Part shown: positions 1 through 64,000 of the stretch, one piece after another
Layout: the number at the start of each line of letters is the position of its first letter
Numbering within the stretch: position 1 is the first letter of the stretch
Assembly: GCF_003431975.1 (NCBI RefSeq)
Contig: NZ_CP027116.1
Span: 3,472,001-3,536,000, forward strand
DNA length: 64,000 nt
Source: Bacillus pumilus
GTDB lineage: Bacteria > Bacillota > Bacilli > Bacillales > Bacillaceae
Reading direction: 5' to 3'
Notes under the pieces: generated by a model
What the model saw: only the letters and a program-made list of their open reading frames with translations
Database searches by the model: none
What the model was told of the DNA's origin: nothing
Made by a program: the position numbers and the translations under genes

Positions 1-230
1 AATTTGCGATTAAAGGTTGCCAAACAGTCTTTAAGACAACCAATATGACGAGGCTGCTATGGCTGCTTTTTTTAATTACTTCTGCTCTCTCCCTATTTCC
101 AAAAAATATCAATGAAGTCTTTTACTACTCTACTTTACTCGGCTATGCCTTGTTCGTCATTTTAGCCATTCCGTTTATTACAGCGATCCTGATGATGATA
201 CGTAAAAAATGGGGAGGTCGTTCTGCATGA
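1..230 (+). CDS. GerAB-family spore germination permease, C-terminal end (partial)
   Basis: The reading frame is open from the left edge (codons in phase from base 3) and stops at 230, so only about 75 C-terminal residues are present. They form two hydrophobic segments followed by a basic tail (IRKKWGG), which matches the end of the APC-type B subunit of GerA-class germinant receptors. The stop overlaps the start of the next gene (ATGA), which encodes the matching C-subunit lipoprotein. By position before ywtG this corresponds to gerBB of B. subtilis, but the fragment is too short to name the receptor. Confidence 0.75.
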   Translation, partial: FAIKGCQTVFKTTNMTRLLWLLFLITSALSLFPKNINEVFYYSTLLGYALFVILAIPFITAILMMIRKKWGGRSA

Positions 231-1372
231 GAGGAAAGCGTGTATTGTTCATCTTTTTGTCCTGCTGTCTTTTCCTTCTATCAACAGGGTGTTGGGATTT
301 AAAGAATATTGAAAAATTATCATTTGTTCGAGGCGTTGGCATTGACGAGCAAGAGAATCAAGGGGTGAAGCTTACATATCAAAACCTTGTACCAAAAATG
401 GGGGGAACACAAGAGACTGGTTCTCCTGACTATTTGAATGTCGTCTCGAAGGGGAGAAATGTGCTGGAGGCTGTCAGTAATGTCGCTTTAAAGGACCAGC
501 CGATCTATAGTGATCATCTAAAAATTTTCTTGTTCGGTAAAAATCAGGCAGAGCATCACGATATTCAAGCAACGCTCAATCACTTTATACGAGATGATGA
601 AGTGCGGCGAAGCAGCTATCTCCTCGTGTCACGAGATGATGCGTCAAAAGTGATCAATCAAAAATTGAAATCACAGCAAAAAGTTCCGGTTGAACATATC
701 TTTGAAACATCCAAAAATCGAAACTTTAACGGAAAGATTTTGCTGCCAACCCGCATTGGCCGGGCATCTGATTACTTCCAGATGGGCGTGAGCTTCCTTG
801 TCCAAAGTGTAGATGCAATAGACGGCGAGCTTATCTATGATGGGGCTGGCATCATTCATGGAAAAACCCGAAAGCTGATCGGCTTCATCCCTGCGAAGGA
901 TGTCCAATCTTTAAACTGGGTAATGGATCGGATCTCAGGTGGTGTTGTACCTGCCACCTACAAAGGCTTTCCGATTACGTATGAAGTCAAGAAAGCCAAA
1001 ACCGAGATCGAACCCTATCTCAACAATGGAAAGGTGTCCTTTAAAATTAATATACAAACAAATGGAAAACTATCAGAGGATCAATATCCTCCTGAAAACT
1101 CGTTCGATGAGCAGTACATCAAACGATATGAGCGGATTTTCTCTAAGAAAATTAAAGGGCGCATTCAAAAAGCAGTGAGTCATATGCAAAATGAAGTAGG
1201 TGTTGATCCGATCTTTTTAAGCAGGCAGTTCCGTATCAAATACCCAGACTATTGGGAAAAGCATCGAAACGAGTGGGATGCACTCTTCCAAGAAGCAGAT
1301 ATCGAATATCATGTCAAAGTCAGCATTTTGAACTTTGGAGCAGAAGGTGCAACGAAAAGTTATAAATGGTAA
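227..1372 (+). CDS. gerBC: Ger(x)C-family germinant receptor lipoprotein
   Basis: C subunit of a GerA-type germinant receptor, a lipoprotein on the outer face of the spore inner membrane that works with the A and B subunits. Residues 1-22 are a lipoprotein signal (MRGKR, hydrophobic core, lipobox STGC, Cys22), followed by the family signature CWD and the phrase VRGVGID. The start at 227 is chosen because GGGGAGG lies 9 bases upstream and the ATG overlaps the previous stop as ATGA; a longer frame from 209 would bury that ribosome site. At 381 residues it has normal family length. The name gerBC rests on position next to ywtG, so the receptor identity is inferred. Confidence 0.8.
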   Translation: MRGKRVLFIFLSCCLFLLSTGCWDLKNIEKLSFVRGVGIDEQENQGVKLTYQNLVPKMGGTQETGSPDYLNVVSKGRNVLEAVSNVALKDQPIYSDHLKIFLFGKNQAEHHDIQATLNHFIRDDEVRRSSYLLVSRDDASKVINQKLKSQQKVPVEHIFETSKNRNFNGKILLPTRIGRASDYFQMGVSFLVQSVDAIDGELIYDGAGIIHGKTRKLIGFIPAKDVQSLNWVMDRISGGVVPATYKGFPITYEVKKAKTEIEPYLNNGKVSFKINIQTNGKLSEDQYPPENSFDEQYIKRYERIFSKKIKGRIQKAVSHMQNEVGVDPIFLSRQFRIKYPDYWEKHRNEWDALFQEADIEYHVKVSILNFGAEGATKSYKW

Positions 1373-1375
1373 AGC

Positions 1376-1412
1376 AAAAAGGCGGTTATCCCGAAGGAGA
1401 GTCGCCTTTTTT
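1376..1412. terminator. Bidirectional terminator gerBC / glycosyltransferase gene
   Basis: A hairpin with arms AAAAAGGCG and CGCCTTTTT lies right after the gerBC stop. It has T-runs in both directions. The stop codon of the convergent gene (1386-1388) lies inside its loop. Confidence 0.8.
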
Positions 1413-2783
1413 ACGTACAACGATTAAAAGCTGGTAAAGGTTCACTTGATCAGACAACGCTTTTGTTTGAAAGCCAAGTGCCGCCCCTGCTCTCGCCACT
1501 TCGTCAAAAAACAGTTGGACGTTTTGATCAATCTGTACATTGATGCGCTGCTCGATCACTCGTTCAAATAAATGGTCCGGGAAAAGCGAACGCATGGTGT
1601 TTGGTGTAAAGAACCTCAGATGACTTCGGTCTAAAATCCCGACATCTTGATACGTAAAATCCCCTGTCATTAACGGGAGAAGTGCCTCTGCATGCATCAT
1701 ATTAGGCAGGCAGCAAATAATCACACCGCCCGGCTTTAAAGATGCATGCGCTTGTTCAATGATGTGCCAAGGATCTACCACATGCTCTAATACATCAGAA
1801 AAAATAATGGCATCAAAAAAAGCCTCTTTGTCTAACCACGGGTAATCCTCTGCTTTTGCCTCGATGACTTCTTCATAATATGCCTTTGCGATTGCTGCTT
1901 TTAATGAATCTGTCTCTACGCCGTACATGTTAATAGATTGCCGATTCATCAGTTCAAGCCCTGTTGCCCCTGCGCCGCAGCACACATCCAGCACACATCC
2001 AGCGTCCTTTGGAAGCAGTGCTGCAAAATAAGGGTGAGGAGTCACAAGATTGAGGTCAATCCCCCATTTATCTAAAAATCGAAGCCTGTTCTCTGCAAAG
2101 AGTGTAGAAATATTCGTTTCTTCATTCGCACGGAACGTTGCATGACCGTGATGATGCACAAATGAATCATGGACGATTTGCAGTTGATATCCCTTTAGCA
2201 ATGAACGCAAACAAAGATCATCATCCTCAAATGATCCATACATGAACCGCTCATCAAATAGCCCCACATCCTCGATGAGCTCTCGTTTTACCAACAGGCA
2301 AAAACCTACAAGCCGATGTACATATGTTCTCTGACCTTTTCTAGCAGCCGTATATTTCTTCGCAAAAGCTGGGAGCTCCTTCACATCTGTATACGATGGC
2401 TCGACCATTTGAGGCCCACTCACATAATTGGATACCGGTCCTACCATCCCAATACGTTCTGATGAAAATAACGCCTCTTTTAATGGAGAAAGCCAATTTT
2501 CCGTCACGATCGTGTCGTTATTTAAAAAGAGAATGCTGTCTCCTGAAGCTTTTTTTGCTCCTTGATTGCAGCCCTTTGCAAAGCCTTGATTTACTGCATT
2601 TTCTATGAAAATCACATCTTTCAGCTCTCTCACATATTCCTTCGTACCGTCAGTTGACGCGTTATCAACGATAATGAGTTCATATTGGTCACTTCGGGTA
2701 TGCTGCTTGATGCTGTCGATACATTTTTTCGTTAAATGCAATTCATTGTATGTCAGCATGACAATACTCGTTTTTCCTTTCAT
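1386..2783 (-). CDS. Two-domain protein: family 2 glycosyltransferase fused to SAM methyltransferase
   Basis: About 465 residues. The N-terminal half is a GT-A (GT2) glycosyltransferase: it opens with TSIVMLTYNE, has VDNASTDGT for nucleotide binding and an LNNDT acidic motif for the metal-sugar nucleotide. The C-terminal half is a class I methyltransferase with the SAM-binding loop VLDVCCGAGATG and the later phrase DVLEHVVDP. The start at 2783 follows AAAGGTGG by 7 bases; the frame continues 47 codons upstream without a better site. It probably glycosylates and methylates a surface or spore-coat polymer, but no substrate can be read from the sequence. Its left end is in a terminator shared with gerBC and its right neighbour is ywtG. 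Confidence 0.75.
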   Translation of the reverse strand: MKGKTSIVMLTYNELHLTKKCIDSIKQHTRSDQYELIIVDNASTDGTKEYVRELKDVIFIENAVNQGFAKGCNQGAKKASGDSILFLNNDTIVTENWLSPLKEALFSSERIGMVGPVSNYVSGPQMVEPSYTDVKELPAFAKKYTAARKGQRTYVHRLVGFCLLVKRELIEDVGLFDERFMYGSFEDDDLCLRSLLKGYQLQIVHDSFVHHHGHATFRANEETNISTLFAENRLRFLDKWGIDLNLVTPHPYFAALLPKDAGCVLDVCCGAGATGLELMNRQSINMYGVETDSLKAAIAKAYYEEVIEAKAEDYPWLDKEAFFDAIIFSDVLEHVVDPWHIIEQAHASLKPGGVIICCLPNMMHAEALLPLMTGDFTYQDVGILDRSHLRFFTPNTMRSLFPDHLFERVIEQRINVQIDQNVQLFFDEVARAGAALGFQTKALSDQVNLYQLLIVVRKKGDSPSG

Positions 2784-2883
2784 CTCATTTCCACCTTTCG
2801 CCCGCCTGTTCCATATGTATGTCATATGCAGCACGTTCAGAAGATGAGAGATTGTCCTTTCTTGATTAAACGTTTGTTTAACA

Positions 2884-2914
2884 AAGCAAAACCAGCTGCA
2901 TGCTGGCAGCTGGT
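2884..2914 (-). terminator. Terminator of ywtG
   Basis: ACCAGCTGC and GCAGCTGGT form a 9-bp stem just beyond the ywtG stop. On the minus strand it is followed by a T-rich tract. Confidence 0.65.
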
Positions 2915-2920
2915 CATTGT

Positions 2921-4285
2921 TCACACCGTTTTTCCTTCGTCACTTGCGACGGCACGATTTCTCTTTTTTAAATCTTCTTCAATTTCTTCAAGACTCTTCC
3001 CTTTCGTTTCCGTCACCAAATATTTCACAAACAAGAAGGCGCCTATGCCGATGACCGCATAAATGAGGAAAAGATGACTGATGCCTATCGCGCTTAATAA
3101 AGCTGGGAATGTCAGCGAGATAATTAAATTCCCTGTATGGAGGAGGAAGGTAGAGACGCCTGTACCGATTCCCCGCACATGTACTGGGAACAGCTCAGGA
3201 AGCATGACCCAAACGACTGGACCCCAGCTGACAGCAAAAATGACGATGAAGAGCCCTAAACAAATAATGGTTGTCCACCCTGCAGCTGTTGATCCCTCAA
3301 AAAATCGATTGACCACGGAGAGGACAATTAAACTGAGGACCATTCCCGCGTTCCCAAATAGGAGTAGTGCTTTACGGCCTACACGGTCAATAATTTTGAT
3401 TGCCACAAACGTCATAACGACATTCACAGCGCCAATGCCGACGGTTCCTAAAATGGCGGCTGAGTTACCAAAGCCAACGCTTGTAAACGTTTTTGGCGCA
3501 TAGTAAATAATCGTATTGGTTCCGATAAACTGCTGTAAAAAGGCAAGACCGACACCAGCGATTAATGCTGGTCGCACCCACGGCTCAAATAATTCCTTAA
3601 AACCGCCTTTTTCTTCATTTTCTGCCTTTTGAATATCAGAAATTTCTTCTTCGACCTCTTGCTTACTCTTTCTAAGCTTAGACAATATCTCCTTCGCACG
3701 GTCTGCCTGTCCATGAACAAACAGCCAGCGCGGACTTTCTGGCATAAATAAAATCCCACATAATAAAAGCACGGAAGGAACAACTGCAATTCCAAGCATC
3801 AGGCGCCATGCCTCTGCATCAGCTAAAGCATAGTTCACAATATAGGCGAGAAGAATACCAAATGTGATCATGAGTTGGTTTAAAGAAGATAGTGCACCTC
3901 GTGATTCCTTTGGAGCAAGTTCAGATAAGTATAATGGAACAATCGTTGTCGAGCAGCCGACAGCAAGCCCTAGTACAATTCGGAATAAGACCATTACTTC
4001 TGTATTTGGAGCAAGGGCTGTACCAAATCCGCCGATAATAAACAAAATCGCTGCGGCAATAATGGCTTTTTTCCGCCCGAATTGGTCTGTCAGTTTTCCA
4101 GAAAGAGAGGAACCGAGCATCGCCCCAATTAAAATCGAGCTGACGACAAGTCCCTCTGTAAACGCATTTAACCCTAAATCCTCTTTCATAAATAAGATAG
4201 CGCCAGAAATAACACCTGTATCATATCCATATAAAGCGCCGCCAAGGGCGCCGAAGAAATAAAGCCATCCATTCCGATTTTTCAT
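2921..4285 (-). CDS. ywtG: MFS sugar porter YwtG
   Basis: A 12-helix major facilitator of the sugar porter family, expected to take up a monosaccharide with a cation. Visible family motifs are GYDTGVISGA in helix 1, GRKKAI between helices 2 and 3, PESPRWL after helix 6, QQFIGTNTIIYYAP in helix 7 and VTETKGKSLEEIE at the C-terminus. Two in-frame ATGs lie 6 bases apart; the second (4285) is preferred because AGAGGGG is then 8 bases upstream rather than 2. Length of 454 residues is normal. It is divergent from tagT, as ywtG is from ywtF in B. subtilis. The true substrate is unknown. Confidence 0.85.
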   Translation of the reverse strand: MKNRNGWLYFFGALGGALYGYDTGVISGAILFMKEDLGLNAFTEGLVVSSILIGAMLGSSLSGKLTDQFGRKKAIIAAAILFIIGGFGTALAPNTEVMVLFRIVLGLAVGCSTTIVPLYLSELAPKESRGALSSLNQLMITFGILLAYIVNYALADAEAWRLMLGIAVVPSVLLLCGILFMPESPRWLFVHGQADRAKEILSKLRKSKQEVEEEISDIQKAENEEKGGFKELFEPWVRPALIAGVGLAFLQQFIGTNTIIYYAPKTFTSVGFGNSAAILGTVGIGAVNVVMTFVAIKIIDRVGRKALLLFGNAGMVLSLIVLSVVNRFFEGSTAAGWTTIICLGLFIVIFAVSWGPVVWVMLPELFPVHVRGIGTGVSTFLLHTGNLIISLTFPALLSAIGISHLFLIYAVIGIGAFLFVKYLVTETKGKSLEEIEEDLKKRNRAVASDEGKTV

Positions 4286-4409
4286 GTTCATAACCCCTCT
4301 TTTGTTCTGTATGTACTGGATGTTTCTCTATGAAAAACCATTTTCCTCACTTCCTGTCTTTTCAAACATTTCGATGTTTTATGACAAATATATTTCATTT
4401 TCATATCAT

Positions 4410-4436
4410 TGAAACTTTTTATGATAAGGAAACGTC
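4410..4436 (+). promoter_or_regulatory. ECF-sigma (SigX/SigM-type) promoter for ywtF
   Basis: TGAAAC is followed after 17 bases by CGTC, the classical B. subtilis extracytoplasmic-function promoter pattern. It lies about 120 bases upstream of a wall-polymer gene, the kind of gene these sigma factors control. Confidence 0.6.
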
Positions 4437-4556
4437 AATTAAGCGTTAGTGAAAAAAATGTCGCACTATATCCCGTTTTAAGGTATATTTGTTTTAGTTT
4501 GTAAACAACAAGAAGGTCATCTTTACTATAAAAATCATAGCGAGGGTTTAAAATAT

Positions 4557-5522
4557 ATGGATCAATCACGAAGTAAACGCAAAGGAAAAAAGCGTTTAAA
4601 GCCATGGGTGAAAGTCACTCTGTTTATATTCGGTATTCTTTTACTGACAACCGCTTCTGTCACAGGCTACGCCTACTATAAAGTGACAAGCGCTGCCAAA
4701 AAGGCACAAGTATCTTTAGATCGCGGCGCACAATCTGTCAAACGGATTGAAGCATTCGATCCTGGGAAAGACAGCTTCTCTGTCTTGCTGCTTGGAATTG
4801 ACAGCAGACCGGGCGAAACAGTCAAACAAGCAAGAAGCGATGCGATGGTCTTAGCAACCGTCAATCGTACAAATAAAACCGTGAAATTATTAAGCATTCC
4901 AAGGGACTCATACGTCAATATTCCAGGTCATGGCTATGACAAAATTACACATGCACACGCTTTTGGCGGTGCAGATTTAACCTTGAGCACAGTCGAAGAT
5001 TTACTAGATATTCCGGTTGATTTTGTTATCCAAAGTAATTTTAAAGCGTTTAAAGAGATCGTCAATGAACTAAATGGTGTATCGATTAACATCAAGGATG
5101 AATATTTAGTCAAACAAATTCTAAAAGATACAAAAGGCAAGGTACAGCTGCAAACAGGAACTCATACGCTAGATGGTGATCAAGCTCTCGCCTATGTGAG
5201 AACAAGAAAAGCAGATAGTGATTTAATGCGCGGACAGCGTCAAATGGAAGTATTAAAAGCCATTTTCGATAAATCAAAATCGTTAACGTCTATTCCATCA
5301 TATGACAATATCATTGATACACTCGGTGATAATGTCTCCACCAACCTTTCAATGAAAGAGCTAGTCGGGCTTTTCCCGCTTCTGACGTCACTGAAATCGG
5401 TTGATACCATTCAGCTAAAAGGCTCTGATTACCAGCCAAACGGTGTTTATTATTACCAATTAGATCAACCCCAACTAAACGAAGTAAAGACTGAATTGAA
5501 AAAGCAGCTTGAATTATCATAA
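4557..5522 (+). CDS. tagT: LCP-family wall teichoic acid transferase YwtF/TagT
   Basis: LytR-CpsA-Psr enzyme that attaches wall teichoic acid from its undecaprenyl-pyrophosphate carrier to peptidoglycan, outside the membrane. The protein has a basic N-terminus, one membrane helix at about residues 20-43, then the LCP domain with FSVLLLGIDSRPGE, ARSDAMVLATV and the arginine-rich catalytic phrase LLSIPRDSYVNIPG, and later YVRTRKADSD with further conserved arginines. Length of 321 residues matches YwtF. The start is an ATG preceded by GCGAGGG. An ECF-type promoter lies upstream and a strong hairpin follows the stop. The gene stands alone, divergent from ywtG. Confidence 0.9.
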   Translation: MDQSRSKRKGKKRLKPWVKVTLFIFGILLLTTASVTGYAYYKVTSAAKKAQVSLDRGAQSVKRIEAFDPGKDSFSVLLLGIDSRPGETVKQARSDAMVLATVNRTNKTVKLLSIPRDSYVNIPGHGYDKITHAHAFGGADLTLSTVEDLLDIPVDFVIQSNFKAFKEIVNELNGVSINIKDEYLVKQILKDTKGKVQLQTGTHTLDGDQALAYVRTRKADSDLMRGQRQMEVLKAIFDKSKSLTSIPSYDNIIDTLGDNVSTNLSMKELVGLFPLLTSLKSVDTIQLKGSDYQPNGVYYYQLDQPQLNEVKTELKKQLELS

Positions 5523-5526
5523 ACAA

Positions 5527-5558
5527 AAAGGGCTAAAATGATTTTATTTTAGCCCTTT
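5527..5558 (+). terminator. Terminator of tagT
   Basis: A perfect 13-bp stem (AAAGGGCTAAAAT / ATTTTAGCCCTTT, 6-base loop) starts 5 bases after the stop. The right arm merges into the dispersed repeat that follows. Confidence 0.75.
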
Positions 5559-5660
5559 GTCTTCTTTTCAGCGTGATAGAAAACCTTTGAAATCTAGGAA
5601 GGACGAACACCGGCGCGCAGGACTGACAAAGAATGCGAGGGTTTGTCTACACGCTGAAAG
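5553..5660. repeat. Dispersed intergenic repeat, copy 1 (full length)
   Basis: This block begins with 25 bases identical to 21341-21365. It then shares GACGA-CA, CTGACAA-GAATGC and GGGTTT with that second copy. It is bounded by near-perfect inverted arms, CTTTTCAGCGTG at 5564-5575 and CACGCTGAAAG at 5650-5660, so the whole unit can fold on itself. It has no reading frame of note. Confidence 0.7.
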
Positions 5661-5681
5661 CGTCTTTTAAAGGCGCTTTTT
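5657..5681 (+). terminator. Small hairpin with T-run at the end of the repeat
   Basis: AAAGCG and CGCTTT flank an 11-base loop and are followed by TTTC. It uses the right arm of the repeat and may add termination strength between tagT and ywtE. Confidence 0.45.
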
Positions 5682-5819
5682 CTTATTTCCTTGATCATTC
5701 GGTCATTTTTGTTTAGCCTTGATAGAGAGGAAACAACCATCCTATTCTTTCATGAGAATGAAGGAAATCGTACATACTTTGAAGAGGCTACTGCATGAAT
5801 GAAGGAGGATTTGACAGCG

Positions 5820-6701
5820 ATGAAAAAAATGATTGCGATTGATTTAGACGGTACGCTTTTAAATACAAAAAGTGAAATATCTGCTCAAAATCGGGAAGCA
5901 TTAATTCGCGCGAAGGAAGCAGGATATATTGTCACCATCTGTACAGGACGGGCGACTTTCGATGTAAAAGAGCTGCTGGGCGATTTAGACATTCCGATTA
6001 TTGCGGCAAACGGTGGAACCGTTCATACTGAAGGATACGAGCTTTTCAGCAGAATCACACTTGATCAAGAAGCAGGAAAACGAGCGGCTAAGGCATTAGT
6101 GGAACGAAACATTTACTTTGAGGTCTATACGGACGATGCACTCCTCTCTCCTTTCGATGGAAAAGAGAAGCTGAAAGCAGAATTTGATGTGATCAAAAGT
6201 GCGAACCCAAATGAAGATGTAGCTGATTTATGGAAAGGGGCAATGACTCAATTCAAACAATTTGGCATCAAACCAGTGGATGATATTCGGCAGATCTTTG
6301 AGTCGAATGAAGCGACCTATAAGTTACTCTGCTTCTCGTTTGATATGAACAAATTGCAGGAAGCCCGAGATCTTCTTGCAGAAATGCCCGAGCTTTCGTT
6401 AACCTCTTCTGGTAAGCATATCATTGAGGTGCTGCCAAAAGAATCCGGGAAAGGACATGCCCTTAAAAAGCTTGCAGCTCATTATGGCGTAGACCGCTCA
6501 CATATTTATGCGATTGGTGACAGTCCAAACGATCTATCCATGTTTGAGGAAGCAGACCACCGCATTGCTATGGGCAATGCTGTAGATGTCATTAAAGAAA
6601 AGAGCACTTACATCACAAAAGGCAATCATGAAGACGGTGTTGCTTACTTTATTGATCTGCTTTTACAAAATCAATTCCATGAAAAAAAGACGCTTGTTTG
6701 A
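5820..6701 (+). CDS. ywtE: Cof-type HAD phosphatase YwtE
   Basis: HAD-superfamily phosphatase of the Cof/IIB subfamily. In B. subtilis YwtE is one of several enzymes that remove phosphate from the riboflavin intermediate 5-amino-6-ribitylamino-uracil phosphate. Motif I is DLDGTLLN near residue 8, motif II sits in the TICTGR region, and motif IV is GDSPNDLSMFEEA near residue 240; a cap domain lies between. The start at 5820 is chosen over an ATG seven codons upstream because GAAGGAGG (5801-5808) is then 11 bases away and the protein begins MKKMIAIDLDG as in the family. A terminator follows at 6726. A related gene, ywpJ, lies at 34576. Confidence 0.85.
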   Translation: MKKMIAIDLDGTLLNTKSEISAQNREALIRAKEAGYIVTICTGRATFDVKELLGDLDIPIIAANGGTVHTEGYELFSRITLDQEAGKRAAKALVERNIYFEVYTDDALLSPFDGKEKLKAEFDVIKSANPNEDVADLWKGAMTQFKQFGIKPVDDIRQIFESNEATYKLLCFSFDMNKLQEARDLLAEMPELSLTSSGKHIIEVLPKESGKGHALKKLAAHYGVDRSHIYAIGDSPNDLSMFEEADHRIAMGNAVDVIKEKSTYITKGNHEDGVAYFIDLLLQNQFHEKKTLV

Positions 6702-6725
6702 TTAGCGCCTAGAGAGAAGTCTAGA

Positions 6726-6755
6726 AGTCCGATACGAGCGTTGATCGGGCTTTTT
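6726..6755. terminator. Terminator between ywtE and pgdS
   Basis: The stem AGTCCGAT / ATCGGGCT with one G-T pair is followed by TTTTTC. It serves ywtE and lies 3 bases beyond the convergent pgdS stop. Confidence 0.75.
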
Positions 6756-6757
6756 CT

Positions 6758-7981
6758 TTATTTTTTGATTCTAACAGCCGTCTCATACTTATCCTTCCAG
6801 TACGTACTTGTTTTCATATTGGTGATAACGACACCCTTTGATACGGTCACATGAATGACTTGATTTGATCCTGCATAAATCGCCGGCATTAATGACGTGC
6901 CACTAAAGAAAACGAGATCTCCTGGCTTCAGCTCCGAACGTTTCACAGTCGTACCTGCCTTGACTTGACCTGACGCATAGCGAGGCAGTTCAATGCCAAG
7001 TACTTTCCGATACACGTACTGTGTAAACCCTGCTGTGTCAAAGCCCTTTTCTGGATTCGTACCGCCTTTGACATAAGGAACTTCACCAATATACGTAGCG
7101 GCTTTTGAGACAATCGGGTCTTCTTTTGCTAATTTCAGCTCTGTTAATCGTTTCGCACCTGTCCATTTCTCACGCCAATACGACTCGGACAAATAAGAAA
7201 TCGTGACACTCTCCGAACGGCTCGCATGAATAAAGCGGCCGCCCCCAATATACATCCCTACATGAGAAATGCCTGGCTTATATGTGTTGCTAAAAAAGAC
7301 AAAATCCCCTGGACGTATATCCGCTAATGCCACTTTTTCTCCAACCATCCACTGCTGTTCAGCACTTCGAGGTAAATAAATCCCTAGTGATTTTTCAAAT
7401 ACATATTGTAAAAAGCCTGAACAATCAAACCCAACCTTTGGGTCCGCTGCACCAAATACATATGGAATCCCTACATATTTCATTGCATCTTTCACTAGGC
7501 GATCATCAGAAATTTCCTGCTTGCCAGGCAGTCGTTTGACTGCATAAAACCGGTTCGTCCAGTATTTACTTTTGCTGACATCTGTTTTCACCACCCCTTG
7601 ACTAAGCGTGATATGGATGACCTGATCGTCCCCAGCGTACAATGCAACATGTGTGGGGATATCCTTTTTTTCTTCAAGGCTGCGGAAATACACAAGGTCA
7701 CCGGGCTTGGCTTTGTCCCATGATACCTTTGCTCCAATCTGATACTGGTCGATTACCTTCCGCGGCAAATCAAATGCATCTGACGTCTTGTACACATATT
7801 GAATAAAGCCAGATGCATCAAAGCCTGTTTTTGGATCAGTTCCCCCTTTATGATAAGGCGTTCCAATCAGCTTTTCCGCTTTCTCCAAAGGAGACGCTGT
7901 TTGAGCAGATACTTCTGAATGAGACATGAACATCAAACCTACGAGCGCACACCCGCCAATCAACATTCCTTTCCATTTCAA
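6758..7981 (-). CDS. pgdS: Secreted gamma-DL-glutamyl hydrolase PgdS (three NlpC/P60 repeats)
   Basis: Extracellular hydrolase that cuts poly-gamma-glutamate between D- and L-residues. A signal peptide (MKWKGMLIGG to SEVSA, about 26 residues) precedes three NlpC/P60 repeats starting near residues 30, 160 and 290. Only the middle repeat has the catalytic motif DCSGF with its HVGMYIG and FIHAS partners; the first reads DASGF and the third DTAGF, so those look catalytically dead. The start is TTG at 7981, 8 bases after AAAGGAGGG. A SigD-type promoter lies just upstream. It follows the pgs operon on the same strand, as in B. subtilis. Length of 407 residues is close to the known 413. Confidence 0.9.
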   Translation of the reverse strand: MKWKGMLIGGCALVGLMFMSHSEVSAQTASPLEKAEKLIGTPYHKGGTDPKTGFDASGFIQYVYKTSDAFDLPRKVIDQYQIGAKVSWDKAKPGDLVYFRSLEEKKDIPTHVALYAGDDQVIHITLSQGVVKTDVSKSKYWTNRFYAVKRLPGKQEISDDRLVKDAMKYVGIPYVFGAADPKVGFDCSGFLQYVFEKSLGIYLPRSAEQQWMVGEKVALADIRPGDFVFFSNTYKPGISHVGMYIGGGRFIHASRSESVTISYLSESYWREKWTGAKRLTELKLAKEDPIVSKAATYIGEVPYVKGGTNPEKGFDTAGFTQYVYRKVLGIELPRYASGQVKAGTTVKRSELKPGDLVFFSGTSLMPAIYAGSNQVIHVTVSKGVVITNMKTSTYWKDKYETAVRIKK

Positions 7982-8006
7982 GATCTTTTCCCTCCTTTCT
8001 TCTTTA

Positions 8007-8032
8007 GTTTCGGCAAGACACCTTTCATTTTA
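8007..8032 (-). promoter_or_regulatory. SigD-type promoter of pgdS
   Basis: On the minus strand, TAAA is followed after 14 bases by GCCGAAAC, six of eight matches to the SigD -10 element. pgdS is SigD-dependent in B. subtilis, which supports the call. Confidence 0.6.
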
Positions 8033-8047
8033 CACCTTTTTTTCGAC

Positions 8048-8072
8048 AAAAAAGAGCACGCAGTGCGTGCCC
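8048..8072 (-). terminator. Terminator of the pgs operon
   Basis: GCACGCA and TGCGTGC form a tight hairpin, followed on the minus strand by six Ts. It lies 17 bases after the pgsE stop. Confidence 0.8.
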
Positions 8073-8088
8073 TGTAAACTCTTTACCT

Positions 8089-8259
8089 TTATTTACTTTC
8101 TTCCGCTTTTGACTGCTTTTGCTGTTCAATTTTCTGCATCTCAACTGAGATCTTTTGTTTTTCATGATCTGTGAGGCTGTCACTAAATTTGAAAGCAGAC
8201 ATAAAGACAAATACTAAAATTAACGCAACAAACGGCCAGCTTGCTTTTAGGAATTTCAT
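8089..8259 (-). CDS. pgsE: Small membrane protein PgsE of the poly-gamma-glutamate system
   Basis: A 56-residue protein that starts MKFLKASWPF, has one hydrophobic helix (about residues 8-23) and a charged, glutamine-rich tail ending KAEESK. Its ATG overlaps the pgsA stop as ATGA, so it is translated as part of pgsBCAE. GGAGGG lies about 11 bases upstream. Size, topology and position match YwtC/PgsE of B. subtilis, which assists poly-glutamate production. A terminator follows directly. Confidence 0.8.
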   Translation of the reverse strand: MKFLKASWPFVALILVFVFMSAFKFSDSLTDHEKQKISVEMQKIEQQKQSKAEESK

Positions 8260-9425
8260 TTCTTCTCTTTCCCTCCGTTTTCTTTTAAGTTTTTAACTTT
8301 ATCAGCGTGATCTACTTCAAAGAAAATGTGTCCATCTTTTTCTTTCCAATCCGCATTTGTTCCATTTGTCAGCATACGGATAATGGATTTTGATTCTAGT
8401 GATCCTGCTTTTACCGGAGCAGGTGTTGCTTCCTTGATGTACATTGGGACAACTTCAAATGTCGCTTTTCCATCTTCATTCAGATGATACTGAACAAGTG
8501 CAGAATCACGTGTTCTTGACCACCCTTGGTCAAAAATAAAGTTCCCTAAACTATAGAAGATCGCCGTGCCATTATAGACTTCCATTGGCTCAAGAACGTG
8601 CGGATGAGCACCGATAATGATATCTGCACCAGCCTTTGACATCGCTCTTGCCAATTCTCTTTGTCTATCGTTTACTTCATTGTTATACTCCTGTCCCCAG
8701 TGAGCATGTACAACGACGACATCTGCCTTTTCAGCAGCCTGCGAAATCATCGGAATAAAGATAGAAGGATCGGCTGGCAAGATACCTGCCTGGCGATTCG
8801 TTGCTTTAAAATCTTTCCCATACACATCTGTAAAACCAAGTGTAGCGATTTTGACACCATTTACTTCTTTGTACGAAATGTTCTGCTTCGCATCCTGAAG
8901 GTTACGGCCTGCACCTGTATAATCCATATCAGCATGTTCAAAGGAATCGATCGTTTTGTTTAGCCCTTTTTCACCAAAGTCTGCCGCATGGTTATTCGCA
9001 AAGTTTAATACTGAGAAATTCAAATCTTTCAGCGCTTTAACAGAGTCCTCATCTGTTTTCAAATGAATATTCTTTTGCGCCGCTTGTTCCTGATCTGATG
9101 CGACTGGATGCTCAAAGTTACCTGTTACATAATCTGATACATCAAAATATGGCTTGGCATAGCGAAAGAGATGCTGTTTTCCATAGCGGTCTGTTACTTT
9201 TTCTACGTTTCTTCCAAACATAATGTCACCGACAAACGAAGCGGTCAGGATGTTTTCTGGATTCTTTTGTACAGTTGGCACTTGTGCTTTCCCGATAAAC
9301 GTAAATAGAAATGTACAAGCGATGACGATCGGTAAAGCAATCAGTACGTGTTTATTCGTCTTTTTCTTTTGGTTCTTTGTGATTTTCAGCAGCTTTTCCT
9401 GAAAGCTTAATTTTTTATTCATCAT
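8256..9425 (-). CDS. pgsA: Poly-gamma-glutamate synthase subunit PgsA (CapA family)
   Basis: Membrane-anchored extracellular subunit of the poly-gamma-glutamate synthase, needed for polymer transport and assembly. After a basic N-terminus there is one membrane helix (about residues 27-46), then a CapA/metallophosphoesterase-like domain with SFVGDIMFGRNVE, GNFEHP, NFANNHAADFG, HAHWGQEYN, GAHPHVLEPME and SLGNFIFDQ. The start ATG at 9425 has AAGGTG 6 bases upstream; the frame runs three codons further to a GTG that overlaps this site. About 389 residues. It lies between pgsC and pgsE with very short gaps. Confidence 0.9.
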   Translation of the reverse strand: MMNKKLSFQEKLLKITKNQKKKTNKHVLIALPIVIACTFLFTFIGKAQVPTVQKNPENILTASFVGDIMFGRNVEKVTDRYGKQHLFRYAKPYFDVSDYVTGNFEHPVASDQEQAAQKNIHLKTDEDSVKALKDLNFSVLNFANNHAADFGEKGLNKTIDSFEHADMDYTGAGRNLQDAKQNISYKEVNGVKIATLGFTDVYGKDFKATNRQAGILPADPSIFIPMISQAAEKADVVVVHAHWGQEYNNEVNDRQRELARAMSKAGADIIIGAHPHVLEPMEVYNGTAIFYSLGNFIFDQGWSRTRDSALVQYHLNEDGKATFEVVPMYIKEATPAPVKAGSLESKSIIRMLTNGTNADWKEKDGHIFFEVDHADKVKNLKENGGKEKK

Positions 9426-9440
9426 TGGACACACCTTATC

Positions 9441-9890
9441 TTAAAATAGATAGTAAACATACATGATGGCAAATGTTGCACCACTTAGAAGTAACGTGCT
9501 TCCAAGGGTAATCGTAAGACCTTGCTTTTGAATCGTATTCGCAATCAATCCAGGAACGATGATACCAATTCCGCGGAATTCGGCTATTTCAAATGGGACC
9601 ACTGGATAGAAGAAATCAAATATCAGCTTTAAGGCAATCCCTGTAATCAGCATCGCAGCAAACTTTCTGCGTCCATATAAAATCATAAATTTTGATAGAC
9701 CAAAGCGAACGATGACATACGTGAGCAAGCTGACAGATAAAACGACTAAAATAAAGACTGGCTGGTTAAATACAAGCGCTAGATAACCTGGGACAACAAG
9801 TCCAGCTGGTACGATTCCTGTTTTTTCTGCAAAGATTAAACTAAGTAGAACACCTAAAATTAACGAGATATAAAGATCTGATCCGAACAT
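9441..9890 (-). CDS. pgsC: Poly-gamma-glutamate synthase membrane subunit PgsC
   Basis: A 149-residue integral membrane protein with four or five hydrophobic helices, starting MFGSDLYISLILGVLLSLIF and carrying the family phrases GIVPAGLVVPGYLAL and GIGIIVPGLIAN. With PgsB it makes up the catalytic core of poly-gamma-glutamate synthase. AGGAGG lies 11 bases before the ATG and overlaps the end of pgsB, so the two genes are coupled (15-base gap). The gap to pgsA is also about 15 bases. Confidence 0.92.
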   Translation of the reverse strand: MFGSDLYISLILGVLLSLIFAEKTGIVPAGLVVPGYLALVFNQPVFILVVLSVSLLTYVIVRFGLSKFMILYGRRKFAAMLITGIALKLIFDFFYPVVPFEIAEFRGIGIIVPGLIANTIQKQGLTITLGSTLLLSGATFAIMYVYYLF

Positions 9891-9905
9891 TTTCTATATT
9901 TCCTC

Positions 9906-11087
9906 CTAGCTGACAAGCTGCTTAATTTTGTATTCTTGAATTTTTTCGATTAACGGTTCAGCGGCACCATGAATATTGCCGACTCCATAAACCACTCGAT
10001 TATGAAGCTTTTTCTCAAGCATGTTCATAATTTCTTCTGTAGATTGATATTCAAGGTTGTGTAAGTGGTCAGCCGGAATTTTTCCATCCTCATATGCCTT
10101 TACAATTGGATCTGTTGTTTCACCAATCAAGACAAGGTCACTTGCTTCAATATAAGGAAGTACATCCTCCGCAAACTGGATCGTTCTATCTACACGATCC
10201 GCACGGCAGTTCATGATAATAATCGGTTCATCTGTTGGATATCCAATTTCTTTCACGCGCTTCCAAATGTTCAATGTAGATGATGCGTCGTTTGCCGCAA
10301 AACCATTTACAAAGTGTCCAGGTGTCTTCGCGTCCATTAATGGAAGAATTCTCATCGCTCCTGGATCAGGCGGCGCATTTAACATTCCTCTGAATGCCGT
10401 ATCTTCATCAATCCCTAATGCCTGCGCAACACCAAGTGCAAGTGAGGCATTGTCTGGGAAAACCATGTACTCAAATTTCCGTAAATACTCATCGGAAATC
10501 TTGGAATTATCTGCAACAATGACTTCTGTGTTGCGTTTTTTCGCAATCTCTTTAAAGAAATCCGTATATTCACTATCCGTAATAACCAAGTGTCCATTAT
10601 AAGGAATTGTCGCTGTAAAGGCTTCTGCTATTTCATCAAGTGTCGGCCCCATGACGTCCATATGATCTTCAAGAACGTTTACGATCACGCCAATATTTGC
10701 TTGAAGCAGCTCTTCCTGAAAGATAATTTGGTAATCTGGATTTACTGCCATACACTCACTGACGATGGCATTTGCTCCTCTTTCAACGGTTTCTCTCATA
10801 ACTTCCTTCTGCTCACCGATATTCGGTCCTTGCGGTTTCCTTTTAATCGGCTTCTCCTCTGGCGTATCCCAATAAATCATTCTTGCATCCGTTCCCGTTG
10901 TTTTTCCGACAGTTTTATAACCTGCCTCCATTAAGATACCGGTTGTCAATCTTGTGACGGTAGACTTTCCGCGAATACCATTAATATTGACGCGCACCGG
11001 CAGGGCATCGATATTTTTCTGATGACGCTTCTTTTCAATAAAGCCAATCCCTAACATGATGACACAGGCTATAACGATTAACCACAT
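9906..11087 (-). CDS. pgsB: Poly-gamma-glutamate synthase ATPase PgsB
   Basis: ATP-dependent amide ligase that joins glutamate residues through the gamma-carboxyl group at the membrane. It has an N-terminal hydrophobic helix (residues 2-16), then a Mur-ligase-like ATPase domain with the P-loop NGIRGKSTVTR near residue 37 and later ECMAVNPDYQ and VLEDHMDVMG. Length is 393 residues, the family norm. The start fits the known N-terminus (MWLIVIAC); AAAGGAG is rather far at 13 bases. It is the first gene of pgsBCAE and is preceded by a long regulatory region. Confidence 0.93.
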   Translation of the reverse strand: MWLIVIACVIMLGIGFIEKKRHQKNIDALPVRVNINGIRGKSTVTRLTTGILMEAGYKTVGKTTGTDARMIYWDTPEEKPIKRKPQGPNIGEQKEVMRETVERGANAIVSECMAVNPDYQIIFQEELLQANIGVIVNVLEDHMDVMGPTLDEIAEAFTATIPYNGHLVITDSEYTDFFKEIAKKRNTEVIVADNSKISDEYLRKFEYMVFPDNASLALGVAQALGIDEDTAFRGMLNAPPDPGAMRILPLMDAKTPGHFVNGFAANDASSTLNIWKRVKEIGYPTDEPIIIMNCRADRVDRTIQFAEDVLPYIEASDLVLIGETTDPIVKAYEDGKIPADHLHNLEYQSTEEIMNMLEKKLHNRVVYGVGNIHGAAEPLIEKIQEYKIKQLVS

Positions 11088-11139
11088 CGCTTATCTACAT
11101 CTCCTTTTTTTATGAGTGTGATATGTAAATTCAATCAAC

Positions 11140-11167
11140 AGTATATAGGTTCAGCATAAAATCACAA
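11140..11167 (-). promoter_or_regulatory. SigA-type promoter of the pgs operon
   Basis: On the minus strand, TTGTGA and TATACT are separated by 16 bases. This places transcription start about 45 bases before the pgsB ATG. Confidence 0.55.
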
Positions 11168-11172
11168 TCGGT

Positions 11173-11187
11173 ATTATGTAACATAAT
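11173..11187. promoter_or_regulatory. Perfect palindrome upstream of the pgs promoter
   Basis: ATTATGT-A-ACATAAT is a 7+1+7 perfect palindrome that ends 5 bases upstream of the proposed -35 element. That is a normal position for an activator. In B. subtilis pgs needs DegU and SwrA, but I cannot tell which protein would bind here. Confidence 0.45.
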
Positions 11188-11773
11188 CTTTCACTTCCTC
11201 GTATGCCAAATTCCTCTAATCATAAGGTGTATTTGCCTACCTCGCCTTCAAATGGAAAGGCCAAAAGACGGACATAAATCAGCATGAATTTCGGCTTCAA
11301 ATAAGAGAAAGCGCTACCATTAAACATCGAAAAATCTTTTGTCCTTTTCTCCCTAAATTTTTTGACAATTGTTAAGATGTATTTTGAATCAATGTTTTAA
11401 AGTCCTATCAGTTCTAGAAAATCAGTCATATCAGCGCTTTAAATGAATAGTGCGTGTTTTAGAATGTTTTCGATTTTTAAATGAACAGGTTAGAAAGTCA
11501 TCCTCATCGATCAGAACGCTACGTGTTGACCCATGACAAAGGTCACCTCCAAAAAAATCAAGTCATATGCTTATTTTGAGGTCACAAAGAAATGGTATAA
11601 TATGTAAACGAATGATCATTTCGGAATACCTTCTCTTTACGATATTCGCTCCTTATGACCTAAACAATGAAACATTATTCATTTCTTTTTATCAAGATTC
11701 ATCATTTCTTAACATTTTTAATATGATTTTAGTTGAAAGTTGTCAGCTTATGTCATGCTTTCACCTAAGATGA
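11188..11773. other. Long gene-free region between pgsB and the ger operon
   Basis: About 590 bases, AT-rich, with no frame that has a ribosome binding site. It holds a weak cre-like site (AGAAAGCGCTACCA, 11306-11319), two AGGTCAC repeats near 11540 and 11578, and an extended -10 motif TGGTATAAT near 11593 on the plus strand without a good -35. The size suggests regulatory DNA for pgsB. Confidence 0.4.
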
Positions 11774-11803
11774 CGAATAAATTCAGCCTCTCTGCTCACA
11801 CTA
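11774..11803 (+). promoter_or_regulatory. SigG-type promoter of the second ger operon
   Basis: CGAATA, 17 bases, then CACACTA. This matches the forespore SigG pattern and ends 31 bases before the first ATG. Germinant receptor operons are SigG-dependent in B. subtilis. Confidence 0.7.
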
Positions 11804-11834
11804 TGGTTAAAAAATCTGTGAGAGGAGGCTAAAG

Positions 11835-13316
11835 ATGCCAAACACCAATGAACAAACACGCTTGCACTTTCTATCAGGAAGCTTCGAGGAAAAAATTCGG
11901 ATTCTGAAAAAGACATTTCAGCAAAGCGGAGATTTTGAATATCGAGAGTTAATGGTGAATGAAACAAAATCTGTCTTGTTTTTTATTAAGACAAGGATAG
12001 ATGAAAGTAAATTAAATGATTTCATTATCGGCAACTTATTAGGCAATCCTGGAAAGCAGGATTATACAAAGTCTCTTAGTACTCTCGAAACTGGTGACTT
12101 GACGCTAATTACAGACAGTATCATTGCAGGCAGCATTGCCTTTCTTGAAGAAAATTCCTCACAGTTTAAATTATTTACCGTTGGGCAGCCTCCGCTGCGC
12201 TCTATTTCTGAGCCTTCTTCAGAAAGTATTATTGCGGGCGCACATGATGGATTTGTGGAAAGCTTGGATACGAATTTACATTTACTGCGTTCTCACTTAA
12301 ATGATCGGAAACTCGCCATCCAGTACCATAAGGTCGGTACAAAATCGGAAACAAAGCTTGCCACAATTTATATTTCCGATATTGCCAATCTAGAAAAGGT
12401 AGAAGAAGTGAACAGACGGATTTCTTCTATTAAAGTAGACACACTGCTCAGTCCTGGGTCTGTCGTTGAAGCAATTGAGGATGATTCATTTTCTATTTTT
12501 CCGCAGCTGATTGACACTGAACGTCCTGATAAAGTCAGGTCTGCGATCCTTGAAGGCAGAATTGTTGTGCTGATGGATGGCAGTCCAATGGCCATCATTC
12601 TACCTATCACGTTCTTTAGTTTCTTTCAATCACCAGATGATTATAATAGTCGCTGGATTCCAGCTACATTTATCCGTGTTTTGCGTTATCTTGCCTGTAT
12701 CATCGCAGTCATACTGCCATCTTTTTATATCGCAGTCATTGGGTTTCATTATGAGGTGGTTCCCGATGAGCTCGCCATCACCATGAAGAACTCTATTATT
12801 GGGATTCCCTTCCCTCCTTTAATAGAAGCCATGCTGATGGAAATTACCATTGAACTCATACGGGAAGCCGGGGTGCGTCTGCCAAAACCCATCGGGCAGA
12901 CTATTGGGATCGTAGGCGGTTTGGTCATTGGAGATGCGGTAGTAAAAGCAGGACTCATTTCGAATGTTCTTATCGTTGTGGTCGCCGTGACCGCTGTTGC
13001 TTCCTTTGTTCTTCCTTCGTTTGAAATGACGTCTACCATCAGGATGCTGCGTTTCCCGCTCATGTTCATGGCTTCTATGTTTGGCTTTATTGGCATTTCA
13101 TTTGGACTAGCCATTGTCCTCATGAATTTATGCCGCCTAGAATCACTAGGTGTACCGTACTTATCACCAGTTGCTCCCTTTAACTGGCAGGATTTAAAAG
13201 ATACTGTGATACGACTGCCTATGTGGATGTACAAACAGCGCCCTATTTATTTAAATCCGCAAAAGAAAAAACAAATTGAACAATTGCGAGGGTGGGAAAA
13301 GAAACATGAAAAATAA
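11835..13316 (+). CDS. GerA-family germinant receptor A subunit
   Basis: A subunit of a nutrient germinant receptor in the spore inner membrane. The 493-residue protein has a hydrophilic N-terminal domain (about 1-270) with the family phrases DSIIAGSIAFL and SEPSSESIIAGAHDGFVESL, then a membrane domain with several helices and the conserved GIPFPPLIEA, and a hydrophilic tail (NPQKKKQIEQLRGWEKK). AGAGGAGGC precedes the ATG. It is the first gene of a three-gene operon with overlapping ends. The operon lies between pgsB and rbsR, where B. subtilis has no germination genes. I cannot assign it to gerA, gerB or gerK from sequence alone. Confidence 0.9.
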   Translation: MPNTNEQTRLHFLSGSFEEKIRILKKTFQQSGDFEYRELMVNETKSVLFFIKTRIDESKLNDFIIGNLLGNPGKQDYTKSLSTLETGDLTLITDSIIAGSIAFLEENSSQFKLFTVGQPPLRSISEPSSESIIAGAHDGFVESLDTNLHLLRSHLNDRKLAIQYHKVGTKSETKLATIYISDIANLEKVEEVNRRISSIKVDTLLSPGSVVEAIEDDSFSIFPQLIDTERPDKVRSAILEGRIVVLMDGSPMAIILPITFFSFFQSPDDYNSRWIPATFIRVLRYLACIIAVILPSFYIAVIGFHYEVVPDELAITMKNSIIGIPFPPLIEAMLMEITIELIREAGVRLPKPIGQTIGIVGGLVIGDAVVKAGLISNVLIVVVAVTAVASFVLPSFEMTSTIRMLRFPLMFMASMFGFIGISFGLAIVLMNLCRLESLGVPYLSPVAPFNWQDLKDTVIRLPMWMYKQRPIYLNPQKKKQIEQLRGWEKKHEK

Positions 13317-14403
13317 AATATCTCCATCTCAAGCAGTCTTTTTTATCATCCAATCTCAAATTGGTGTAGGGATTTTAGGACTTCCTCATCTGCTGATGAA
13401 GGATATGGGTCACGATGGGTGGATGACGATTATTCTAGCCGGATTATTCATCCAAATCATCAACACCATTTTTATTTACATTATTCATAAATATCCTGAC
13501 ACATCGTTTTTCCAAACGTTAATCAACGTGTTCGGAAAATGGATCGGTCGGACCTTGATAGTTCTCTATACAGTATACTTTGCCTCAGTCTGCATTGTTG
13601 TTCTATCGATCTTCACACGAATTCTTGGAATATGGGTGCTACCGCTTACGCCAAATTGGGTCATTGATTTATTGCTGATGATATCCATTATCTACATCGC
13701 AAAGGAAAAACTCACAGCAATTGTCAGGTTTAACTTTATTTTGACTCCCTTTTTGCTCATGCTGTCTCTATTGATGATTTATGCATTAAAAGGAACGAAT
13801 ATCGACTACCTCATGCCTTTTTTCCAAACAGATTTTTCTCAATTTCAAATTGGATTGAAGGACGTTGTTCTGTCCATGAATGGATTCGAGATGATTCTTA
13901 TCATCTCTCCATTTATGAAGGGCTCCATTAAACAGCGGTATAAGGTCATGACCATTTCTAATATATGCACAACGCTTTACTACCTATTTATTACATTGAT
14001 TTGTTTTATGTTTTTCAGCCCAATTGAGCTTAATGTCATACCCAACCCTGTTCTTTATCTATTAAAGACCATTTCATTCGGTGTGATTGAGAGGACAGAC
14101 TTAATTTTTCTCAGCTTTTGGGTGTTTAACATTCTTGCCACCCTCAGCAATTATCTCTACTTTTGTGCAAATGGCGTATCCAGCATTTTGAAGAAAAAAG
14201 AGCATAAAAAGTATGTCTATTATTTTGCCATTTTGATCTATGTCGCTAGCTGTTTTCTTGCAGAAGATAATTTTAGAATTCAGCGCTTTAATGACTTTAC
14301 GACTTTTTCTCAATATTCAGTTATTTATACACTTCCGATCATTATGGCCATCACCATCTTGATCAAACATCGCAAAGGGAAGGTGAAATCACATGCGTCA
14401 TAA
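13306..14403 (+). CDS. GerAB-family germinant receptor permease (B subunit)
   Basis: An APC-type membrane protein of about 365 residues with roughly ten helices, starting MKNKISPSQAVFFIIQSQIGVGILGLP, the classic GerB-type opening. In these receptors the B subunit is thought to bind the germinant. The start at 13306 overlaps the end of the A-subunit gene by 11 bases and has GAGGGTGGG upstream; a longer frame from 13276 would lie inside that gene. Its end overlaps the next gene by 11 bases. Confidence 0.88.
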   Translation: MKNKISPSQAVFFIIQSQIGVGILGLPHLLMKDMGHDGWMTIILAGLFIQIINTIFIYIIHKYPDTSFFQTLINVFGKWIGRTLIVLYTVYFASVCIVVLSIFTRILGIWVLPLTPNWVIDLLLMISIIYIAKEKLTAIVRFNFILTPFLLMLSLLMIYALKGTNIDYLMPFFQTDFSQFQIGLKDVVLSMNGFEMILIISPFMKGSIKQRYKVMTISNICTTLYYLFITLICFMFFSPIELNVIPNPVLYLLKTISFGVIERTDLIFLSFWVFNILATLSNYLYFCANGVSSILKKKEHKKYVYYFAILIYVASCFLAEDNFRIQRFNDFTTFSQYSVIYTLPIIMAITILIKHRKGKVKSHAS

Positions 14404-15535
14404 GTACATACTGACGCTGCTTATGTGTATTTCTCTTATATTCATGCCTGGCTGCTGGGATCAGAATTTGTTAAAAAACATCTCTCTTGTCTTAACTTCA
14501 GCTGTCGATCAAGGAGAAGAAGACAATGCGAAATTCTCAATTACCTATAGAAAGGTGCAGCAGTCTCAAAGTATGGAGCAAGGAAATACAGGCAGCTATT
14601 CAACCACTGTTCTTACAACTGAAGCACCGACTTTAAGAAAAGCAAGGACCAACTTTAGCCGGATTGTCGACCAAAAAATTGATATATCGAAAATGCGGGT
14701 CATGCTGATCGGCGATGAATTTGCTCAAAATCGCCTTCTTCCCTATTTAGATATGTTTTATCGAGATCCCAAAAGTCCTTTACTCGCAAACCTTGCTGTG
14801 GTTCAAGGGGGAAGCTGTGTGGAATTGATCAACCAGCTGCTCAAGGAAAAACTTATTGTGAGCGACTATTTAAACAACTTAATCACTACCGCATCACAGT
14901 CCTCCCTAGTAGCACCTAAAAACATTCAAAATGTCCGGTCCAAAATGCTGCAAACGGGAGAGGATTTCACACTGCCGTTACTTCACTTCGATCAATCAAA
15001 GCAGTTAATTAGTGTAAAAGGTGTAGCCCTATTTGATAATGAAAAAAAGAAAGGCGAACTGTACGGTCAAGATGCGATTCTGCTCACCGTGATGGACGGG
15101 AAAATGGGGAGCTATGCAACCTTCACAAAAAAAGTTAGAAGTGACATGAAATCAAAAGAGAGCAATTACATCACCATTCAAGTAACAGACGCAAAGAGAG
15201 ACATTAAGATTGTCAATCCTGATCACCGAGACTTAACATTCTCTCTCAATTATGAATTCACGACATCTGTGCTCGAGTACCCGAAAGATAACCTAGATAC
15301 AGATAAGACCATTGAAATCCTCAACAAAAGGCTTTCAGCCATTTTGACAAAAGAAGCCGAAAAAGTCGTTGCCTCGCTGCAAGAAGCAAATTCTGATGTT
15401 CTAAGTCTTGGGAGAAAATATCGAGTAAGACATTATGATGAGTATATGAAAATGAACTGGGTAACCGATTATCCAAAGGTGAAAATTATTCCAAAAATCA
15501 AAGTGAATATTACACAAACAGGTATTACTAGCTAA
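14393..15535 (+). CDS. Ger(x)C-family germinant receptor lipoprotein (C subunit)
   Basis: A 380-residue lipoprotein: basic N-terminus, hydrophobic core, lipobox MPGC with Cys21 followed by the WD typical of GerC proteins. It completes the A-B-C receptor operon begun at 11835. The start overlaps the permease stop, and GGGAAGGTG gives the ribosome site. It is only distantly similar to the GerC-type protein at 227, so the two operons likely sense different nutrients. A terminator hairpin follows the stop immediately. Confidence 0.88.
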   Translation: MRHKYILTLLMCISLIFMPGCWDQNLLKNISLVLTSAVDQGEEDNAKFSITYRKVQQSQSMEQGNTGSYSTTVLTTEAPTLRKARTNFSRIVDQKIDISKMRVMLIGDEFAQNRLLPYLDMFYRDPKSPLLANLAVVQGGSCVELINQLLKEKLIVSDYLNNLITTASQSSLVAPKNIQNVRSKMLQTGEDFTLPLLHFDQSKQLISVKGVALFDNEKKKGELYGQDAILLTVMDGKMGSYATFTKKVRSDMKSKESNYITIQVTDAKRDIKIVNPDHRDLTFSLNYEFTTSVLEYPKDNLDTDKTIEILNKRLSAILTKEAEKVVASLQEANSDVLSLGRKYRVRHYDEYMKMNWVTDYPKVKIIPKIKVNITQTGITS

Positions 15536-15568
15536 GAAAAGGAAGATCACATCTTTCTTTTCTTTTTT
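15536..15568 (+). terminator. Terminator of the second ger operon
   Basis: AAAAGGAAGAT and ATCTTTCTTTT pair around a 3-base loop with one mismatch, followed by a T-run. Confidence 0.7.
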
Positions 15569-15580
15569 TATTTTTTAAAG

Positions 15581-15610
15581 ATTGTCAATTCAGAGCATTC
15601 GTGATAATCT
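15581..15610 (+). promoter_or_regulatory. SigA promoter of the rbs operon
   Basis: TTGTCA and TAATCT are 18 bases apart, with TG just before the -10. The start point would fall at about 15617, inside the adjoining palindrome. Confidence 0.6.
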
Positions 15611-15615
15611 ATTTA

Positions 15616-15629
15616 TGTAAACGGTTACA
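15616..15629. promoter_or_regulatory. cre-type catabolite operator of the rbs operon
   Basis: TGTAAACGGTTACA matches the CcpA cre consensus and is a complete palindrome. It overlaps the predicted start of transcription, so binding should block the promoter. RbsR, a LacI-family relative of CcpA, could bind the same site. Confidence 0.8.
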
Positions 15630-15652
15630 CATTCATGAAGGGAGGCACACCA

Positions 15653-16639
15653 TTGGCTACAATTAAAGATGTTGCAAAAGCTGCACAAGTGTCTGTTGCC
15701 ACTGTGTCTCGCGTTCTTAACGATACTGGATATGTCCATGCAGATACGAAAACCCGCGTAACACAAGCGATGCAGGAGCTGAATTACTTTCCCAATGAAG
15801 TGGCTAGGTCCCTATTCAAAAGAGAGTCCCGGTTAATCGGTTTGATTTTGCCTGATATCACAAATCCCTTCTTCCCTCAGCTTGCTAGAGGCGTCGAGGA
15901 TGAAATTCACGCGCATGGTTTTCGTTTATTATTCGGAAACAGTGATGAAGACCGTGAAAAGGAAATGGCATACTTACAAACCTTTAAACAAAATCAAGTG
16001 GTCGGTGTCATCGCTGTCACAAACGAACCTGAATCAGATCTATACCATACTGATGATTTACCTGTTGTGTTCTTAGACCGTAGCGTTCCACATGCACCTT
16101 CTGTGTTTGCAGATGCTGCTGCTGGCGGAAAAATGGCGGCAATGGAATTAATCAGGCGCGGCAGCCGGCAGATCACACTGCTGAAAGGACCTGCACATCT
16201 TCAAACAGCAAGGCAGCGATTCAAGGGTGCTCTTGATGTACTGACCGAAAAAGGTGTCGACTTTCATGTGATGTCTAATGCTTCGTTTTCTTTTCAAGAA
16301 GCCCGTAAAAGCGCCAAGGCTCTGTTTCAGCTGTACCCTGAAACAGATGGCATCATTGCCAGCAATGACATCGTTGCAACAGCCGTCATACACGAGGCAC
16401 TTCGATTCGGAAAAGCGATTCCTGAAGATGTTCAAATTATTGGATTTGATGATATCCCGCAAAGTGAGCTGCTCTTCCCTTCCTTATCTACCATTCGGCA
16501 GCCAGCCTATGAGATGGGAAAAGAAGCGGCACAGCTTTTAATGAAAGCGATTCAGAAACAACCTATAGATCAACCAGTTATTCAAATGCCCGTCTCTTTT
16601 ATTGAACGAGAGACCACAAGAAAGGTGGATTCACAATGA
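15653..16639 (+). CDS. rbsR: Ribose operon repressor RbsR (LacI family)
   Basis: LacI/GalR repressor of ribose uptake. The N-terminal helix-turn-helix reads ATIKDVAKAAQVSVATVSRVLND, followed by the hinge region and a periplasmic-binding-like effector domain (SRLIGLILPDITNPFFPQLA onward). The start is TTG at 15653, 7 bases after AAGGGAGG; it gives the known N-terminus MATIKDVA, while a longer frame lacks support. About 328 residues. It is the first gene of rbsRKDACB and its stop overlaps rbsK as ATGA, so repressor and operon are made together, under the promoter and cre site just upstream. Confidence 0.92.
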   Translation: MATIKDVAKAAQVSVATVSRVLNDTGYVHADTKTRVTQAMQELNYFPNEVARSLFKRESRLIGLILPDITNPFFPQLARGVEDEIHAHGFRLLFGNSDEDREKEMAYLQTFKQNQVVGVIAVTNEPESDLYHTDDLPVVFLDRSVPHAPSVFADAAAGGKMAAMELIRRGSRQITLLKGPAHLQTARQRFKGALDVLTEKGVDFHVMSNASFSFQEARKSAKALFQLYPETDGIIASNDIVATAVIHEALRFGKAIPEDVQIIGFDDIPQSELLFPSLSTIRQPAYEMGKEAAQLLMKAIQKQPIDQPVIQMPVSFIERETTRKVDSQ

Positions 16640-17514
16640 GTCATATTGTCGTAGTAGGAAGCTGTTCAATGGATTTAGTCGTCACATCGGATAAACGGCC
16701 AAATGCCGGTGAAACAGTGTTAGGCGAATCATTTAAAACTGTCCCAGGTGGAAAAGGAGCCAATCAAGCAGTCGCAAGTGCCAGACTCGGTGCAGATGTA
16801 TACATGGTCGGCCGAGTTGGTGATGACGCTTATGGTCAAGATATTGTCAGCAATCTACAAGAGCAAGGGGTTCGCACCTCATATATGAAACCGGTTACCG
16901 AAATGGAAAGCGGCACCGCTCATATCATTTTAGCAGAAGGTGATAACAGCATTGTCGTGGTCAAAGGGGCAAATAACGAGGTCACTCCTGACTATGTAAA
17001 AGACGCCCTTTCTACAATTGAGGATATTGGGATGGTACTCATTCAGCAGGAAATACCTGAAGAAACGGTCGAAGCGGTCTGCGCCCTTTGCAGCGAAAAA
17101 GAAATTCCTTTGATTTTAAATCCTGCGCCTGCCCGCAAAGTACCGCAGCAGGTGTTAGAACAGGCCGCCTACATTACACCAAATGAGCACGAGGCTGTTC
17201 TCATGTTTGATGGACGCCCCATTGAAGATGCCTTGCGTCAATACCCTAATAAATTACTCATCACAGAAGGAAAAAGTGGCGTCCGATTTTTTGATGGATT
17301 AAAAGAAGTGTTAGTTCCAGGCTTTCCTGTGGAAGCAGTTGATACAACGGGAGCAGGCGATACCTTTAACGGAGCATTGGCTGTTGCCTTAACAGAGGGT
17401 AAATCTCTCTATGAAGCGCTTGCCTTTGCCAACCTTGCAGCATCCATGTCTGTCACAAAGTTCGGCGCACAAGGCGGCATGCCAACAAGAGAAGAATTGG
17501 AGAAAAAGAAATGA
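16636..17514 (+). CDS. rbsK: Ribokinase RbsK
   Basis: Phosphorylates D-ribose to ribose 5-phosphate with ATP. PfkB-family signatures are present: the N-terminal [15 protein letters not shown] and the C-terminal [14 protein letters not shown] with the catalytic aspartate. It is 292 residues, the normal size. Its start overlaps rbsR and its end overlaps rbsD, both as ATGA, so translation is coupled. Confidence 0.95.
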
Positions 17515-17903
17515 AAAAAAACGGTATCTTAAACAGTCATATCGCCAAGGTACTCGCTGACCTTGGTCATACAGATACAATCGTCATTGCAGACTGCGGT
17601 CTCCCTATTCCCGATGGTCCAATTAAAATCGACTTGGCGTTATCAATCGGCACACCATCCTTTCAGGAGGTTACCTCCCTCCTTCTTCAGGAAATGGCAG
17701 TTGAACACATGACCGTGGCTAGTGAAATCAAAGAAGCCAATGAACGAGATTATCTATTTCTAAAGAAAGCGTTCTCACAATCAATACATGATGTAGACCA
17801 TGAGACTTTCAAGGACATGACCAAACAGGCAAAAGCAGTCATTCGAACGGGTGAAGCCACCCCATATGCAAACTGTATTCTGCACGCCGGTGTCATCTTT
17901 TAA
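17511..17903 (+). CDS. rbsD: D-ribose pyranase RbsD
   Basis: Converts the pyranose form of ribose to the furanose form that the kinase uses. The 130-residue protein begins [20 protein letters not shown], placing the conserved catalytic histidine at residue 20, and ends with the typical [17 protein letters not shown]. It overlaps rbsK and is followed after 15 bases by rbsA. Confidence 0.95.
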
Positions 17904-17918
17904 AAGGAGGAGCCAGAT

Positions 17919-19400
17919 ATGAACATTGAGATGCATAATATCCATAAGGCCTTTGGAAAAAACACCGTTCTTTCCGGTGTTTCCTTTGATCTCGCCACTG
18001 GCGAGGTCCACGCGCTCATGGGTGAAAATGGAGCGGGAAAATCGACTTTAATGAACCTGCTCACAGGCCTTTATTCATTAGATCAAGGAACGATTCAAAT
18101 CGACGGAAAAGAAACCGCTTTCAAAAATCCAAAGGAAGCGGAACAAAACGGCATCGCCTTCATTCATCAAGAGCTCAACATATGGCCGGATATGACCGTC
18201 TTAGAGAACCTATTCATCGGGAAAGAAATCTACACAAAACTTGGCCTGCTAGACACAAAGAAAATGAAGAAACTCGCTCAAACGCAGCTGGACCGATTAT
18301 CTGTGAACCTCTCGCTCGATCAAGAGGCAGGAAGCTGCTCTGTTGGACAAAAACAGATGATTGAGATTGCAAAGGCCTTAATGACCGATGCGAAGGTCAT
18401 CATCATGGATGAACCAACAGCCGCTCTCACCGACCGTGAGATTGAAAAGCTCTTTCAGGTCATTGAATCTCTCAAAAAAGAAGACGTGTCCATCGTCTAT
18501 ATTTCTCACCGGATGGAAGAAATCTTTGCAATCTGCGACCGGATTACGATCATGCGTGATGGGAAAACGGTCGATACGAAAGCCATCCCTGAAACGAATT
18601 TCCATGAAGTCGTCAAGAAAATGGTCGGTCGTGAATTAACAGATCGATATCCTGAAAGAACGCCTTCTCCAGGAGATATTGTCCTTGAGGTCAAGCAAGC
18701 GGCAAGAAAAGGACAATTTCAAGATGTCAGTTTCTCCGTTAAAGCTGGAGAGATTGTCGGTGTTGCAGGCTTAATGGGCGCTGGCAGAACCGAAATGATG
18801 CGGGCGCTGTTTGGTCTTGACCCTCTTGATCAAGGTGAAATCTGGGTCCATGGGAAAAAGGCTGTCATTAAAAAACCAAGTGATGCCGTGAAGCTCGGTA
18901 TCGGCTTTATTACAGAGGATCGCAAGGATGAAGGACTCATGCTGGATGCATCCATCCGGGAAAACATTGGTCTGCCAAACTTGGACAGCTTCTCTCCAAA
19001 GGGACTGATTGATAAGAAAAACGAACAGGATTTTGTTGACCTGCTCATTAAAAGACTGACGATTAAAACGGCTTCCTCTGAAACCTCTGCCCGAAGTCTC
19101 TCTGGTGGAAATCAGCAAAAAGTCGTCATTGCCAAGTGGATCGGCATCCAGCCAAAGGTCTTGATTTTAGATGAACCGACAAGAGGTGTCGATGTTGGAG
19201 CAAAACGAGAAATCTACCAGTTAATGAATGAACTGACCGATCGAGGTGTTGCCATTCTAATGGTCTCCTCTGAGCTCCCAGAAGTTCTAGGGATGAGCGA
19301 TCGAGTGCTCGTCATTCATGAAGGAACCATCAGCGGAGAATTAAATAAAGCAGAAGCGACACAAGAACGAATTATGACACTAGCTACAGGAGGGAAGTAA
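17919..19400 (+). CDS. rbsA: Ribose ABC transporter double ATPase RbsA
   Basis: Energises ribose uptake with RbsC and RbsB. Two fused ABC domains: the first has GENGAGKST (about residue 36) and [14 protein letters not shown]; the second has the degenerate Walker [10 protein letters not shown] typical of this family and [13 protein letters not shown], with [12 protein letters not shown]. Length of 493 residues is standard. AAAGGAGG precedes the ATG. It lies 2 bases from rbsC. Confidence 0.95.
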
Positions 19401-19401
19401 C

Positions 19402-20355
19402 ATGAAACCACTTACTTCAAATGGACGATTTGACCACATCATGCAAAAACTTGGGCCATTCCTAGGACTCATCATCCTTGTCGCCATCGTTTCTATTTTA
19501 AACCCGGCCTTTTTAGAGCCGTTAAACATCTTAAACTTACTGAGACAAATCTCCATTAATGCCCTCATTGCCTTTGGAATGACGTTTGTTATTTTAACCG
19601 GAGGAATTGATTTGTCTGTCGGTGCCATTTTAGCACTTTCTAGTGCCCTAACTGCCGGATTTATCGTGTCTGGCATGGACCCGATTTTAGCTATTATCGT
19701 TGGCTGTATTATTGGGGCCATTCTTGGGATGATTAACGGTCTTTTAATTACAAAAGGAAAAATGGCTCCTTTTATCGCAACACTTGCCACGATGACGATT
19801 TTCAGAGGGTTAACACTTGTGTATACAGACGGAAACCCGATTACAGGACTCGGCTCTAACTATGCCTTTCAGTTATTCGGCCGCGGATACTTCTTAGGTA
19901 TTCCTGTTCCAGCGATCACCATGCTTCTCACCTTTATCGTACTTTGGGTACTGCTTCATAAAACACCTTTCGGCAGAAGAACGTATGCTATCGGCGGGAA
20001 TGAAAAAGCGGCGCTTATCTCAGGCATTAAAGTACCACGCGTCAAAATCATGATTTATTCATTAGCGGGCTTCATGTCTGCTTTAGCAGGGGCCATTTTA
20101 ACCTCTCGACTAAACTCTGCTCAACCAACAGCTGGTACGTCGTATGAGCTTGATGCGATTGCTGCTGTTGTACTTGGCGGGACAAGCCTGTCTGGCGGAA
20201 GAGGACGAATTGTCGGCACACTGATCGGGGTACTCATCATCGGGGTACTGAACAATGGGATGAACTTACTTGGTGTATCATCATTCTATCAATCTGTTGT
20301 GAAAGGGATTGTCATCTTAATTGCAGTCCTACTAGACAGAAAGAAATCTGCTTAA
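19402..20355 (+). CDS. rbsC: Ribose ABC transporter permease RbsC
   Basis: Membrane channel of the ribose importer, 317 residues with eight to ten helices. The family phrases GMTFVILTGGIDLSVG near the N-terminal third and AAVVLGGTSLSGGRG near the C-terminus are both present. GGAGGG lies before the ATG within the end of rbsA, so translation is coupled. rbsB follows after 13 bases. Confidence 0.95.
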   Translation: MKPLTSNGRFDHIMQKLGPFLGLIILVAIVSILNPAFLEPLNILNLLRQISINALIAFGMTFVILTGGIDLSVGAILALSSALTAGFIVSGMDPILAIIVGCIIGAILGMINGLLITKGKMAPFIATLATMTIFRGLTLVYTDGNPITGLGSNYAFQLFGRGYFLGIPVPAITMLLTFIVLWVLLHKTPFGRRTYAIGGNEKAALISGIKVPRVKIMIYSLAGFMSALAGAILTSRLNSAQPTAGTSYELDAIAAVVLGGTSLSGGRGRIVGTLIGVLIIGVLNNGMNLLGVSSFYQSVVKGIVILIAVLLDRKKSA

Positions 20356-20368
20356 GGAGGCAGCTGCT

Positions 20369-21286
20369 ATGAAAAAATTTGTAATACTCATTTTGATTCT
20401 CTCATTATTCATGCTTTCTGCCTGCTCGCTCGAACCACCAGAGTGGGCCAAATCTACAAAGGATGGGAATAAAAAAGACATCAAAATCGGACTGTCGATC
20501 TCGACCTTAAACAACCCATTCTTCGTTTCTCTCAAAAACGGTGTGACGAAAGAAGCGAAAAAGCTTGGCATCGAAGTCGTCATTGCAGATGCACAAAACG
20601 ATTCAGCGAAACAAACAAGTGATGTAGAAGATTTAATTCAGCAAGGGGTCGATGCATTGCTCATCAACCCAGCAGATTCATCTGCCATCTCAACTGCTGT
20701 CGAATCAGCGAATGCTTCTGATATTCCAGTCATCACGTTAGACCGCTCAGCAGAAAGCGGAAAGGTCGAAGCTCTTGTCGCCTCAGATAACGTCAAAGGC
20801 GGCGAAATGGCAGCCAACTTTATCATCGACAAGGTTGGGAAGGGAGCAAAAGTCGCTGAACTAGAAGGTGTACCAGGCGCTTCGGCAACACGTGAGCGCG
20901 GAAAAGGCTTCCATCAAATAGCAGATAAAGATTTAAAAGTGACAGCAAAACAAGCGGCTGACTTCGACCGGACAAAAGGATTGAACGTCATGGAAAACCT
21001 CCTTCAAGGAAACCCCGACATCAAAGCCGTTTTTGCCCACAATGATGAAATGGCACTTGGCGCACTAGAGGCGATCCAAAGCTCCGGGAAAGACATTCTC
21101 GTCGTTGGCTTTGACGGAAATGAGGATGCACTCAACTCGATCAAAGCAGGAAAACTATCCGCAACCGTCGCCCAGCAGCCAGAGCTGATCGGGAAACTGG
21201 CAGTCGGTGCTGCAAACGACGTATTAAAAGGGAAAAAGGTAGAAAAGAACATCCCAGCTCCGCTGAAACTAGAACAAAAAAAATAA
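20369..21286 (+). CDS. rbsB: Ribose-binding lipoprotein RbsB
   Basis: Extracellular ribose receptor of the importer. It has a lipoprotein signal with lipobox LSAC (Cys19), then a periplasmic-binding protein type I fold with IGLSISTLNNPFFVSLKNG, LINPADSSAI, PVITLDRSAE and VVGFDGNEDAL, the usual ribose-contact regions. 305 residues. AAGGAGG gives the start. It closes the rbs operon, and a GC-rich terminator follows within 10 bases. Confidence 0.95.
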   Translation: MKKFVILILILSLFMLSACSLEPPEWAKSTKDGNKKDIKIGLSISTLNNPFFVSLKNGVTKEAKKLGIEVVIADAQNDSAKQTSDVEDLIQQGVDALLINPADSSAISTAVESANASDIPVITLDRSAESGKVEALVASDNVKGGEMAANFIIDKVGKGAKVAELEGVPGASATRERGKGFHQIADKDLKVTAKQAADFDRTKGLNVMENLLQGNPDIKAVFAHNDEMALGALEAIQSSGKDILVVGFDGNEDALNSIKAGKLSATVAQQPELIGKLAVGAANDVLKGKKVEKNIPAPLKLEQKK

Positions 21287-21292
21287 ACAGAA

Positions 21293-21319
21293 AACCCCCG
21301 ACTTCCCTCGGGGGTTCTT
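21293..21319 (+). terminator. Terminator of the rbs operon
   Basis: AACCCCCGA / TCGGGGGTT is a perfect 9-bp stem with a 6-base loop, followed by a short T-rich stretch. Confidence 0.8.
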
Positions 21320-21340
21320 ATTGTTGATAAAGGTCTTTAA

Positions 21341-21406
21341 CCCTTTGTCTTCTTTTCAGCGTGATGACGAGCATAGATCTGACAACGAATGCATGGGTTT
21401 TCCCTA
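21341..21406. repeat. Dispersed intergenic repeat, copy 2 (shortened)
   Basis: The first 25 bases are identical to 5553-5577, then GACGAGCA, CTGACAACGAATGC and GGGTTT follow in the same order as in copy 1 with a shorter middle. The right inverted arm is missing; the unit runs into the end of ywrF. Confidence 0.65.
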
Positions 21407-22024
21407 TTATTCTGGTCTTTTTAGCACAAACGACGTTCCTAAATGGGCATAATCATTTCCTGCTAAACGGGCGACTGGCTTCAATTCGTGAGTAGACACA
21501 TACCCTTTTTCTGCATCATAAACAGTCTCATCTAAATGCGCACATACAACACGGCCAATGATATGATCGACTGTGATTTCCCCTTCGTCATTTTGAAAGG
21601 TGAGATGCTTTTCCAGCTGACATTCAAAGCGAATGCGCGCTTCCTTGATCCCTGGCACTGAAACGACATGGCTCTTTACTTGATGAAGACCGGTTCGATC
21701 CAGCTCACTCTCATCCTGTGGCAGCGTAGCAGCTGTTTCATTAATATCTTCAATCATCGCTTCATCACTCACATGGACCACAAACTCTTCCCTGTCGATG
21801 ATATGTTTTGCTGTATCTTTCATCTCTCCTTGACGCCGTCCGATAGAAACAGCGATCAGCGGAGGATGACCACTGATGACATTAAAGAAACTAAATGGTG
21901 CGGCATTGACGACCTCTTCTTTAGAAAGGCTCGTAATAAACGCAATCGGTCTTGGAACAATAGAGCCAGATAATACTTTATATGCTTCTTTTCGTGACAG
22001 CTGATCCATTTGTAACGTAATCAC
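21407..22024 (-). CDS. ywrF: Flavin reductase-like FMN-binding protein YwrF
   Basis: A split-barrel FMN-binding protein of the flavin reductase-like family; the substrate is unknown. The conserved stretch LSRKEAYKVLSGSIVPRPIAFITS is near the N-terminus, followed by AAPFSFFNVISGHPPLIAVSIG, the flavin-contact region. The start is taken as GTG at 22024, 10 bases after GAGGAGG; an ATG twelve codons upstream lies before that site. About 205 residues. It is convergent with rbs and lies just beyond alsR on the same strand. Confidence 0.8.
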   Translation of the reverse strand: MITLQMDQLSRKEAYKVLSGSIVPRPIAFITSLSKEEVVNAAPFSFFNVISGHPPLIAVSIGRRQGEMKDTAKHIIDREEFVVHVSDEAMIEDINETAATLPQDESELDRTGLHQVKSHVVSVPGIKEARIRFECQLEKHLTFQNDEGEITVDHIIGRVVCAHLDETVYDAEKGYVSTHELKPVARLAGNDYAHLGTSFVLKRPE

Positions 22025-22083
22025 TTCAAGCACGCCTCCTCTTTTATGTAACGACATCATACCATACCCCGTTCTCTCTGCCC

Positions 22084-22971
22084 TTACTCCGGCTCAGTTC
22101 GATGGAGAATATGATGGACAAGATGAAACAATGCAGGATTATGGTTTTCTCGTCTATAAGAAATCGTCCATTCCGCCAATAGCTGCTCTCCTTCAATGGA
22201 CCGATACACCACATCTAAGTTAAATAAACGCCGTGCTGATTTTGGAATGATTGCAATGCCGACTCCAGCTGTGACAAGACCAATGACCATTTGATATTCC
22301 GCCGCTTCCTGCACAATATTTGGAGAAAACCCGTACTTTTCACATAGCAGGACAAAGTGCTGATAAAGGGACGGCCATGATTCCTTTGATAAAGAAATAA
22401 TCGGTTCGTGACGGATATCCTCGATCGTGACCGCGTCTTTTTTCGCCAGTGGATGGTTTTTCGGAATTGCAAAAATACATTCACTTTGCTTCATCAAACG
22501 ACTGACCAGTTCTTCATGCGGAGATGTCGGATGTAAAAAACCGATATCAATCTCCCCGTTTAAAAGCGCCCCTAGCTGCTGCGGAACAGAAAGTTGCTTC
22601 AGCTCAATGCTGACAGACGGATACAGCTCTCTAAATTCACGGACAACGGGCGGGAGAATATCATACGTCGCTGTTCCAACAAACCCTATAATGATTTTCC
22701 CAAGCTCACCTCTTGCTGTATGCCTGGCATGATCAACGGCTTTATCAAGCTGTTGCAGCACCCCCCGCACCTCATGTAAAAAGACCTTTCCAGCAGCTGT
22801 TAATTCCACCACTCGCTTCGACCGGTGAAACAAAGGAAACCCCAATTCTTCTTCAAACTGCTTAATTTGCTGACTAAGTGGAGGCTGTGTCATATTCAAA
22901 CGTGCGGCTGCTCTCCCAAAATGCAGCTCCTCCGCTACTGTGACAAAATACTGCAAATGTCTCAGTTCCAT
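22084..22971 (-). CDS. alsR: LysR-type activator AlsR of acetoin synthesis
   Basis: LysR regulator that activates alsSD in response to acetate and acid in B. subtilis. The N-terminus is MELRHLQYFVTVAEELHFGRAAARL with the winged helix reading LNMTQPPLSQQIKQFEEELG, followed by the effector domain. The start at 22971 follows AGGGGTG; a longer frame from 23043 has no site. About 295 residues. It is divergent from alsS across a 150-base region with two palindromes, the usual layout for a LysR regulator and its target. Confidence 0.92.
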   Translation of the reverse strand: MELRHLQYFVTVAEELHFGRAAARLNMTQPPLSQQIKQFEEELGFPLFHRSKRVVELTAAGKVFLHEVRGVLQQLDKAVDHARHTARGELGKIIIGFVGTATYDILPPVVREFRELYPSVSIELKQLSVPQQLGALLNGEIDIGFLHPTSPHEELVSRLMKQSECIFAIPKNHPLAKKDAVTIEDIRHEPIISLSKESWPSLYQHFVLLCEKYGFSPNIVQEAAEYQMVIGLVTAGVGIAIIPKSARRLFNLDVVYRSIEGEQLLAEWTISYRRENHNPALFHLVHHILHRTEPE

Positions 22972-23029
22972 CCTTTCACCCCTCACACACTTATTCGTGA
23001 AACATATTAAAACTACGTTAAACATATAT

Positions 23030-23042
23030 TGGAAATTTTCCA
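23030..23042. promoter_or_regulatory. Palindrome in the alsR-alsS control region (alsR side)
   Basis: TGGAAA-T-TTTCCA is a perfect 6+1+6 palindrome in the divergent region. It is a possible AlsR-binding half of the control site. Confidence 0.4.
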
Positions 23043-23068
23043 TTTTGAAATGTATAGTAAATCATATC

Positions 23069-23086
23069 ATGAAAATATATTTTCAT
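23069..23086. promoter_or_regulatory. 18-bp perfect palindrome upstream of alsS
   Basis: ATGAAAATATATTTTCAT reads the same on both strands and ends 36 bases before the alsS ATG. Its position fits an operator or the promoter-proximal AlsR site, but the binding protein is not known. Confidence 0.45.
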
Positions 23087-23121
23087 AAAAAATTTTACTT
23101 GCCGAAAGGAGTGCGGGGTAA

Positions 23122-24822
23122 ATGAATTCTCAAGCACAACCCCTAACAAGACGAGGAGCAGAATTGATTGTTGATACGCTGATTGCTCAAGGTGTGACCC
23201 ATGTTTTTGCGATCCCAGGTGCAAAAATTGACGCCGTATTTGATGTATTAAAAGACAGAGGTCCAGAGCTTGTCCTATGCAGACATGAGCAAAATGCAGC
23301 CTTTATGGCAGCTGCTGTCGGCCGTTTAACTGGCAAACCAGGTGTTTGTCTCGTCACATCAGGTCCTGGCGCATCTAATTTAGCAACAGGTCTATTAACA
23401 GCCAATACAGAAGGTGACCCTGTTGTCGCAATCGCTGGAAACGTCATTCGTGCAGATCGGCTCAAACGAACACATCAATCACTCGACAATGCGGCATTAT
23501 TCAAACCAGTCACAAAATACAGTGTTGAAGTACAAGACGTTCATAATATACCCGAAGCCTTAACAAATGCTTTTCGCGCGGCACAAAAGGGGCAGGCTGG
23601 AGCAGCATTTATCAGCTTTCCACAAGATGTCGTGACAGAACACACCACACAAACACCAGTGTCTGCTCACCCTTCTCCAGAACTAGGTCCTGCACCGGAT
23701 GCTCTCATCAGCTCGGCTATCGCCAAAATTCAAAATGCACACTTACCTGTTGCCATTGTAGGAATGAAAGCCAGTCGTCCAGCTGCTGCAAAGGCTACAA
23801 GAACATTATTGAAAACACTTGGAATTCCATTTGTTGAAACGTACCAAGGAGCCGGCGTTCTCTCAAGAGAGCTTGAGTCTCAATATGTAGGAAGAATCGG
23901 TTTATTTCGAAATCAGCCGGGAGATCTTCTCATTGAACAAGCAGATGTCCTTTTGACCATTGGCTTTGATCCAATTGAATATGATCCGAAGCATTGGAAT
24001 ATTCAGCCGAAGCAGCGCCAGATCATCCATGTGGATGACATGCAGGCAGATATTGATCATTTCTATGAGCCTACACTCGAGCTTGTTGGCAATATAGCTG
24101 AAACCGTCAACCATCTAGCCCATGACAGTGTTCCACTTTCTCTATGCAAAGAGAAAATAGAATGGGTCACTGATTTACAGGAGCTGTTAAGCGACATGGA
24201 ACAAGCACCAGAAAGAGAAAGCCATCTTTCTCATCCGCTTGATGTCATTCATACATTGAGACGCCTGATTTCTGATGACACGAAAGTAACATGTGATATC
24301 GGATCGCACGCGATTTGGATGTCTCGTCACTTCCGCGTCTATGAGCCAAACACATTTCTAGTGAGTAACGGTATGCAAACATTAGGTGTTGCCTTACCGT
24401 GGGCAATTGCGGCTTCCATACTGAATCCAGATGAAAAGATCATTTCGGTCTCAGGTGATGGTGGTTTTCTCTTCTCTGCAATGGAGTTAGAAACAGCCGT
24501 CCGCATGAAAACAAATCTCGTGCACCTTGTTTGGAACGACAGCACATACGACATGGTGGCGTTCCAGCAGGAAATGAAATATGACCGCACATCCTGCGTA
24601 GAATTCGGACAGATCGACTTAGTGAAATATGCGGAAAGCTTTGGAGCGACTGGATTACGGGTCAACTCACCTGAAGAGCTTTCAACTGTTCTTCAAAAGG
24701 GTATAAACATAGAAGGACCCGTCATTATTGATATTCCGATTGACTATCAAGACAACCCAGACCTCGCTAGTCAAAAATGGCCTGAAGTCTTTCGTGAAAC
24801 ACACACATTGAACGTTAGATAA
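23122..24822 (+). CDS. alsS: Catabolic acetolactate synthase AlsS
   Basis: Thiamine diphosphate enzyme that joins two pyruvates to alpha-acetolactate, the first step to acetoin. The catalytic glutamate is in [11 protein letters not shown], and the cofactor motif is [17 protein letters not shown] with the closing asparagine in VWND. There is no FAD-binding or regulatory-subunit signature, as expected for the catabolic type. 566 residues; GAAAGGAGTG precedes the ATG. It forms an operon with alsD and is divergent from alsR. Confidence 0.95.
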
Positions 24823-24857
24823 GATGTCCATACATTACATCAAAGGAGTGAGCGGAT

Positions 24858-25628
24858 ATGGGTATGATGCACCCAATGAATCAACAGAACGACAGAAGAC
24901 AACACGACAAACAGCAGGAGGTCTATCAAGTATCGACGATGACCTCTTTACTGGAAGCCGTATACGATGGAGATTTTTCTCTTGCGCATATACCTGAACA
25001 CGGTGATTTTGGCATTGGTACATTCAATCAATTAGATGGAGAGCTGATCGGCTTTGACGGTGCATTCTACCGACTGCGCTCGGATGGAACAGCGACACCG
25101 GTTACCGATCAAGACTACTCACCATTTTGCTCTCTAGCATTCTTCGAAACAGATATCGTTCATCGAATCGATGCACCTATGACGTCCAAAGAGCTAGAGG
25201 AAGAAATCGACCGCATTTTACCGAGTAAGAATGTGTTTTATGCAATTCGTATTGATGGATCATTCAAAAAGGTTCAAACACGTACAGTCGAAAAACAGGA
25301 AAAACCTTACGTTCCAATGGTGGAAGCAGTCAAGTCACAGCCCATCTTCGATTTTGAAGATATTCGAGGAACGATCGCTGGTTTCCGTACACCGCAGTAC
25401 GCACATGGCATTGCAGTAAGTGGATATCACCTTCATTTCATTGATGACGATCGAAGTGTCGGCGGACACGTATTTGATTACACTGTTGATCAAGTGACCA
25501 TTCGAATTTCTCAAAAGCGTCATATGAATTTACATCTGCCAAATACGCAGGAATTCTTCCAAGCAGACATTGATCGCGCTGACCTTTCACAGCAAATTGC
25601 CAGTGCAGAAAGCAGTCCAGATCAATAA
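24858..25628 (+). CDS. alsD: Alpha-acetolactate decarboxylase AlsD
   Basis: Decarboxylates acetolactate to acetoin in the cytoplasm. The metal-binding histidines lie in SGYHLHFIDDDRSVGGHVFDY near residues 190-205, and the substrate region GTFNQLDGELIGFDG is near residue 55. 256 residues, a normal size. AAGGAGTG gives the start 35 bases after alsS, and a terminator follows the stop. Confidence 0.95.
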   Translation: MGMMHPMNQQNDRRQHDKQQEVYQVSTMTSLLEAVYDGDFSLAHIPEHGDFGIGTFNQLDGELIGFDGAFYRLRSDGTATPVTDQDYSPFCSLAFFETDIVHRIDAPMTSKELEEEIDRILPSKNVFYAIRIDGSFKKVQTRTVEKQEKPYVPMVEAVKSQPIFDFEDIRGTIAGFRTPQYAHGIAVSGYHLHFIDDDRSVGGHVFDYTVDQVTIRISQKRHMNLHLPNTQEFFQADIDRADLSQQIASAESSPDQ

Positions 25629-25635
25629 AATAAAG

Positions 25636-25664
25636 ACATCCCGGTGATTCCGGGGTGTTTTTTT
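25636..25664 (+). terminator. Terminator of alsSD
   Basis: ACATCCCGG and CCGGGGTGT pair around TGATT and are followed by seven Ts. Confidence 0.85.
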
Positions 25665-25781
25665 ATGCAAAAGGAATATTTATCACTTCATTACATTTCA
25701 TTTCGTTAGTAAATTGAAATTCATTCATTCTATTCGTAATGAAATATGTTAAAATATCAACAGAAGAAAGGTGGTTATACG

Positions 25782-26258
25782 GTGTCAAACGACTATAGCA
25801 TTCCGAACTTAACATTAGACGAACGAGATAAACAAATTTTATCCCTATTACATGAGGACGGGCGTATGTCCTATACAGATCTCGGGAAACAAGTTGGTCT
25901 TTCACGTGTTGCTGTGCAAGCCCGTATTCAGCAGCTGATTGAAGCTGGCGTTATTGAACGATTCACCACTGTGATCAACCCTGCCAAGATCGGCATTCAT
26001 GTCTCTGTCTTCTTTAATGTAGAAGTGGAGCCGAAATTTTTAGAAGCCGTAGCCCTTCAGCTTGAGCAGGAAACAGCTGTCACAAGCCTTTATCATATGA
26101 CAGGGCCAAGCAAGCTGCATATGCATGGCATCTTTCAAAATGAACAGGAAATGGAGACATTCCTAACAAAAAAGCTATACCCGCTTGAAGGCGTTGTGAG
26201 TGTGGACTGCCAAATGCTCATTAAACGATACAAAAGCCGTATGGGTATGAAATTGTAG
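25782..26258 (+). CDS. ywrC: Lrp/AsnC-family regulator YwrC
   Basis: A 158-residue Lrp/AsnC regulator. The N-terminal helix-turn-helix is [34 protein letters not shown], followed by a RAM-type ligand domain. The start is GTG at 25782, 7 bases after AAAGGTGG, giving MSNDYS; a longer frame begins before the ribosome site. An inverted repeat ATTTCATT (25695) / AATGAAAT (25738) upstream could be its own operator. It leads into the chromate transporter pair ywrBA and probably controls it. Confidence 0.85.
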
Positions 26259-26274
26259 ACAGGAGTTGAAGCAC

Positions 26275-26856
26275 TTGCAATCATATATCGAACTCATCAT
26301 CGCTATGGTGCGAACCGGTATTCTCGGTTTTGGTGGAGGTCCTTCCGTCATACCGCTCATTCGCCATGAAGCGGTGGTGAAATATCAATGGGTCAATGAT
26401 GACGAGTTTGGAGAAACACTCGCCATCGCCAATGCATTACCAGGGCCGATCGCGACCAAAATGTCTGCATATCTTGGCTATCGATTGAAGGGTGTATTCG
26501 GCGCACTTGTCGCAACAGCTGCTCATATCTTACCGACATGTCTCGCTATGGTGGCACTCGTCACACTTGTCAGCGTCTTAAGCTCCTCACAAATCATACA
26601 AAATATGATTGGCGCCGTAACACCAGTCATTGCCGTCCTGCTCGGGATCATGGCATATGAGTTTGGACAAAAAACGCTGAAAGGCTTCGGAATGATCTTC
26701 GGGATCACTCTGTTCCTTCTTGCCTTTATCGGGCTGCAGGTGCTGTCCATTCACCCAGGAATCATTGTGATCATCTTTTTATGCTATGGCGCTTTTCATT
26801 TCAAACTGAAACAACGCTGGAATCGAACAGATAAAGAGAAAGGAGTGTCTTCTTGA
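26275..26856 (+). CDS. ywrB: Short-chain chromate transporter subunit YwrB (CHR family)
   Basis: Half-size CHR-family membrane protein, 193 residues with about six helices. The signature FGFGGGPSVIPLIRHEAV at the N-terminus and ANALPGPIATKMSAYLGY are typical. In B. subtilis the two short proteins YwrB and YwrA are both needed for chromate efflux. The start is TTG at 26275, 9 bases after AGGAG; the TTG at 26266 touches that site. It overlaps ywrA by one base (TGATG). Confidence 0.85.
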   Translation: MQSYIELIIAMVRTGILGFGGGPSVIPLIRHEAVVKYQWVNDDEFGETLAIANALPGPIATKMSAYLGYRLKGVFGALVATAAHILPTCLAMVALVTLVSVLSSSQIIQNMIGAVTPVIAVLLGIMAYEFGQKTLKGFGMIFGITLFLLAFIGLQVLSIHPGIIVIIFLCYGAFHFKLKQRWNRTDKEKGVSS

Positions 26857-27389
26857 TGCTGATTCTCTTTTTGTTCTGGGCATTCTTCTTGTCCAATCTA
26901 TTAGGATATGGCGGAGGCCCTGCATCCATCCCGCTCAATTATGAAGAAATCGTCAACCATTTTCATTGGATGACGAACGAAGGTTTTTCCAATATGCTTG
27001 CTCTAGCCAACGCACTGCCAGGGCCAATTGCGACGAAAATCGCAGCGTATGTCGGCTATGACGTCATGGGCTGGCCTGGCTTGATCGTGACACTGCTTGC
27101 AACGGTTCTGCCATCAGCCATTGGATTGATTTTATTGCTCAAGCTCATTGACCGCTTTCGCCAATCCCCTGTCGTAAAAGGCATGACCTTATCCGTACAG
27201 CCTGTCATTGCGATGATGATGCTATTATTAACATGGGAAATTGGCGGAGATGCAGTGAAAGCCATTGGCTGGACGCAATCGCTCGGCATTGCCGCCATTT
27301 CATTTTTCTTTATGACCAAATTCAAACTGCACCCTGCCTTTCTCATTGTGGCTGCCTTTTTATATGGCGGATTCATTCTGCCTCATTAA
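26856..27389 (+). CDS. ywrA: Short-chain chromate transporter subunit YwrA (CHR family)
   Basis: Second half of the two-part chromate transporter, 177 residues, with LLGYGGGPASIPLNYEEIV and ANALPGPIATKIAAYVGY mirroring YwrB in the opposite half of the complex. ATG at 26856 overlaps the ywrB stop as TGATG; a TTG one codon upstream is an alternative. AAAGGAG lies 10 bases upstream. A terminator shared with the converging ywqF follows. Confidence 0.85.
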   Translation: MLILFLFWAFFLSNLLGYGGGPASIPLNYEEIVNHFHWMTNEGFSNMLALANALPGPIATKIAAYVGYDVMGWPGLIVTLLATVLPSAIGLILLLKLIDRFRQSPVVKGMTLSVQPVIAMMMLLLTWEIGGDAVKAIGWTQSLGIAAISFFFMTKFKLHPAFLIVAAFLYGGFILPH

Positions 27390-27392
27390 CGC

Positions 27393-27426
27393 AAAAACCG
27401 ATAACTCCACTGTTATCGGTTTATTT
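27393..27426. terminator. Terminator between ywrA and ywqF
   Basis: AAACCGATAAC / GTTATCGGTTT is a perfect stem just after the ywrA stop. A-rich and T-rich flanks allow use in both directions. Confidence 0.75.
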
Positions 27427-27428
27427 CG

Positions 27429-28748
27429 TTACATATAAATAGGAGAAACAGGCCTGCGCCCAATAGAATGATACTCAACCTCAGCTAATGCTGCCGCTTC
27501 AAGCGTATGACAATTCCGGCCATCAAAAATGATCGGCTGCCTCATGAAATCTTGATACGCTGAAAGTGGAAAGGACTGAATATCCGCCCACTCTGTCAAT
27601 ATACAGACCGCATCAGCACCCTTTATCGCCTCTTCAATCGTTTGAGCAAACAAGACTTGATCTGGCAATTTACGAGCGGCATGCCGGGTGGCAACAGGAT
27701 CATAAGCCACAAGCTTCGCACCTAATTGATGGAGTGCATGAGCGATCGGAACCGACGGCGCCTCCCTCATATCATCTGTATTCGGTTTAAATGACAAGCC
27801 AAGAAGTGCTATTTTCTTCCCTTCAAGGTTTGCACCAAGGCGATCTTGAATGCTTCGGATAAAACCAGATCGCTGCTCATTGTTTACTTTAATGACAGCC
27901 TTTAGCAGCTCAAAGTCGTGGGACACGTGCCCTGCGATTTGAACCAGCGCATTTGTATCCTTTGGAAAACAGGAACCTCCATAGCCAATTCCTGCCCTGA
28001 GAAAAGAAGAGCCGATCCGCTGGTCAAGCCCCATTCCCTGCGCCACCCATTCAACGTCAGCACCAGTTTTTTCGCAAATGGAGGCAATTTCATTCATGAA
28101 GCTGATTTTGGTCGCAAGAAATGCATTTGATGCGTATTTGATCATCTCTGCGCTTTTCCGGTCTGTTCTGACCACTGGCAGGTGGAAATCAGCATACATC
28201 TCCTCTAGCTGGTCTAATACGATTTTTGTTTCAGCCCCAATAACAAGCCGATCCGCCCTCAAAGTATCTGAAATGGCAGAGCCTTCCCGTAAAAATTCCG
28301 GATTAGACGCAATAGATAACGGCTCCTTCCGTTCTAATTCTTGGTGGATCAACTGATCGATTTGATCACCTGTTCCGACAGGCACCGTACTTTTCACTAC
28401 AAGAATTGCACCCGTTTTCGCTTTTGTCCCCATCTCCTTTGCAGCCTGAAACACATATTGCAAATCAGCTTGGCCATCTGCCTGCTGCGGGGTACCAACC
28501 GCGATCATTAACACATCAGCCCGAGGATAGGCTGTTGCTCCATTCGTGTGAAAATGAATTCGTCCTTGCTCAAGATTGCGGTTCAGCAGTTCTTTTAATC
28601 CGGGCTCATACATCGGAGGACTTCCTTTTTTCAGTTGAATGACTTTTTGCCGGTCAATATCAATACACGCTACATGGTGTCCTGCCTCCGCTAAACATAC
28701 ACCCGTGACCAGCCCCACATATCCACAGCCTGCAATTGCAATATTCAT
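27429..28748 (-). CDS. ywqF: UDP-glucose 6-dehydrogenase (YwqF/TuaD type)
   Basis: Oxidises UDP-glucose to UDP-glucuronate with NAD for acidic wall or capsule polymers. The N-terminal nucleotide fold is MNIAIAGCGYVGLVTGVCLAEAGH; the catalytic cysteine is in GIGYGGSCFPKDTNAL near residue 255; the C-terminal domain has LGLSFKPNTDDMREAPS. 439 residues. Position next to ywqBA favours YwqF over TuaD, which belongs to the teichuronic acid operon elsewhere. It appears to be transcribed alone. Confidence 0.85.
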   Translation of the reverse strand: MNIAIAGCGYVGLVTGVCLAEAGHHVACIDIDRQKVIQLKKGSPPMYEPGLKELLNRNLEQGRIHFHTNGATAYPRADVLMIAVGTPQQADGQADLQYVFQAAKEMGTKAKTGAILVVKSTVPVGTGDQIDQLIHQELERKEPLSIASNPEFLREGSAISDTLRADRLVIGAETKIVLDQLEEMYADFHLPVVRTDRKSAEMIKYASNAFLATKISFMNEIASICEKTGADVEWVAQGMGLDQRIGSSFLRAGIGYGGSCFPKDTNALVQIAGHVSHDFELLKAVIKVNNEQRSGFIRSIQDRLGANLEGKKIALLGLSFKPNTDDMREAPSVPIAHALHQLGAKLVAYDPVATRHAARKLPDQVLFAQTIEEAIKGADAVCILTEWADIQSFPLSAYQDFMRQPIIFDGRNCHTLEAAALAEVEYHSIGRRPVSPIYM

Positions 28749-28828
28749 GACACCATCAGCTCCCCATACGCCTTATGCTTGTAATCCATCGTATGCCGGG
28801 AGCTTTCGTTCCATTCATAAAAGCATAC

Positions 28829-28857
28829 AAAAACCCCCTGCCATCACTAGCAGGGGG
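28829..28857 (-). terminator. Terminator of the small gene at 28864
   Basis: CCCCCTGC / GCAGGGGG is a perfect GC-rich stem. On the minus strand it is followed by five Ts. Confidence 0.85.
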
Positions 28858-28863
28858 CTACTT

Positions 28864-29007
28864 TTATGAAACAAGACCATTTCGAATATGAGCAATCAGA
28901 TTTTCAAGCATTTCTTTTGTCGTGACATCATTTGAATTCTCACCAATATCATGAGCGTACATTAAAATTTTTAAAAACTCTTCTTGATTCAAACCCTTAT
29001 TATCCAT
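28864..29007 (-). CDS. Small conserved-looking protein, 47 residues, unknown function
   Basis: A short frame on the minus strand starting MDNKGLNQEEFLKILMYAHD and ending HIRNGLVS. It is acidic and predicted to be mostly two helices, with no signal peptide or membrane segment. AAAGGA lies before the ATG and a strong terminator lies 7 bases after the stop, so it looks like a real monocistronic gene. The size and helical character recall small Bacillus regulators that bind other proteins, but I do not recognise the family. Its neighbours are ywqF on the same strand and ywqB divergent. Confidence 0.65.
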   Translation of the reverse strand: MDNKGLNQEEFLKILMYAHDIGENSNDVTTKEMLENLIAHIRNGLVS

Positions 29008-29193
29008 GTCTGTATCCTTTCGACTCCACTAATTTCAATATTATATGCTGTATGGTTGGTTTATGCAATACTCTAATACATCATTCGACAGCTTTTGAAA
29101 TTTATGACCATTTTCATGAAAAACTTTTTTATGAATCACCATTGAGCTATAATAAAAGAATTGGAATCTTTTACTTGGTTAGGAGCGGATCAA

Positions 29194-30801
29194 ATGCTTC
29201 AGCACAACATCAATGAAGAAGAAATCAAACAAACAGCCGAACAGATCAAAGAACTTCTTCCTTCAACAGATGAAAACAAACAACTCATCAAAAAAGCATT
29301 GATTACTTATAGACAGGACAGCGTATATCGTCTTAAGCAAGAATCTGATACGGAATGGTCAGCTTATGTACATGACGTCGTGGCCGCAAGAGTCCACCTT
29401 CATGTGCTGTTTCCTGTGAGAAGCAGCTGCTCATGTCCGGTAGATGGACTTTGTAAACACATTCTCGCTGTCTTCTTTTCGTTATACGCTCAAGTAGAGA
29501 GTGTGACTGGTTTTACAGAGAATTGGTCCGAAAAGGATGAATTACAGCGCAGCAAAGAACTCATTCGCCAGCACTTCCAAGTGAAGCGCCCAGACGAACA
29601 ATCACTCCAAAGCTGGCTGACTTTTTTCCAAGAGGAATTTAACCTCTGGCTGAAACGGACACCAAAGCACCAGCAAACACCGCAGCATTTGTATTACGGC
29701 TATTTATCGATCCTAAAAAAACACGCACCTCATTCACCTGAATTCAAAAGTTTGTATGCGATTCATACGTCAATTGATGTGTGGCTAAGGCTTCATGAAC
29801 TAATTGACCTCGGCCGGCTTGATGCCGAGAAAGACTTTTATTCCATGAATCCATATGTAGAACAGCTTATGAACACCATTTTCGATTCAGTGGATCACTT
29901 GAGGACATACGCCCTTTCCTTTTCCCTCGATCCATTTCTTGAAAACACTCCAACTGCCGTTCGGACACTTCTTCAAATAAACGGACCTTTTCAGCATGAA
30001 CGAGTAGCGGTCTTTATGGAGATTTGGGGCACTATATTAAATAGAGGGAAATGGGTTAAAAAAGAAACAGACATATTAAAGAACGCTCAGCAGCAGAAAC
30101 AAACAGTTGAACGTACCATCGGGCTGATGCACATGGATTATTTACTGAAAGAAGATGAAAGCCTCTTTCAGCAATTACAGCTGCTCAATGCAGATATGCT
30201 GCCAAATGTGCTCAATTGGCTGAAGGATCTCACAAACCGCAAGGACTGGAAGCGTCTCAAGCTCTGGTATCATGAGATCACCTATATTTTAGAGGAATAT
30301 TGCCAGCTCGATCTTTCCTACAGAGAACTGAGAGGAGCCGTCAGTGATTTCTTCTTTTATTTAGACGCATACTTTAAGCAGACGAAGGATCATCATCTAT
30401 ATGAACGCTACCTCCAAATCTGCATGCCCTATGCATTTACTGAATATAGTCAGCTACTATATGCACAGCAGCGTTACGCAGAATGGATTGAGATTCACAG
30501 CCTGGTTGGTTTCTCGATCAGTGAACTCGAAAAAGATCTGATCAAACAGATTGCAAAAGAAGAGCCTGAAGCGCTCATTCCATCCTACCACCGTGAAATC
30601 TCACTGCTTCTCGATCAAAAAAATCGAAGTGCTTACCGAGAATCTGTGAAAATGCTAAAGAAACTGCGCACGCTTTATCATAAAACGAAAAAAACCACGA
30701 TTTGGGAAAGATATGTCAAGCAGCTGCAAGATTCAACGAAACGGCTGCGTGCGTTCCAAGAGGAAATGAAGAAAGGAAAATTGATTGATGACACGCCATA
30801 A
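29194..30801 (+). CDS. ywqB: SWIM zinc-finger protein YwqB
   Basis: A 535-residue cytoplasmic protein with a SWIM zinc finger near residues 77-89 (CSCPVDGLCKH) and a long helical remainder without known motifs. SWIM proteins commonly pair with SNF2-type helicases, and here the gene overlaps one by 14 bases. The start ATG at 29194 has TTAGGAGCGG upstream; the frame extends 11 codons further to a TTG without a ribosome site. Function is unknown; a DNA- or RNA-related role with YwqA is inferred from context. Confidence 0.8.
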   Translation: MLQHNINEEEIKQTAEQIKELLPSTDENKQLIKKALITYRQDSVYRLKQESDTEWSAYVHDVVAARVHLHVLFPVRSSCSCPVDGLCKHILAVFFSLYAQVESVTGFTENWSEKDELQRSKELIRQHFQVKRPDEQSLQSWLTFFQEEFNLWLKRTPKHQQTPQHLYYGYLSILKKHAPHSPEFKSLYAIHTSIDVWLRLHELIDLGRLDAEKDFYSMNPYVEQLMNTIFDSVDHLRTYALSFSLDPFLENTPTAVRTLLQINGPFQHERVAVFMEIWGTILNRGKWVKKETDILKNAQQQKQTVERTIGLMHMDYLLKEDESLFQQLQLLNADMLPNVLNWLKDLTNRKDWKRLKLWYHEITYILEEYCQLDLSYRELRGAVSDFFFYLDAYFKQTKDHHLYERYLQICMPYAFTEYSQLLYAQQRYAEWIEIHSLVGFSISELEKDLIKQIAKEEPEALIPSYHREISLLLDQKNRSAYRESVKMLKKLRTLYHKTKKTTIWERYVKQLQDSTKRLRAFQEEMKKGKLIDDTP

Positions 30802-33565
30802 ACAAATTGTCATTCATGCAGAACAAACAGAAGATTTCTCTTTCACCATTTCAGCGCAAGCAGAGGACGGACACCCTGTTCCGCTTAACGAAATGAAGAG
30901 GCAGCTTTTCCAATGGCACGAATCGTCTTTTTACGGAACATTTTTAGAGGATGTGAGCTTTATTGGCACACCTGCCTTCCTGTTAAGCCCTTGGATGACC
31001 GTTGAGTTACTAGGAAAAAATTCATTTAATACCTTTAGCCATGTGACCTTAACGGATGAAACGGAACCACTGATGAAAACAGCCTCCACCATTTACGAAT
31101 TCATCGAGGACGAAGATTACGTTCCCGATTACGAGGCGTGGACAGAAGGTGTGCTTCGATTTAAAGACAAAGAAGGATTACTAGATGGCTATACGGCTGA
31201 TTGGTTCTCTTTTGCCGTACAGGATTACATTCAATATGATGACGCCTTGCAGCATAAATGGAACCGCATGACAGCACAATCGCCTGCACTCTCATCCTTC
31301 CAAGGACATTTTTTAGATGAGCAGGATTTTTTGGAGACGATTGGCTGGATTGATGACGAGACGCCTTTCACTGTCGGCTTGCGCTTAAATGAACCGGATT
31401 TCGACGGGGATGATTGGAAAATCGAATTGTTTTTACGAGATAAGAAAAACAGCGACCTTCATTTTTTTGAAGGCATTCGTTCATTGAAAAGGTCTTGGCA
31501 TCCGTATCAAGATAAAATTTCAAGAGAGCTGGAGCGATTCAGTCAAATTGTCCCTTGGCTCTCTTTTACATCTGGCACCACGCTCATGTCAGAAGAAGAA
31601 GCATGGCTCTTCCTATCTGAAGCAAGTGAAACACTTGTGAATATGGGTATTGAGATCCTGCTCCCATCTTGGTGGCAAATTGTCAAAGACAGCACCATGA
31701 TGCTAAAAGCAAGGATTTCCTCTACTCCTCGAGGCGAATCGCATGTCGGAATGGACGCCTTAATGGACTTTAATTGGCGCTTTGCTACAAACGGTATCGA
31801 GCTGACAGAAGATGAGTTCAACGAGCTTGTCCAAAGTAAGAGGCGCCTAGTCAACATTCGAGGACAATGGATTAAAATCGACCCAACCTTCATCCAACAA
31901 ATGAAAAAATGGATGGAGCGTGCTGAAAATGAAGGGCTTCACATGTCTGATATTTTGTCACGCGAATTGGCAGATCAAGAGGCATCCTCTGAATCCATTC
32001 CAGAGCTGCTAGACAGTTCAGCGTTTGCACATATTCAATTTGAACTTTCGTCGCAATTAAGAGGGCTTGTCCATCAGTTAAATGATACGCATGAGCTGCC
32101 TTCCTACGAAATGAGTGAGTCCTTCAAAGGCACGCTAAGACCGTATCAGCAGCATGGTGTCAATTGGCTTTTATTTTTAAGATCTCATGGATTTGGGGCT
32201 TGTTTAGCAGATGATATGGGGCTTGGAAAAACGATTCAAATGATTGCATATTTCACATATTTGAAGGAGCAGGAGCAAAATGCCGCTCCATCTCTCATCA
32301 TTGCGCCAACTTCTGTTTTAGGAAACTGGCAGCGAGAGCTTGAAACATTCGCACCACATTTGAATGTCGCCCTGCATTACGGACCATCACGTCCACAAGG
32401 AGAGAGCTTTACAAAAGCATACGAGTCAACAGATATTGTCCTGACGTCTTACGGGCTGTCACATTCTGATCGTGATGAATTAACGGTAGCAAAGTGGAAT
32501 ACCATTTGTTTAGACGAAGCCCAAAACATCAAGAACGCCCATACGAAACAATCGAGAGCCATCAGACAGCTCAAAGGACAGCATCACATTGCCCTCAGCG
32601 GGACACCGATGGAAAACCGCTTGACGGAGCTTTGGTCTATTTTCGACTTCGTTAATAAAGGATATCTCGGCAGCCTGACCAGCTTTCATAAGAAGTTCGT
32701 CCTTCCGATTGAAAAAGACCGTGAAGAAAAAAGAATTGAACAGCTGCAGCAGCTAATTAAGCCTTTCCTATTAAGACGAACAAAGCAAGATGAAGAGGTT
32801 GCATTGAACCTGCCTGAGAAACTCGAAGAAAAAGAATTCATTCCGCTATCCGCTGAGCAGGCTTCTTTATATGAACAGCTCGTGAAGGATACTTTTGAAC
32901 ACATGGCTTCATTAACAGGAATGCAGCGAAAAGCCATTATTTTAAGTATGCTCGGCAGGCTCAAACAGATTTGTGATCACCCGGCTCTCTATTTAAAAGA
33001 GAATGGAACAGATGTGAAACTGCTGAAACGTTCATTAAAAATGGATAAACTCGCCGAGCTGTTAAAGGCTATACATGAACAAGGAGAAAGCTGCCTCATC
33101 TTCACGCAGTATATTGACATGGGGAACATGATCAAGCAGCTCGCTGAAAAGATGTTTGGAGAACCCGTTCAATTTCTAAATGGCAGCTTGTCAAAACAAG
33201 AGCGGGACAAAATGGTGGACCGCTTCCAAAAGAAAGAATTCAACATCTTGATCCTCTCGTTAAAAGCAGGAGGAACAGGACTTAACCTCACCGCAGCCAA
33301 TCATGTGATTCACTACGATAGATGGTGGAATCCTGCTGTGGAAAACCAAGCGACAGACCGCGCTTATCGGATCGGACAAAAACGATTTGTTCACGTCCAT
33401 AAGATGATCACAACAGGAACGATTGAAGAAAAAATCGATCAAATGCTTGAAACAAAACAAACGTTAAATGATCAAATTATTCAAAGTGAAAGCTGGATTA
33501 CAGAGCTATCGACAAACGAACTTGAAGATTTATTCACATTAAGTGCGGCCGCTCAATCATCTTAA
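30788..33565 (+). CDS. ywqA: SNF2-family helicase YwqA
   Basis: About 925 residues. The C-terminal half is a Swi2/Snf2 ATPase: Walker A DDMGLGKT near residue 475, DEAQ near 575, SGTPMENR near 605 and DRAYRIGQKR near 856. The N-terminal half is the bacterial SNF2 extension. Such enzymes translocate on double-stranded DNA and remodel protein complexes; bacterial HepA-like members act on stalled RNA polymerase. ATG at 30788 is preferred to the adjoining TTG because of spacing to AAAGGA. It overlaps ywqB and ends at a strong bidirectional terminator. Confidence 0.88.
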   Translation: MTRHKQIVIHAEQTEDFSFTISAQAEDGHPVPLNEMKRQLFQWHESSFYGTFLEDVSFIGTPAFLLSPWMTVELLGKNSFNTFSHVTLTDETEPLMKTASTIYEFIEDEDYVPDYEAWTEGVLRFKDKEGLLDGYTADWFSFAVQDYIQYDDALQHKWNRMTAQSPALSSFQGHFLDEQDFLETIGWIDDETPFTVGLRLNEPDFDGDDWKIELFLRDKKNSDLHFFEGIRSLKRSWHPYQDKISRELERFSQIVPWLSFTSGTTLMSEEEAWLFLSEASETLVNMGIEILLPSWWQIVKDSTMMLKARISSTPRGESHVGMDALMDFNWRFATNGIELTEDEFNELVQSKRRLVNIRGQWIKIDPTFIQQMKKWMERAENEGLHMSDILSRELADQEASSESIPELLDSSAFAHIQFELSSQLRGLVHQLNDTHELPSYEMSESFKGTLRPYQQHGVNWLLFLRSHGFGACLADDMGLGKTIQMIAYFTYLKEQEQNAAPSLIIAPTSVLGNWQRELETFAPHLNVALHYGPSRPQGESFTKAYESTDIVLTSYGLSHSDRDELTVAKWNTICLDEAQNIKNAHTKQSRAIRQLKGQHHIALSGTPMENRLTELWSIFDFVNKGYLGSLTSFHKKFVLPIEKDREEKRIEQLQQLIKPFLLRRTKQDEEVALNLPEKLEEKEFIPLSAEQASLYEQLVKDTFEHMASLTGMQRKAIILSMLGRLKQICDHPALYLKENGTDVKLLKRSLKMDKLAELLKAIHEQGESCLIFTQYIDMGNMIKQLAEKMFGEPVQFLNGSLSKQERDKMVDRFQKKEFNILILSLKAGGTGLNLTAANHVIHYDRWWNPAVENQATDRAYRIGQKRFVHVHKMITTGTIEEKIDQMLETKQTLNDQIIQSESWITELSTNELEDLFTLSAAAQSS

Positions 33566-33572
33566 CCCCAGC

Positions 33573-33612
33573 AAAAAGAGGACTTTCTCAAGTTGAAAAG
33601 TCCTCTTTTTTT
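33573..33612. terminator. Bidirectional terminator between ywqA and ytvA
   Basis: AAAAAGAGGACTTT and AAAGTCCTCTTTTT form a 14-bp perfect stem with T-runs on both strands. Confidence 0.85.
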
Positions 33613-33630
33613 ATTTCATATGAACATATG

Positions 33631-34419
33631 TTAAATGTGCAGCTTTTTCAATGCAGATTTCACGTTCATATGCGTATTCAATTCACGGAAGTCCTCTCTC
33701 ATTTCTCCCATTTTCATCGCAAGGTTTGGCTTAATGCCTGTCACAATAAGCTCAGTACCAGTCATTAAAATCAGATCGTTCAGCTTAAAAATCGCATCAG
33801 CCACAAATGAATCCACTTCTAATAAACCAGACAGATCGACAATAAAATAATCGTCCTTGGATTGAGAAATATAGGTGGAGACCGTTGAGATGATCTTATC
33901 AAATCTTGGCGCTGTTAACGTACCAATGATCGGCAACACAGAAATACCGTCCTTCACAGGAACGATCGGAACTGAAATATTCAGTACTTCATCAATCGAT
34001 TGCTCAAGAAGCTCCTGCTGTTCTTTCTCTTTCGTGACATCTTTTTGCAAACCAACGAAATAAAGACGTTTTCCTTCACTTTCGTCAATCCAAAGAGGAG
34101 CCACACTTAACTCATTCCAAAACATCTGTCCAGATTTTTTATAATTTTTCAACTGAACAGTGACAGCCTCTTTGTTCTCAATAGCTGCTCTAATTTGTTT
34201 GAGAGCGATTTGCTCAGTTTCATCTCCTTGAAGGAAACGACAATTCTTGCCCAATACTTCGGGTTCCTGATAGCCTGTCATATCTAAAAAGCCCTTGTTC
34301 ACATATATTAAAGGATTATCAGGTAAAGACGGGTCCGTCACCGTCAGGCCAACCTGAGTATAATCTAAGGCTTCCTTGATTAAATGCAGATTTTCGGACT
34401 TATAAGATTCCAGCGCCAT
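33631..34419 (-). CDS. ytvA: Blue-light receptor YtvA (LOV-STAS)
   Basis: Flavin-binding photoreceptor that acts on the stressosome to induce the SigB general stress response. The LOV domain covers about residues 15-125 with the adduct-forming cysteine at 60 in GKNCRFLQGDETEQ. A helical linker (DVTKEKEQQELLEQ) leads to a STAS domain from about residue 150 with VDLSGLLEVDS and ELIVTGIKPNLA. 262 residues, as in B. subtilis. AAGGAG precedes the ATG. In B. subtilis ytvA lies in a different part of the chromosome, so this is a rearranged position. Confidence 0.9.
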   Translation of the reverse strand: MALESYKSENLHLIKEALDYTQVGLTVTDPSLPDNPLIYVNKGFLDMTGYQEPEVLGKNCRFLQGDETEQIALKQIRAAIENKEAVTVQLKNYKKSGQMFWNELSVAPLWIDESEGKRLYFVGLQKDVTKEKEQQELLEQSIDEVLNISVPIVPVKDGISVLPIIGTLTAPRFDKIISTVSTYISQSKDDYFIVDLSGLLEVDSFVADAIFKLNDLILMTGTELIVTGIKPNLAMKMGEMREDFRELNTHMNVKSALKKLHI

Positions 34420-34575
34420 TCGTTTACTCTCCTTAGTTTCCTTACAAGCGGGTTATGTTCATAATTAAATTATATGATGTTACACATCAGGTGTAAATAG
34501 AAGTAGTTCTGAATTCCTCTTTTGTAGAATGCGCTATATCCTATGTCATTTATACAATAATGACATCTGATTCAT

Positions 34576-35445
34576 CTATTTCAAAAGGTGACGTATCATA
34601 TGTGCAACCCCGTGTTCATCATTTGTTAACGTGACATGATCAGCGATTTCCTTTATATCCTGTCTCGCATTGCCCATCGCAACCCCTACACCAGCTGCTA
34701 GAAGCATTGATTCATCATTTAAGCTGTCTCCTACAGCCGCTGTCTGGCTTAAAGGAATACCTAGTCGTTCTGCCAGCCTTGCCAAGGCCTGCCCTTTAGA
34801 TGCGTCCTTTGAACCAATTTCAAAGTTATGATCGGCTGAACTGACCATTGTTACATCTGCATCATTACCAAACGTATCCCATCCTGCCTTCAATCTGTCT
34901 TCCAAGAAAGAGAAACCTAAGATGTTATAGAATGAAAGCTTTCGATCCTCTCGAAACAATTCTTGATATGTATCAATATAAGAAAAACCTGACTGACTGT
35001 ATTGAACTTCCGCCGCTTGTTTTAAAACATTTTGGTCCGTTTCTGGATTTGCACTTTTTAATCGGTCCATTTCAATCGCAAGGAGCTCTCTGCCTCGATT
35101 CGGTGTGAAAATCGCTTCGTTTGTAAAGACTTCATAATAATAATCACGTTCTTCAAGCCATGACAATATGTGTCTGGCTTTTTCTTCTTGTAAAACAGCG
35201 GAATGATACACTTGTCCAGTTGGATCATGAATCACAGCTCCATTGGCACTTATCACCCATGTATTCATTCCAAGCTGATCAAAAATAGACTTCACATCAA
35301 AATACGCTCTTCCTGTTGAAACGACAACTTCCATTCCATTCTCCGCTGCTTCCTTTAATGCCTGCTCGTTTTCCTGACTCACTTTGTGCTCACTGTTCAA
35401 TAAAGTTCCGTCTAAATCCGTTGCGATTAATTGAATGTTTGTCAT
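34576..35445 (-). CDS. ywpJ: Cof-type HAD phosphatase YwpJ
   Basis: HAD-superfamily phosphatase of about 289 residues. Motif I is IATDLDGTLLN at the N-terminus, motif II VVSTGR, and motif IV VGDSLNDESMLLAAG. The start at 35445 follows AAAAGGAG by a few bases; the frame extends 29 codons upstream without support. Its physiological substrate is unknown. Between it and the upstream gene lies a promoter, a tiny open frame and a terminator (35553-35758), so its expression may be set by an attenuator. glcR and ssbB, which lie beside ywpJ in B. subtilis, are absent here. Confidence 0.85.
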   Translation of the reverse strand: MTNIQLIATDLDGTLLNSEHKVSQENEQALKEAAENGMEVVVSTGRAYFDVKSIFDQLGMNTWVISANGAVIHDPTGQVYHSAVLQEEKARHILSWLEERDYYYEVFTNEAIFTPNRGRELLAIEMDRLKSANPETDQNVLKQAAEVQYSQSGFSYIDTYQELFREDRKLSFYNILGFSFLEDRLKAGWDTFGNDADVTMVSSADHNFEIGSKDASKGQALARLAERLGIPLSQTAAVGDSLNDESMLLAAGVGVAMGNARQDIKEIADHVTLTNDEHGVAHMIRHLLK

Positions 35446-35552
35446 CGTTTTCTCCTTTTCGCCTTCATTTTTGGCTATCATACCGCTGATAAAATCCATC
35501 ATCATTATGAAATGAGTATCCACTATTTGCAAGAGATGATCGGTTTATCAAG

Positions 35553-35758
35553 AAATAAAAGGGTATCCGGCCACGCTGTATGACCGGATACACACAAGGG
35601 GATTTACAGAGGACACATGACCTATACAAAGAAGCGATGGTTCTATTACGCAGTGTTCTTATGAACAAGTAAGCGTCTATCAGCTTTAGCTAGAGGGGGG
35701 CTGTCAGATGCTAGACGTTTACCTTTTCATTCAGACCTTGCCTCCTTTCCTTTCAACT
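35553..35758 (-). ncRNA. Candidate leader or small RNA upstream of ywpJ
   Basis: A minus-strand unit bounded by a good promoter (35765-35793) and a terminator hairpin, GTATCCGG / CCGGATAC at 35563-35591, followed by TTTTATTT. Near its 5' end is a strong ribosome site and a three-codon frame. A second stem is formed by AACGTCTA (35712-35719) and TAGACGCTT (35671-35679), enclosing a CCCCCC run. The arrangement of tiny frame, hairpin, then terminator ahead of a gene is typical of ribosome-controlled attenuators; an independent small RNA is also possible. I do not recognise the family. Confidence 0.5.
35719..35730 (-). CDS. Three-codon upstream frame (Met-Lys-Arg)
   Basis: ATG AAA AGG TAA follows GGAAAGGAGG (35741-35750) by 10 bases, one of the strongest ribosome sites in the window, yet it encodes only MKR. 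A hairpin arm begins right at its stop codon. This suggests translation of the frame controls folding of the leader RNA. Confidence 0.4.
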   Translation of the reverse strand: MKR

Positions 35759-35764
35759 GCCTCT

Positions 35765-35793
35765 AGTCTACTGAGAAAGATCGAATATGACAA
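35765..35793 (-). promoter_or_regulatory. SigA promoter of the ywpJ leader RNA
   Basis: TTGTCA and TAGACT are 17 bases apart on the minus strand, giving a start near 35758. Confidence 0.6.
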
Positions 35794-35838
35794 AACACGA
35801 AAATAATAAAATGACATCTTAAATTCTTTATTTCCTCT

Positions 35839-36195
35839 TTAATTTCTGCTTTTTACTGCTTGAGTATAAAACATCATCTTGTTTTGCTTGACGAAAAACT
35901 TATTTTTCATAAATTGATAAAAAACGTCTGAATGAATCCAATTGCTAGAAGGCATGTGGATGTAATCAGATCCGTCCCACGCAAACCAATAAAAACAAAG
36001 CCGCCCGTCATGAATCGACAATTGAAATTCAAAGCAGTCCATTTGATCCTCCGTGACGTATTGAAACGTGATCGACTCACCTTCTTCCATGTATACATCA
36101 CAAAATGAAAGAATGTCTCCCCACGAATAAACACGCATTTTGCTCTTTGCCTTCCTCTCGCCAAAATGTATGTTTCGCAATTGATAGGACTCCAT
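35839..36195 (-). CDS. Unknown protein, YwpG-like by position
   Basis: A 118-residue soluble protein beginning MESYQLRNIHFGERKAKSKMRVYSWGD. It is rich in aromatic residues (for example FYWFAWDG) and has no membrane segment or recognised motif. The start at 36195 follows GAAAGGAG by 8 bases; a longer frame of seven codons contains that site. It is divergent from ywpF, the place of ywpG in B. subtilis, but identity is inferred from order only. Confidence 0.65.
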   Translation of the reverse strand: MESYQLRNIHFGERKAKSKMRVYSWGDILSFCDVYMEEGESITFQYVTEDQMDCFEFQLSIHDGRLCFYWFAWDGSDYIHMPSSNWIHSDVFYQFMKNKFFVKQNKMMFYTQAVKSRN

Positions 36196-36312
36196 AAAAC
36201 ATCTCCTTTCACTCATATGCAGCTAGTTCTATGCAGGCAGCGGTTTCATTTATGCAGAAGTTGTATGCTATAATAATACTTACGAATAATGAACGCTTGT
36301 GAGGTGATAAAT

Positions 36313-36723
36313 ATGAAAACCTTTAGGCTGATTGATTTAAAAATCGAACTCGATCCAAAGCAAGATAAAATGTCCAGCATTCCTCTTCGTGACGGTTTAA
36401 TCATTAATAAAGAAGACGGTGAAAATCACTGGATGATCGAAGCACTCATTCCAAAGAAACATAGACAGGTGTTTGAGGTGCTCTTTCAGCAGCACACAGA
36501 AGTAAAGATTCTTGTGACGATTACAAAAGAAAACAACCGCCCTGTTCATCTATCTGTCCAAGTCAAAAACATCGTTGCCTTAGAAGAAAACATCTCTGTG
36601 CTGCTTGATGGTAAAATGATTACAAGTCGTTACAGAACAGAAACCGAAGAAGTCCTAAAAGACCTCGTCAAAGAGGGGCTTTCCGGAGAAAAACTGCTGG
36701 ATGCCTTTAAACAAAACACATAA
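36313..36723 (+). CDS. ywpF: YwpF-family protein
   Basis: A 136-residue soluble protein, the length of B. subtilis YwpF, starting MKTFRLIDLKIELDP and with the phrase GLIINKEDGENHWMIEALI. Its function is unknown. The start at 36313 follows GAGGTG by 7 bases; a longer frame lacks support. It stands alone between a divergent gene and a convergent mscL, with a shared terminator behind it. Confidence 0.75.
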   Translation: MKTFRLIDLKIELDPKQDKMSSIPLRDGLIINKEDGENHWMIEALIPKKHRQVFEVLFQQHTEVKILVTITKENNRPVHLSVQVKNIVALEENISVLLDGKMITSRYRTETEEVLKDLVKEGLSGEKLLDAFKQNT

Positions 36724-36754
36724 AAAAAGAGCGGGGTTAGCCGCTCTTTTTTTT
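36723..36754. terminator. Bidirectional terminator between ywpF and mscL
   Basis: AAAGAGCGG / CCGCTCTTT with a long T-run on both strands. Confidence 0.85.
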
Positions 36755-37148
36755 ATTGCACATCTTTAGATTGGCTTTGACTTTTCAATAGATCTCTGAT
36801 TTCAGTTAGTAAAACTTCCGTTTGATCCGGCGTTTCTACAACCTCTTCTTCCTCTACTTTTTTCCGTTTTAATTTATTCAAATAACGAATAAAGAGAAAA
36901 ATGGAAAACGAGATAATCAAGAAATCAACCACAGTTTGAACAAAGTTTCCATATAAAATTTGAGCGGATCCGATCTTAATAGCTAAACCGCTAAAATCAT
37001 GTCCACCAATAATAATACCGACAAGCGGCATGATCAAATCATTCACAAGAGAAGTGACAATTTTGCCAAATGCTCCCCCAATGATGACACCTACAGCCAA
37101 GTCAATGACATTTCCTTTGACTGCAAATTCTCTAAATTCTTTCAGCAT
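36753..37148 (-). CDS. mscL: Large-conductance mechanosensitive channel MscL
   Basis: Homopentameric membrane channel that opens under extreme turgor. The N-terminus [31 protein letters not shown] is the conserved helix plus pore-lining first membrane segment; the second segment is near residues 70-90, followed by a charged C-terminal helix bundle. 131 residues. It is transcribed on its own, convergent with ywpF and downstream of fabZ on the same strand. Confidence 0.95.
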
Positions 37149-37238
37149 CTTTTATCACCTTCATCTTTTTTTGTCTAATATGACGTTTTTTTGTCAAAAA
37201 TGCAAGTCCTTATCCGTTCAGACTGGTTGTTTTCATCT

Positions 37239-37267
37239 AAAAAAGCGATTCACCCTTGATGAATCGC
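37239..37267 (-). terminator. Terminator of fabZ
   Basis: GCGATTCA / TGAATCGC stem, followed on the minus strand by six Ts, starting 9 bases after the fabZ stop. Confidence 0.8.
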
Positions 37268-37275
37268 CAAACAAA

Positions 37276-37710
37276 TCATGATACTTTAGGACCAATAGAA
37301 AATGTGAGTTCTGCTTCACATGCCACTTCGCCATCTACAGTGGCTACTGCTTTTCCTTTTGCAACAGGACCTCGGAGGCGCGTCACTTCAACCTCTAAAC
37401 GAAGCTGATCGCCAGGCTTGACCTGTCTTTTGAAACGGCAGCCGTCAATTCCTGCAAACAAACCAATTCTCCCTTGGTTCTCTTCTTTACCTAAAATGAT
37501 GACCCCAAAAACCTGAGCAAGCGCTTCTACGATAAGCACACCCGGCATGACTGGATATCCTGGGAAATGACCGTTAAAAAATTCTTCATTTACTGTTACA
37601 TTTTTGATTCCAACCGCTCTTTTGTCACCGTCAACCTCTAAAATACGGTCGACCAATAAGAATGGATAACGGTGTGGAATAATGTCTTGAATTTGCTGAG
37701 CATCAAGCAT
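37276..37710 (-). CDS. fabZ: 3-hydroxyacyl-ACP dehydratase FabZ
   Basis: Removes water from 3-hydroxyacyl-ACP in fatty acid elongation. It has a hot-dog fold with catalytic His48 in [13 protein letters not shown] and Glu62 in VLIVEALAQ. About 144 residues. The start at 37710 follows AAAAGGAG by 9-10 bases and gives the usual opening [23 protein letters not shown]; thirteen extra codons upstream are not supported. Confidence 0.95.
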
Positions 37711-37927
37711 GTCTTGATCTCTCCTTTTTTCTATATCGATGATCTTCATTTGATTCCTATAGAAGTATATTATGTTTGCTGGTATTTTTCAACGTCCACT
37801 CCACTTTATGGTAAAAAATAGAATCTATCATTACCTATTGTCATCAAATATAATCCACACTACACTCATTGTTTTTTCACAAATATGGTAATATATATTA
37901 CATCATTGATTGAATAAGAGGGTAAAA

Positions 37928-38983
37928 ATGAATTTTATAACCGATAAATCCATTAAAAAACTTCTCCATTCGTGGTACACAATGCTGAAGCACCGACATT
38001 TTTCGAAGGCTGAAGATATCAAAACAACTCTATTAAAATATAAACGTAAAATATCAAAAAAACAGGAACTCTATTTACATTATCAGCTGATGCTTTTCCG
38101 CCATCAGCTCTGGATGAATCAGACAGAGGACTTGGAAAAACTCAAACATGAACTGATGCCGTATAAAGATGAGATGAACGAAGAACTGTCCTATTACTTT
38201 TACTTCTTTCTCGGATTATATGAATCTTTAAAAAGCGATCAAAATGATGCGATCCACTATCTCGAAAAAGCGGAAGAAAGACTGTCATTCCTGAACGATG
38301 AGCTGGAGGAAGCAGAGTTCCATTTCCGTACAAGTGGTGTTTATTATAACAACCGTTATTCGTTGTTATCGATTCGTCACGTGCAAAAAGCCATGGATAT
38401 CTTTGCAAAGCACGGAGATGCCCATAGCCTCTATCGTTGTAAAATTGTGCTCGCCCTGAACTATAGCGACCAAAAGAAATATGAGGAAGCGGAATCTATT
38501 TTCCTCGAGATTATCGAATACGTGAACATCCTTGATGATCAAGAATTGCTCGGTATCGTTTATTATGACGCTGGCTTTATTCAGTCGAGACAAAACCGTC
38601 ACAAGGAAGCGCTGGATTACTTTCAAAAAGCACTTCGTCTACCAGCATACCGGAAGTCAGCACATTCGTATGTATCATGCCTCTACGAAACGGTCCGTTC
38701 CTGTTTTAAAGAAAATTTAACCGATGAAGGAATGAGGTATATACAAAAAGGGTTAAAAGAAGCCGTTGCTTCCCAGTTTGATATATTAAGAATCAAGTTC
38801 CAAATCTTATTCCTTCTCTATAGCCAAACACCTAGGGCAGATGAGCAGATCGCAAGGCTCGTCACATGTCTGGAACGAAAAGAAGCCTGGATTGATCTTG
38901 AGGATCTGCTTGCCGATGTCTCAGATTTTTATAAAAAAAAGGGCGACTTTGAGCGAGCCGCCTTTTTTATCATGAGAGGCTGA
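37928..38983 (+). CDS. rapD: Rap-family aspartate phosphatase/regulator (RapD-like)
   Basis: About 351 residues of tetratricopeptide helices with an N-terminal three-helix bundle (LLHSWYTMLKHRHFSKAEDI), the Rap architecture. Rap proteins dephosphorylate Spo0F or block ComA DNA binding and are usually inhibited by Phr peptides. No phr gene follows, as for RapD of B. subtilis, and the position between fabZ and flhP is that of rapD. The start at 37928 has AAGAGGG upstream; a TTG six codons earlier overlaps it. The last codons contain the terminator of the converging flhP gene. Confidence 0.8.
   Translation: MNFITDKSIKKLLHSWYTMLKHRHFSKAEDIKTTLLKYKRKISKKQELYLHYQLMLFRHQLWMNQTEDLEKLKHELMPYKDEMNEELSYYFYFFLGLYESLKSDQNDAIHYLEKAEERLSFLNDELEEAEFHFRTSGVYYNNRYSLLSIRHVQKAMDIFAKHGDAHSLYRCKIVLALNYSDQKKYEEAESIFLEIIEYVNILDDQELLGIVYYDAGFIQSRQNRHKEALDYFQKALRLPAYRKSAHSYVSCLYETVRSCFKENLTDEGMRYIQKGLKEAVASQFDILRIKFQILFLLYSQTPRADEQIARLVTCLERKEAWIDLEDLLADVSDFYKKKGDFERAAFFIMRG
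38934..38969 (-). terminator. flhP terminator embedded in the 3' end of rapD
   Basis: On the minus strand AAAAAAGGCGG and CGCCCTTTTTTTT pair about 30 bases after the flhP stop. The same bases encode KKKGDFERAAFF of RapD on the plus strand. Confidence 0.75.
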
Positions 38984-38997
38984 TGTCAGCCTGCTCA

Positions 38998-39816
38998 TTA
39001 TCGAATTGTATTCACTAATCCAAGCATCTGATCACCCATCGTAATCGTTCTTGAGTTCAACTGATAAGAACGCTGTGTTGTCATGAGATCTGTTAATTCT
39101 TTAGACATATCCACATTCGACGTTTCCAGTGCACCTTGCTGAAGCTGAATCGCTTGGCGGTTTGCTCCATTTAGTGCCGTTAATGCGCCTTGATAAGTAC
39201 CGTCAACTGAGAACAAATTATCGCCTTCAGAAACAAGTGCTGAAGAGTTATTCACTTGGACAACACCTAGATTCACCTGCTGGTTCGGTTGATTATCTCT
39301 AGAAATGGCTGTAAGCCGTCCATTTTTATCAATTGAAATATCACGGAAATTCGCATTTAAGACGATTTCATTTCCGTTTTCATCAAGAATCGGATAGCCT
39401 TCGCTAGTCACAAGCTGCACTTGGTTACGGTTATTGCCAGGCTGTAAGTAAAGAGAACCATCTCTTGTATAACGGATATTACCGCCGGCATTGACCTGCA
39501 TATACTGCGAAGGCGCTCCAAATGCAACATCAAGATCACGGCCTGTTTCTTTAATAGAACCTTGCAGCGAGTTAATGGATGCATTGACCATCGTACCTGT
39601 TCCAAGTCTCAGCCCATCAGGTGTCAGACGACTGTTTGCCACCTGTACATTTTTTTCATCCACTTGATTGAACTGTTGTCTGATCAGCTCTGAGAAACGA
39701 GTATTTTTCGCACGGTACCCTGTTGTTTCACTGTTTGCGATGTTGTTACTGATAATATCCAGCTGCTTTTGCACTTCGTTCATCGATACAGCTGCATTCA
39801 TCATTGTTCTAAGCAT
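38998..39816 (-). CDS. flhP: Flagellar hook-basal body rod protein FlhP
   Basis: FlgG-family rod protein of 272 residues. N-terminal coiled-coil MLRTMMNAAVSMNEVQKQLDIISNNIANSETTGYRAKN carries the rod-protein signature (SNNIAN...TGY), and the C-terminus has the matching helix NVDMSKELTDLMTTQRSYQLNSRTI. In B. subtilis FlhO and FlhP form the distal rod on which the hook is built. AAAGGAGG precedes the ATG. It is the second gene of flhOP, and its terminator overlaps rapD. Confidence 0.92.
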   Translation of the reverse strand: MLRTMMNAAVSMNEVQKQLDIISNNIANSETTGYRAKNTRFSELIRQQFNQVDEKNVQVANSRLTPDGLRLGTGTMVNASINSLQGSIKETGRDLDVAFGAPSQYMQVNAGGNIRYTRDGSLYLQPGNNRNQVQLVTSEGYPILDENGNEIVLNANFRDISIDKNGRLTAISRDNQPNQQVNLGVVQVNNSSALVSEGDNLFSVDGTYQGALTALNGANRQAIQLQQGALETSNVDMSKELTDLMTTQRSYQLNSRTITMGDQMLGLVNTIR

Positions 39817-39846
39817 GAGGATCCTCCTTTCTTTTTCATGTCTTGA

Positions 39847-40686
39847 TTAGTACACTCTACCAATTTCATTTACGGCTTTTTCTAAACTTTTATCATACGC
39901 CTGAACCACTTTTTGATTTGTTTCAAATGCTCGGTAGGCGGTTGTCATTTCTGTATATGATTTCGTCACATCCACGTTCGAAAGCTCCGATACACCTTGA
40001 CTTAACGTATAGGACATTTGACCGTTATTGACTGCACTTGGCAGGGGCTGGTTATCAGCTGTACGGTATAAATCATTTCCTTCGCGCGCTAAGTTCCTTG
40101 TATCCATCGCAACACGCACATCGATTTGCCCAAGGTTTTGTCCATTTTCACTCACAGTTCCATCTGCATTCACTTTGAAATTCTCGCTCTGAACCGTAAT
40201 TGGCTGACCCGTCACAGAAAGAAGAGCGCGTCCATTAATGGTCAACTGATTTTGTGTGTTCAATGTAATGGAGCTGCTTTTCGTATAACGAACGCCATCT
40301 GGTGTGTTGACCGCATAAAAGAGTGCTGATTTTTGATTGGTCTCCGGATTGATCGGCACGTTATTTTCAACTAGTGCCACATCAGTTGTTTGGTCCGTTG
40401 TTTTTAAAGTCCCTTGTGTAAATTGAGGGATCAATTCCTGCATATATGTCCCCGTATTGATACCGCCAATTGGCGATTGCTGCGGAACACTAAAACCTTT
40501 GCCTGAAGATGTTTGGAAACGTCCTGATTCCATTCGGCTCAGCAGCATTTCTGGAAATGCCCGCATCGCCCCTTCGTCCGCTTTATATCCTGGCGTATTC
40601 GCATTTGCGATATTATTTGAAAGCATTTCTGTCCGCCGCTCTTGAGCGATCATGGCAGAAGTTGCGGTGTATAGTCCTTTTAACAC
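39847..40686 (-). CDS. flhO: Flagellar hook-basal body rod protein FlhO
   Basis: FlgF/FlgG-family rod protein of 279 residues, starting MLKGLYTATSAMIAQERRTEMLSNNIAN and ending with VDVTKSYTEMTTAYRAFETNQKVVQAYD, the two ends that pack together in the rod. The start is GTG, preceded by GAGGTGAG. It is the first gene of flhOP, downstream of mbl but separated from it by a terminator and a SigD promoter. Confidence 0.92.
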   Translation of the reverse strand: MLKGLYTATSAMIAQERRTEMLSNNIANANTPGYKADEGAMRAFPEMLLSRMESGRFQTSSGKGFSVPQQSPIGGINTGTYMQELIPQFTQGTLKTTDQTTDVALVENNVPINPETNQKSALFYAVNTPDGVRYTKSSSITLNTQNQLTINGRALLSVTGQPITVQSENFKVNADGTVSENGQNLGQIDVRVAMDTRNLAREGNDLYRTADNQPLPSAVNNGQMSYTLSQGVSELSNVDVTKSYTEMTTAYRAFETNQKVVQAYDKSLEKAVNEIGRVY

Positions 40687-40741
40687 GTGCTCACCTCATT
40701 AAAATTCTTTCACATGACCTAAACACAATCTTCTATGAAAT

Positions 40742-40768
40742 ATATCGGCATATTTGCAGGGTTCTTTA
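40742..40768 (-). promoter_or_regulatory. SigD promoter of flhOP
   Basis: TAAA, 15 bases, GCCGATAT: an exact match to the SigD consensus, 56 bases upstream of the flhO GTG. Confidence 0.9.
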
Positions 40769-40770
40769 AT

Positions 40771-40804
40771 AAAAATCCCCCATTCTTTCGAAAAAGAATG
40801 AGGG
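40771..40804 (-). terminator. Terminator of mbl
   Basis: CCCTCATTCTTT / AAAGAATGGGGG pair on the minus strand, followed by ATTTTT. It lies a few bases after the mbl stop. Confidence 0.8.
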
Positions 40805-40810
40805 ACATCA

Positions 40811-41812
40811 TTAGCTGAGTTTACGCTTTGGCAGCTTGTCCATATTATCAAGCATCACGCCAGTACCAACAGCTACACAATCCATCGGATTCTCGGCAAT
40901 GAACACAGGTACTTTCAGCTCTTCTGCAAGCAATTGATCAAGCCCGTTTAGAAGTGCTCCGCCACCTGTAATGATGACGCCGCGATCAATAATATCAGCT
41001 GATAATTCAGGCGGAGTTCTCTCAAGAACTTGCTTCGCAGCCTGAACAATCGCAGATACAGATTCACGCAATGCTTCTTCTACTTCTTTGCTTGTGACGG
41101 TAATCGTTCTTGGTAATCCTGTCACCATGTCTCGTCCACGAATCGAAATCTCTTCTTGACGTGCGTCTGGGAATACCGTTGCAACTTGGATCTTAATATC
41201 CTCCGCCGTGCGTTCACCGATCAACAGCTTGTACTCTTTTTTAATGTAGTTAAGAATTTCCAGATCAAACTTGTCTCCAGCCATCTTAATAGAAGAGGCG
41301 GTTACAATGTCACCCATTGAGATGACAGCAATATCTGTCGTTCCGCCTCCAATATCTACGACCATGTTTCCACTTGGCTGAAAAATATCCATACCAGCAC
41401 CAATGGCTGCTACTTTTGGCTCTTCTTCAAGAAATACATGCTTACCACCGCTTTTTTCAGCAGCTTCTTTGATCGCCTTCTGCTCAACAGATGTAATGTT
41501 TGTCGGGCAGCAGATGAGCATACGCGGCTTAGAGAACAGCCCTTTCACATTTAATGAGTTAATAAAATGCTTGAGCATCGCTTCAGTTACTTCAAAATCA
41601 GCAATTACGCCATCTTTTAATGGACGAATCGCAACAATATTCCCAGGCGTACGTCCTACCATACGTCTAGCTTCTTCCCCAACAGCCAAAACTTTCCCGC
41701 TGTTTTTGTCAAGAGCTACTACAGATGGTTCATTTAACACAATTCCTTTTCCTTTGACATGAATCAGTACATTGGCAGTACCAAGATCAATTCCAATATC
41801 CCTAGCAAACAT
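40811..41812 (-). CDS. mbl: Actin-like cell-shape protein Mbl
   Basis: MreB-family actin homologue that directs lateral wall synthesis in the elongasome. Nucleotide-binding motifs are DIGIDLGTANVLIHVKGKGIV at the N-terminus, VDIGGGTTDIAVI near residue 160 and GVIITGGGALLNGLDQLL near 285. 333 residues, the length of Mbl, and position next to spoIIID and flhOP identify it among the MreB paralogs. Confidence 0.95.
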   Translation of the reverse strand: MFARDIGIDLGTANVLIHVKGKGIVLNEPSVVALDKNSGKVLAVGEEARRMVGRTPGNIVAIRPLKDGVIADFEVTEAMLKHFINSLNVKGLFSKPRMLICCPTNITSVEQKAIKEAAEKSGGKHVFLEEEPKVAAIGAGMDIFQPSGNMVVDIGGGTTDIAVISMGDIVTASSIKMAGDKFDLEILNYIKKEYKLLIGERTAEDIKIQVATVFPDARQEEISIRGRDMVTGLPRTITVTSKEVEEALRESVSAIVQAAKQVLERTPPELSADIIDRGVIITGGGALLNGLDQLLAEELKVPVFIAENPMDCVAVGTGVMLDNMDKLPKRKLS

Positions 41813-41996
41813 CTATATATATCCTCCTTGAAAATCTGTTTCCATAGCAAATACCACATTCTGCCCTAATTATATATTCTATCATAATTTGCAGAAAAAA
41901 AGATATTTCTTTACAAAAGTCTTTACAAAATTTGTGGTTAGAAACTACCGATATGAGGAAGATATATATATCATGTTTATGAACAAAGAACTAAGC

Positions 41997-42275
41997 TTAC
42001 TGTTTCACTGGCTCGCCTTCTAAGATTTCTTCTTTTTTATACTTTAACTTGGTGGCTTCTCCTCCTCGCAAGTGCCGGATTGATTTATGATAATCAAGTA
42101 TCTCCTTCACTTCATTGGCCAGATCAGGATTAATTTCTGGCAGTCTTTCTGTTAGATCCTTGTGTACAGTACTTTTAGAGACTCCAAATTCTTTCGCAAT
42201 AACACGAACGGTTTTCTTTGTCTCCACGATATACTTTCCTATCTTGATTGTTCGCTCTTTGATGTAATCGTGCAC
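41997..42275 (-). CDS. spoIIID: Mother-cell regulator SpoIIID
   Basis: DNA-binding protein that switches many SigE genes on or off and helps make SigK in the mother cell. The 92-residue sequence starts MHDYIKERTIKIGKYIVETKKTV and has the helix-turn-helix VIAKEFGVSKSTVHKDL. It begins with GTG after AGGGAGG. A SigE promoter lies at 42439-42467 and a short upstream frame in the position of usd lies between. Confidence 0.97.
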   Translation of the reverse strand: MHDYIKERTIKIGKYIVETKKTVRVIAKEFGVSKSTVHKDLTERLPEINPDLANEVKEILDYHKSIRHLRGGEATKLKYKKEEILEGEPVKQ

Positions 42276-42332
42276 ACCACTCGACCTCCCTAAAATGGAT
42301 GTGAGAAGTGTGAAATGAGATCCGTATGAATA

Positions 42333-42398
42333 TTATCCATTTTCAGCGGCGCTTGTTCGTCTAAATTTCTCATCCATTAGGTAGTAAATGCCAAACAC
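42333..42398 (-). CDS. usd: Short upstream frame, candidate usd
   Basis: A 21-codon frame starting GTG (VFGIYYLMDEKF) 7 bases after GAGGTG, lying between the SigE promoter and spoIIID. In B. subtilis a short gene called usd, upstream of spoIIID, must be translated so that spoIIID can be translated. Position and strong ribosome site fit, but this frame is shorter than I recall for usd, so the name is tentative. Confidence 0.4.
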   Translation of the reverse strand: MFGIYYLMDEKFRRTSAAENG

Positions 42399-42438
42399 GA
42401 CCCCTCACCTCAAACACTCTCTTTGTCAGGTTTGTAAC

Positions 42439-42467
42439 AGTGTATTAGCATTGCATAGGGAATATGC
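42439..42467 (-). promoter_or_regulatory. SigE promoter of spoIIID
   Basis: GCATATT, 14 bases, AATACACT on the minus strand; this fits the SigE consensus for mother-cell genes. Confidence 0.75.
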
Positions 42468-42543
42468 TAAAAATGAAGATGGGACAAGGGATTTATCAGA
42501 AAACGCAAAACTAAAAATCATTTCGAGTGGCGAAAATTTTCAC

Positions 42544-42572
42544 TTTACAAGCATAGGTATAACACGTAGAAT
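42544..42572 (+). promoter_or_regulatory. SigA promoter of ywoHG
   Basis: TTTACA and TAGAAT are 17 bases apart, placing the start near 42579. Confidence 0.6.
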
Positions 42573-42582
42573 AGGAAAGGTG

Positions 42583-42602
42583 ATTTATTTACCTAGATAA
42601 AT
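42583..42602. promoter_or_regulatory. Candidate YwoH operator
   Basis: A near-perfect 20-base palindrome with outer arms ATTTAT and ATAAAT lies just after the predicted start point and before the ribosome site. This is where autoregulating MarR proteins usually bind. Confidence 0.5.
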
Positions 42603-42621
42603 ATTTAATAAAGGTGAGCAT

Positions 42622-43035
42622 ATGGATACGTTAAATAGAGAGTGTTTACATCAAATACATCAAGGCGCTCGGCTTCTGTCTAAAAAAGCAAACGAAGCGC
42701 TTGCTGCTTATGACTTGTACATGTCCCAATGGACTGTACTTTTTTGTTTGGATTCATTCGGCCCGAAAACCCAGAAAGACATCTGGACATACTTGAACGT
42801 CGAAGCCCCAACCATTACACGAACCGTTACCCGTTTAGAAGCAAATGGCTGGGTGAAACGTGTACAAGGAAAAGACAAACGTGAAAATTTGATTGTGATG
42901 ACAGAGGATGCAAAAGCCCGATTTGAAGAAATCAAACGCACGATGGAACAATTTGAAGAAGAATGTCTTTCAGATTTTACCCACGAAGAAAAACAACTCC
43001 TCCATACACTTTTACACAAATTATCAACTGAATAG
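42622..43035 (+). CDS. ywoH: MarR-family regulator YwoH
   Basis: A 137-residue winged-helix regulator. The recognition region is WTYLNVEAPTITRTVTRLEANGWVKRVQGKDKRENLIVMT, a standard MarR DNA-binding core with its wing. AAAGGTGAGC precedes the ATG. It is in an operon with the drug-efflux gene ywoG 15 bases downstream, so it is probably the repressor of that pump. A palindrome upstream is a plausible operator. Confidence 0.88.
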   Translation: MDTLNRECLHQIHQGARLLSKKANEALAAYDLYMSQWTVLFCLDSFGPKTQKDIWTYLNVEAPTITRTVTRLEANGWVKRVQGKDKRENLIVMTEDAKARFEEIKRTMEQFEEECLSDFTHEEKQLLHTLLHKLSTE

Positions 43036-43050
43036 GAAGTGACATACATC

Positions 43051-44238
43051 ATGAACGAACGCATTTGGACGAGAGACTTTATTATGATTGTCCTGGTGAA
43101 TTTATTTACGTTCACCTCTTTTTATGCCCTTTTGACATTACTGCCCATTTACACAATGGATGAACTAAATGGAACAGAATCACAGGGCGGTCTCCTTGTG
43201 ACGGTCTTCTTATTGTCCGCTATTGTGACAAGGCCGTTTTCTGGAGCCATTATTGAAAAATTCGGCAAGAAACGCATGGCGATTTTTTCTTCAACGGCTT
43301 TCGCCCTGCTCACTTATTTATACATTCCAATTGATCAATTCCAAACACTTCTTACGCTACGTTTCGTGCAGGGAATCTTCTTTAGCATTTTAACAACCGT
43401 AACAAGTGCCATTGCTGCTGATATGATTCCGAAAACTAAACGGGGAGAAGGACTCGGTTACTTTGTGATGTCCATGAACCTTGCTGTTGTCATCGGTCCA
43501 TTTATCGCATTGAATCAAGTAGGAAAAGTAGGATTCCATTCTTTATTTCTTCTCTTTTCCATTATTGTCTCCATTGGCGCAGCTTTCACCATGCTGATTA
43601 GACAGCCAGAGCCTGAAAACGGTGGAAGTGTCGTCTTTCGATTCACTCTTTCTCACCTGTTTGAAAAAGGCGCTTTAAAGACGGCAGCAGTTGGAATCAT
43701 TATTTCTTTTTGTTACTCGCCAATCATTTCATTTATTTCAGTCTATGCCAATTCACTTAACCTGATGGGTGCAAGCAGTTATTTCTTCATTGTATTTGCG
43801 GCAGCGATGCTCGGATCCCGTCCATTTACAGGCAGACTTTTTGACCGAGTGGGACCTCACATCGTGATCTATCCTTCCATTGCTCTATTTGCGATCGGTT
43901 TATGGATGCTGACCGCTACGCAATCAGCAGCAATGCTTCTATTATCCGGCGCTGTCATTGGCCTTGGCTACGGCTCTTTAGTGCCATGTCTGCAAACTCT
44001 TGCCATTCAGCACTCACCAGCTCACCGCACAGGCTATGCGACGGCTACCTTCTTTACCCTGTATGATACGGGAATTGCGGCTGGATCCTTTGTATTTGGC
44101 ATGCTTGTCAGCTTCACAGATTTTTCAAATGTGTACCTCATTGCTGGCGTTGTCGTTTTACTCAGCATGGGCGTTTTTTATTGGAGCGAGCGAAAACCGC
44201 AAGAAGCAAGAGCACAAGAGGTTTCCCTATCAGAATAG
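43051..44238 (+). CDS. ywoG: MFS efflux transporter YwoG
   Basis: About 395 residues with twelve helices, of the drug:proton antiporter type. Motif A between helices 2 and 3 reads [14 protein letters not shown] and its echo in the second half is [11 protein letters not shown]. The substrate is unknown; the neighbouring MarR gene suggests a toxic compound as inducer. ATG at 43051 is preferred to a GTG at 43039 that overlaps the ribosome site. Confidence 0.82.
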
Positions 44239-44347
44239 GATACTGTTTTAAACTTCACTGAAAACATGCTAAAATATAGGATATTTCAAATGAACAGACA
44301 GGTCTTTTGAAAAATAGTTGGCGTTAAGCGAAAGTATAGGTGATGTT

Positions 44348-44947
44348 TTGAATTACGAATTGTTTAAAGTCATACACGGGATGGCTCATCATTCTGAGTT
44401 TTTAGATCAAGCCATGATTTTCATTACGAAAAAGGCCATTCTCGTATATGCCCTCGTCTTATTGATTTGCTGGTTTTTAGGTAATCACAAATTTAAGAAG
44501 CATGTCTTCTTTTCTGGTGTAACAGGCATCGTAGCACTCATCGTCAATTTTGCGATTACACTGTTTCATTATGAAGAGCGGCCGTTTGTGGCGCACAAAG
44601 TCGACACACTGATCCCGCACTCAGCAGACGCTTCCTTCCCAAGTGACCATACAACAGGCGCACTGGCTCTTTCATTAGCCATTCGGTCCCGAAATAAAAA
44701 GCTCGGCAACATCTTGCTCGTCTTTGGATTACTCACAGGATTCTCCCGCATCTGGGTCGGTCACCATTATCCATTTGATGTATTAGGCAGCTTGATCGTA
44801 TCGATTGCCGTTGTCTTTATCATGAATAAATTATGGAAATTCTTTGACTCTCCAATTGATCGTATCGTGACTTTCTACGAGACAATTGTAGGGAAAATAT
44901 TCAGAAGGAAGCAAAAGGAACAGGGCTCTGACCTGTCCAACTCTTAA
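44348..44947 (+). CDS. bcrC: Undecaprenyl-pyrophosphate phosphatase BcrC
   Basis: PAP2-family membrane phosphatase that recycles the wall lipid carrier and gives bacitracin resistance. Catalytic motifs are EERPFVAH, SFPSDHTTGA and SRIWVGHHYPFDVLG, in the order known for BcrC/YwoA. About 199 residues. The start is TTG at 44348 after AGGTGA, which gives the usual N-terminus MNYELFKVIHG. Regulation by ECF sigma factors is expected from B. subtilis, but I could not find a clear ECF promoter here. Confidence 0.92.
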   Translation: MNYELFKVIHGMAHHSEFLDQAMIFITKKAILVYALVLLICWFLGNHKFKKHVFFSGVTGIVALIVNFAITLFHYEERPFVAHKVDTLIPHSADASFPSDHTTGALALSLAIRSRNKKLGNILLVFGLLTGFSRIWVGHHYPFDVLGSLIVSIAVVFIMNKLWKFFDSPIDRIVTFYETIVGKIFRRKQKEQGSDLSNS

Positions 44948-44953
44948 GTGGCT

Positions 44954-45003
44954 TGCGATAACGTGATGAAGAATCTTCTTCCACTTATCGCACCGCTTTT
45001 TTT
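44954..45003. terminator. Terminator between bcrC and ywoD
   Basis: TGCGATAA / TTATCGCA outer stem with an inner GTG-TGAAGA / TCTTC-CAC stem, then a run of Ts. The ywoD stop codon lies in the right arm. Confidence 0.7.
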
Positions 45004-46373
45004 ATTGCCTGTCTCCCTCTCACTTTACTAGAAAAATAAAGACTGACACCTATGCCGGTAAGAGAAATGATAATCAATGTCCAGCCTAACTGCCCAAAAT
45101 GGGGGCCCGCAATTTCATCCCCAAACAGCATACCAAGGACAGCAGAAGACAGAATGGAACCAAGATAACGGCATGTTTGAAAAAGTCCAGAGGACGTGCC
45201 AATCATATGCTGAGGACTTGCCTTGAGCATCGCCGCTTGCAGCGCAACATTCCCAATCCCGTAACTGAGTCCAAGCAGCGCTAGAACCACCCCTTTCCCC
45301 CATAATGGTGCCGGAATAAAAAAGAAGGTCATCGCAGATGCTCCAGCTAGCATTAGTACCGCACTTGCTAAAATCGGATGCCGTTCATCTCCCCGGTCCA
45401 CCCACTTTCCTGTCAGCGGCGACACAATGATGCTCACCCCAGACATACACAGCATAAATAAACCTGTCATCTCCACACGCCAGCCTAATTCATCCTGAAA
45501 ATAACTCGGCAAACCAAAGAAAAGACAATAGAAAAAGATATTTAAGATGATAAATTGCACATACACGAGAGACAGCCTCTGCTCCTCTCTGAACATCCGA
45601 ATTTGAATAAACGGTTCATCCACTTGATACTCCCACCAGATAAAAGTGCCTGCACTTATAAGACAAAGAATCCCTTGAACATATTGAATGCCATCACTAA
45701 GTGATAATAAAAACGAAAGTAAAAGGACAATACAAACTGTAAAAAGAAGCATCCCTGGCAAATCAAGCTTTCTCACCGTTTCTCCTATACGAAGCTTTCG
45801 TTTTTTCTGCTCCTTTGGAAACAAAGTTAATCCAAGAAAGAAGCTGATTAAAATAAAAGGCAGATTCACTAAAAAGATAGCTGGCCAACCGCCAATTGTC
45901 ATCAAAAATCCGCCAAGCGTCGGTCCAAGTGCCGTCATCGCCGAAGCAAAAATGGACAATACTGCTAACGCCGAAGCCTGCTTTTCCTGAATATGATCCC
46001 GAATGAGCCCGACCCCAGAAGGATAAATGGCACTGCTCCCAATTGCCTGCAGCAGCCGGATCACAATCAGCACCCCAAACGTCGGAGCAAACGGTGCACA
46101 GATGGCCGAAACCGCCACAAGACCGAGTCCGAATAAAAATAAGGTTCTTCGGCTCATCACATGATCTCCAATCCGGCCACTCACCGGCTGCGTAACCGCA
46201 CTTGCTAAATAAAAGGACGAAATGAGCCAGGATACGGTCGTAAACGACAAACCGAATTCATGCTGAATTTGATGCAAAGCCAAAGAAATCATCGAGGAAT
46301 TCAGCGGATTTAACATTGTGCCAAATGCAATCGCAGTTAAAAAGACTTTTCGGCTGTCTTTCCACTTATTCAT
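44985..46373 (-). CDS. ywoD: MFS multidrug transporter YwoD
   Basis: About 462 residues with 12-14 helices of the DHA-type drug exporters. Helix 1 reads FLTAIAFGTMLNPLNSSMISLALHQI, motif A is SGRIGDHVMSRRTLF, and LGPTLGGFLMTIGGWPAIFLVN is the antiporter motif. The start at 46373 lies about 7 bases after AAGGGGG; fourteen codons further upstream are unsupported. The substrate is unknown. It is convergent with bcrC. Confidence 0.82.
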   Translation of the reverse strand: MNKWKDSRKVFLTAIAFGTMLNPLNSSMISLALHQIQHEFGLSFTTVSWLISSFYLASAVTQPVSGRIGDHVMSRRTLFLFGLGLVAVSAICAPFAPTFGVLIVIRLLQAIGSSAIYPSGVGLIRDHIQEKQASALAVLSIFASAMTALGPTLGGFLMTIGGWPAIFLVNLPFILISFFLGLTLFPKEQKKRKLRIGETVRKLDLPGMLLFTVCIVLLLSFLLSLSDGIQYVQGILCLISAGTFIWWEYQVDEPFIQIRMFREEQRLSLVYVQFIILNIFFYCLFFGLPSYFQDELGWRVEMTGLFMLCMSGVSIIVSPLTGKWVDRGDERHPILASAVLMLAGASAMTFFFIPAPLWGKGVVLALLGLSYGIGNVALQAAMLKASPQHMIGTSSGLFQTCRYLGSILSSAVLGMLFGDEIAGPHFGQLGWTLIIISLTGIGVSLYFSSKVRGRQAIKKAVR

Positions 46374-46626
46374 ACACCGTCCCCCTTTTTGTGATCTGAC
46401 ATATTTTTTTGCCAACCCTCCCGTTATTATGAGATGTATTTCCCTTTTTTACCCTAATCAATTCAAGTTCTCTCTTGGAAAAGCAAGACATACATTCTAA
46501 AAAGGGCGAGTGTTGGAAGAACACATATAAAATTGAGAATATGAGGAACAAATGGTAAGATGCTACACATATTTAAAAGCCTACTTTCTCCTTATACGGA
46601 GAACGGCTAAAAAGGAGGAGAAGCTT

Positions 46627-47439
46627 ATTATTAAAAAAAGACGGTTTTGGGTCCCAGCCCTTTTCTCGGTTGCAGTATTACTTCTGTCTTCGTGTGGTTC
46701 AAGTGAAACAAATGGGAACGGAGATAAACGTAATTCTACAGCGAAAGGGTCGCCAATTTTGGAGGATGGAAAATTTATATTTGCAGCATCAGGTGAATTT
46801 CACCCGTTCAGTTACATGGATGGAAACCAGATGTCCGGCTTTGATATCGATGTAGGCAATGCGATTAGCGACAAACTAGGTCTCGAGCCTATACAGAAAA
46901 AATATAAATTCGCAGGCATCGTCGAAGGTGTAAAAGCAGGGAAATTTGATGCGGCAGTGGCAAGTCATACCATCAATGAGGAACGAAAAAAACACGTTCT
47001 TTTTTCTAAGCCCTATTACTACTCTGGCCCGCAAATCTTCACAAGACCCGGAGCAGACATTCACCATGCGGATGACTTAAAAGACAAAGAAATCGCTGTA
47101 TCAAAAGGGTCGTCCTACGCTGATATCGCAAAGGAACATAGCGGGCAGGAACCAAAATATTACGACAGTGATGTAGTCGCTTTAGAAGCACTAGCCAACG
47201 GAAAACACGATGCGGTCGTGACGGATTTTGCCACAGGTGCAGAAGCCATGAAGAAAAAATTAAAAATCGAAGCGCGCGAAAGGCTCGGACAAAGTGAACA
47301 GGCCATCGCTGTATCTAAAGAAAATGAACAGCTCATAGAAGAAATCAATGATGCGATTGATGCGCTAAAAAAAGACGGAACATTAAAACAAATAAGCGAA
47401 AAGTACTTTGACGAAGACATCACGGTCAAACAAGATTAA
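46627..47439 (+). CDS. Amino-acid ABC transporter binding lipoprotein, probable ATT start
   Basis: Extracellular solute-binding protein family 3. The signal KKRRFWVPALFSVAVLLLSSC with its lipobox cysteine leads into GKFIFAASGEFHPFSYMDGNQMSGFDIDV, the polar amino-acid binding core, and VKAGKFDAAVASHTINEERK. The best ribosome site in the region, AAAGGAGG (46611-46618), is 8 bases from ATT at 46627, with no ATG, GTG or TTG in frame at that spot. The only in-frame ATG (46552) would add 25 odd residues before a standard signal peptide, though GAGG precedes it. Cystine, glutamine or arginine are possible substrates. Confidence 0.75.
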   Translation: MIKKRRFWVPALFSVAVLLLSSCGSSETNGNGDKRNSTAKGSPILEDGKFIFAASGEFHPFSYMDGNQMSGFDIDVGNAISDKLGLEPIQKKYKFAGIVEGVKAGKFDAAVASHTINEERKKHVLFSKPYYYSGPQIFTRPGADIHHADDLKDKEIAVSKGSSYADIAKEHSGQEPKYYDSDVVALEALANGKHDAVVTDFATGAEAMKKKLKIEARERLGQSEQAIAVSKENEQLIEEINDAIDALKKDGTLKQISEKYFDEDITVKQD

Positions 47440-47449
47440 AACCACGATT

Positions 47450-47474
47450 GTGCGCCTTTTTCTAGGCGCACTTT
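47450..47474 (+). terminator. Intercistronic hairpin between binding protein and permease
   Basis: GTGCGCC / GGCGCAC is a perfect stem followed by TTTCTTC. It likely reduces expression of the downstream permease and ATPase, or stabilises the upstream message, as is common after binding-protein genes. Confidence 0.6.
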
Positions 47475-47495
47475 CTTCAAATGGAGATGATTGTT

Positions 47496-48158
47496 TTGCC
47501 TACACTATCACACTTTTTTCAAACGCTGATTGATTCTAGAGGCATTTTTTTAGAAGGAATGCTGCTCACCTTACAACTCACTGTGATCAGCATCTTCATT
47601 GGTATGTTCATCGGGCTCTTCTTTGCTTTACTGAAAATATCTCGCGTGTCTGTCTTCGGTTATATCGCCAATGCCTATATCTTCCTTGTACGCGGGACAC
47701 CATTGGTTGTTCAAATTTTCATCCTATATTTCGGGCTGACGGAATTAAATATCCCCGACTTCTGGGCCGCTTCCATTGCGCTCGCCTTTCATAATGGCGC
47801 ATATATAGCAGAAATATTCAGAGGCGCTATCCAATCGATCGATCAGGGGCAAAAAGAGGCAGGGCGTTCTCTTGGCATGGGACGTTTTCTAACAATGAGA
47901 CGTATCATTCTCCCGCAAGCGATGCGGCGTGCCCTCCCCCCTCTTGGTAACCAGTTCATTATCGGCTTAAAAGACTCGTCACTCGCCGCCTTTATCAGTG
48001 TCAATGAACTATTTAACGTCGCCACAACTCAAGGCTCCAACAGCTTTGATAATATGACCTATTTACTTGTTGTAGCCGTCTATTACTTAGTTCTTGTCTT
48101 GCTGTTAACATTTGCTGTCCAAACCTTTGAGAAGAAACTATCAGTTAGTGACCATTAG
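47496..48158 (+). CDS. Amino-acid ABC transporter permease
   Basis: A 220-residue HisM/GlnP-type permease with five helices. It has [19 protein letters not shown] and the ATPase contact loop [35 protein letters not shown]. The start is taken as TTG at 47496, 9 bases after GGAG; the ATG at 47481 lies at the ribosome site itself. It belongs to a three-gene importer with the genes on both sides. Confidence 0.82.
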
Positions 48159-48168
48159 GAGGAGAAGC

Positions 48169-48909
48169 ATGACAGAATCAAAGGAACTCATTCGCGTTGA
48201 AAAACTCAATAAGTACTTCGGAGAGCTGCATGTTTTAAAGGACATCGACCTCACCGTTTACGAAAATGATGTGGTCGTCTTAATTGGAGCCAGCGGATCT
48301 GGAAAAAGCACCTTGCTCCGCTGTATGAATTTTTTAGAAATTAAAAATGATGGCCAGATTATCATTGCTGGAAATCCAGTCCATCCAAAACGCAATCAAT
48401 TAAACGAAATGAGACAAAAAATAGGCATGGTGTTTCAGCATTTTAACCTCTTCCCGCATAAAACTGTGCTTGAAAACATCATCGAAGCGCCTGTCATGGT
48501 GAGAAAAACAAAAAAGGAACAAGCTATTAGTGACGCCAATGTCCTTTTAGAAAAAGTTGGACTTGCGGATAAAGCCAACATATATCCTTCTAAACTATCA
48601 GGTGGTCAAAAGCAGCGTGTAGCTATCGCAAGAGCTCTCGCCATGAAACCAGATGTCATGTTATTTGACGAACCTACGTCTGCCCTCGATCCTGAACTTG
48701 TAGGCGAGGTACTGCAAACAATGAAAAGTCTCGCAAAAGAAGGCATGACAATGGTCATTGTCACCCATGAAATGGGCTTTGCGAAAGAAGTCGCCGATCG
48801 TGTTGTCTATATGCATGAAGGCCGTATCATCGAAGAAGGCACACCGTCAGAATTGTTCGATTCACCTCAAGAGGAACGAACCAAGCTATTTCTTAGCTCC
48901 ATTTTATAG
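48169..48909 (+). CDS. Amino-acid ABC transporter ATPase
   Basis: A 246-residue ABC ATPase of the polar amino-acid class: Walker [10 protein letters not shown] near residue 40, Q-loop [10 protein letters not shown], signature [15 protein letters not shown] and Walker [14 protein letters not shown]. The start at 48169 follows AGGAGGAG. It closes the importer operon. No clear terminator follows; the nrgAB promoter region begins after about 90 bases. Confidence 0.88.
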
Positions 48910-49002
48910 GTCAAACGCCCTTTATTTTTTCTGTTCAACGCACGTTTTTTCTCATTTTTCACGAACTTTTCATCCATTTATATTGAATATAACCAAAAAC
49001 CA

Positions 49003-49053
49003 TGTAAGATTAACTTACACGAATATGTTATATATGACTTTTCTCTCTATAAT
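49003..49053 (+). promoter_or_regulatory. TnrA-controlled promoter of nrgAB
   Basis: TGTAAGATTAACTTACA (49003-49019) matches the TnrA/GlnR box at all fixed positions but one. TATAAT lies at 49048-49053 without a good -35, so the box sits about 49 bases upstream of the predicted start, as in B. subtilis nrgAB where TnrA activates under nitrogen limitation. Confidence 0.85.
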
Positions 49054-49101
49054 GAAGAATTAAGAAATCAATTAATTCTGAATGATTCGGGGGAATGCAG
49101 C

Positions 49102-50310
49102 ATGCAAATGGGTGATACAGTATTTATGTTCTTCTGCACACTACTCGTGTGGTTAATGACACCGGGTTTAGCCTTATTCTACGGAGGACTCGTGAGAAGT
49201 AAAAACGTGTTAAGTACAACCATGCACAGCTTAACATCACTAGCAATCGTCTCCATCGTATGGATCGTGTTTGGTTATTCCTTGGCCTTTGCGCCAGGCA
49301 ATGCATGGATCGGAGGCTTAGACTGGATTGGACTAAAAGGCGTTGGCTTTGAACCTGGTTCATATAGTGAGACCATTCCACATTCATTGTTCATGATGTT
49401 CCAAATGACCTTTGCCGTCTTAACAACAGCCATCATTTCAGGTGCCTTCGCTGAACGAATCCGTTACTCAGCAGTCGTCGTGTTTACACTCCTTTGGGTC
49501 ATTTTTGTATACGCTCCTGTCGCACACTGGGTATGGGGCGGCGGCTGGATTGGTGAAATGGGAGCGCTCGACTTCGCTGGAGGAAACGTGGTTCACATCT
49601 CATCTGGTGTTGCAGGTCTCATCGTGGCGATTGTGCTCGGAAAACGGAAAGAAGCAGCAAGCTCTTCTCCGCATAATTTGATCTATACACTTCTTGGCGG
49701 AGCTGTTATCTGGTTTGGCTGGTTTGGTTTTAACGTTGGGAGTGCTCTTACATTAGACAGTGTGGCGATGTTTGCCTTTATTAACACAAATACTGCTGCT
49801 GCTGCGGGAATCATCGGCTGGCTGTTAATAGAGTGGATGATCAACAAAAAGCCGACCATGCTCGGCGCGATCTCTGGCGCCATCGCAGGCCTTGTTGCCA
49901 TTACACCTGCCGCTGGTTTTGTCACACCATTTGCTTCTATTATCATCGGAATCATCGGCGGGATTGTCTGTTTCTGGGGAGTCTTCTCACTCAAAGCCAA
50001 ATTTGGCTATGATGATGCCCTAGATGCATTCGGGCTTCATGGAATTGGCGGAACTTGGGGAGGAATTGCAACAGGGCTTTTCGCAACAACCTCTGTCAAT
50101 GACGGCGGAGCCAATGGCTTATTTTATGGAGATCCCAGCTTGCTTTGGAAGCAAGTCGTCGCCATTGTCGCCACTTACGCCTTTGTGGCCGTTGTGACAT
50201 ACGTGATCATCAAAGTAGTGAATCTCTTCTTCAAGATTCGCGCAACCGAAGAAGAAGAATCAGTGGGCCTTGATTTAACCATGCACGGCGAAAAAGCCTA
50301 TCAAGATTAA
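49102..50310 (+). CDS. nrgA: Ammonium transporter NrgA (AmtB)
   Basis: Trimeric ammonium channel of 402 residues with eleven helices. It starts MQMGDTVFMFFCTLLVWLMTPGLALFYGG, contains DFAGGNVVHISSGVAGL and the pore histidine region DAFGLHGIGGTWGGIATGLF, and ends LDLTMHGEKAYQD, all as in NrgA. GGGGGA precedes the ATG. It is in an operon with the PII gene nrgB, 18 bases downstream, under a TnrA box. Confidence 0.96.
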   Translation: MQMGDTVFMFFCTLLVWLMTPGLALFYGGLVRSKNVLSTTMHSLTSLAIVSIVWIVFGYSLAFAPGNAWIGGLDWIGLKGVGFEPGSYSETIPHSLFMMFQMTFAVLTTAIISGAFAERIRYSAVVVFTLLWVIFVYAPVAHWVWGGGWIGEMGALDFAGGNVVHISSGVAGLIVAIVLGKRKEAASSSPHNLIYTLLGGAVIWFGWFGFNVGSALTLDSVAMFAFINTNTAAAAGIIGWLLIEWMINKKPTMLGAISGAIAGLVAITPAAGFVTPFASIIIGIIGGIVCFWGVFSLKAKFGYDDALDAFGLHGIGGTWGGIATGLFATTSVNDGGANGLFYGDPSLLWKQVVAIVATYAFVAVVTYVIIKVVNLFFKIRATEEEESVGLDLTMHGEKAYQD

Positions 50311-50328
50311 AGAAAAAGGGGTGTCTCT

Positions 50329-50676
50329 ATGAGCAAAATGTATAAAGTGGAGATTGTCACACGTCCAGCTAATTTTGAAACATTAAAGGTGGAGCTTGGA
50401 AAGATTGGTGTCACCTCGATTACCTTTTCGAATGTGCACGGCTGCGGCTTACAAAAGGGACATACAGAGCTATACCGCGGTGTTAAAAAGGAAAGCAATG
50501 TGTACGAACGGTTAAAGATTGAAATCGTCCTAAGCAAAGTACCTGTCGAACAAGTCGTTGAAACGGCTCAAAAGGTACTTCGTACAGGAGAACCAGGGGA
50601 TGGGAAAATTTTTATATATGAGATAGAAAATACAATCAACATTCGGACAGGTGAAGAAGGACCTGCCGCCCTATAA
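50329..50676 (+). CDS. nrgB: PII-like nitrogen regulator NrgB (GlnK)
   Basis: A 115-residue PII protein that binds ATP and 2-oxoglutarate, docks on NrgA and, in B. subtilis, helps position TnrA at the membrane. The core MYKVEIVTRPANFETLKVELGKIGV, the T-loop region GLQKGHTELYRG and the C-terminal GDGKIFIYEIENTINIRTGEEG are visible. AAAGGGG precedes the ATG. A terminator follows directly. Confidence 0.95.
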   Translation: MSKMYKVEIVTRPANFETLKVELGKIGVTSITFSNVHGCGLQKGHTELYRGVKKESNVYERLKIEIVLSKVPVEQVVETAQKVLRTGEPGDGKIFIYEIENTINIRTGEEGPAAL

Positions 50677-50680
50677 ATCC

Positions 50681-50708
50681 ATCCTCCGCCGAGTGCGGGG
50701 GATTTTTT
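50681..50708 (+). terminator. Terminator of nrgAB
   Basis: ATCCTCCGC / GCGGGGGAT stem (one G-T pair) followed by TTTTT. Confidence 0.8.
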
Positions 50709-50715
50709 AAGACAG

Positions 50716-50749
50716 AAAAAAAACCTCTGCATATTCATATACACAGAGG
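50716..50749 (-). terminator. Terminator of spoIIQ
   Basis: CCTCTG / CAGAGG stem, followed on the minus strand by eight Ts, 10 bases after the spoIIQ stop. Confidence 0.8.
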
Positions 50750-50759
50750 CTGCAAGGTA

Positions 50760-51656
50760 TTAAGATTGTTTTGTTTCCTCGGATTGACTGCTGTCTTTAG
50801 AGGAATCAGAAGACTTTTCTTGATCAGAGGATTTCCCCTTCTCATCAGACTTTTCTTCAGATTTTTCTCCAGCAGGCTCTTTGGCCTTATCTTCAGTAGC
50901 AGGTTCCTTCGTTTTTTCTTCAGTTTTTGGCTGAGCAGGTTCTTTTGCTTCTTCCGTCACTTCTTGCGCCGCCTTTTCAATAGTAGAAACAGGCTTGTCA
51001 ATGAAGCTAAGTGGATTAAGCGCTAACCCTTCCATCCGAATTTCAAAATGCACATGGTTGCCGCTTTCAGCACCATATAGATTTTTTCCAGAAGCACCGA
51101 TGACATCATTTTGCTTGACTTCATCGCCTTCTTTGACACTCACTTGTGACAATGATTGATAAACAGTCGACAATCCATCTTCATGTTCAATTTCAACGAC
51201 GTGACCGAGAACTGGATCTTTTTTCGCTTGAACCACTGTTCCACTAAGAGCAGCTGTGACATCAAACACTTTGCCATCTTTATCTGCAAGATCAATACCT
51301 TTGCTCAAGGTATAGGTGTTATTATAGTTTACAAGTGCTGCTTCTTTTTCTTTTTGATCAGCATCTGCTTCATAGAACTTTTTCACGATAGAAACATTAT
51401 CAGAATTCTGGACTGGCATGGCAACATTTTCAATTGGCTTTCCAACTTCAACGGCATCATCACGCTGTTCTTGCCCTGTTTGATTTCCATCAGATAGTTG
51501 GTCTTTCACATCTTTTGATACAGCTTGATACCAAAGAACCGCTGTTAACACGACCGCTGCGCTGACCAAGTAAATAGCAGGGAATACCCAGCGCTTACGG
51601 AAAAATTGCTGAACTTTTGTGATTTTGGAAGTACGTTTCTTTTCTTCCTCTCTCAT
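50760..51656 (-). CDS. spoIIQ: Forespore engulfment protein SpoIIQ
   Basis: Forespore membrane protein that binds SpoIIIAH across the intermembrane space and holds the engulfing membranes. A short cytoplasmic N-terminus is followed by one helix (VFPAIYLVSAAVVLTAVLWY, about residues 29-48) and a LytM/M23-like domain with GNHVHFEIRMEG. The first zinc ligand is lost: the expected HxGID reads SKGID, so it is a non-enzymatic fold as in B. subtilis. The C-terminal 70 residues are a charged lysine-glutamate-serine tail. A SigF-type promoter lies just upstream. Confidence 0.95.
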   Translation of the reverse strand: MREEEKKRTSKITKVQQFFRKRWVFPAIYLVSAAVVLTAVLWYQAVSKDVKDQLSDGNQTGQEQRDDAVEVGKPIENVAMPVQNSDNVSIVKKFYEADADQKEKEAALVNYNNTYTLSKGIDLADKDGKVFDVTAALSGTVVQAKKDPVLGHVVEIEHEDGLSTVYQSLSQVSVKEGDEVKQNDVIGASGKNLYGAESGNHVHFEIRMEGLALNPLSFIDKPVSTIEKAAQEVTEEAKEPAQPKTEEKTKEPATEDKAKEPAGEKSEEKSDEKGKSSDQEKSSDSSKDSSQSEETKQS

Positions 51657-51675
51657 TTTTCATCACCTCAGCAAC

Positions 51676-51704
51676 ATTCTGAACACTTTTCAAAAAATAT
51701 ATAC
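51676..51704 (-). promoter_or_regulatory. SigF-type promoter of spoIIQ
   Basis: GTATA, 15 bases, then GTTCAGAAT on the minus strand; the -10 differs from GGNNANANT at one position. spoIIQ is SigF-dependent in B. subtilis. Confidence 0.55.
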
Positions 51705-51786
51705 ACACGAAATTATTTTTCTTTTTATTTTGCGCAATTGCATCAATAATATGTATGATGAATGAAAAAAGATGGGGGACTTTATT

Positions 51787-52281
51787 GTGAAAACTTTCAA
51801 CCGCATAGCAACTGAAGATGACCTCAAAGCGATCGTTGATATCTACAATTCAACCATTGCTTCAAGAGAAGTAACCGCCGACACAGAACCAGTTTCGGTT
51901 GAAGACCGCCGGCAATGGTTTTTGAATCATTCAGAGAAAAGACCGCTCTATGTGAAAACAGATGAGGAAGGACATATTTACGGCTGGCTCAGCTTTGAAA
52001 CATTTTACGGAAGACCCGCATACAACGGGACTGTGGAAATGAGTATTTACTTAAACCAAGACTACAGGGGAAAAGGGTTAGGATCACTTTTCTTACAGGA
52101 AGCCATTGAGTTGGCACCCTCTTTAGGCATTCGAACGTTACTTGCCTTTATTTTTGGGCATAACGAAGCTAGCATTCGACTATTTAAAAAGCACGGCTTT
52201 GAAACATGGGGTCATCTGCCACGCATCGCAGAAATGGATGGCAGCAGATACGATTTAGATATTCTAGGTAAAGAATTGTAA
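51787..52281 (+). CDS. ywnH: GNAT acetyltransferase YwnH
   Basis: Phosphinothricin N-acetyltransferase-like GNAT enzyme, about 164 residues. It has the family phrases IVDIYNSTIASREVTADTEPV, SFETFYGRPAYNGTVEMSIYL and the acetyl-CoA loop YRGKGLGSLFLQEAI. In B. subtilis YwnH acetylates methionine sulfoximine and related compounds. The start is GTG at 51787, 8 bases after GGGGG; the upstream ATG would include that site. A terminator follows. Confidence 0.88.
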   Translation: MKTFNRIATEDDLKAIVDIYNSTIASREVTADTEPVSVEDRRQWFLNHSEKRPLYVKTDEEGHIYGWLSFETFYGRPAYNGTVEMSIYLNQDYRGKGLGSLFLQEAIELAPSLGIRTLLAFIFGHNEASIRLFKKHGFETWGHLPRIAEMDGSRYDLDILGKEL

Positions 52282-52286
52282 CAAGA

Positions 52287-52316
52287 GCGTCTCTCCAACA
52301 AAGAGACGCCCTTTTT
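52287..52316 (+). terminator. Terminator of ywnH
   Basis: GCGTCTCT / AGAGACGC stem followed by TTTTT; the T-run reaches the stop of the converging gene at 52315. Confidence 0.85.
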
Positions 52317-52845
52317 ATGAAGCATGTAGCAACTGTTCAAACTGTTTCGCATTTTGAAGAGATTTCCTTTGCAGGATGATGCCATGTTCATCCATCAGAA
52401 TCGCTTGCGGAACAACAGTTAACCCATACAGCTCCATAATTTGCGAAGAGCGAACATACACAGCTTGATCAGGGAGCAACTGGACAAGGGCTGCATCATC
52501 TGCTTGTTCATCTCCATTGATAATGATGAACTGTGGATCACCGCTAGACATTTGATAATGTATATCAGACAAAATGCTTTTGCATGTCATGCAAGTAGAG
52601 TTCACAAATAATAGCATCACGGCTCTTCCGTTTTGCAAATATTCCTTTAAAATGATCTTCTCCCCTAAATGCGTATAGCTTCGAAATAGCGGCGCTGAAT
52701 CACCAACATCAGCTTCCTTTAATTCAATTCCATCAAGGGTTTTGATTTTATTCATAAATTTTCCGATAAAGCGGGCAAGCAAAAACACCACAGCCAGCTG
52801 AGCAATGACAATGAATAACACAATAATCAGTAGAATATCTGTCAT
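52315..52845 (-). CDS. Membrane-anchored thioredoxin-like protein (MauD/TlpA type)
   Basis: About 176 residues: an N-terminal membrane helix (ILLIIVLFIVIAQLAVVFLLARFI) and an extracellular redoxin domain with the active site NSTCMTCKSI near residue 85 and the cis-proline loop LTVVPQAILMD. It starts 5 bases after the MauE-like gene and is the last gene of an exporter-MauE-thioredoxin operon. MauD and MauE act together in making the disulfides of methylamine dehydrogenase; a similar role on the cysteine-rich peptide encoded at 56291 is inferred. It could also reduce rather than form disulfides. Confidence 0.8.
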   Translation of the reverse strand: MTDILLIIVLFIVIAQLAVVFLLARFIGKFMNKIKTLDGIELKEADVGDSAPLFRSYTHLGEKIILKEYLQNGRAVMLLFVNSTCMTCKSILSDIHYQMSSGDPQFIIINGDEQADDAALVQLLPDQAVYVRSSQIMELYGLTVVPQAILMDEHGIILQRKSLQNAKQFEQLLHAS

Positions 52846-52850
52846 TTCAC

Positions 52851-53399
52851 TTAGTCTCCTTCTATAAATGATTCAAATTGATTGATCCATTTTCTTTTGA
52901 ACATCAAGATGTCTTTTCCCACCGCTATAATGAAACAGGCAGCCACTGCTATCAGAAAACAAATGATGTGAAGTGGCCACGGAATTGTTTCTACAAAGGG
53001 ATGCACATAAAACAGCCCAATCACAAGAGCCAACATCGACACATTCCGAATCACAATTCCCCAGTGAAGCCGGTCATTTTCCAGCAAACCTCCACACCCG
53101 CATGAAATATCACGATGACCTCTCAATAAATTGAAGGTGACCGCTCCAGTATACATACATAAAAGTGCTGTAAGACCAATCGCAGGTACAAGAGACATAT
53201 TCGATACGAACAAAAGGCCTGTACAAGCCAATTCAACAGTCAAAAACAAATAAAACATAGGTCCCGTGAGCGAAGGAGGCAGCAATTGATAAGCATTCAT
53301 CTGCTGCTTATGTGCCGTCTGTTTTCTCACTTTATCAAGCCATGCACCAGCAAAGATGATTCCTAAAAAATAGACACCTATAAAATATAAGACACTCAC
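52851..53399 (-). CDS. MauE-like membrane redox protein
   Basis: A 182-residue membrane protein with four or five helices and the cysteine pair in DISCGCGGLLEND, the form typical of MauE/DoxX-related redox proteins, which pass electrons between the membrane and thioredoxin-like partners. The start is GTG at 53399, 10 bases after AAAAGGAG, which lies inside the end of the exporter gene. The gap to the next gene is 5 bases. It has no B. subtilis counterpart in this region. Confidence 0.78.
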   Translation of the reverse strand: MSVLYFIGVYFLGIIFAGAWLDKVRKQTAHKQQMNAYQLLPPSLTGPMFYLFLTVELACTGLLFVSNMSLVPAIGLTALLCMYTGAVTFNLLRGHRDISCGCGGLLENDRLHWGIVIRNVSMLALVIGLFYVHPFVETIPWPLHIICFLIAVAACFIIAVGKDILMFKRKWINQFESFIEGD

Positions 53400-53400
53400 C

Positions 53401-55200
53401 TTACGCCATCTCCTTTTGTTGAAATAGTTGAGATTGTGCCTCGTAAAGCCTTTTGTACTCTCCGTTTAGCACCATCAGCTCTTCATGGTTACCCTCTTCA
53501 ACGAAAGCACCGTCTTTCATCACAATAATGCGGTCTGCTAAGCGGGCAGCACCCATGCGATGTGTGATAAATAAGACGCCTTGATCCTGCGTATGATTGA
53601 ATAGCTTTCGTATGAGTGAAATCTCTGATAACGGATCCAGAGCAGAAGTAGGTTCATCTAAAATGATAAAGTCACTTTCTCTAAAAAAGGTTCTAGCCAT
53701 CGCAAGCTTTTGCCATTGTCCGCCAGACAGTTCATGACCTTCTTCGAAAAACCGGCCAAGCTGCGCATCATATGTTTCTTCCATTTGATGAATTCTTTTC
53801 TCTATACCTGCCTGCCGCGCAGCTGAGATCATGCGCTCCTCATTATCTATTTCGTCGATACGGCCAAATCCAATGTTTTCTTTCACAGTGAATTCGTACT
53901 TCATAAAATCTTGAAAAAGAACAGCCATTCTCGCATGATATGATTTTTTATCAATGGTAGAAATAGACTCGCCATTGACCTTTTGCATATTCGGTTGATC
54001 TGGATCATATAAGCCGGTCAAACATTTGATCAAGGTCGTCTTACCCGATCCGTTATCCCCCACCAATGCAATACGTTCACCTTGATTGATATGAAGTTGT
54101 ATATGCTCAATGGCAGGCGTTTTCATATTTGGATAAGTAAAAGAGAGGTTTTCTAGTGTAATGGACTGAATAGACTCAATCCTCAGAAGCGATGCCCCTT
54201 CCTCTGATTGATCATGAGTTTCTTCTTCTCTCTTTTGAAAAGTTCTCATTTCATCAATATAGAGACTCGTTTCATATAAACTAGAACATTCTCTCGTTAA
54301 GTCCTGAAAACCACTTTGAATATTTTGTACAGCTTGCAGCACAGCGACAAACGTTCCCGCTACTAATTTCTTTTGAAAGATAAGAAAGACAATAAAAAGA
54401 CCGCAGCACACATAAGCAAATGTCATAAGCAATCCACCCGCCATCTCCCAGCGAACTTGCTGTTTAAGTAATTTATATTTTTCGTCTGCACTTTTTACAT
54501 AATGACCTCTCCATTTTTGAAGAAGATAATTACCAATGCCATATAAACGAATTTCCTTCAATGAATCTCGCTGTGCAACAAGGTCAGACACATACATTTC
54601 TCTTCGGTCGTTAGCCGTTAACATGCGGTTTAATTGATACCGTGCGCCTCCAAAGAAGAGTTCAATCCATAAGACAGGCAAGGTAAATAAGATCAGAATA
54701 ACAGCCAAACCCCAGTGGATACCGACCATATAAATGAGAAGTGATACAACAGTAATCAATGCGCTCATGATTGTAAAAATACTTCTAACCATACTTAGAA
54801 CATGCTGATGACTGTTCATCACACGTTGACTTTCATTATAAAAAGATGGGTGTTCAAATGTAATATATGGCAGTCTGATCGCCTTTTGAAGCAATTCACC
54901 CTTCAAATGCAAACCAATCAAATTCGTCGCTTTCTGCTGACTAAGCTGAAGAATGAATTGAAGCCCATAACCTAAAACCACAATGGCCATTTGCAATCCA
55001 AATAACCATAAAACCTTTTGAATATCTCCAGAAGAATTCATAAATAAAATAATTTCATTAATCAATGTTTGAATAATCCAGACACTAGCGAGTGGCATAA
55101 AACCAACGATCACTTGGATGAATAGAGTTAACAGAAGATAAGATCGACTTCTATTCCACGTATAAAAAATTGCATACAAACAATGATTCACTGTACTCAT
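53401..55200 (-). CDS. ABC exporter, NisT/SpaT-like, without peptidase domain
   Basis: A 599-residue fused exporter: about six helices in the first 320 residues and an ATPase with Walker A GDNGSGKTT near residue 382, signature LSGGQWQKLAMARTF near 489 and Walker [14 protein letters not shown]. Length and the GGQWQK form resemble lantibiotic exporters NisT and SpaT. There is no N-terminal C39 peptidase, so any leader removal must happen elsewhere. The start at 55200 follows AAGGTGG by 8 bases. It heads an operon with the MauE-like and thioredoxin-like genes and is divergent from a second thioredoxin-like gene. Confidence 0.85.
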   Translation of the reverse strand: MSTVNHCLYAIFYTWNRSRSYLLLTLFIQVIVGFMPLASVWIIQTLINEIILFMNSSGDIQKVLWLFGLQMAIVVLGYGLQFILQLSQQKATNLIGLHLKGELLQKAIRLPYITFEHPSFYNESQRVMNSHQHVLSMVRSIFTIMSALITVVSLLIYMVGIHWGLAVILILFTLPVLWIELFFGGARYQLNRMLTANDRREMYVSDLVAQRDSLKEIRLYGIGNYLLQKWRGHYVKSADEKYKLLKQQVRWEMAGGLLMTFAYVCCGLFIVFLIFQKKLVAGTFVAVLQAVQNIQSGFQDLTRECSSLYETSLYIDEMRTFQKREEETHDQSEEGASLLRIESIQSITLENLSFTYPNMKTPAIEHIQLHINQGERIALVGDNGSGKTTLIKCLTGLYDPDQPNMQKVNGESISTIDKKSYHARMAVLFQDFMKYEFTVKENIGFGRIDEIDNEERMISAARQAGIEKRIHQMEETYDAQLGRFFEEGHELSGGQWQKLAMARTFFRESDFIILDEPTSALDPLSEISLIRKLFNHTQDQGVLFITHRMGAARLADRIIVMKDGAFVEEGNHEELMVLNGEYKRLYEAQSQLFQQKEMA

Positions 55201-55224
55201 CAAACGTTCCACCTTACACCATTT

Positions 55225-55261
55225 AGTATAATTGACATATTTTTGATATTTATATTATGAT
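55225..55261. promoter_or_regulatory. Divergent promoter region of the exporter system
   Basis: On the plus strand TTGACA (55232) and TATGAT (55256) are 18 bases apart, driving the thioredoxin-like gene. On the minus strand a TATACT -10 lies at 55225-55230 for the exporter, without a good -35. The two sites nearly overlap, so the genes are probably co-regulated. Confidence 0.5.
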
Positions 55262-55298
55262 AGCTCTGCGTAACATCACTCTGAGAGGACGATATACG

Positions 55299-55808
55299 AT
55301 GAATTCAATCTTACTTTTACAGGTCACTCTTATTCTTTGCAGCCTTTTATTGACGATAGGAATCATCATCTATTTAAAACGCCAAATGGAATTGATCGTC
55401 TTACCGATTCAGCACGCCGGACAAAAACTTGTTCATCCGCTTCTTGAAAAACCATCACCTATTCGAATGAATGATTTGCTCGAAGCCAGTCACAAGCAAC
55501 AGCTGCTTATATTCACAGACACAGCATGTCCACACTGCATCCCATCATTTGAACAATTTCTAGAAACGAAAAAGCAGCGTCAATTAGACATTTCTTTTAG
55601 TGTTTTGCTGAAGAATGGACAAGAAAAGGATCGAGAATTATATCGAGATAACCAAACCAACATACGAATGATCTCAGTGGACGAACAAATGACAAACGTA
55701 TTCCAGATTGAAGAGTTTCCGTATTATATCATGGTAGAAGAAGATGAAACAATCTCATATGCAGCCCCTTTTCCGGATGGACTTTATTCTAGAATTCCTG
55801 CAAAATAA
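55299..55808 (+). CDS. Second membrane-anchored thioredoxin-like protein
   Basis: About 169 residues: an N-terminal helix (ILLLQVTLILCSLLLTIGIIIYL) and a thioredoxin-like domain with the active site TDTACPHCIPSF near residue 80 and the cis-proline in EEFPYYIMVEE. The CPHC motif is that of the oxidising DsbA, which favours disulfide formation. The start at 55299 follows GAGAGGAC; a longer frame of 14 codons is unsupported. It is divergent from the exporter, and a strong terminator follows. Confidence 0.78.
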   Translation: MNSILLLQVTLILCSLLLTIGIIIYLKRQMELIVLPIQHAGQKLVHPLLEKPSPIRMNDLLEASHKQQLLIFTDTACPHCIPSFEQFLETKKQRQLDISFSVLLKNGQEKDRELYRDNQTNIRMISVDEQMTNVFQIEEFPYYIMVEEDETISYAAPFPDGLYSRIPAK

Positions 55809-55814
55809 AGATAA

Positions 55815-55854
55815 ATGAGGCATGTGAACAATCTAGCACATGCCTCATTTTTTT
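55815..55854. terminator. Bidirectional terminator at the exporter locus
   Basis: ATGAGGCATGTG / CACATGCCTCAT, a perfect 12-bp stem with T-rich flanks on both sides. Confidence 0.88.
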
Positions 55855-56257
55855 ATTGGTTTGATTCTGGCTCAACATCCTTATCCTTTTCCATTGCAGC
55901 GATTTCACTCGCTTCACTTGAAGCTGGCGCTTGTTCCTCAGCTTGTTCAAACTCACTGCGAGCCTCAGTTGAAATGTCTACTTGGTCACCATGCTGATTC
56001 ATAATAGTAGACGAAGAAGACTCCTCTTTTTGAACCTCTTTCTCTAATTCCTTTAATTTAGACACATGAAGCTCTAAATCTTTTCCTTGCTGAACTAAAG
56101 TCAGTTGTTGAAATAGTGCCTTTCTCTCTTCTGGAGAATGGTCGCCTTGAACAATTTTCGCAGCTTGGTTTAAAAAAGAATTGGATGTTTGACTCGCTTG
56201 ACGACTGTTTGACGTCTGCATAGCATTTGTTAAAAATGAAATTGAAGATATGCTCAT
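55853..56257 (-). CDS. Unknown charged protein, 134 residues
   Basis: A hydrophilic protein without membrane segments. The N-terminus MSISSISFLTNAMQ is followed by serine/glutamine-rich and helical, glutamate-rich parts (KLKELEKEVQKEE), the phrase GDQVDISTEARSEFEQ, and an acidic tail. The DxVxIS-EA phrase is also seen in FlgM and some other flagellar proteins, but nothing else supports that. AGGATGTG precedes the ATG. It starts 34 bases after the cysteine-rich peptide gene on the same strand and probably shares its transcript, so a link to peptide production or immunity is possible. Confidence 0.6.
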   Translation of the reverse strand: MSISSISFLTNAMQTSNSRQASQTSNSFLNQAAKIVQGDHSPEERKALFQQLTLVQQGKDLELHVSKLKELEKEVQKEESSSSTIMNQHGDQVDISTEARSEFEQAEEQAPASSEASEIAAMEKDKDVEPESNQ

Positions 56258-56290
56258 GCGTTCACATCCTATTAAATAAAATCTTTCAAT

Positions 56291-56485
56291 TTAGCAGCCG
56301 CATCTAACACGTTCTACGGCAGTACAAATCTCACCTGTATCACGATCCACGTAGTAACGGAAAGTTCCAACACCTTGAAGGAAACATGTTGGTGCAGATT
56401 TGCATGAAGTGACTAATTTTTGCAAAATACATCTTGAAGCTGCAGGTTGAACATTGGTCATTTTGTTTAAGAAACGATCTAACAT
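56291..56485 (-). CDS. Six-cysteine peptide, candidate bacteriocin precursor
   Basis: A 64-residue peptide starting MLDRFLNKMTNVQPAASR, with cysteines at 19, 28, 34, 54, 62 and 64 and ending VRCGC. It has no Sec signal and no double-glycine leader; the first 18 residues lack cysteine and could be a leader. The start at 56485 follows AAGGTGG by 7 bases. The six cysteines and basic core recall defensin-like bacteriocins such as laterosporulin, but I see no clear sequence match. A NisT-like exporter and MauD/MauE-like redox proteins lie nearby on the same strand, which is why I read it as a disulfide-bonded secreted peptide. Confidence 0.65.
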   Translation of the reverse strand: MLDRFLNKMTNVQPAASRCILQKLVTSCKSAPTCFLQGVGTFRYYVDRDTGEICTAVERVRCGC

Positions 56486-56511
56486 ATGAATTCCACCTTC
56501 CAATTTTTATG

Positions 56512-56541
56512 TTAATACAACACAATAATAACCAATTACAA
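56512..56541 (-). promoter_or_regulatory. Possible promoter of the six-cysteine peptide gene
   Basis: TTGTAA and TATTAA are 18 bases apart on the minus strand, about 27 bases upstream of the ATG. The surrounding DNA up to 56700 is very AT-rich and has no other gene. Confidence 0.4.
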
Positions 56542-56714
56542 GACAACTAACAACATATTTTGATAATTTTACTAATTATTTTTAACTACTAGTCTTATTT
56601 ATGACATCATTTTTCGTTAAAATTTATAGTAAATGTTACTTTTTTCTTATTCAGAAATCATTTATTTATCCATAAATAGTAAACCGAAGATTGGAATATT
56701 TTTTATTGTTCTAC

Positions 56715-56763
56715 ATTCACTCTTCCTAAAGTACTACTGACTCAAGTATGATAAAGAGTGAAT
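56715..56763. repeat. 10-bp perfect inverted repeat upstream of 56784
   Basis: ATTCACTCTT (56715-56724) and AAGAGTGAAT (56754-56763) are exact inverted copies 29 bases apart. They flank the likely promoter of the next gene and end just before its ribosome site. Confidence 0.6.
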
Positions 56764-56783
56764 ACATAAAGGAGTGAACACCA

Positions 56784-57206
56784 TTGCAACAAACTGAGAA
56801 AATCATTCAATCTCTTCATTCGATCACAAAGTGGGGAAAAGTTGGTAGTATCTTTCTCTATATTTCAGGCGGTCTAGCTATTCTGATTGGTTTTTGGCTT
56901 GTTCTCCCTGCTGCCCTTGGCGTCTTCCTCATTATGATGGGAGTCCACGTACAAAAATCTGTAAACGCAGCTGAACAATTAATTCAAGCTCCCGATACTT
57001 CATATGAAGAGTTATTAGAACAATATGCTAAGATGATGAAAATGCAGACACTGTTTGCCATATCAACTATTGTCACAGCCATTCTCTCATTTATCGCCAT
57101 TATTTTGATGCTGATATTGGGCGGCCTAGCCTTTCTGCAAGAAATTCCTAGCGATGTCCAGCAATACGAAGATGAATACGAACAAGAGCTTGATGACTTT
57201 TATTAA
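56784..57206 (+). CDS. Small membrane protein (DUF5362-like)
   Basis: A 140-residue protein with two pairs of hydrophobic helices (about residues 18-50 and 85-115) and an acidic C-terminus ending YEQELDDFY. The start is TTG, 7 bases after AAGGAGTG. It resembles small uncharacterised Bacillus membrane proteins. It is divergent from the six-cysteine peptide gene; a self-protection role in that system is a guess from position. An inverted repeat precedes it and a terminator follows. Confidence 0.65.
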   Translation: MQQTEKIIQSLHSITKWGKVGSIFLYISGGLAILIGFWLVLPAALGVFLIMMGVHVQKSVNAAEQLIQAPDTSYEELLEQYAKMMKMQTLFAISTIVTAILSFIAIILMLILGGLAFLQEIPSDVQQYEDEYEQELDDFY

Positions 57207-57213
57207 TGGAGTG

Positions 57214-57243
57214 GGGTATCAATGATCATTCGATACCCTTTTG
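57214..57243 (+). terminator. Terminator of the DUF5362-like gene
   Basis: GGGTATC / GATACCC stem followed by TTTT. Confidence 0.75.
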
Positions 57244-57277
57244 TTTGATCATTTGGCCATTGCTCAACCTGTTAAAC

Positions 57278-57306
57278 TTGACATTCGGCCAAGATCATTT
57301 TAAAAT
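57278..57306 (+). promoter_or_regulatory. SigA promoter of the zinc-starvation operon
   Basis: TTGACA, 17 bases, TAAAAT: near consensus. The start point falls inside the following Zur box. Confidence 0.8.
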
Positions 57307-57308
57307 AC

Positions 57309-57329
57309 AAATCGTAACTATTACGAATT
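57309..57329. promoter_or_regulatory. Zur box 1
   Basis: AAATCGTAAC-T-ATTACGAATT differs from the B. subtilis Zur consensus at two of 20 fixed positions. It lies just downstream of the -10, so zinc-loaded Zur should block transcription. Confidence 0.88.
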
Positions 57330-57349
57330 AAAGGAGGTTTCTATTACTT

Positions 57350-57499
57350 ATGCGTGTAAAAATTACCTTAGCCTGTACTGAAACAGGTGACAGAAACTAT
57401 ATCACAACAAAGAATAAAAGAACGAATCCGGACCGACTGGAGTTAAAAAAATATTCTCCTCGGCTAAAGAAATATACCCTTCATAGAGAAACAAAATAA
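57350..57499 (+). CDS. rpmGC: Zinc-independent ribosomal protein L33
   Basis: A 49-residue L33: [24 protein letters not shown] and then [24 protein letters not shown]. The two CxxC pairs that bind zinc in the standard form are lost; only Cys9 remains. It lies right after a Zur box, so this is the paralog used when zinc is scarce, releasing zinc from ribosomes. AAAGGAGG precedes the ATG. The B. subtilis counterpart rpmGC is also Zur-regulated; here the frame is intact. Confidence 0.88.
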
Positions 57500-57511
57500 T
57501 TTTTGAATTTT

Positions 57512-57532
57512 AAATCGTAATGATTACTTTTT
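57512..57532. promoter_or_regulatory. Zur box 2
   Basis: AAATCGTAAT-G-ATTACTTTTT has a perfect left half and a weaker right half. It lies between rpmGC and the zagA-type gene, suggesting a second regulated promoter. Confidence 0.78.
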
Positions 57533-57551
57533 AAGTGAGGCGGAAATCAAA

Positions 57552-57587
57552 ATGAGTATGATCAAAAGGACAGAAACAAATGAATAA
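57552..57587 (+). CDS. 11-codon upstream frame overlapping zagA start
   Basis: ATG at 57552 lies 9 bases after GAGGCGG and encodes [11 protein letters not shown]; its TAA (57585-57587) overlaps the first codons of the next gene. It may couple translation or act as a leader. It is not similar to any protein I know. Confidence 0.35.
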
Positions 57588-58776
57588 GCGAATACCTGTT
57601 ACAGTATTAAGCGGTTTTTTAGGTGCAGGAAAAACAACAATATTAAATCATGTCCTACAAAATCGTAATGGATTAAAAGTAGCTGTGATTGTCAATGACA
57701 TGAGCGAAATTAATATTGATGCAGAACTAGTCAAACAAGGCGGTGAGCTCTCTCGATCAGATGAAAAGCTAGTTGAATTGTCTAATGGTTGTATTTGCTG
57801 CACATTGAGAGAAGATTTGTTAATCGAAGTAGAGCGCCTATGTAAGGCTGGGCATATCGATTATATCGTCATTGAGTCAACAGGAATTAGTGAACCAATT
57901 CCTGTCGCGCAAACTTTCTCTTATATTGACGAAGAAATGGGCATAGATTTGACACGCTTTTGCCGGTTAGACACGATGGTCACTGTGGTAGATGCAAACC
58001 GTTTCTGGACCGACTTCCAGTCAGGAGAAAGTTTATTAGACCGTAAACAAGCCGTTTCCGATGATGACGAACGAGAAATTTCCGATTTACTTATTGATCA
58101 AATCGAATTTTGTGACGTACTGATTATAAATAAGTGTGATCTAGTATCAAACTCGGAATTAGATCGACTTGAGCATGTGCTCACTTCACTTCAACCAGAA
58201 GCATCTATCATCAAAACCTCAAAAGGGCAAGTAAAGCCAAGTGACATTTTAAATACTGGTTTATTCGACTTTGAAAAAGCGAGTGCTTCTGCTGGCTGGA
58301 TCAAGGAAATCAACGCTGGGCATTCTCAGCATACGCCAGAAACAGAAGAATACCGAATCTCATCTTTTGTTTATGAAAGAAGACTCCCCTTCCATACTGG
58401 CAGGTTAAATAATTGGCTAGATCAGATGCCGGAACAAATAGTTCGCGCTAAAGGATTTACATGGCTTGCCACACACCATAATTTAACCATTTTAATCTCA
58501 CAGGCTGGAAAATCTGTTGCGATTGAACCAATTGCATACTGGATTGCTGCCTTGCCTGAGCAAGAAAAAGCACGGATATTAAAGCAAGAACCAGAGCTTC
58601 TTGACGAGTGGGACGCAGAATTTGGTGACCGGCATACAAAACTTGTGTTTATTGGCGTAGATTTGCCTAAAGCAGATATCATTCGCACACTTGATCAATG
58701 CTTACTCACACCTGAGGAATTTGATCAAGATTGGACTACGTTTGAAGACCCCTTTCAATGGAAAATCCAACATTAA
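57580..58776 (+). CDS. zagA: Zinc-starvation GTPase, ZagA/YciC (COG0523)
   Basis: G3E-family GTPase thought to deliver zinc to client enzymes when zinc is scarce. The P-loop is [10 protein letters not shown], the metal motif NGCICC is near residue 67, INKCDL is the guanine-specificity motif, and the C-terminal CobW domain begins near [15 protein letters not shown]. 398 residues. AAAGGA lies about 9 bases before the ATG. It lies behind a Zur box and between genes for zinc-free L33 and S14, which supports the zinc role over cobalamin synthesis. Confidence 0.88.
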
Positions 58777-58792
58777 GCCAGGAGGGTTTTAA

Positions 58793-59062
58793 GTGGCAAA
58801 GAAATCTAAAATTGCTAAAGAAAAAAAGCGGCAGCAGCTTGTATTGAAATATGCTGAATTAAGGAAAGAGTTAAAAGAAAAAGGTGACTATGAAGCTTTG
58901 CGGAAATTACCTAGAGACTCTTCCCCTACCCGCTTAAAGAACCGCTGTGAATTAACTGGACGTCCGAGAGGTTACTTACGAAAATTCAAAATGTCTAGAA
59001 TTGCTTTTCGTGAGCTCGCTTATAAGGGCCACATTCCAGGAGTGAAAAAATCGAGCTGGTAA
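58793..59062 (+). CDS. rpsN2: Zinc-independent ribosomal protein S14
   Basis: An 89-residue S14 of the long, cysteine-poor form ([24 protein letters not shown] ... [27 protein letters not shown]) without the four zinc ligands of the short form. It replaces the zinc-binding S14 when zinc is scarce, like YhzA in B. subtilis. The start is GTG after AGGAGGG, 16 bases behind zagA, so it belongs to the same Zur-controlled operon. Confidence 0.92.
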
Positions 59063-59150
59063 AGATTGAGTTGATCTTATCACAGCTGCCATAAAAGTAA
59101 AGTAGCAAAAAATGTTGAAAAATCTATTTTCTTGTCCTATCTCAATCTTT
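59061..59150. repeat. Widely spaced inverted repeat after rpsN2
   Basis: AAAGATTGAG (59061-59070) and CTCAATCTTT (59141-59150) are exact inverted copies with 70 bases between and TTG after the second. It could be the closing stem of a 3' structure or terminator. Confidence 0.45.
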
Positions 59151-59176
59151 TTGAAGGACAAAATATCATTTTAAAA

Positions 59177-59202
59177 ACCAGCAGAGTTTCTGCTGGTTTT
59201 TT
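59177..59202. terminator. Bidirectional terminator between rpsN2 and moaA
   Basis: ACCAGCAGA / TCTGCTGGT stem with a 3-base loop and T-runs on both strands. Confidence 0.8.
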
Positions 59203-59316
59203 ATCATGACTGAATTCATAAGATGAATAGACCTATTTCCAAAAAAGGATTTTCTATAATCATTATGACTTTTTCTCTTCTTTTCAAAAATACATGATCA
59301 TGATACTTTGTTGTCA

Positions 59317-60324
59317 CTACCCACCGATGTATGACATTTCAACTTTTTTCTGATCTTTCTTCTGCTCTCTCTCGGCTGAATATTGATCATGCCTATTCGA
59401 CCATAGTTCCTTCAAAATATTCTTTATATCTTCATTATCTTTTGACGAACGAATCAACTGTTTCAAGTCAAAGCCCGATGATGCAAAAAGACATGTAAAC
59501 AATTCACCACGCGCAGAAAGTCTTGCCCTGTTACATGTTCCACAAAAAGCATCTGAAACAGAAGAAATAATGCCTATTTCTCCTGAACCATCTTGATAAA
59601 AGAATCGGCTTGCTACTTCACCTGGATATTGAGGGGGTTCTGGTTTGATAGGAAATGTTGAACCAATTAGATCAATGATCTCTTTCTTTGTCATGACATG
59701 TTTCAGGTTCCATTTATTCGTATTTCCAACATCCATAAACTCAATAAATCTGAGAACATGTCCTTCTTTTTTAAAGTAAGCTGCCATTGGTAGAACATCC
59801 TGATCATTCACACCTTTTTGAACAACCATATTGATCTTAATAGCAAGTCCAGCCTTTTTTGCAGCCTCAATGCCATCAAACACTTTTTGGATAGAAATAT
59901 TCCTTCCGTTCATTTGTTGAAAACGGTCAGGATTTAATGAATCCAAACTAATGGTGACTCTCTGAAGACCTGCTTTCTTTAACTTATCAGCATATAAAGG
60001 TAAAAGCGTTCCATTGGTTGTCATAGCAATGTCTTCGATTCCTGGAATATTTGAGAGCTTTTCTATTAAAACAGGCAAATCTTTTCGCATTAAAGGCTCT
60101 CCACCAGTGATGCGTATTTTCACTACACCTAAATCCTGTGCAAAAAGGGTAGCAAGCCGTTCAATCTCTTCGAAACTAAGCAATTCTTCTTTATTCAAAA
60201 AAGGGTAATCTGTTCCAAAAATTTCAGCAGGCATACAGTACGTACATCTAAAGTTACAGCGATCTGTTACTGATATTCTTAAATCGCGCAATGGTCGATG
60301 TCTCTTATCTAAAATACTGACCAT
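59317..60324 (-). CDS. moaA: GTP 3',8-cyclase MoaA
   Basis: Radical-SAM enzyme for the first step of molybdenum cofactor synthesis. The N-terminal cluster motif is CNFRCTYC near residue 20 and the C-terminal cluster uses [18 protein letters not shown]; the SAM-binding phrase [11 protein letters not shown] follows. About 335 residues. The start at 60324 follows AGGAGG by 6 bases; a longer frame runs into fdhD. It lies 10 bases behind fdhD, which ties it to formate dehydrogenase. The C-terminal end after residue 300 is highly charged. Confidence 0.93.
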
Positions 60325-60334
60325 ACTTTGCCTC

Positions 60335-61123
60335 CTATTCTGTAATACGCTGATGGTGAGTGTAGATATTAAAAGATTCTCCTCTGACGAATCCAACTGT
60401 GGTGATATTTAATTCTTCTGCCATTTTAAGTGCCAATTCAGTAGGTGCTGATTTTGAGATGACGATAGACACACCTAGTTTTGCTGCCTTCAATAGAACC
60501 TCTGACGATATTCGGCCACTAAATACAAGGATCTTATCTCTGAGTGGAATTCGATGAAGTAAACAGTATCCATAGATCTTATCTAAAGCATTATGTCTTC
60601 CTATATCAGTTCTAGTGATGAATAGCTTCTCTGTGTCACACAGTCCAGCATTATGCACACCACCAGTATGCTGAAATAATTGACTTTCTTCTTGTAAACA
60701 TTTCATTAGATGCATACAGGTTTCAGCAGAAATATTGATTTGATCAATGGCTGTTTTAGCCGTTTTCACATCTTGGAGAAAATAAAAGTGTCTCCCTTTT
60801 CCGCAGCAAGATCCAATCACTCGCCTTGTGAAATCTGACGACTGAAATCCACTTGAGTGAATTAAATCAACATAAGCAAAGCCCATGCTTTCATCTATTG
60901 TAAACCTTTTAATCTCATTTTCAAATCGAATGACCCCTTCAGATGCTAAAAAACCGATAACCAATTCTTTCAAATGATCTGGGGAACAAACAAGTGTTAC
61001 AAATTCCTCTCCATTCACCATCACAGTTAAAGGAAATTCTTCTACAACTTCATCTGTTTTGCAAGTAAATTGGCCTTCACGGTATTGGTGTATGACTCGT
61101 TTCTTTTTAACAGAAGGATTCAT
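60335..61123 (-). CDS. fdhD: Formate dehydrogenase sulfurtransferase FdhD
   Basis: Transfers sulfur to the molybdenum cofactor of formate dehydrogenase. 262 residues, with [12 protein letters not shown] in place of the CxxC loop of the E. coli enzyme, then [23 protein letters not shown] and the C-terminal [24 protein letters not shown] typical of the family. AAAGGAAG precedes the ATG. It heads an fdhD-moaA operon divergent from the transporter and the molybdopterin oxidoreductase. Confidence 0.93.
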
Positions 61124-61258
61124 TGTATGATCTTCCTTTCAGCACAAATTTAGTTATATGAACCAATTAAATTGTGATATTATTTTAAAAAGTCATAAAA
61201 ATGTAACATATTTTCTATCTTAACAAACTTTTTGACTGCTTTATATGGGGGGAACAAA

Positions 61259-62518
61259 ATGAACAAATCGAAAAATCGCTGGCTCATTGCAACAAGTGCT
61301 GTGGGAATTCATTTATCTATTGGGTCTGTTTATGCTTGGAGTGTTTTTACGAATCCTTTACATCAAGCCTTTCAGTGGTCATTGACAGAAATAAGCTTAA
61401 CCTTCAGCATTGCTATTTTATTTTTAGGATTATCTGCTGCGTTCATGGGACACTTCGTTGAAAGGTATGGCCCAAGAGCATCCGGGCTCTTTTCAGCTAT
61501 TTTCTTTGGTATCGGAATGACAGGATCAGGGTTCGCTGTCCACATGTCTTCGCTTCCTCTCCTCTATTTATTTTATGGTGTACTTGCTGGGATAGGATTA
61601 GGGGTAGGTTACATTGCACCTGTATCAACTTTAGTGAAATGGTTTCCGGATCGAAGAGGACTTGCAACTGGCTTAGCTATTATGGGATTTGGATTTGCTT
61701 CTCTTATTTGCAGCCCAATTATTCAATATCTCATTGAAAAAGTGGATATCGCAAATACCTTTTACATTCTTGGGGTTTCTTATTTTATGATCATGGTGCT
61801 TTCATCTCTTTATTTATCACCACCAACTCCTGATGATGTCAAAAAATTTGACGTACTGAATACAAATCAAAGAAAAATCCCTCAGGATTTATCACAGCTT
61901 ACAGCAAACGAAGCGATCAAAACACGACGTTTTTATTACCTGTGGCTAATGCTTTTTATTAATATCACGTGCGGAATTGCCATTATTTCAGTAGCATCTC
62001 CTCTTGCTCAAGAAAGTGTTGGATTCACTGCAGGTGCTGCAGCTACCCTTGTTGGCATTTTAGGTGCTTTTAATGGTTTAGGGCGGATTGGCTGGGCTTC
62101 CTTCTCAGATTATATCGGAAGGCCGAATACGTATACAATTTTCTTTAGTATCCAGCTCATTGCTTTTCCCTTACTCCCCTATTTAAAAGATCCGCTCGTC
62201 TTTTCAATCGTGATGGCGATCATTTATACGTGCTATGGAGGAGGATTTGCCTCAATTCCAGCCTATATTGGGGATTTATTTGGCACGAAACAACTTGGTG
62301 CTATACACGGTTATATTTTGACCGCATGGGCCGCTGCTGGTTTGGCTGGACCTTTATTTTCATCCTTTATTCGAGATATAACAGGTAACTACACGCAAAG
62401 TCTGATGGTGTTCTCTGGCTTATTTTTCATTGCTTTTATCATATCTCTTCTCATACGAAAAGATATTCAGCAGTTGAGGGAAACAAACCTTACTGCTGCT
62501 TCCTCAGCCCGACCTTAA
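61259..62518 (+). CDS. MFS transporter, oxalate/formate antiporter family
   Basis: About 419 residues with twelve helices. The opening NRWLIATSAVGIHLSIGSVYAWSVFTNPL is the OFA-family signature, and PVSTLVKWFPDRRGLATGLAIMGFG is the second conserved block. GGGGGGA precedes the ATG at 61259; a frame nine codons longer contains it. The substrate is probably a small carboxylate such as formate or oxalate, inferred from family and from the molybdopterin enzyme 82 bases downstream. Confidence 0.82.
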   Translation: MNKSKNRWLIATSAVGIHLSIGSVYAWSVFTNPLHQAFQWSLTEISLTFSIAILFLGLSAAFMGHFVERYGPRASGLFSAIFFGIGMTGSGFAVHMSSLPLLYLFYGVLAGIGLGVGYIAPVSTLVKWFPDRRGLATGLAIMGFGFASLICSPIIQYLIEKVDIANTFYILGVSYFMIMVLSSLYLSPPTPDDVKKFDVLNTNQRKIPQDLSQLTANEAIKTRRFYYLWLMLFINITCGIAIISVASPLAQESVGFTAGAAATLVGILGAFNGLGRIGWASFSDYIGRPNTYTIFFSIQLIAFPLLPYLKDPLVFSIVMAIIYTCYGGGFASIPAYIGDLFGTKQLGAIHGYILTAWAAAGLAGPLFSSFIRDITGNYTQSLMVFSGLFFIAFIISLLIRKDIQQLRETNLTAASSARP

Positions 62519-62600
62519 TTTGAATTTGACAGAATCACAATCTAAAGGTAATTTTTAGATATGAAAACGCTTTACAAAGTAATAGGAGGGTGATGATATC

Positions 62601-64000
62601 ATGGGGAAAACAAAACACAAGGGGCCTATTAAACTTAATAAAAAACCCTCACCAAAACTATGGGCCTCTTTTGCGCCTATGGGACTTGGAAAAGTAAAAC
62701 CGAAACATATTCGAGACACGATGAAAGTGGCATGGGAGAACAAAGATAATCTCCCCTATGCATATCGTATTTTAACGCAGGGCGTGTGTGACGGCTGTGC
62801 CCTTGGTGTTTCAGGATTATATGATCAAACGCTCGCAGGACCTCATATATGCACCACAAGACTAAATGTACTTCGTCTTAATACAATGCCAGCTATTGAA
62901 CCCAAATGGTTCGAGGATATTCAACAGCTCAAACAAATGGACAGCACCTCTCTTCGCAAACTTGGTCGTATTCCGTATCCACTGATTCGAAAAAAAGGTG
63001 AAAATGCCTTTACTCGTATTTCCTGGGATGATGCATTAGATCAAATCGCTGCTAAAATCAAATCAATTGATAAGCGGCACCTCGCTTTCTATTTAACGGC
63101 TCGAGGTATTACAAATGAAGTCTATTATACTGCTGCGAAGGCAGCACGATTTATCGGGACAAATCATATTGATAATGCTTCTCGTATTTGCCATTCACCG
63201 AGCAAAACCGCTCTTAAACGCTCCCTTGGCATAGGAGCCTCCAGCTGTAATTACAGCGATTGGATTGGAACCGATGTATTAATTTTCTGGGGATCTGTCG
63301 CTGCAAACAATCAGCCAGTTTCTACTAAATATATGTACGCGGCTAAAAAGAAAGGAACCAAAATTATCGTCATCAATCCGTATAAAGAGCCTGCCATGGA
63401 AAAGTATTGGGTTCCTTCAATTCCAGAAAGTGCTTTATTCGGCACAAAAATTGCAGATGATTTCTATCAAGTCAATATAGGCGGCGATATTGCGTTTATG
63501 AATGGCGTCATCAAACATTGGTTTGACATGGAACAACATGCCCCCCATTCTGCTCTTGATCATGAATTTATTCAAGCCCATACAACTGGCATACAGGATT
63601 TAAAGCAGCATGTCGAACAGTTGAAGTGGGAGGATCTTGAAGCATCATCAGGCTTGTCGAAAGAAAGAATGAAGGAATTTGCAACCCTTCTTGCAAATGC
63701 CAATTCAGGTGTTTTTATTTGGAGTATGGGTCTTACCCAGCACCGATTTGCAACTGATAATATCTCACAGGTTGCCAACCTTGCCATGTTACGCGGATTT
63801 ATTGGCAGGAAACATTGTGGTGTCATGCCGATTCGTGGGCATAGCGGTGTCCAAGGTTCTGGGGAAATGGGTGCCGACCCATTCGTTTTGCCCGGCAGCG
63901 ATTTTGATGAAGAGAATATTGAAAGAATCGAAAAGGTCTGGGGATTTGACATTCCGAAATGGCATGGTGACACCGTTGGGCAATCGTTTGAGAAAATGGC
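62601..64000 (+). CDS. FdhF/YdeP-family molybdopterin oxidoreductase (partial)
   Basis: The first 466 codons of a large molybdopterin enzyme cut by the window edge. An N-terminal iron-sulfur region has GVCDGCALG and a later ICTTRL; the catalytic position is a cysteine in ASRICHSPSK, not selenocysteine; WGSVAANNQPVS and RGHSGVQGSGEMG are typical of the FdhF/YdeP group. TAGGAGGG precedes the ATG at 62601. With fdhD and moaA next door it is probably a formate dehydrogenase-like enzyme, but YdeP-type relatives have other or unknown substrates. Confidence 0.85.
   Translation, partial: MGKTKHKGPIKLNKKPSPKLWASFAPMGLGKVKPKHIRDTMKVAWENKDNLPYAYRILTQGVCDGCALGVSGLYDQTLAGPHICTTRLNVLRLNTMPAIEPKWFEDIQQLKQMDSTSLRKLGRIPYPLIRKKGENAFTRISWDDALDQIAAKIKSIDKRHLAFYLTARGITNEVYYTAAKAARFIGTNHIDNASRICHSPSKTALKRSLGIGASSCNYSDWIGTDVLIFWGSVAANNQPVSTKYMYAAKKKGTKIIVINPYKEPAMEKYWVPSIPESALFGTKIADDFYQVNIGGDIAFMNGVIKHWFDMEQHAPHSALDHEFIQAHTTGIQDLKQHVEQLKWEDLEASSGLSKERMKEFATLLANANSGVFIWSMGLTQHRFATDNISQVANLAMLRGFIGRKHCGVMPIRGHSGVQGSGEMGADPFVLPGSDFDEENIERIEKVWGFDIPKWHGDTVGQSFEKM

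What the first reader, a model, noticed from the sequence alone, without database searches (positions are those of the whole stretch)
52315..56485. Candidate disulfide-rich bacteriocin system with MauD/MauE-like redox partners
Seen: a 64-residue peptide with six cysteines and no Sec signal; a NisT/SpaT-like exporter lacking a C39 peptidase; a MauE-like membrane protein; two membrane-anchored thioredoxin-like proteins (CMTC and CPHC); and an unknown charged protein after the peptide. Exporter, MauE and CMTC genes are nearly contiguous on one strand. Known: MauD and MauE are needed for the many disulfides of methylamine dehydrogenase, and sublancin clusters carry their own thiol oxidoreductases. 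Inference: this cluster exports and oxidises the peptide. No peptide-modifying enzyme is visible, so it would be an unmodified disulfide class. I know of no described system with this set.
Basis: partly seen in the sequence, partly recalled or inferred. Interest (0 to 1): 0.88.

Follow-up and report, generated by a model that had tools for sequence, protein, structure and literature searches.

The report
Disulfide-stapled peptide export and folding cassette
This Bacillus pumilus-group chromosome carries a co-inherited gene block with a conserved six-cysteine peptide beside an ABC exporter and MauE- and thioredoxin-type redox proteins; the block is predicted to export the peptide and lock it with disulfide bonds, probably as a bacteriocin, and a similar gene set lies beside laterosporulin-family bacteriocin genes and beside unnamed small cysteine-rich genes in other Bacillales.

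Summary
In detail: a 64-aa six-Cys peptide, an ABC exporter without C39, a Pfam MauE protein and two anchored CxxC thioredoxin-like proteins lie at 52315-56485. The block is one unit. The same 11 of 44 genus genomes hold peptide, MauE, TrxB and the 134-aa protein. Five other pumilus-clade genomes lack it (three clean gaps, two decayed remnants). Peptide Ka/Ks is 0.08. Similar sets occur elsewhere: of 27 exporter-MauE loci examined, 25 have a small ORF with at least 5 Cys within 2.5 kb (background 4 in 225 kb, 0 in 87 kb). In 12 of these 25 loci the peptide shares a signature (C..C..C..D...G..C..C.C) without a Pfam or NCBIfam match; the other 13 differ. Three of three laterosporulin-family loci carry exporter, CxxC thioredoxin-like protein and MauE, with exporters of the same clade. 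So this works like a laterosporulin-type system with another peptide family. Export, three disulfides and killing are inferred. In class I lasso clusters a comparable DoxX/Trx pair proved dispensable for disulfides, and loss of SviF affected export, so the redox genes' exact step is open.

The parts
56291..56485 (-). six-cysteine peptide, 64 aa (C19, C28, C34, C54, C62, C64), predicted exported product
   Evidence: conserved in 11 of 44 genus genomes (a twelfth match, G038, is a chance hit); Ka/Ks 0.081; signature shared with cassette peptides of other Bacillales
55853..56257 (-). 134-aa charged protein just downstream of the peptide on the same strand; candidate immunity or accessory protein (inferred)
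   Evidence: same 11 of 44 genomes as the peptide; no Pfam match above cut-off; absent at the empty sites
55299..55808 (+). TrxB: membrane-anchored thioredoxin-like protein, CPHC
   Evidence: (weak matches only); start moved from 55257 to 55299; same 11 of 44 genomes
53401..55212 (-). ABC exporter (fused permease/ATPase, 603 aa), no C39 peptidase domain found
   Evidence: one clade with laterosporulin-locus exporters
52851..53399 (-). MauE membrane protein with a CGCGG motif
   Evidence: PF07291 80.5 bits, E 1.7e-22; CxC motif; 11 of 44 genomes at 75% identity or more
52315..52845 (-). TrxA: membrane-anchored MauD/TlpA-like thioredoxin, CMTC
   Evidence: (MauD model 52.5 bits, under its 188.6 cut-off)
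55232..55261 (+). promoter-like site for TrxB (TTGACA-18-TATGAT, 11 of 12)
   Evidence: consensus match; the total number of sites in the region is at the chance level
55814..55854 (.). inverted repeat plus T-run between TrxB and the 134-aa gene, likely terminator
   Evidence: read directly (11-bp stem, 10-nt loop); not listed by the scan, whose loop limit is 8
52287..52309 (+). terminator-like site at the distal edge of the block
   Evidence: the clean empty-site junctions lie at 52294-52336

Best explanation
The block at 52315-56485 is a co-inherited peptide cassette in which the six-cysteine peptide is predicted to be exported by the neighbouring ABC transporter and likely oxidised to three disulfides outside the membrane by the MauE and thioredoxin-like proteins, probably yielding a laterosporulin-type bacteriocin. 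Shown: the genes, their joint presence and absence, purifying selection on the peptide, and recurrence of exporter + MauE + Trx beside Cys-rich small ORFs in other Bacillales, on plasmids and at laterosporulin-family loci. Inferred: (1) the exporter recognises the peptide without a cleaved double-glycine leader, since no C39 domain was found and some family members have only five residues before the first Cys; (2) the MauE CxC pair passes electrons from TrxA/TrxB to the membrane; (3) TrxA and TrxB oxidise and proofread the peptide; (4) the folded peptide kills or inhibits competing bacteria; (5) the exporter and/or the 134-aa protein protects the producer.
For: Same 11 of 44 genomes for peptide, MauE, TrxB and the 134-aa protein; five clade members lack the block between GNAT and DUF5362, two of them with decayed remnants. 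Of 27 exporter-MauE loci, 25 have a nearby small ORF with at least 5 Cys, against 4 in 224,667 bp and 0 in 86,704 bp of control. A peptide model gave a borderline hit (E 7.2e-4) in G138, not used to build it; it is a six-Cys peptide beside a 605-aa exporter and a CSAC TrxB-like gene. Laterosporulin-family loci: 3 of 3 carry exporter, CxxC Trx-like and MauE genes; in L083 MauE is over the Pfam cut-off. Exporters of 21 cassettes and 3 laterosporulin-family loci form one clade (100/100) apart from nine other exporters of this genome and two of lasso-like loci. Each MauE printed has a CxC and each Trx-like protein a CxxC (L070 was not in that run). Laterosporulin is an antimicrobial peptide whose exporter has no protease domain; a later paper cites three disulfides in its structure.
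Against: No expression, mass or activity data. The laterosporulin query has no match in G000, and the predicted fold of the window peptide matched nothing significantly. Only 12 of the 25 cassette peptides share the window's signature. Trx number varies: two Trx-like hits in 15 of 27 loci, one in 11, none in L066; the second one in L059 is distant. The peptide is nearly invariant within the clade, and no classical immunity gene is evident. In class I lasso clusters a delta-sviF mutant still made the disulfide peptide but lost it from the supernatant, and mslE/mslF knock-outs still produced theirs at lower yield. This genome also has a general DsbB-family protein elsewhere. Laterosporulin activity was reported unaffected by DTT.
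Confidence: 0.64

Rival explanations
1. Same cassette, but MauE/TrxA/TrxB mainly support export or quality control (reduction or isomerisation before or during transport); the disulfides form spontaneously or through the general DsbB-family oxidase.
For: In sviceucin the Trx-like SviF was dispensable for disulfides but needed for the peptide to reach the supernatant; a DsbB-family protein exists elsewhere in this genome.
Against: MauE with CxC and at least one CxxC protein accompany Cys-rich small ORFs in the cassettes (26 of 27 loci have a Trx-like hit; motifs), which fits a redox role on the peptide; in the lasso case the DoxX/Trx homologue knock-outs lowered yield.
Confidence: 0.17
2. The peptide is a secreted signal, metal-binding or surface-acting peptide with a housekeeping role in this clade, not a bacteriocin.
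For: Low Ka/Ks (0.081), 91-97% identity across the clade, and no obvious immunity gene.
Against: Patchy absence in 5 of 16 clade members, plasmid-borne cassettes with two paralogous peptides, strong divergence between genera, and kinship of the exporter to that of a proven bacteriocin family.
Confidence: 0.15
3. The exporter-MauE-Trx genes are a general thiol module and the peptide is an unrelated neighbour.
For: Peptide and 134-aa gene are separated from the exporter operon by the oppositely transcribed TrxB gene and a likely terminator. Seven of 25 fetched MauE loci have no exporter within 1.5 kb and no such small ORF.
Against: Joint presence and absence in the clade; enrichment of Cys-rich small ORFs at other cassettes; in L056, L057 and L060 the peptide gene lies directly between TrxB and the exporter.
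Confidence: 0.03

Closest known systems
Laterosporulin / laterosporulin10 (Brevibacillus class IId defensin-like bacteriocins)
   Same: Six-Cys peptide of about 50 aa, exporter without protease domain, Trx-like CxxC protein and MauE in the locus; exporters in one clade.
   Different: No match of the laterosporulin query in G000; the window peptide has an 18-residue stretch before its first Cys and a D..TG..C..C.C ending; two membrane-anchored Trx and a CGCGG MauE here, versus a 144-aa Trx-like protein and a CSCFG MauE there.
SviE/SviF-type DoxX + thioredoxin pair of class I lasso clusters (sviceucin, siamycin/MS-271)
   Same: A DoxX-family protein plus a CxxC thioredoxin proposed for disulfides of a ribosomal peptide.
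   Different: No lasso maturation enzymes among the block's genes by Pfam.
MauD/MauE of methylamine utilisation
   Same: MauE matches PF07291 above cut-off; TrxA matches the MauD model weakly.
   Different: MauD matches are far under the equivalog cut-off (52.5 and 20.5 against 188.6 bits); the context is peptide export. The rest of the mau cluster was not searched for.
Sublancin (SunA/SunT/BdbA/SunS/BdbB)
   Same: Cys-containing peptide with dedicated exporter and thiol oxidoreductases (gene set recalled; the oxidoreductase requirement is cited in the review).
   Different: No glycosyltransferase in the block and no C39 domain found in the exporter.
Actifensin (Actinomyces defensin-like bacteriocin)
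   Same: Three-disulfide peptide with ABC transporter genes.
   Different: Cys spacing of the window peptide breaks the pattern C-X5-12-C-X3-C-X9-10-C-X4-5-C-X-C; the words MauE, thioredoxin and oxidoreductase do not occur in that paper's main text.

Membership tests
Laterosporulin-type bacteriocin system | small six-Cys peptide gene in the locus | tested here: met
Laterosporulin-type bacteriocin system | ABC exporter without C39 domain, of the laterosporulin exporter lineage | tested here: met
   (no other bacteriocin exporters, such as NisT, were in the tree)
Laterosporulin-type bacteriocin system | MauE and CxxC Trx-like protein in the locus | tested here: met
Laterosporulin-type bacteriocin system | peptide homologous to laterosporulin by sequence | tested here: not met
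   no match in G000 at E<=0.001; hits in 3 of 398 genomes, one genus
Laterosporulin-type bacteriocin system | defensin-like fold | tested here: inconclusive
   AF2 mean pLDDT 76.4 for the best of five models (53.9-76.4), 14 rows, three beta strands; no significant Foldseek or VIA match
Laterosporulin-type bacteriocin system | leaderless: only Met removed | not testable with these tools
   needs mass spectrometry
Laterosporulin-type bacteriocin system | three disulfides and antimicrobial activity | not testable with these tools
   needs purified peptide
Double-glycine, C39-processed bacteriocin | C39 peptidase on the exporter | tested here: not met
   (25 of 28 Pfam matches shown, none C39; 603 aa)
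Sublancin/glycocin | glycosyltransferase in the cluster | tested here: not met
   (Pfam scan of seven ORFs, 52315-57206)
Class I lasso peptide | lasso B/C maturation enzymes in the cluster | tested here: not met
   same seven ORFs
MauD of methylamine dehydrogenase | NCBIfam TIGR02661 equivalog cut-off | tested here: not met
   52.5 and 20.5 bits against 188.6
MauE (Pfam PF07291) | curated gathering score | tested here: met
   80.5 bits against 27
Actifensin-type C6 defensin | C-X5-12-C-X3-C-X9-10-C-X4-5-C-X-C | tested here: not met
   spacing 8-5-19-7-1; pattern

The most novel reading that the evidence does not exclude
A widespread class of disulfide-stapled bacteriocins of Bacillales, chromosomal and plasmid-borne, is defined not by the peptide but by a dedicated exporter-MauE-thioredoxin machine that couples export to disulfide formation. 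Laterosporulin is one outlying member, and the window belongs to a new peptide family (C..C..C..D...G..C..C.C) with a second redox subtype (CGCGG MauE, membrane-anchored Trx) for which Pfam and NCBIfam hold no peptide model.
Probability: 0.5. Interest if true: 0.8.

Novelty: new variant of a known kind. Interest (0 to 1): 0.68.

Why it matters
If true, a searchable machine signature (fused exporter + MauE CxC + Trx) finds disulfide bacteriocins whose tiny, divergent genes escape peptide-based mining, and links laterosporulin to a larger family. It also gives simple Bacillus strains, with natural empty-site relatives as controls, for testing whether MauE-type proteins oxidise exported peptides. 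That role is called speculative in the decRiPPter paper (passages), and the lasso knock-outs summarised argue against a strict need.

Tried and rejected

The >=5-Cys rule was set after seeing the lists, so the enrichment is descriptive. G138 is the only hit outside the sequences used for the peptide model and their close relatives; its E-value is borderline (7.2e-4) and its contig is 4,142 bp, so MauE cannot be judged there. Both genome scans scored a capped number of candidates per genome (10, 16), so counts are lower bounds. Dropped before the cassette count: 15 weak MauE matches of 44 (E 9.6e-9 or worse) were not fetched. Seven of 25 fetched loci had no exporter within 1.5 kb of MauE (L058, L063, L072, L074, L075, L078, L079); L075 and L079 lie near contig ends. 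The two misses among 27 are L059 (a 4-Cys small ORF) and L066 (lasso-like precursors). Two of the 29 near ORFs (L070 8796-8942, L083 5829-6032) look spurious to me, and one of the four far ORFs is a paralogue (L087 9048-9221). L069, L070 and L071 are close relatives. The exporter tree left out L070, L088 and L117 and holds no NisT-type outgroup. MauE with bacteriocin (20 of 113 papers listed) returned listings I judged mostly name noise.
Full report
Observation. The peptide (56291-56485, minus strand) has 64 residues and cysteines at 19, 28, 34, 54, 62 and 64. The exporter has an ABC_tran match, a weak ABC_membrane match and no C39 among the matches shown; MauE scores 80.5 bits against a cut-off of 27. 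The two thioredoxin-like proteins carry CMTC and CPHC, each after one N-terminal hydrophobic segment, and MauE carries CGCGG. The peptide has no Pfam or NCBIfam match and no PDB relative by sequence.

One unit. In 44 genomes of the genus, the peptide (12 matches, one of them, G038, a chance hit), MauE at 75% identity or more (12 matches, the twelfth, G036, at 26%), TrxB and the 134-aa protein are found in the same 11 genomes. The order is the same in ten loci compared with the window. A flanking GTPase gene marks 15 genomes of the clade at 94% identity or more, the best match of the others being at 74% or less. G019 has no such match, but its locus (L017, the same contig by length) is otherwise syntenic, which makes 16; four further genomes without a match (G006, G014, G029, G038) were not placed. 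Five of the 16 lack the block: three with clean junctions between the GNAT gene and DUF5362 (window positions 52294-52336 to 56655-56710) and two with decayed pieces of TrxA, one of them with a short piece of the exporter too. The remnants point to loss of the unit in at least those two. Mean Ka/Ks over 11 sequences is 0.081 for the peptide, 0.064 for the exporter, 0.156 for MauE, 0.115 for TrxA, 0.170 for TrxB and 0.186 for the 134-aa protein.

The same machine elsewhere. PF07291 matched 42 of 397 Bacillales genomes (44 matches). I fetched the 25 matches with E below 1e-14 outside the clade, and also hold G036, three laterosporulin-family loci and four plasmid loci of eight plasmid records matched. 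Of these 33 loci plus the window, 27 have an exporter of at least 550 aa within 1.5 kb of MauE, and 25 of the 27 have an ORF of 35-80 aa with at least 5 Cys and a Shine-Dalgarno-like site within 2.5 kb. The distal parts of the same sequences gave 4 in 224,667 bp and eight other loci 0 in 86,704 bp. In L056, L057 and L060 the order is TrxB, peptide, exporter, MauE, TrxA on one strand. A Trx-like protein was found in 26 of the 27 (two in 15, one in 11).

Peptide families. In 12 of the 25 loci (window, L056, L057, L060, L061, L062, L064, L065, L067, L073, L087, L089) the peptides align with invariant C19, C28, D47, G51, C54, C62 and C64 and nearly invariant C34. The peptides of the other 13 loci are Cys-rich but of other sequence types. 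Ten peptides scanned gave no convincing Pfam or NCBIfam match. A search of 5.8 billion proteins with a 12-row profile gave eight proteins at E<=0.1, called hypothetical where a name is given. A model of 16 peptides hit 14 of 397 genomes. Thirteen also have MauE, but nine of these supplied rows to the model and the other four are close relatives of rows. The fourteenth, G138, is outside that set, with a borderline E of 7.2e-4; its six-Cys peptide lies beside a 605-aa exporter, with a CSAC TrxB-like gene on the opposite strand as in the window.

Laterosporulin. Using a published laterosporulin-family sequence (Table 5 of PMC6510442, passages seen), 3 of 398 Bacilli genomes matched, at 59-71% identity. 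The L083 peptide differs in one residue from one published as laterosporulin (PMC12503217, passages). All three loci carry peptide, a 161-176 aa hypothetical protein, exporter, a 144-aa CxxC protein and MauE; in L083 MauE scores 75.6 bits. The original paper (PMC3293901; passages and the whole Discussion seen) lists a hypothetical protein, an ABC transporter and a dehydrogenase beside the gene; that this 'dehydrogenase' is the MauD-like gene is my inference. It also notes that the exporter has no protease domain and suggests that only Met is removed. The exporter tree puts 21 cassette and 3 laterosporulin-family exporters on one side of a 100/100 branch, apart from nine other exporters of this genome and two of lasso-like loci. 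It has no NisT-type outgroup, so kinship is shown only relative to those; the laterosporulin branch is long and its place inside the clade is open.

Two redox subtypes. Of 26 cassette MauE proteins printed (L070 not run), 17 carry CGCGG (window included), L064 CGCSG, L045 CSCGG, and seven CxCFG: the three laterosporulin-family loci, L066, L068, L076 and L077. In the laterosporulin-family loci, L068 and L077 the Trx-like proteins are short (140-151 aa); in most of the others they have a predicted N-terminal membrane segment.

Mechanism. Predicted export without double-glycine processing follows from the missing C39 domain and from family members with only five residues before the first Cys. Oxidation by MauE/Trx is inferred from the CxC and CxxC motifs and the Cys-rich peptides. 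It is not settled: for class I lasso peptides a review (PMC9266682, its section on disulfides read in full) reports that a delta-sviF strain still made sviceucin but only in mycelia, and that mslE/mslF knock-outs gave lower yield. Candidate RiPP families with MauE/MauD were noted by decRiPPter (PMC7794033, passages). The best AlphaFold model of the window peptide has an all-beta core with pLDDT near 90, but the five models range from 53.9 to 76.4 on average, and no significant structural neighbour was found, so a defensin fold is neither shown nor excluded.

Is it in print? Searches on MauE + bacteriocin (20 of 113 listed), laterosporulin + gene cluster (21, 20 of 41), leaderless + disulfide + thioredoxin (36, 3 of 3), sviceucin + disulfide (37, 10 of 19), pumicin (38, none), laterosporulin + oxidoreductase (66, 6 of 6), MauE/MauD + bacteriocin/disulfide (68, 4 of 4), B. 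pumilus + cysteine-rich + genome mining (76, 1 of 1), defensin-like + thiol-disulfide oxidoreductase (89, none) and B. altitudinis/safensis bacteriocins (90, 10 of 50) showed no description of this cassette in the titles, abstract starts and passages I saw. Passages of two genome-mining papers on species of this group (PMC7617318, PMC10888436) name other bacteriocins, and the words laterosporulin and thioredoxin do not occur in their main texts; whether those strains carry the block was not tested. Most subscription papers are not covered.

Noticed in passing
L058 (MauE 6944-7471, Trx 7456-8040, precursor-like ORF 10585-10719) and L066 (ORFs 3961-4143, 4306-4497): MauE sits near small Cys-containing ORFs that look to me like lasso precursors (in L058 also a Trx and a B2-like ORF), perhaps disulfide lasso clusters in Bacillales.
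   Followed up: no
L087 3256-3423 and 9048-9221; L089 3021-3188 and 3294-3461: Exiguobacterium plasmids carry two paralogous six-Cys peptides each, with an ABC permease/ATPase pair nearby that could be immunity.
   Followed up: partly
L088 6673-9621: In one Priestia plasmid cassette a Tn3-family transposase gene follows MauE and no TrxA was found, whereas the similar plasmid locus L086 has TrxA there.
   Followed up: no
window 55853-56485: Mean Ks of the peptide (0.289) and the 134-aa gene (0.351) is lower than that of the seven other genes measured (0.475-0.625), as if silent sites there are also constrained or the segment is exchanged between strains.
   Followed up: no
L093 9089-9347, L094 8859-9289: Decayed remnants of the block at the empty site in two clade members, evidence of loss rather than absence from the start.
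   Followed up: partly
L017 (G019): The TrxB match in the most diverged carrier was reported with one TAG inside; it may lie upstream of the true start and was not examined.
   Followed up: no
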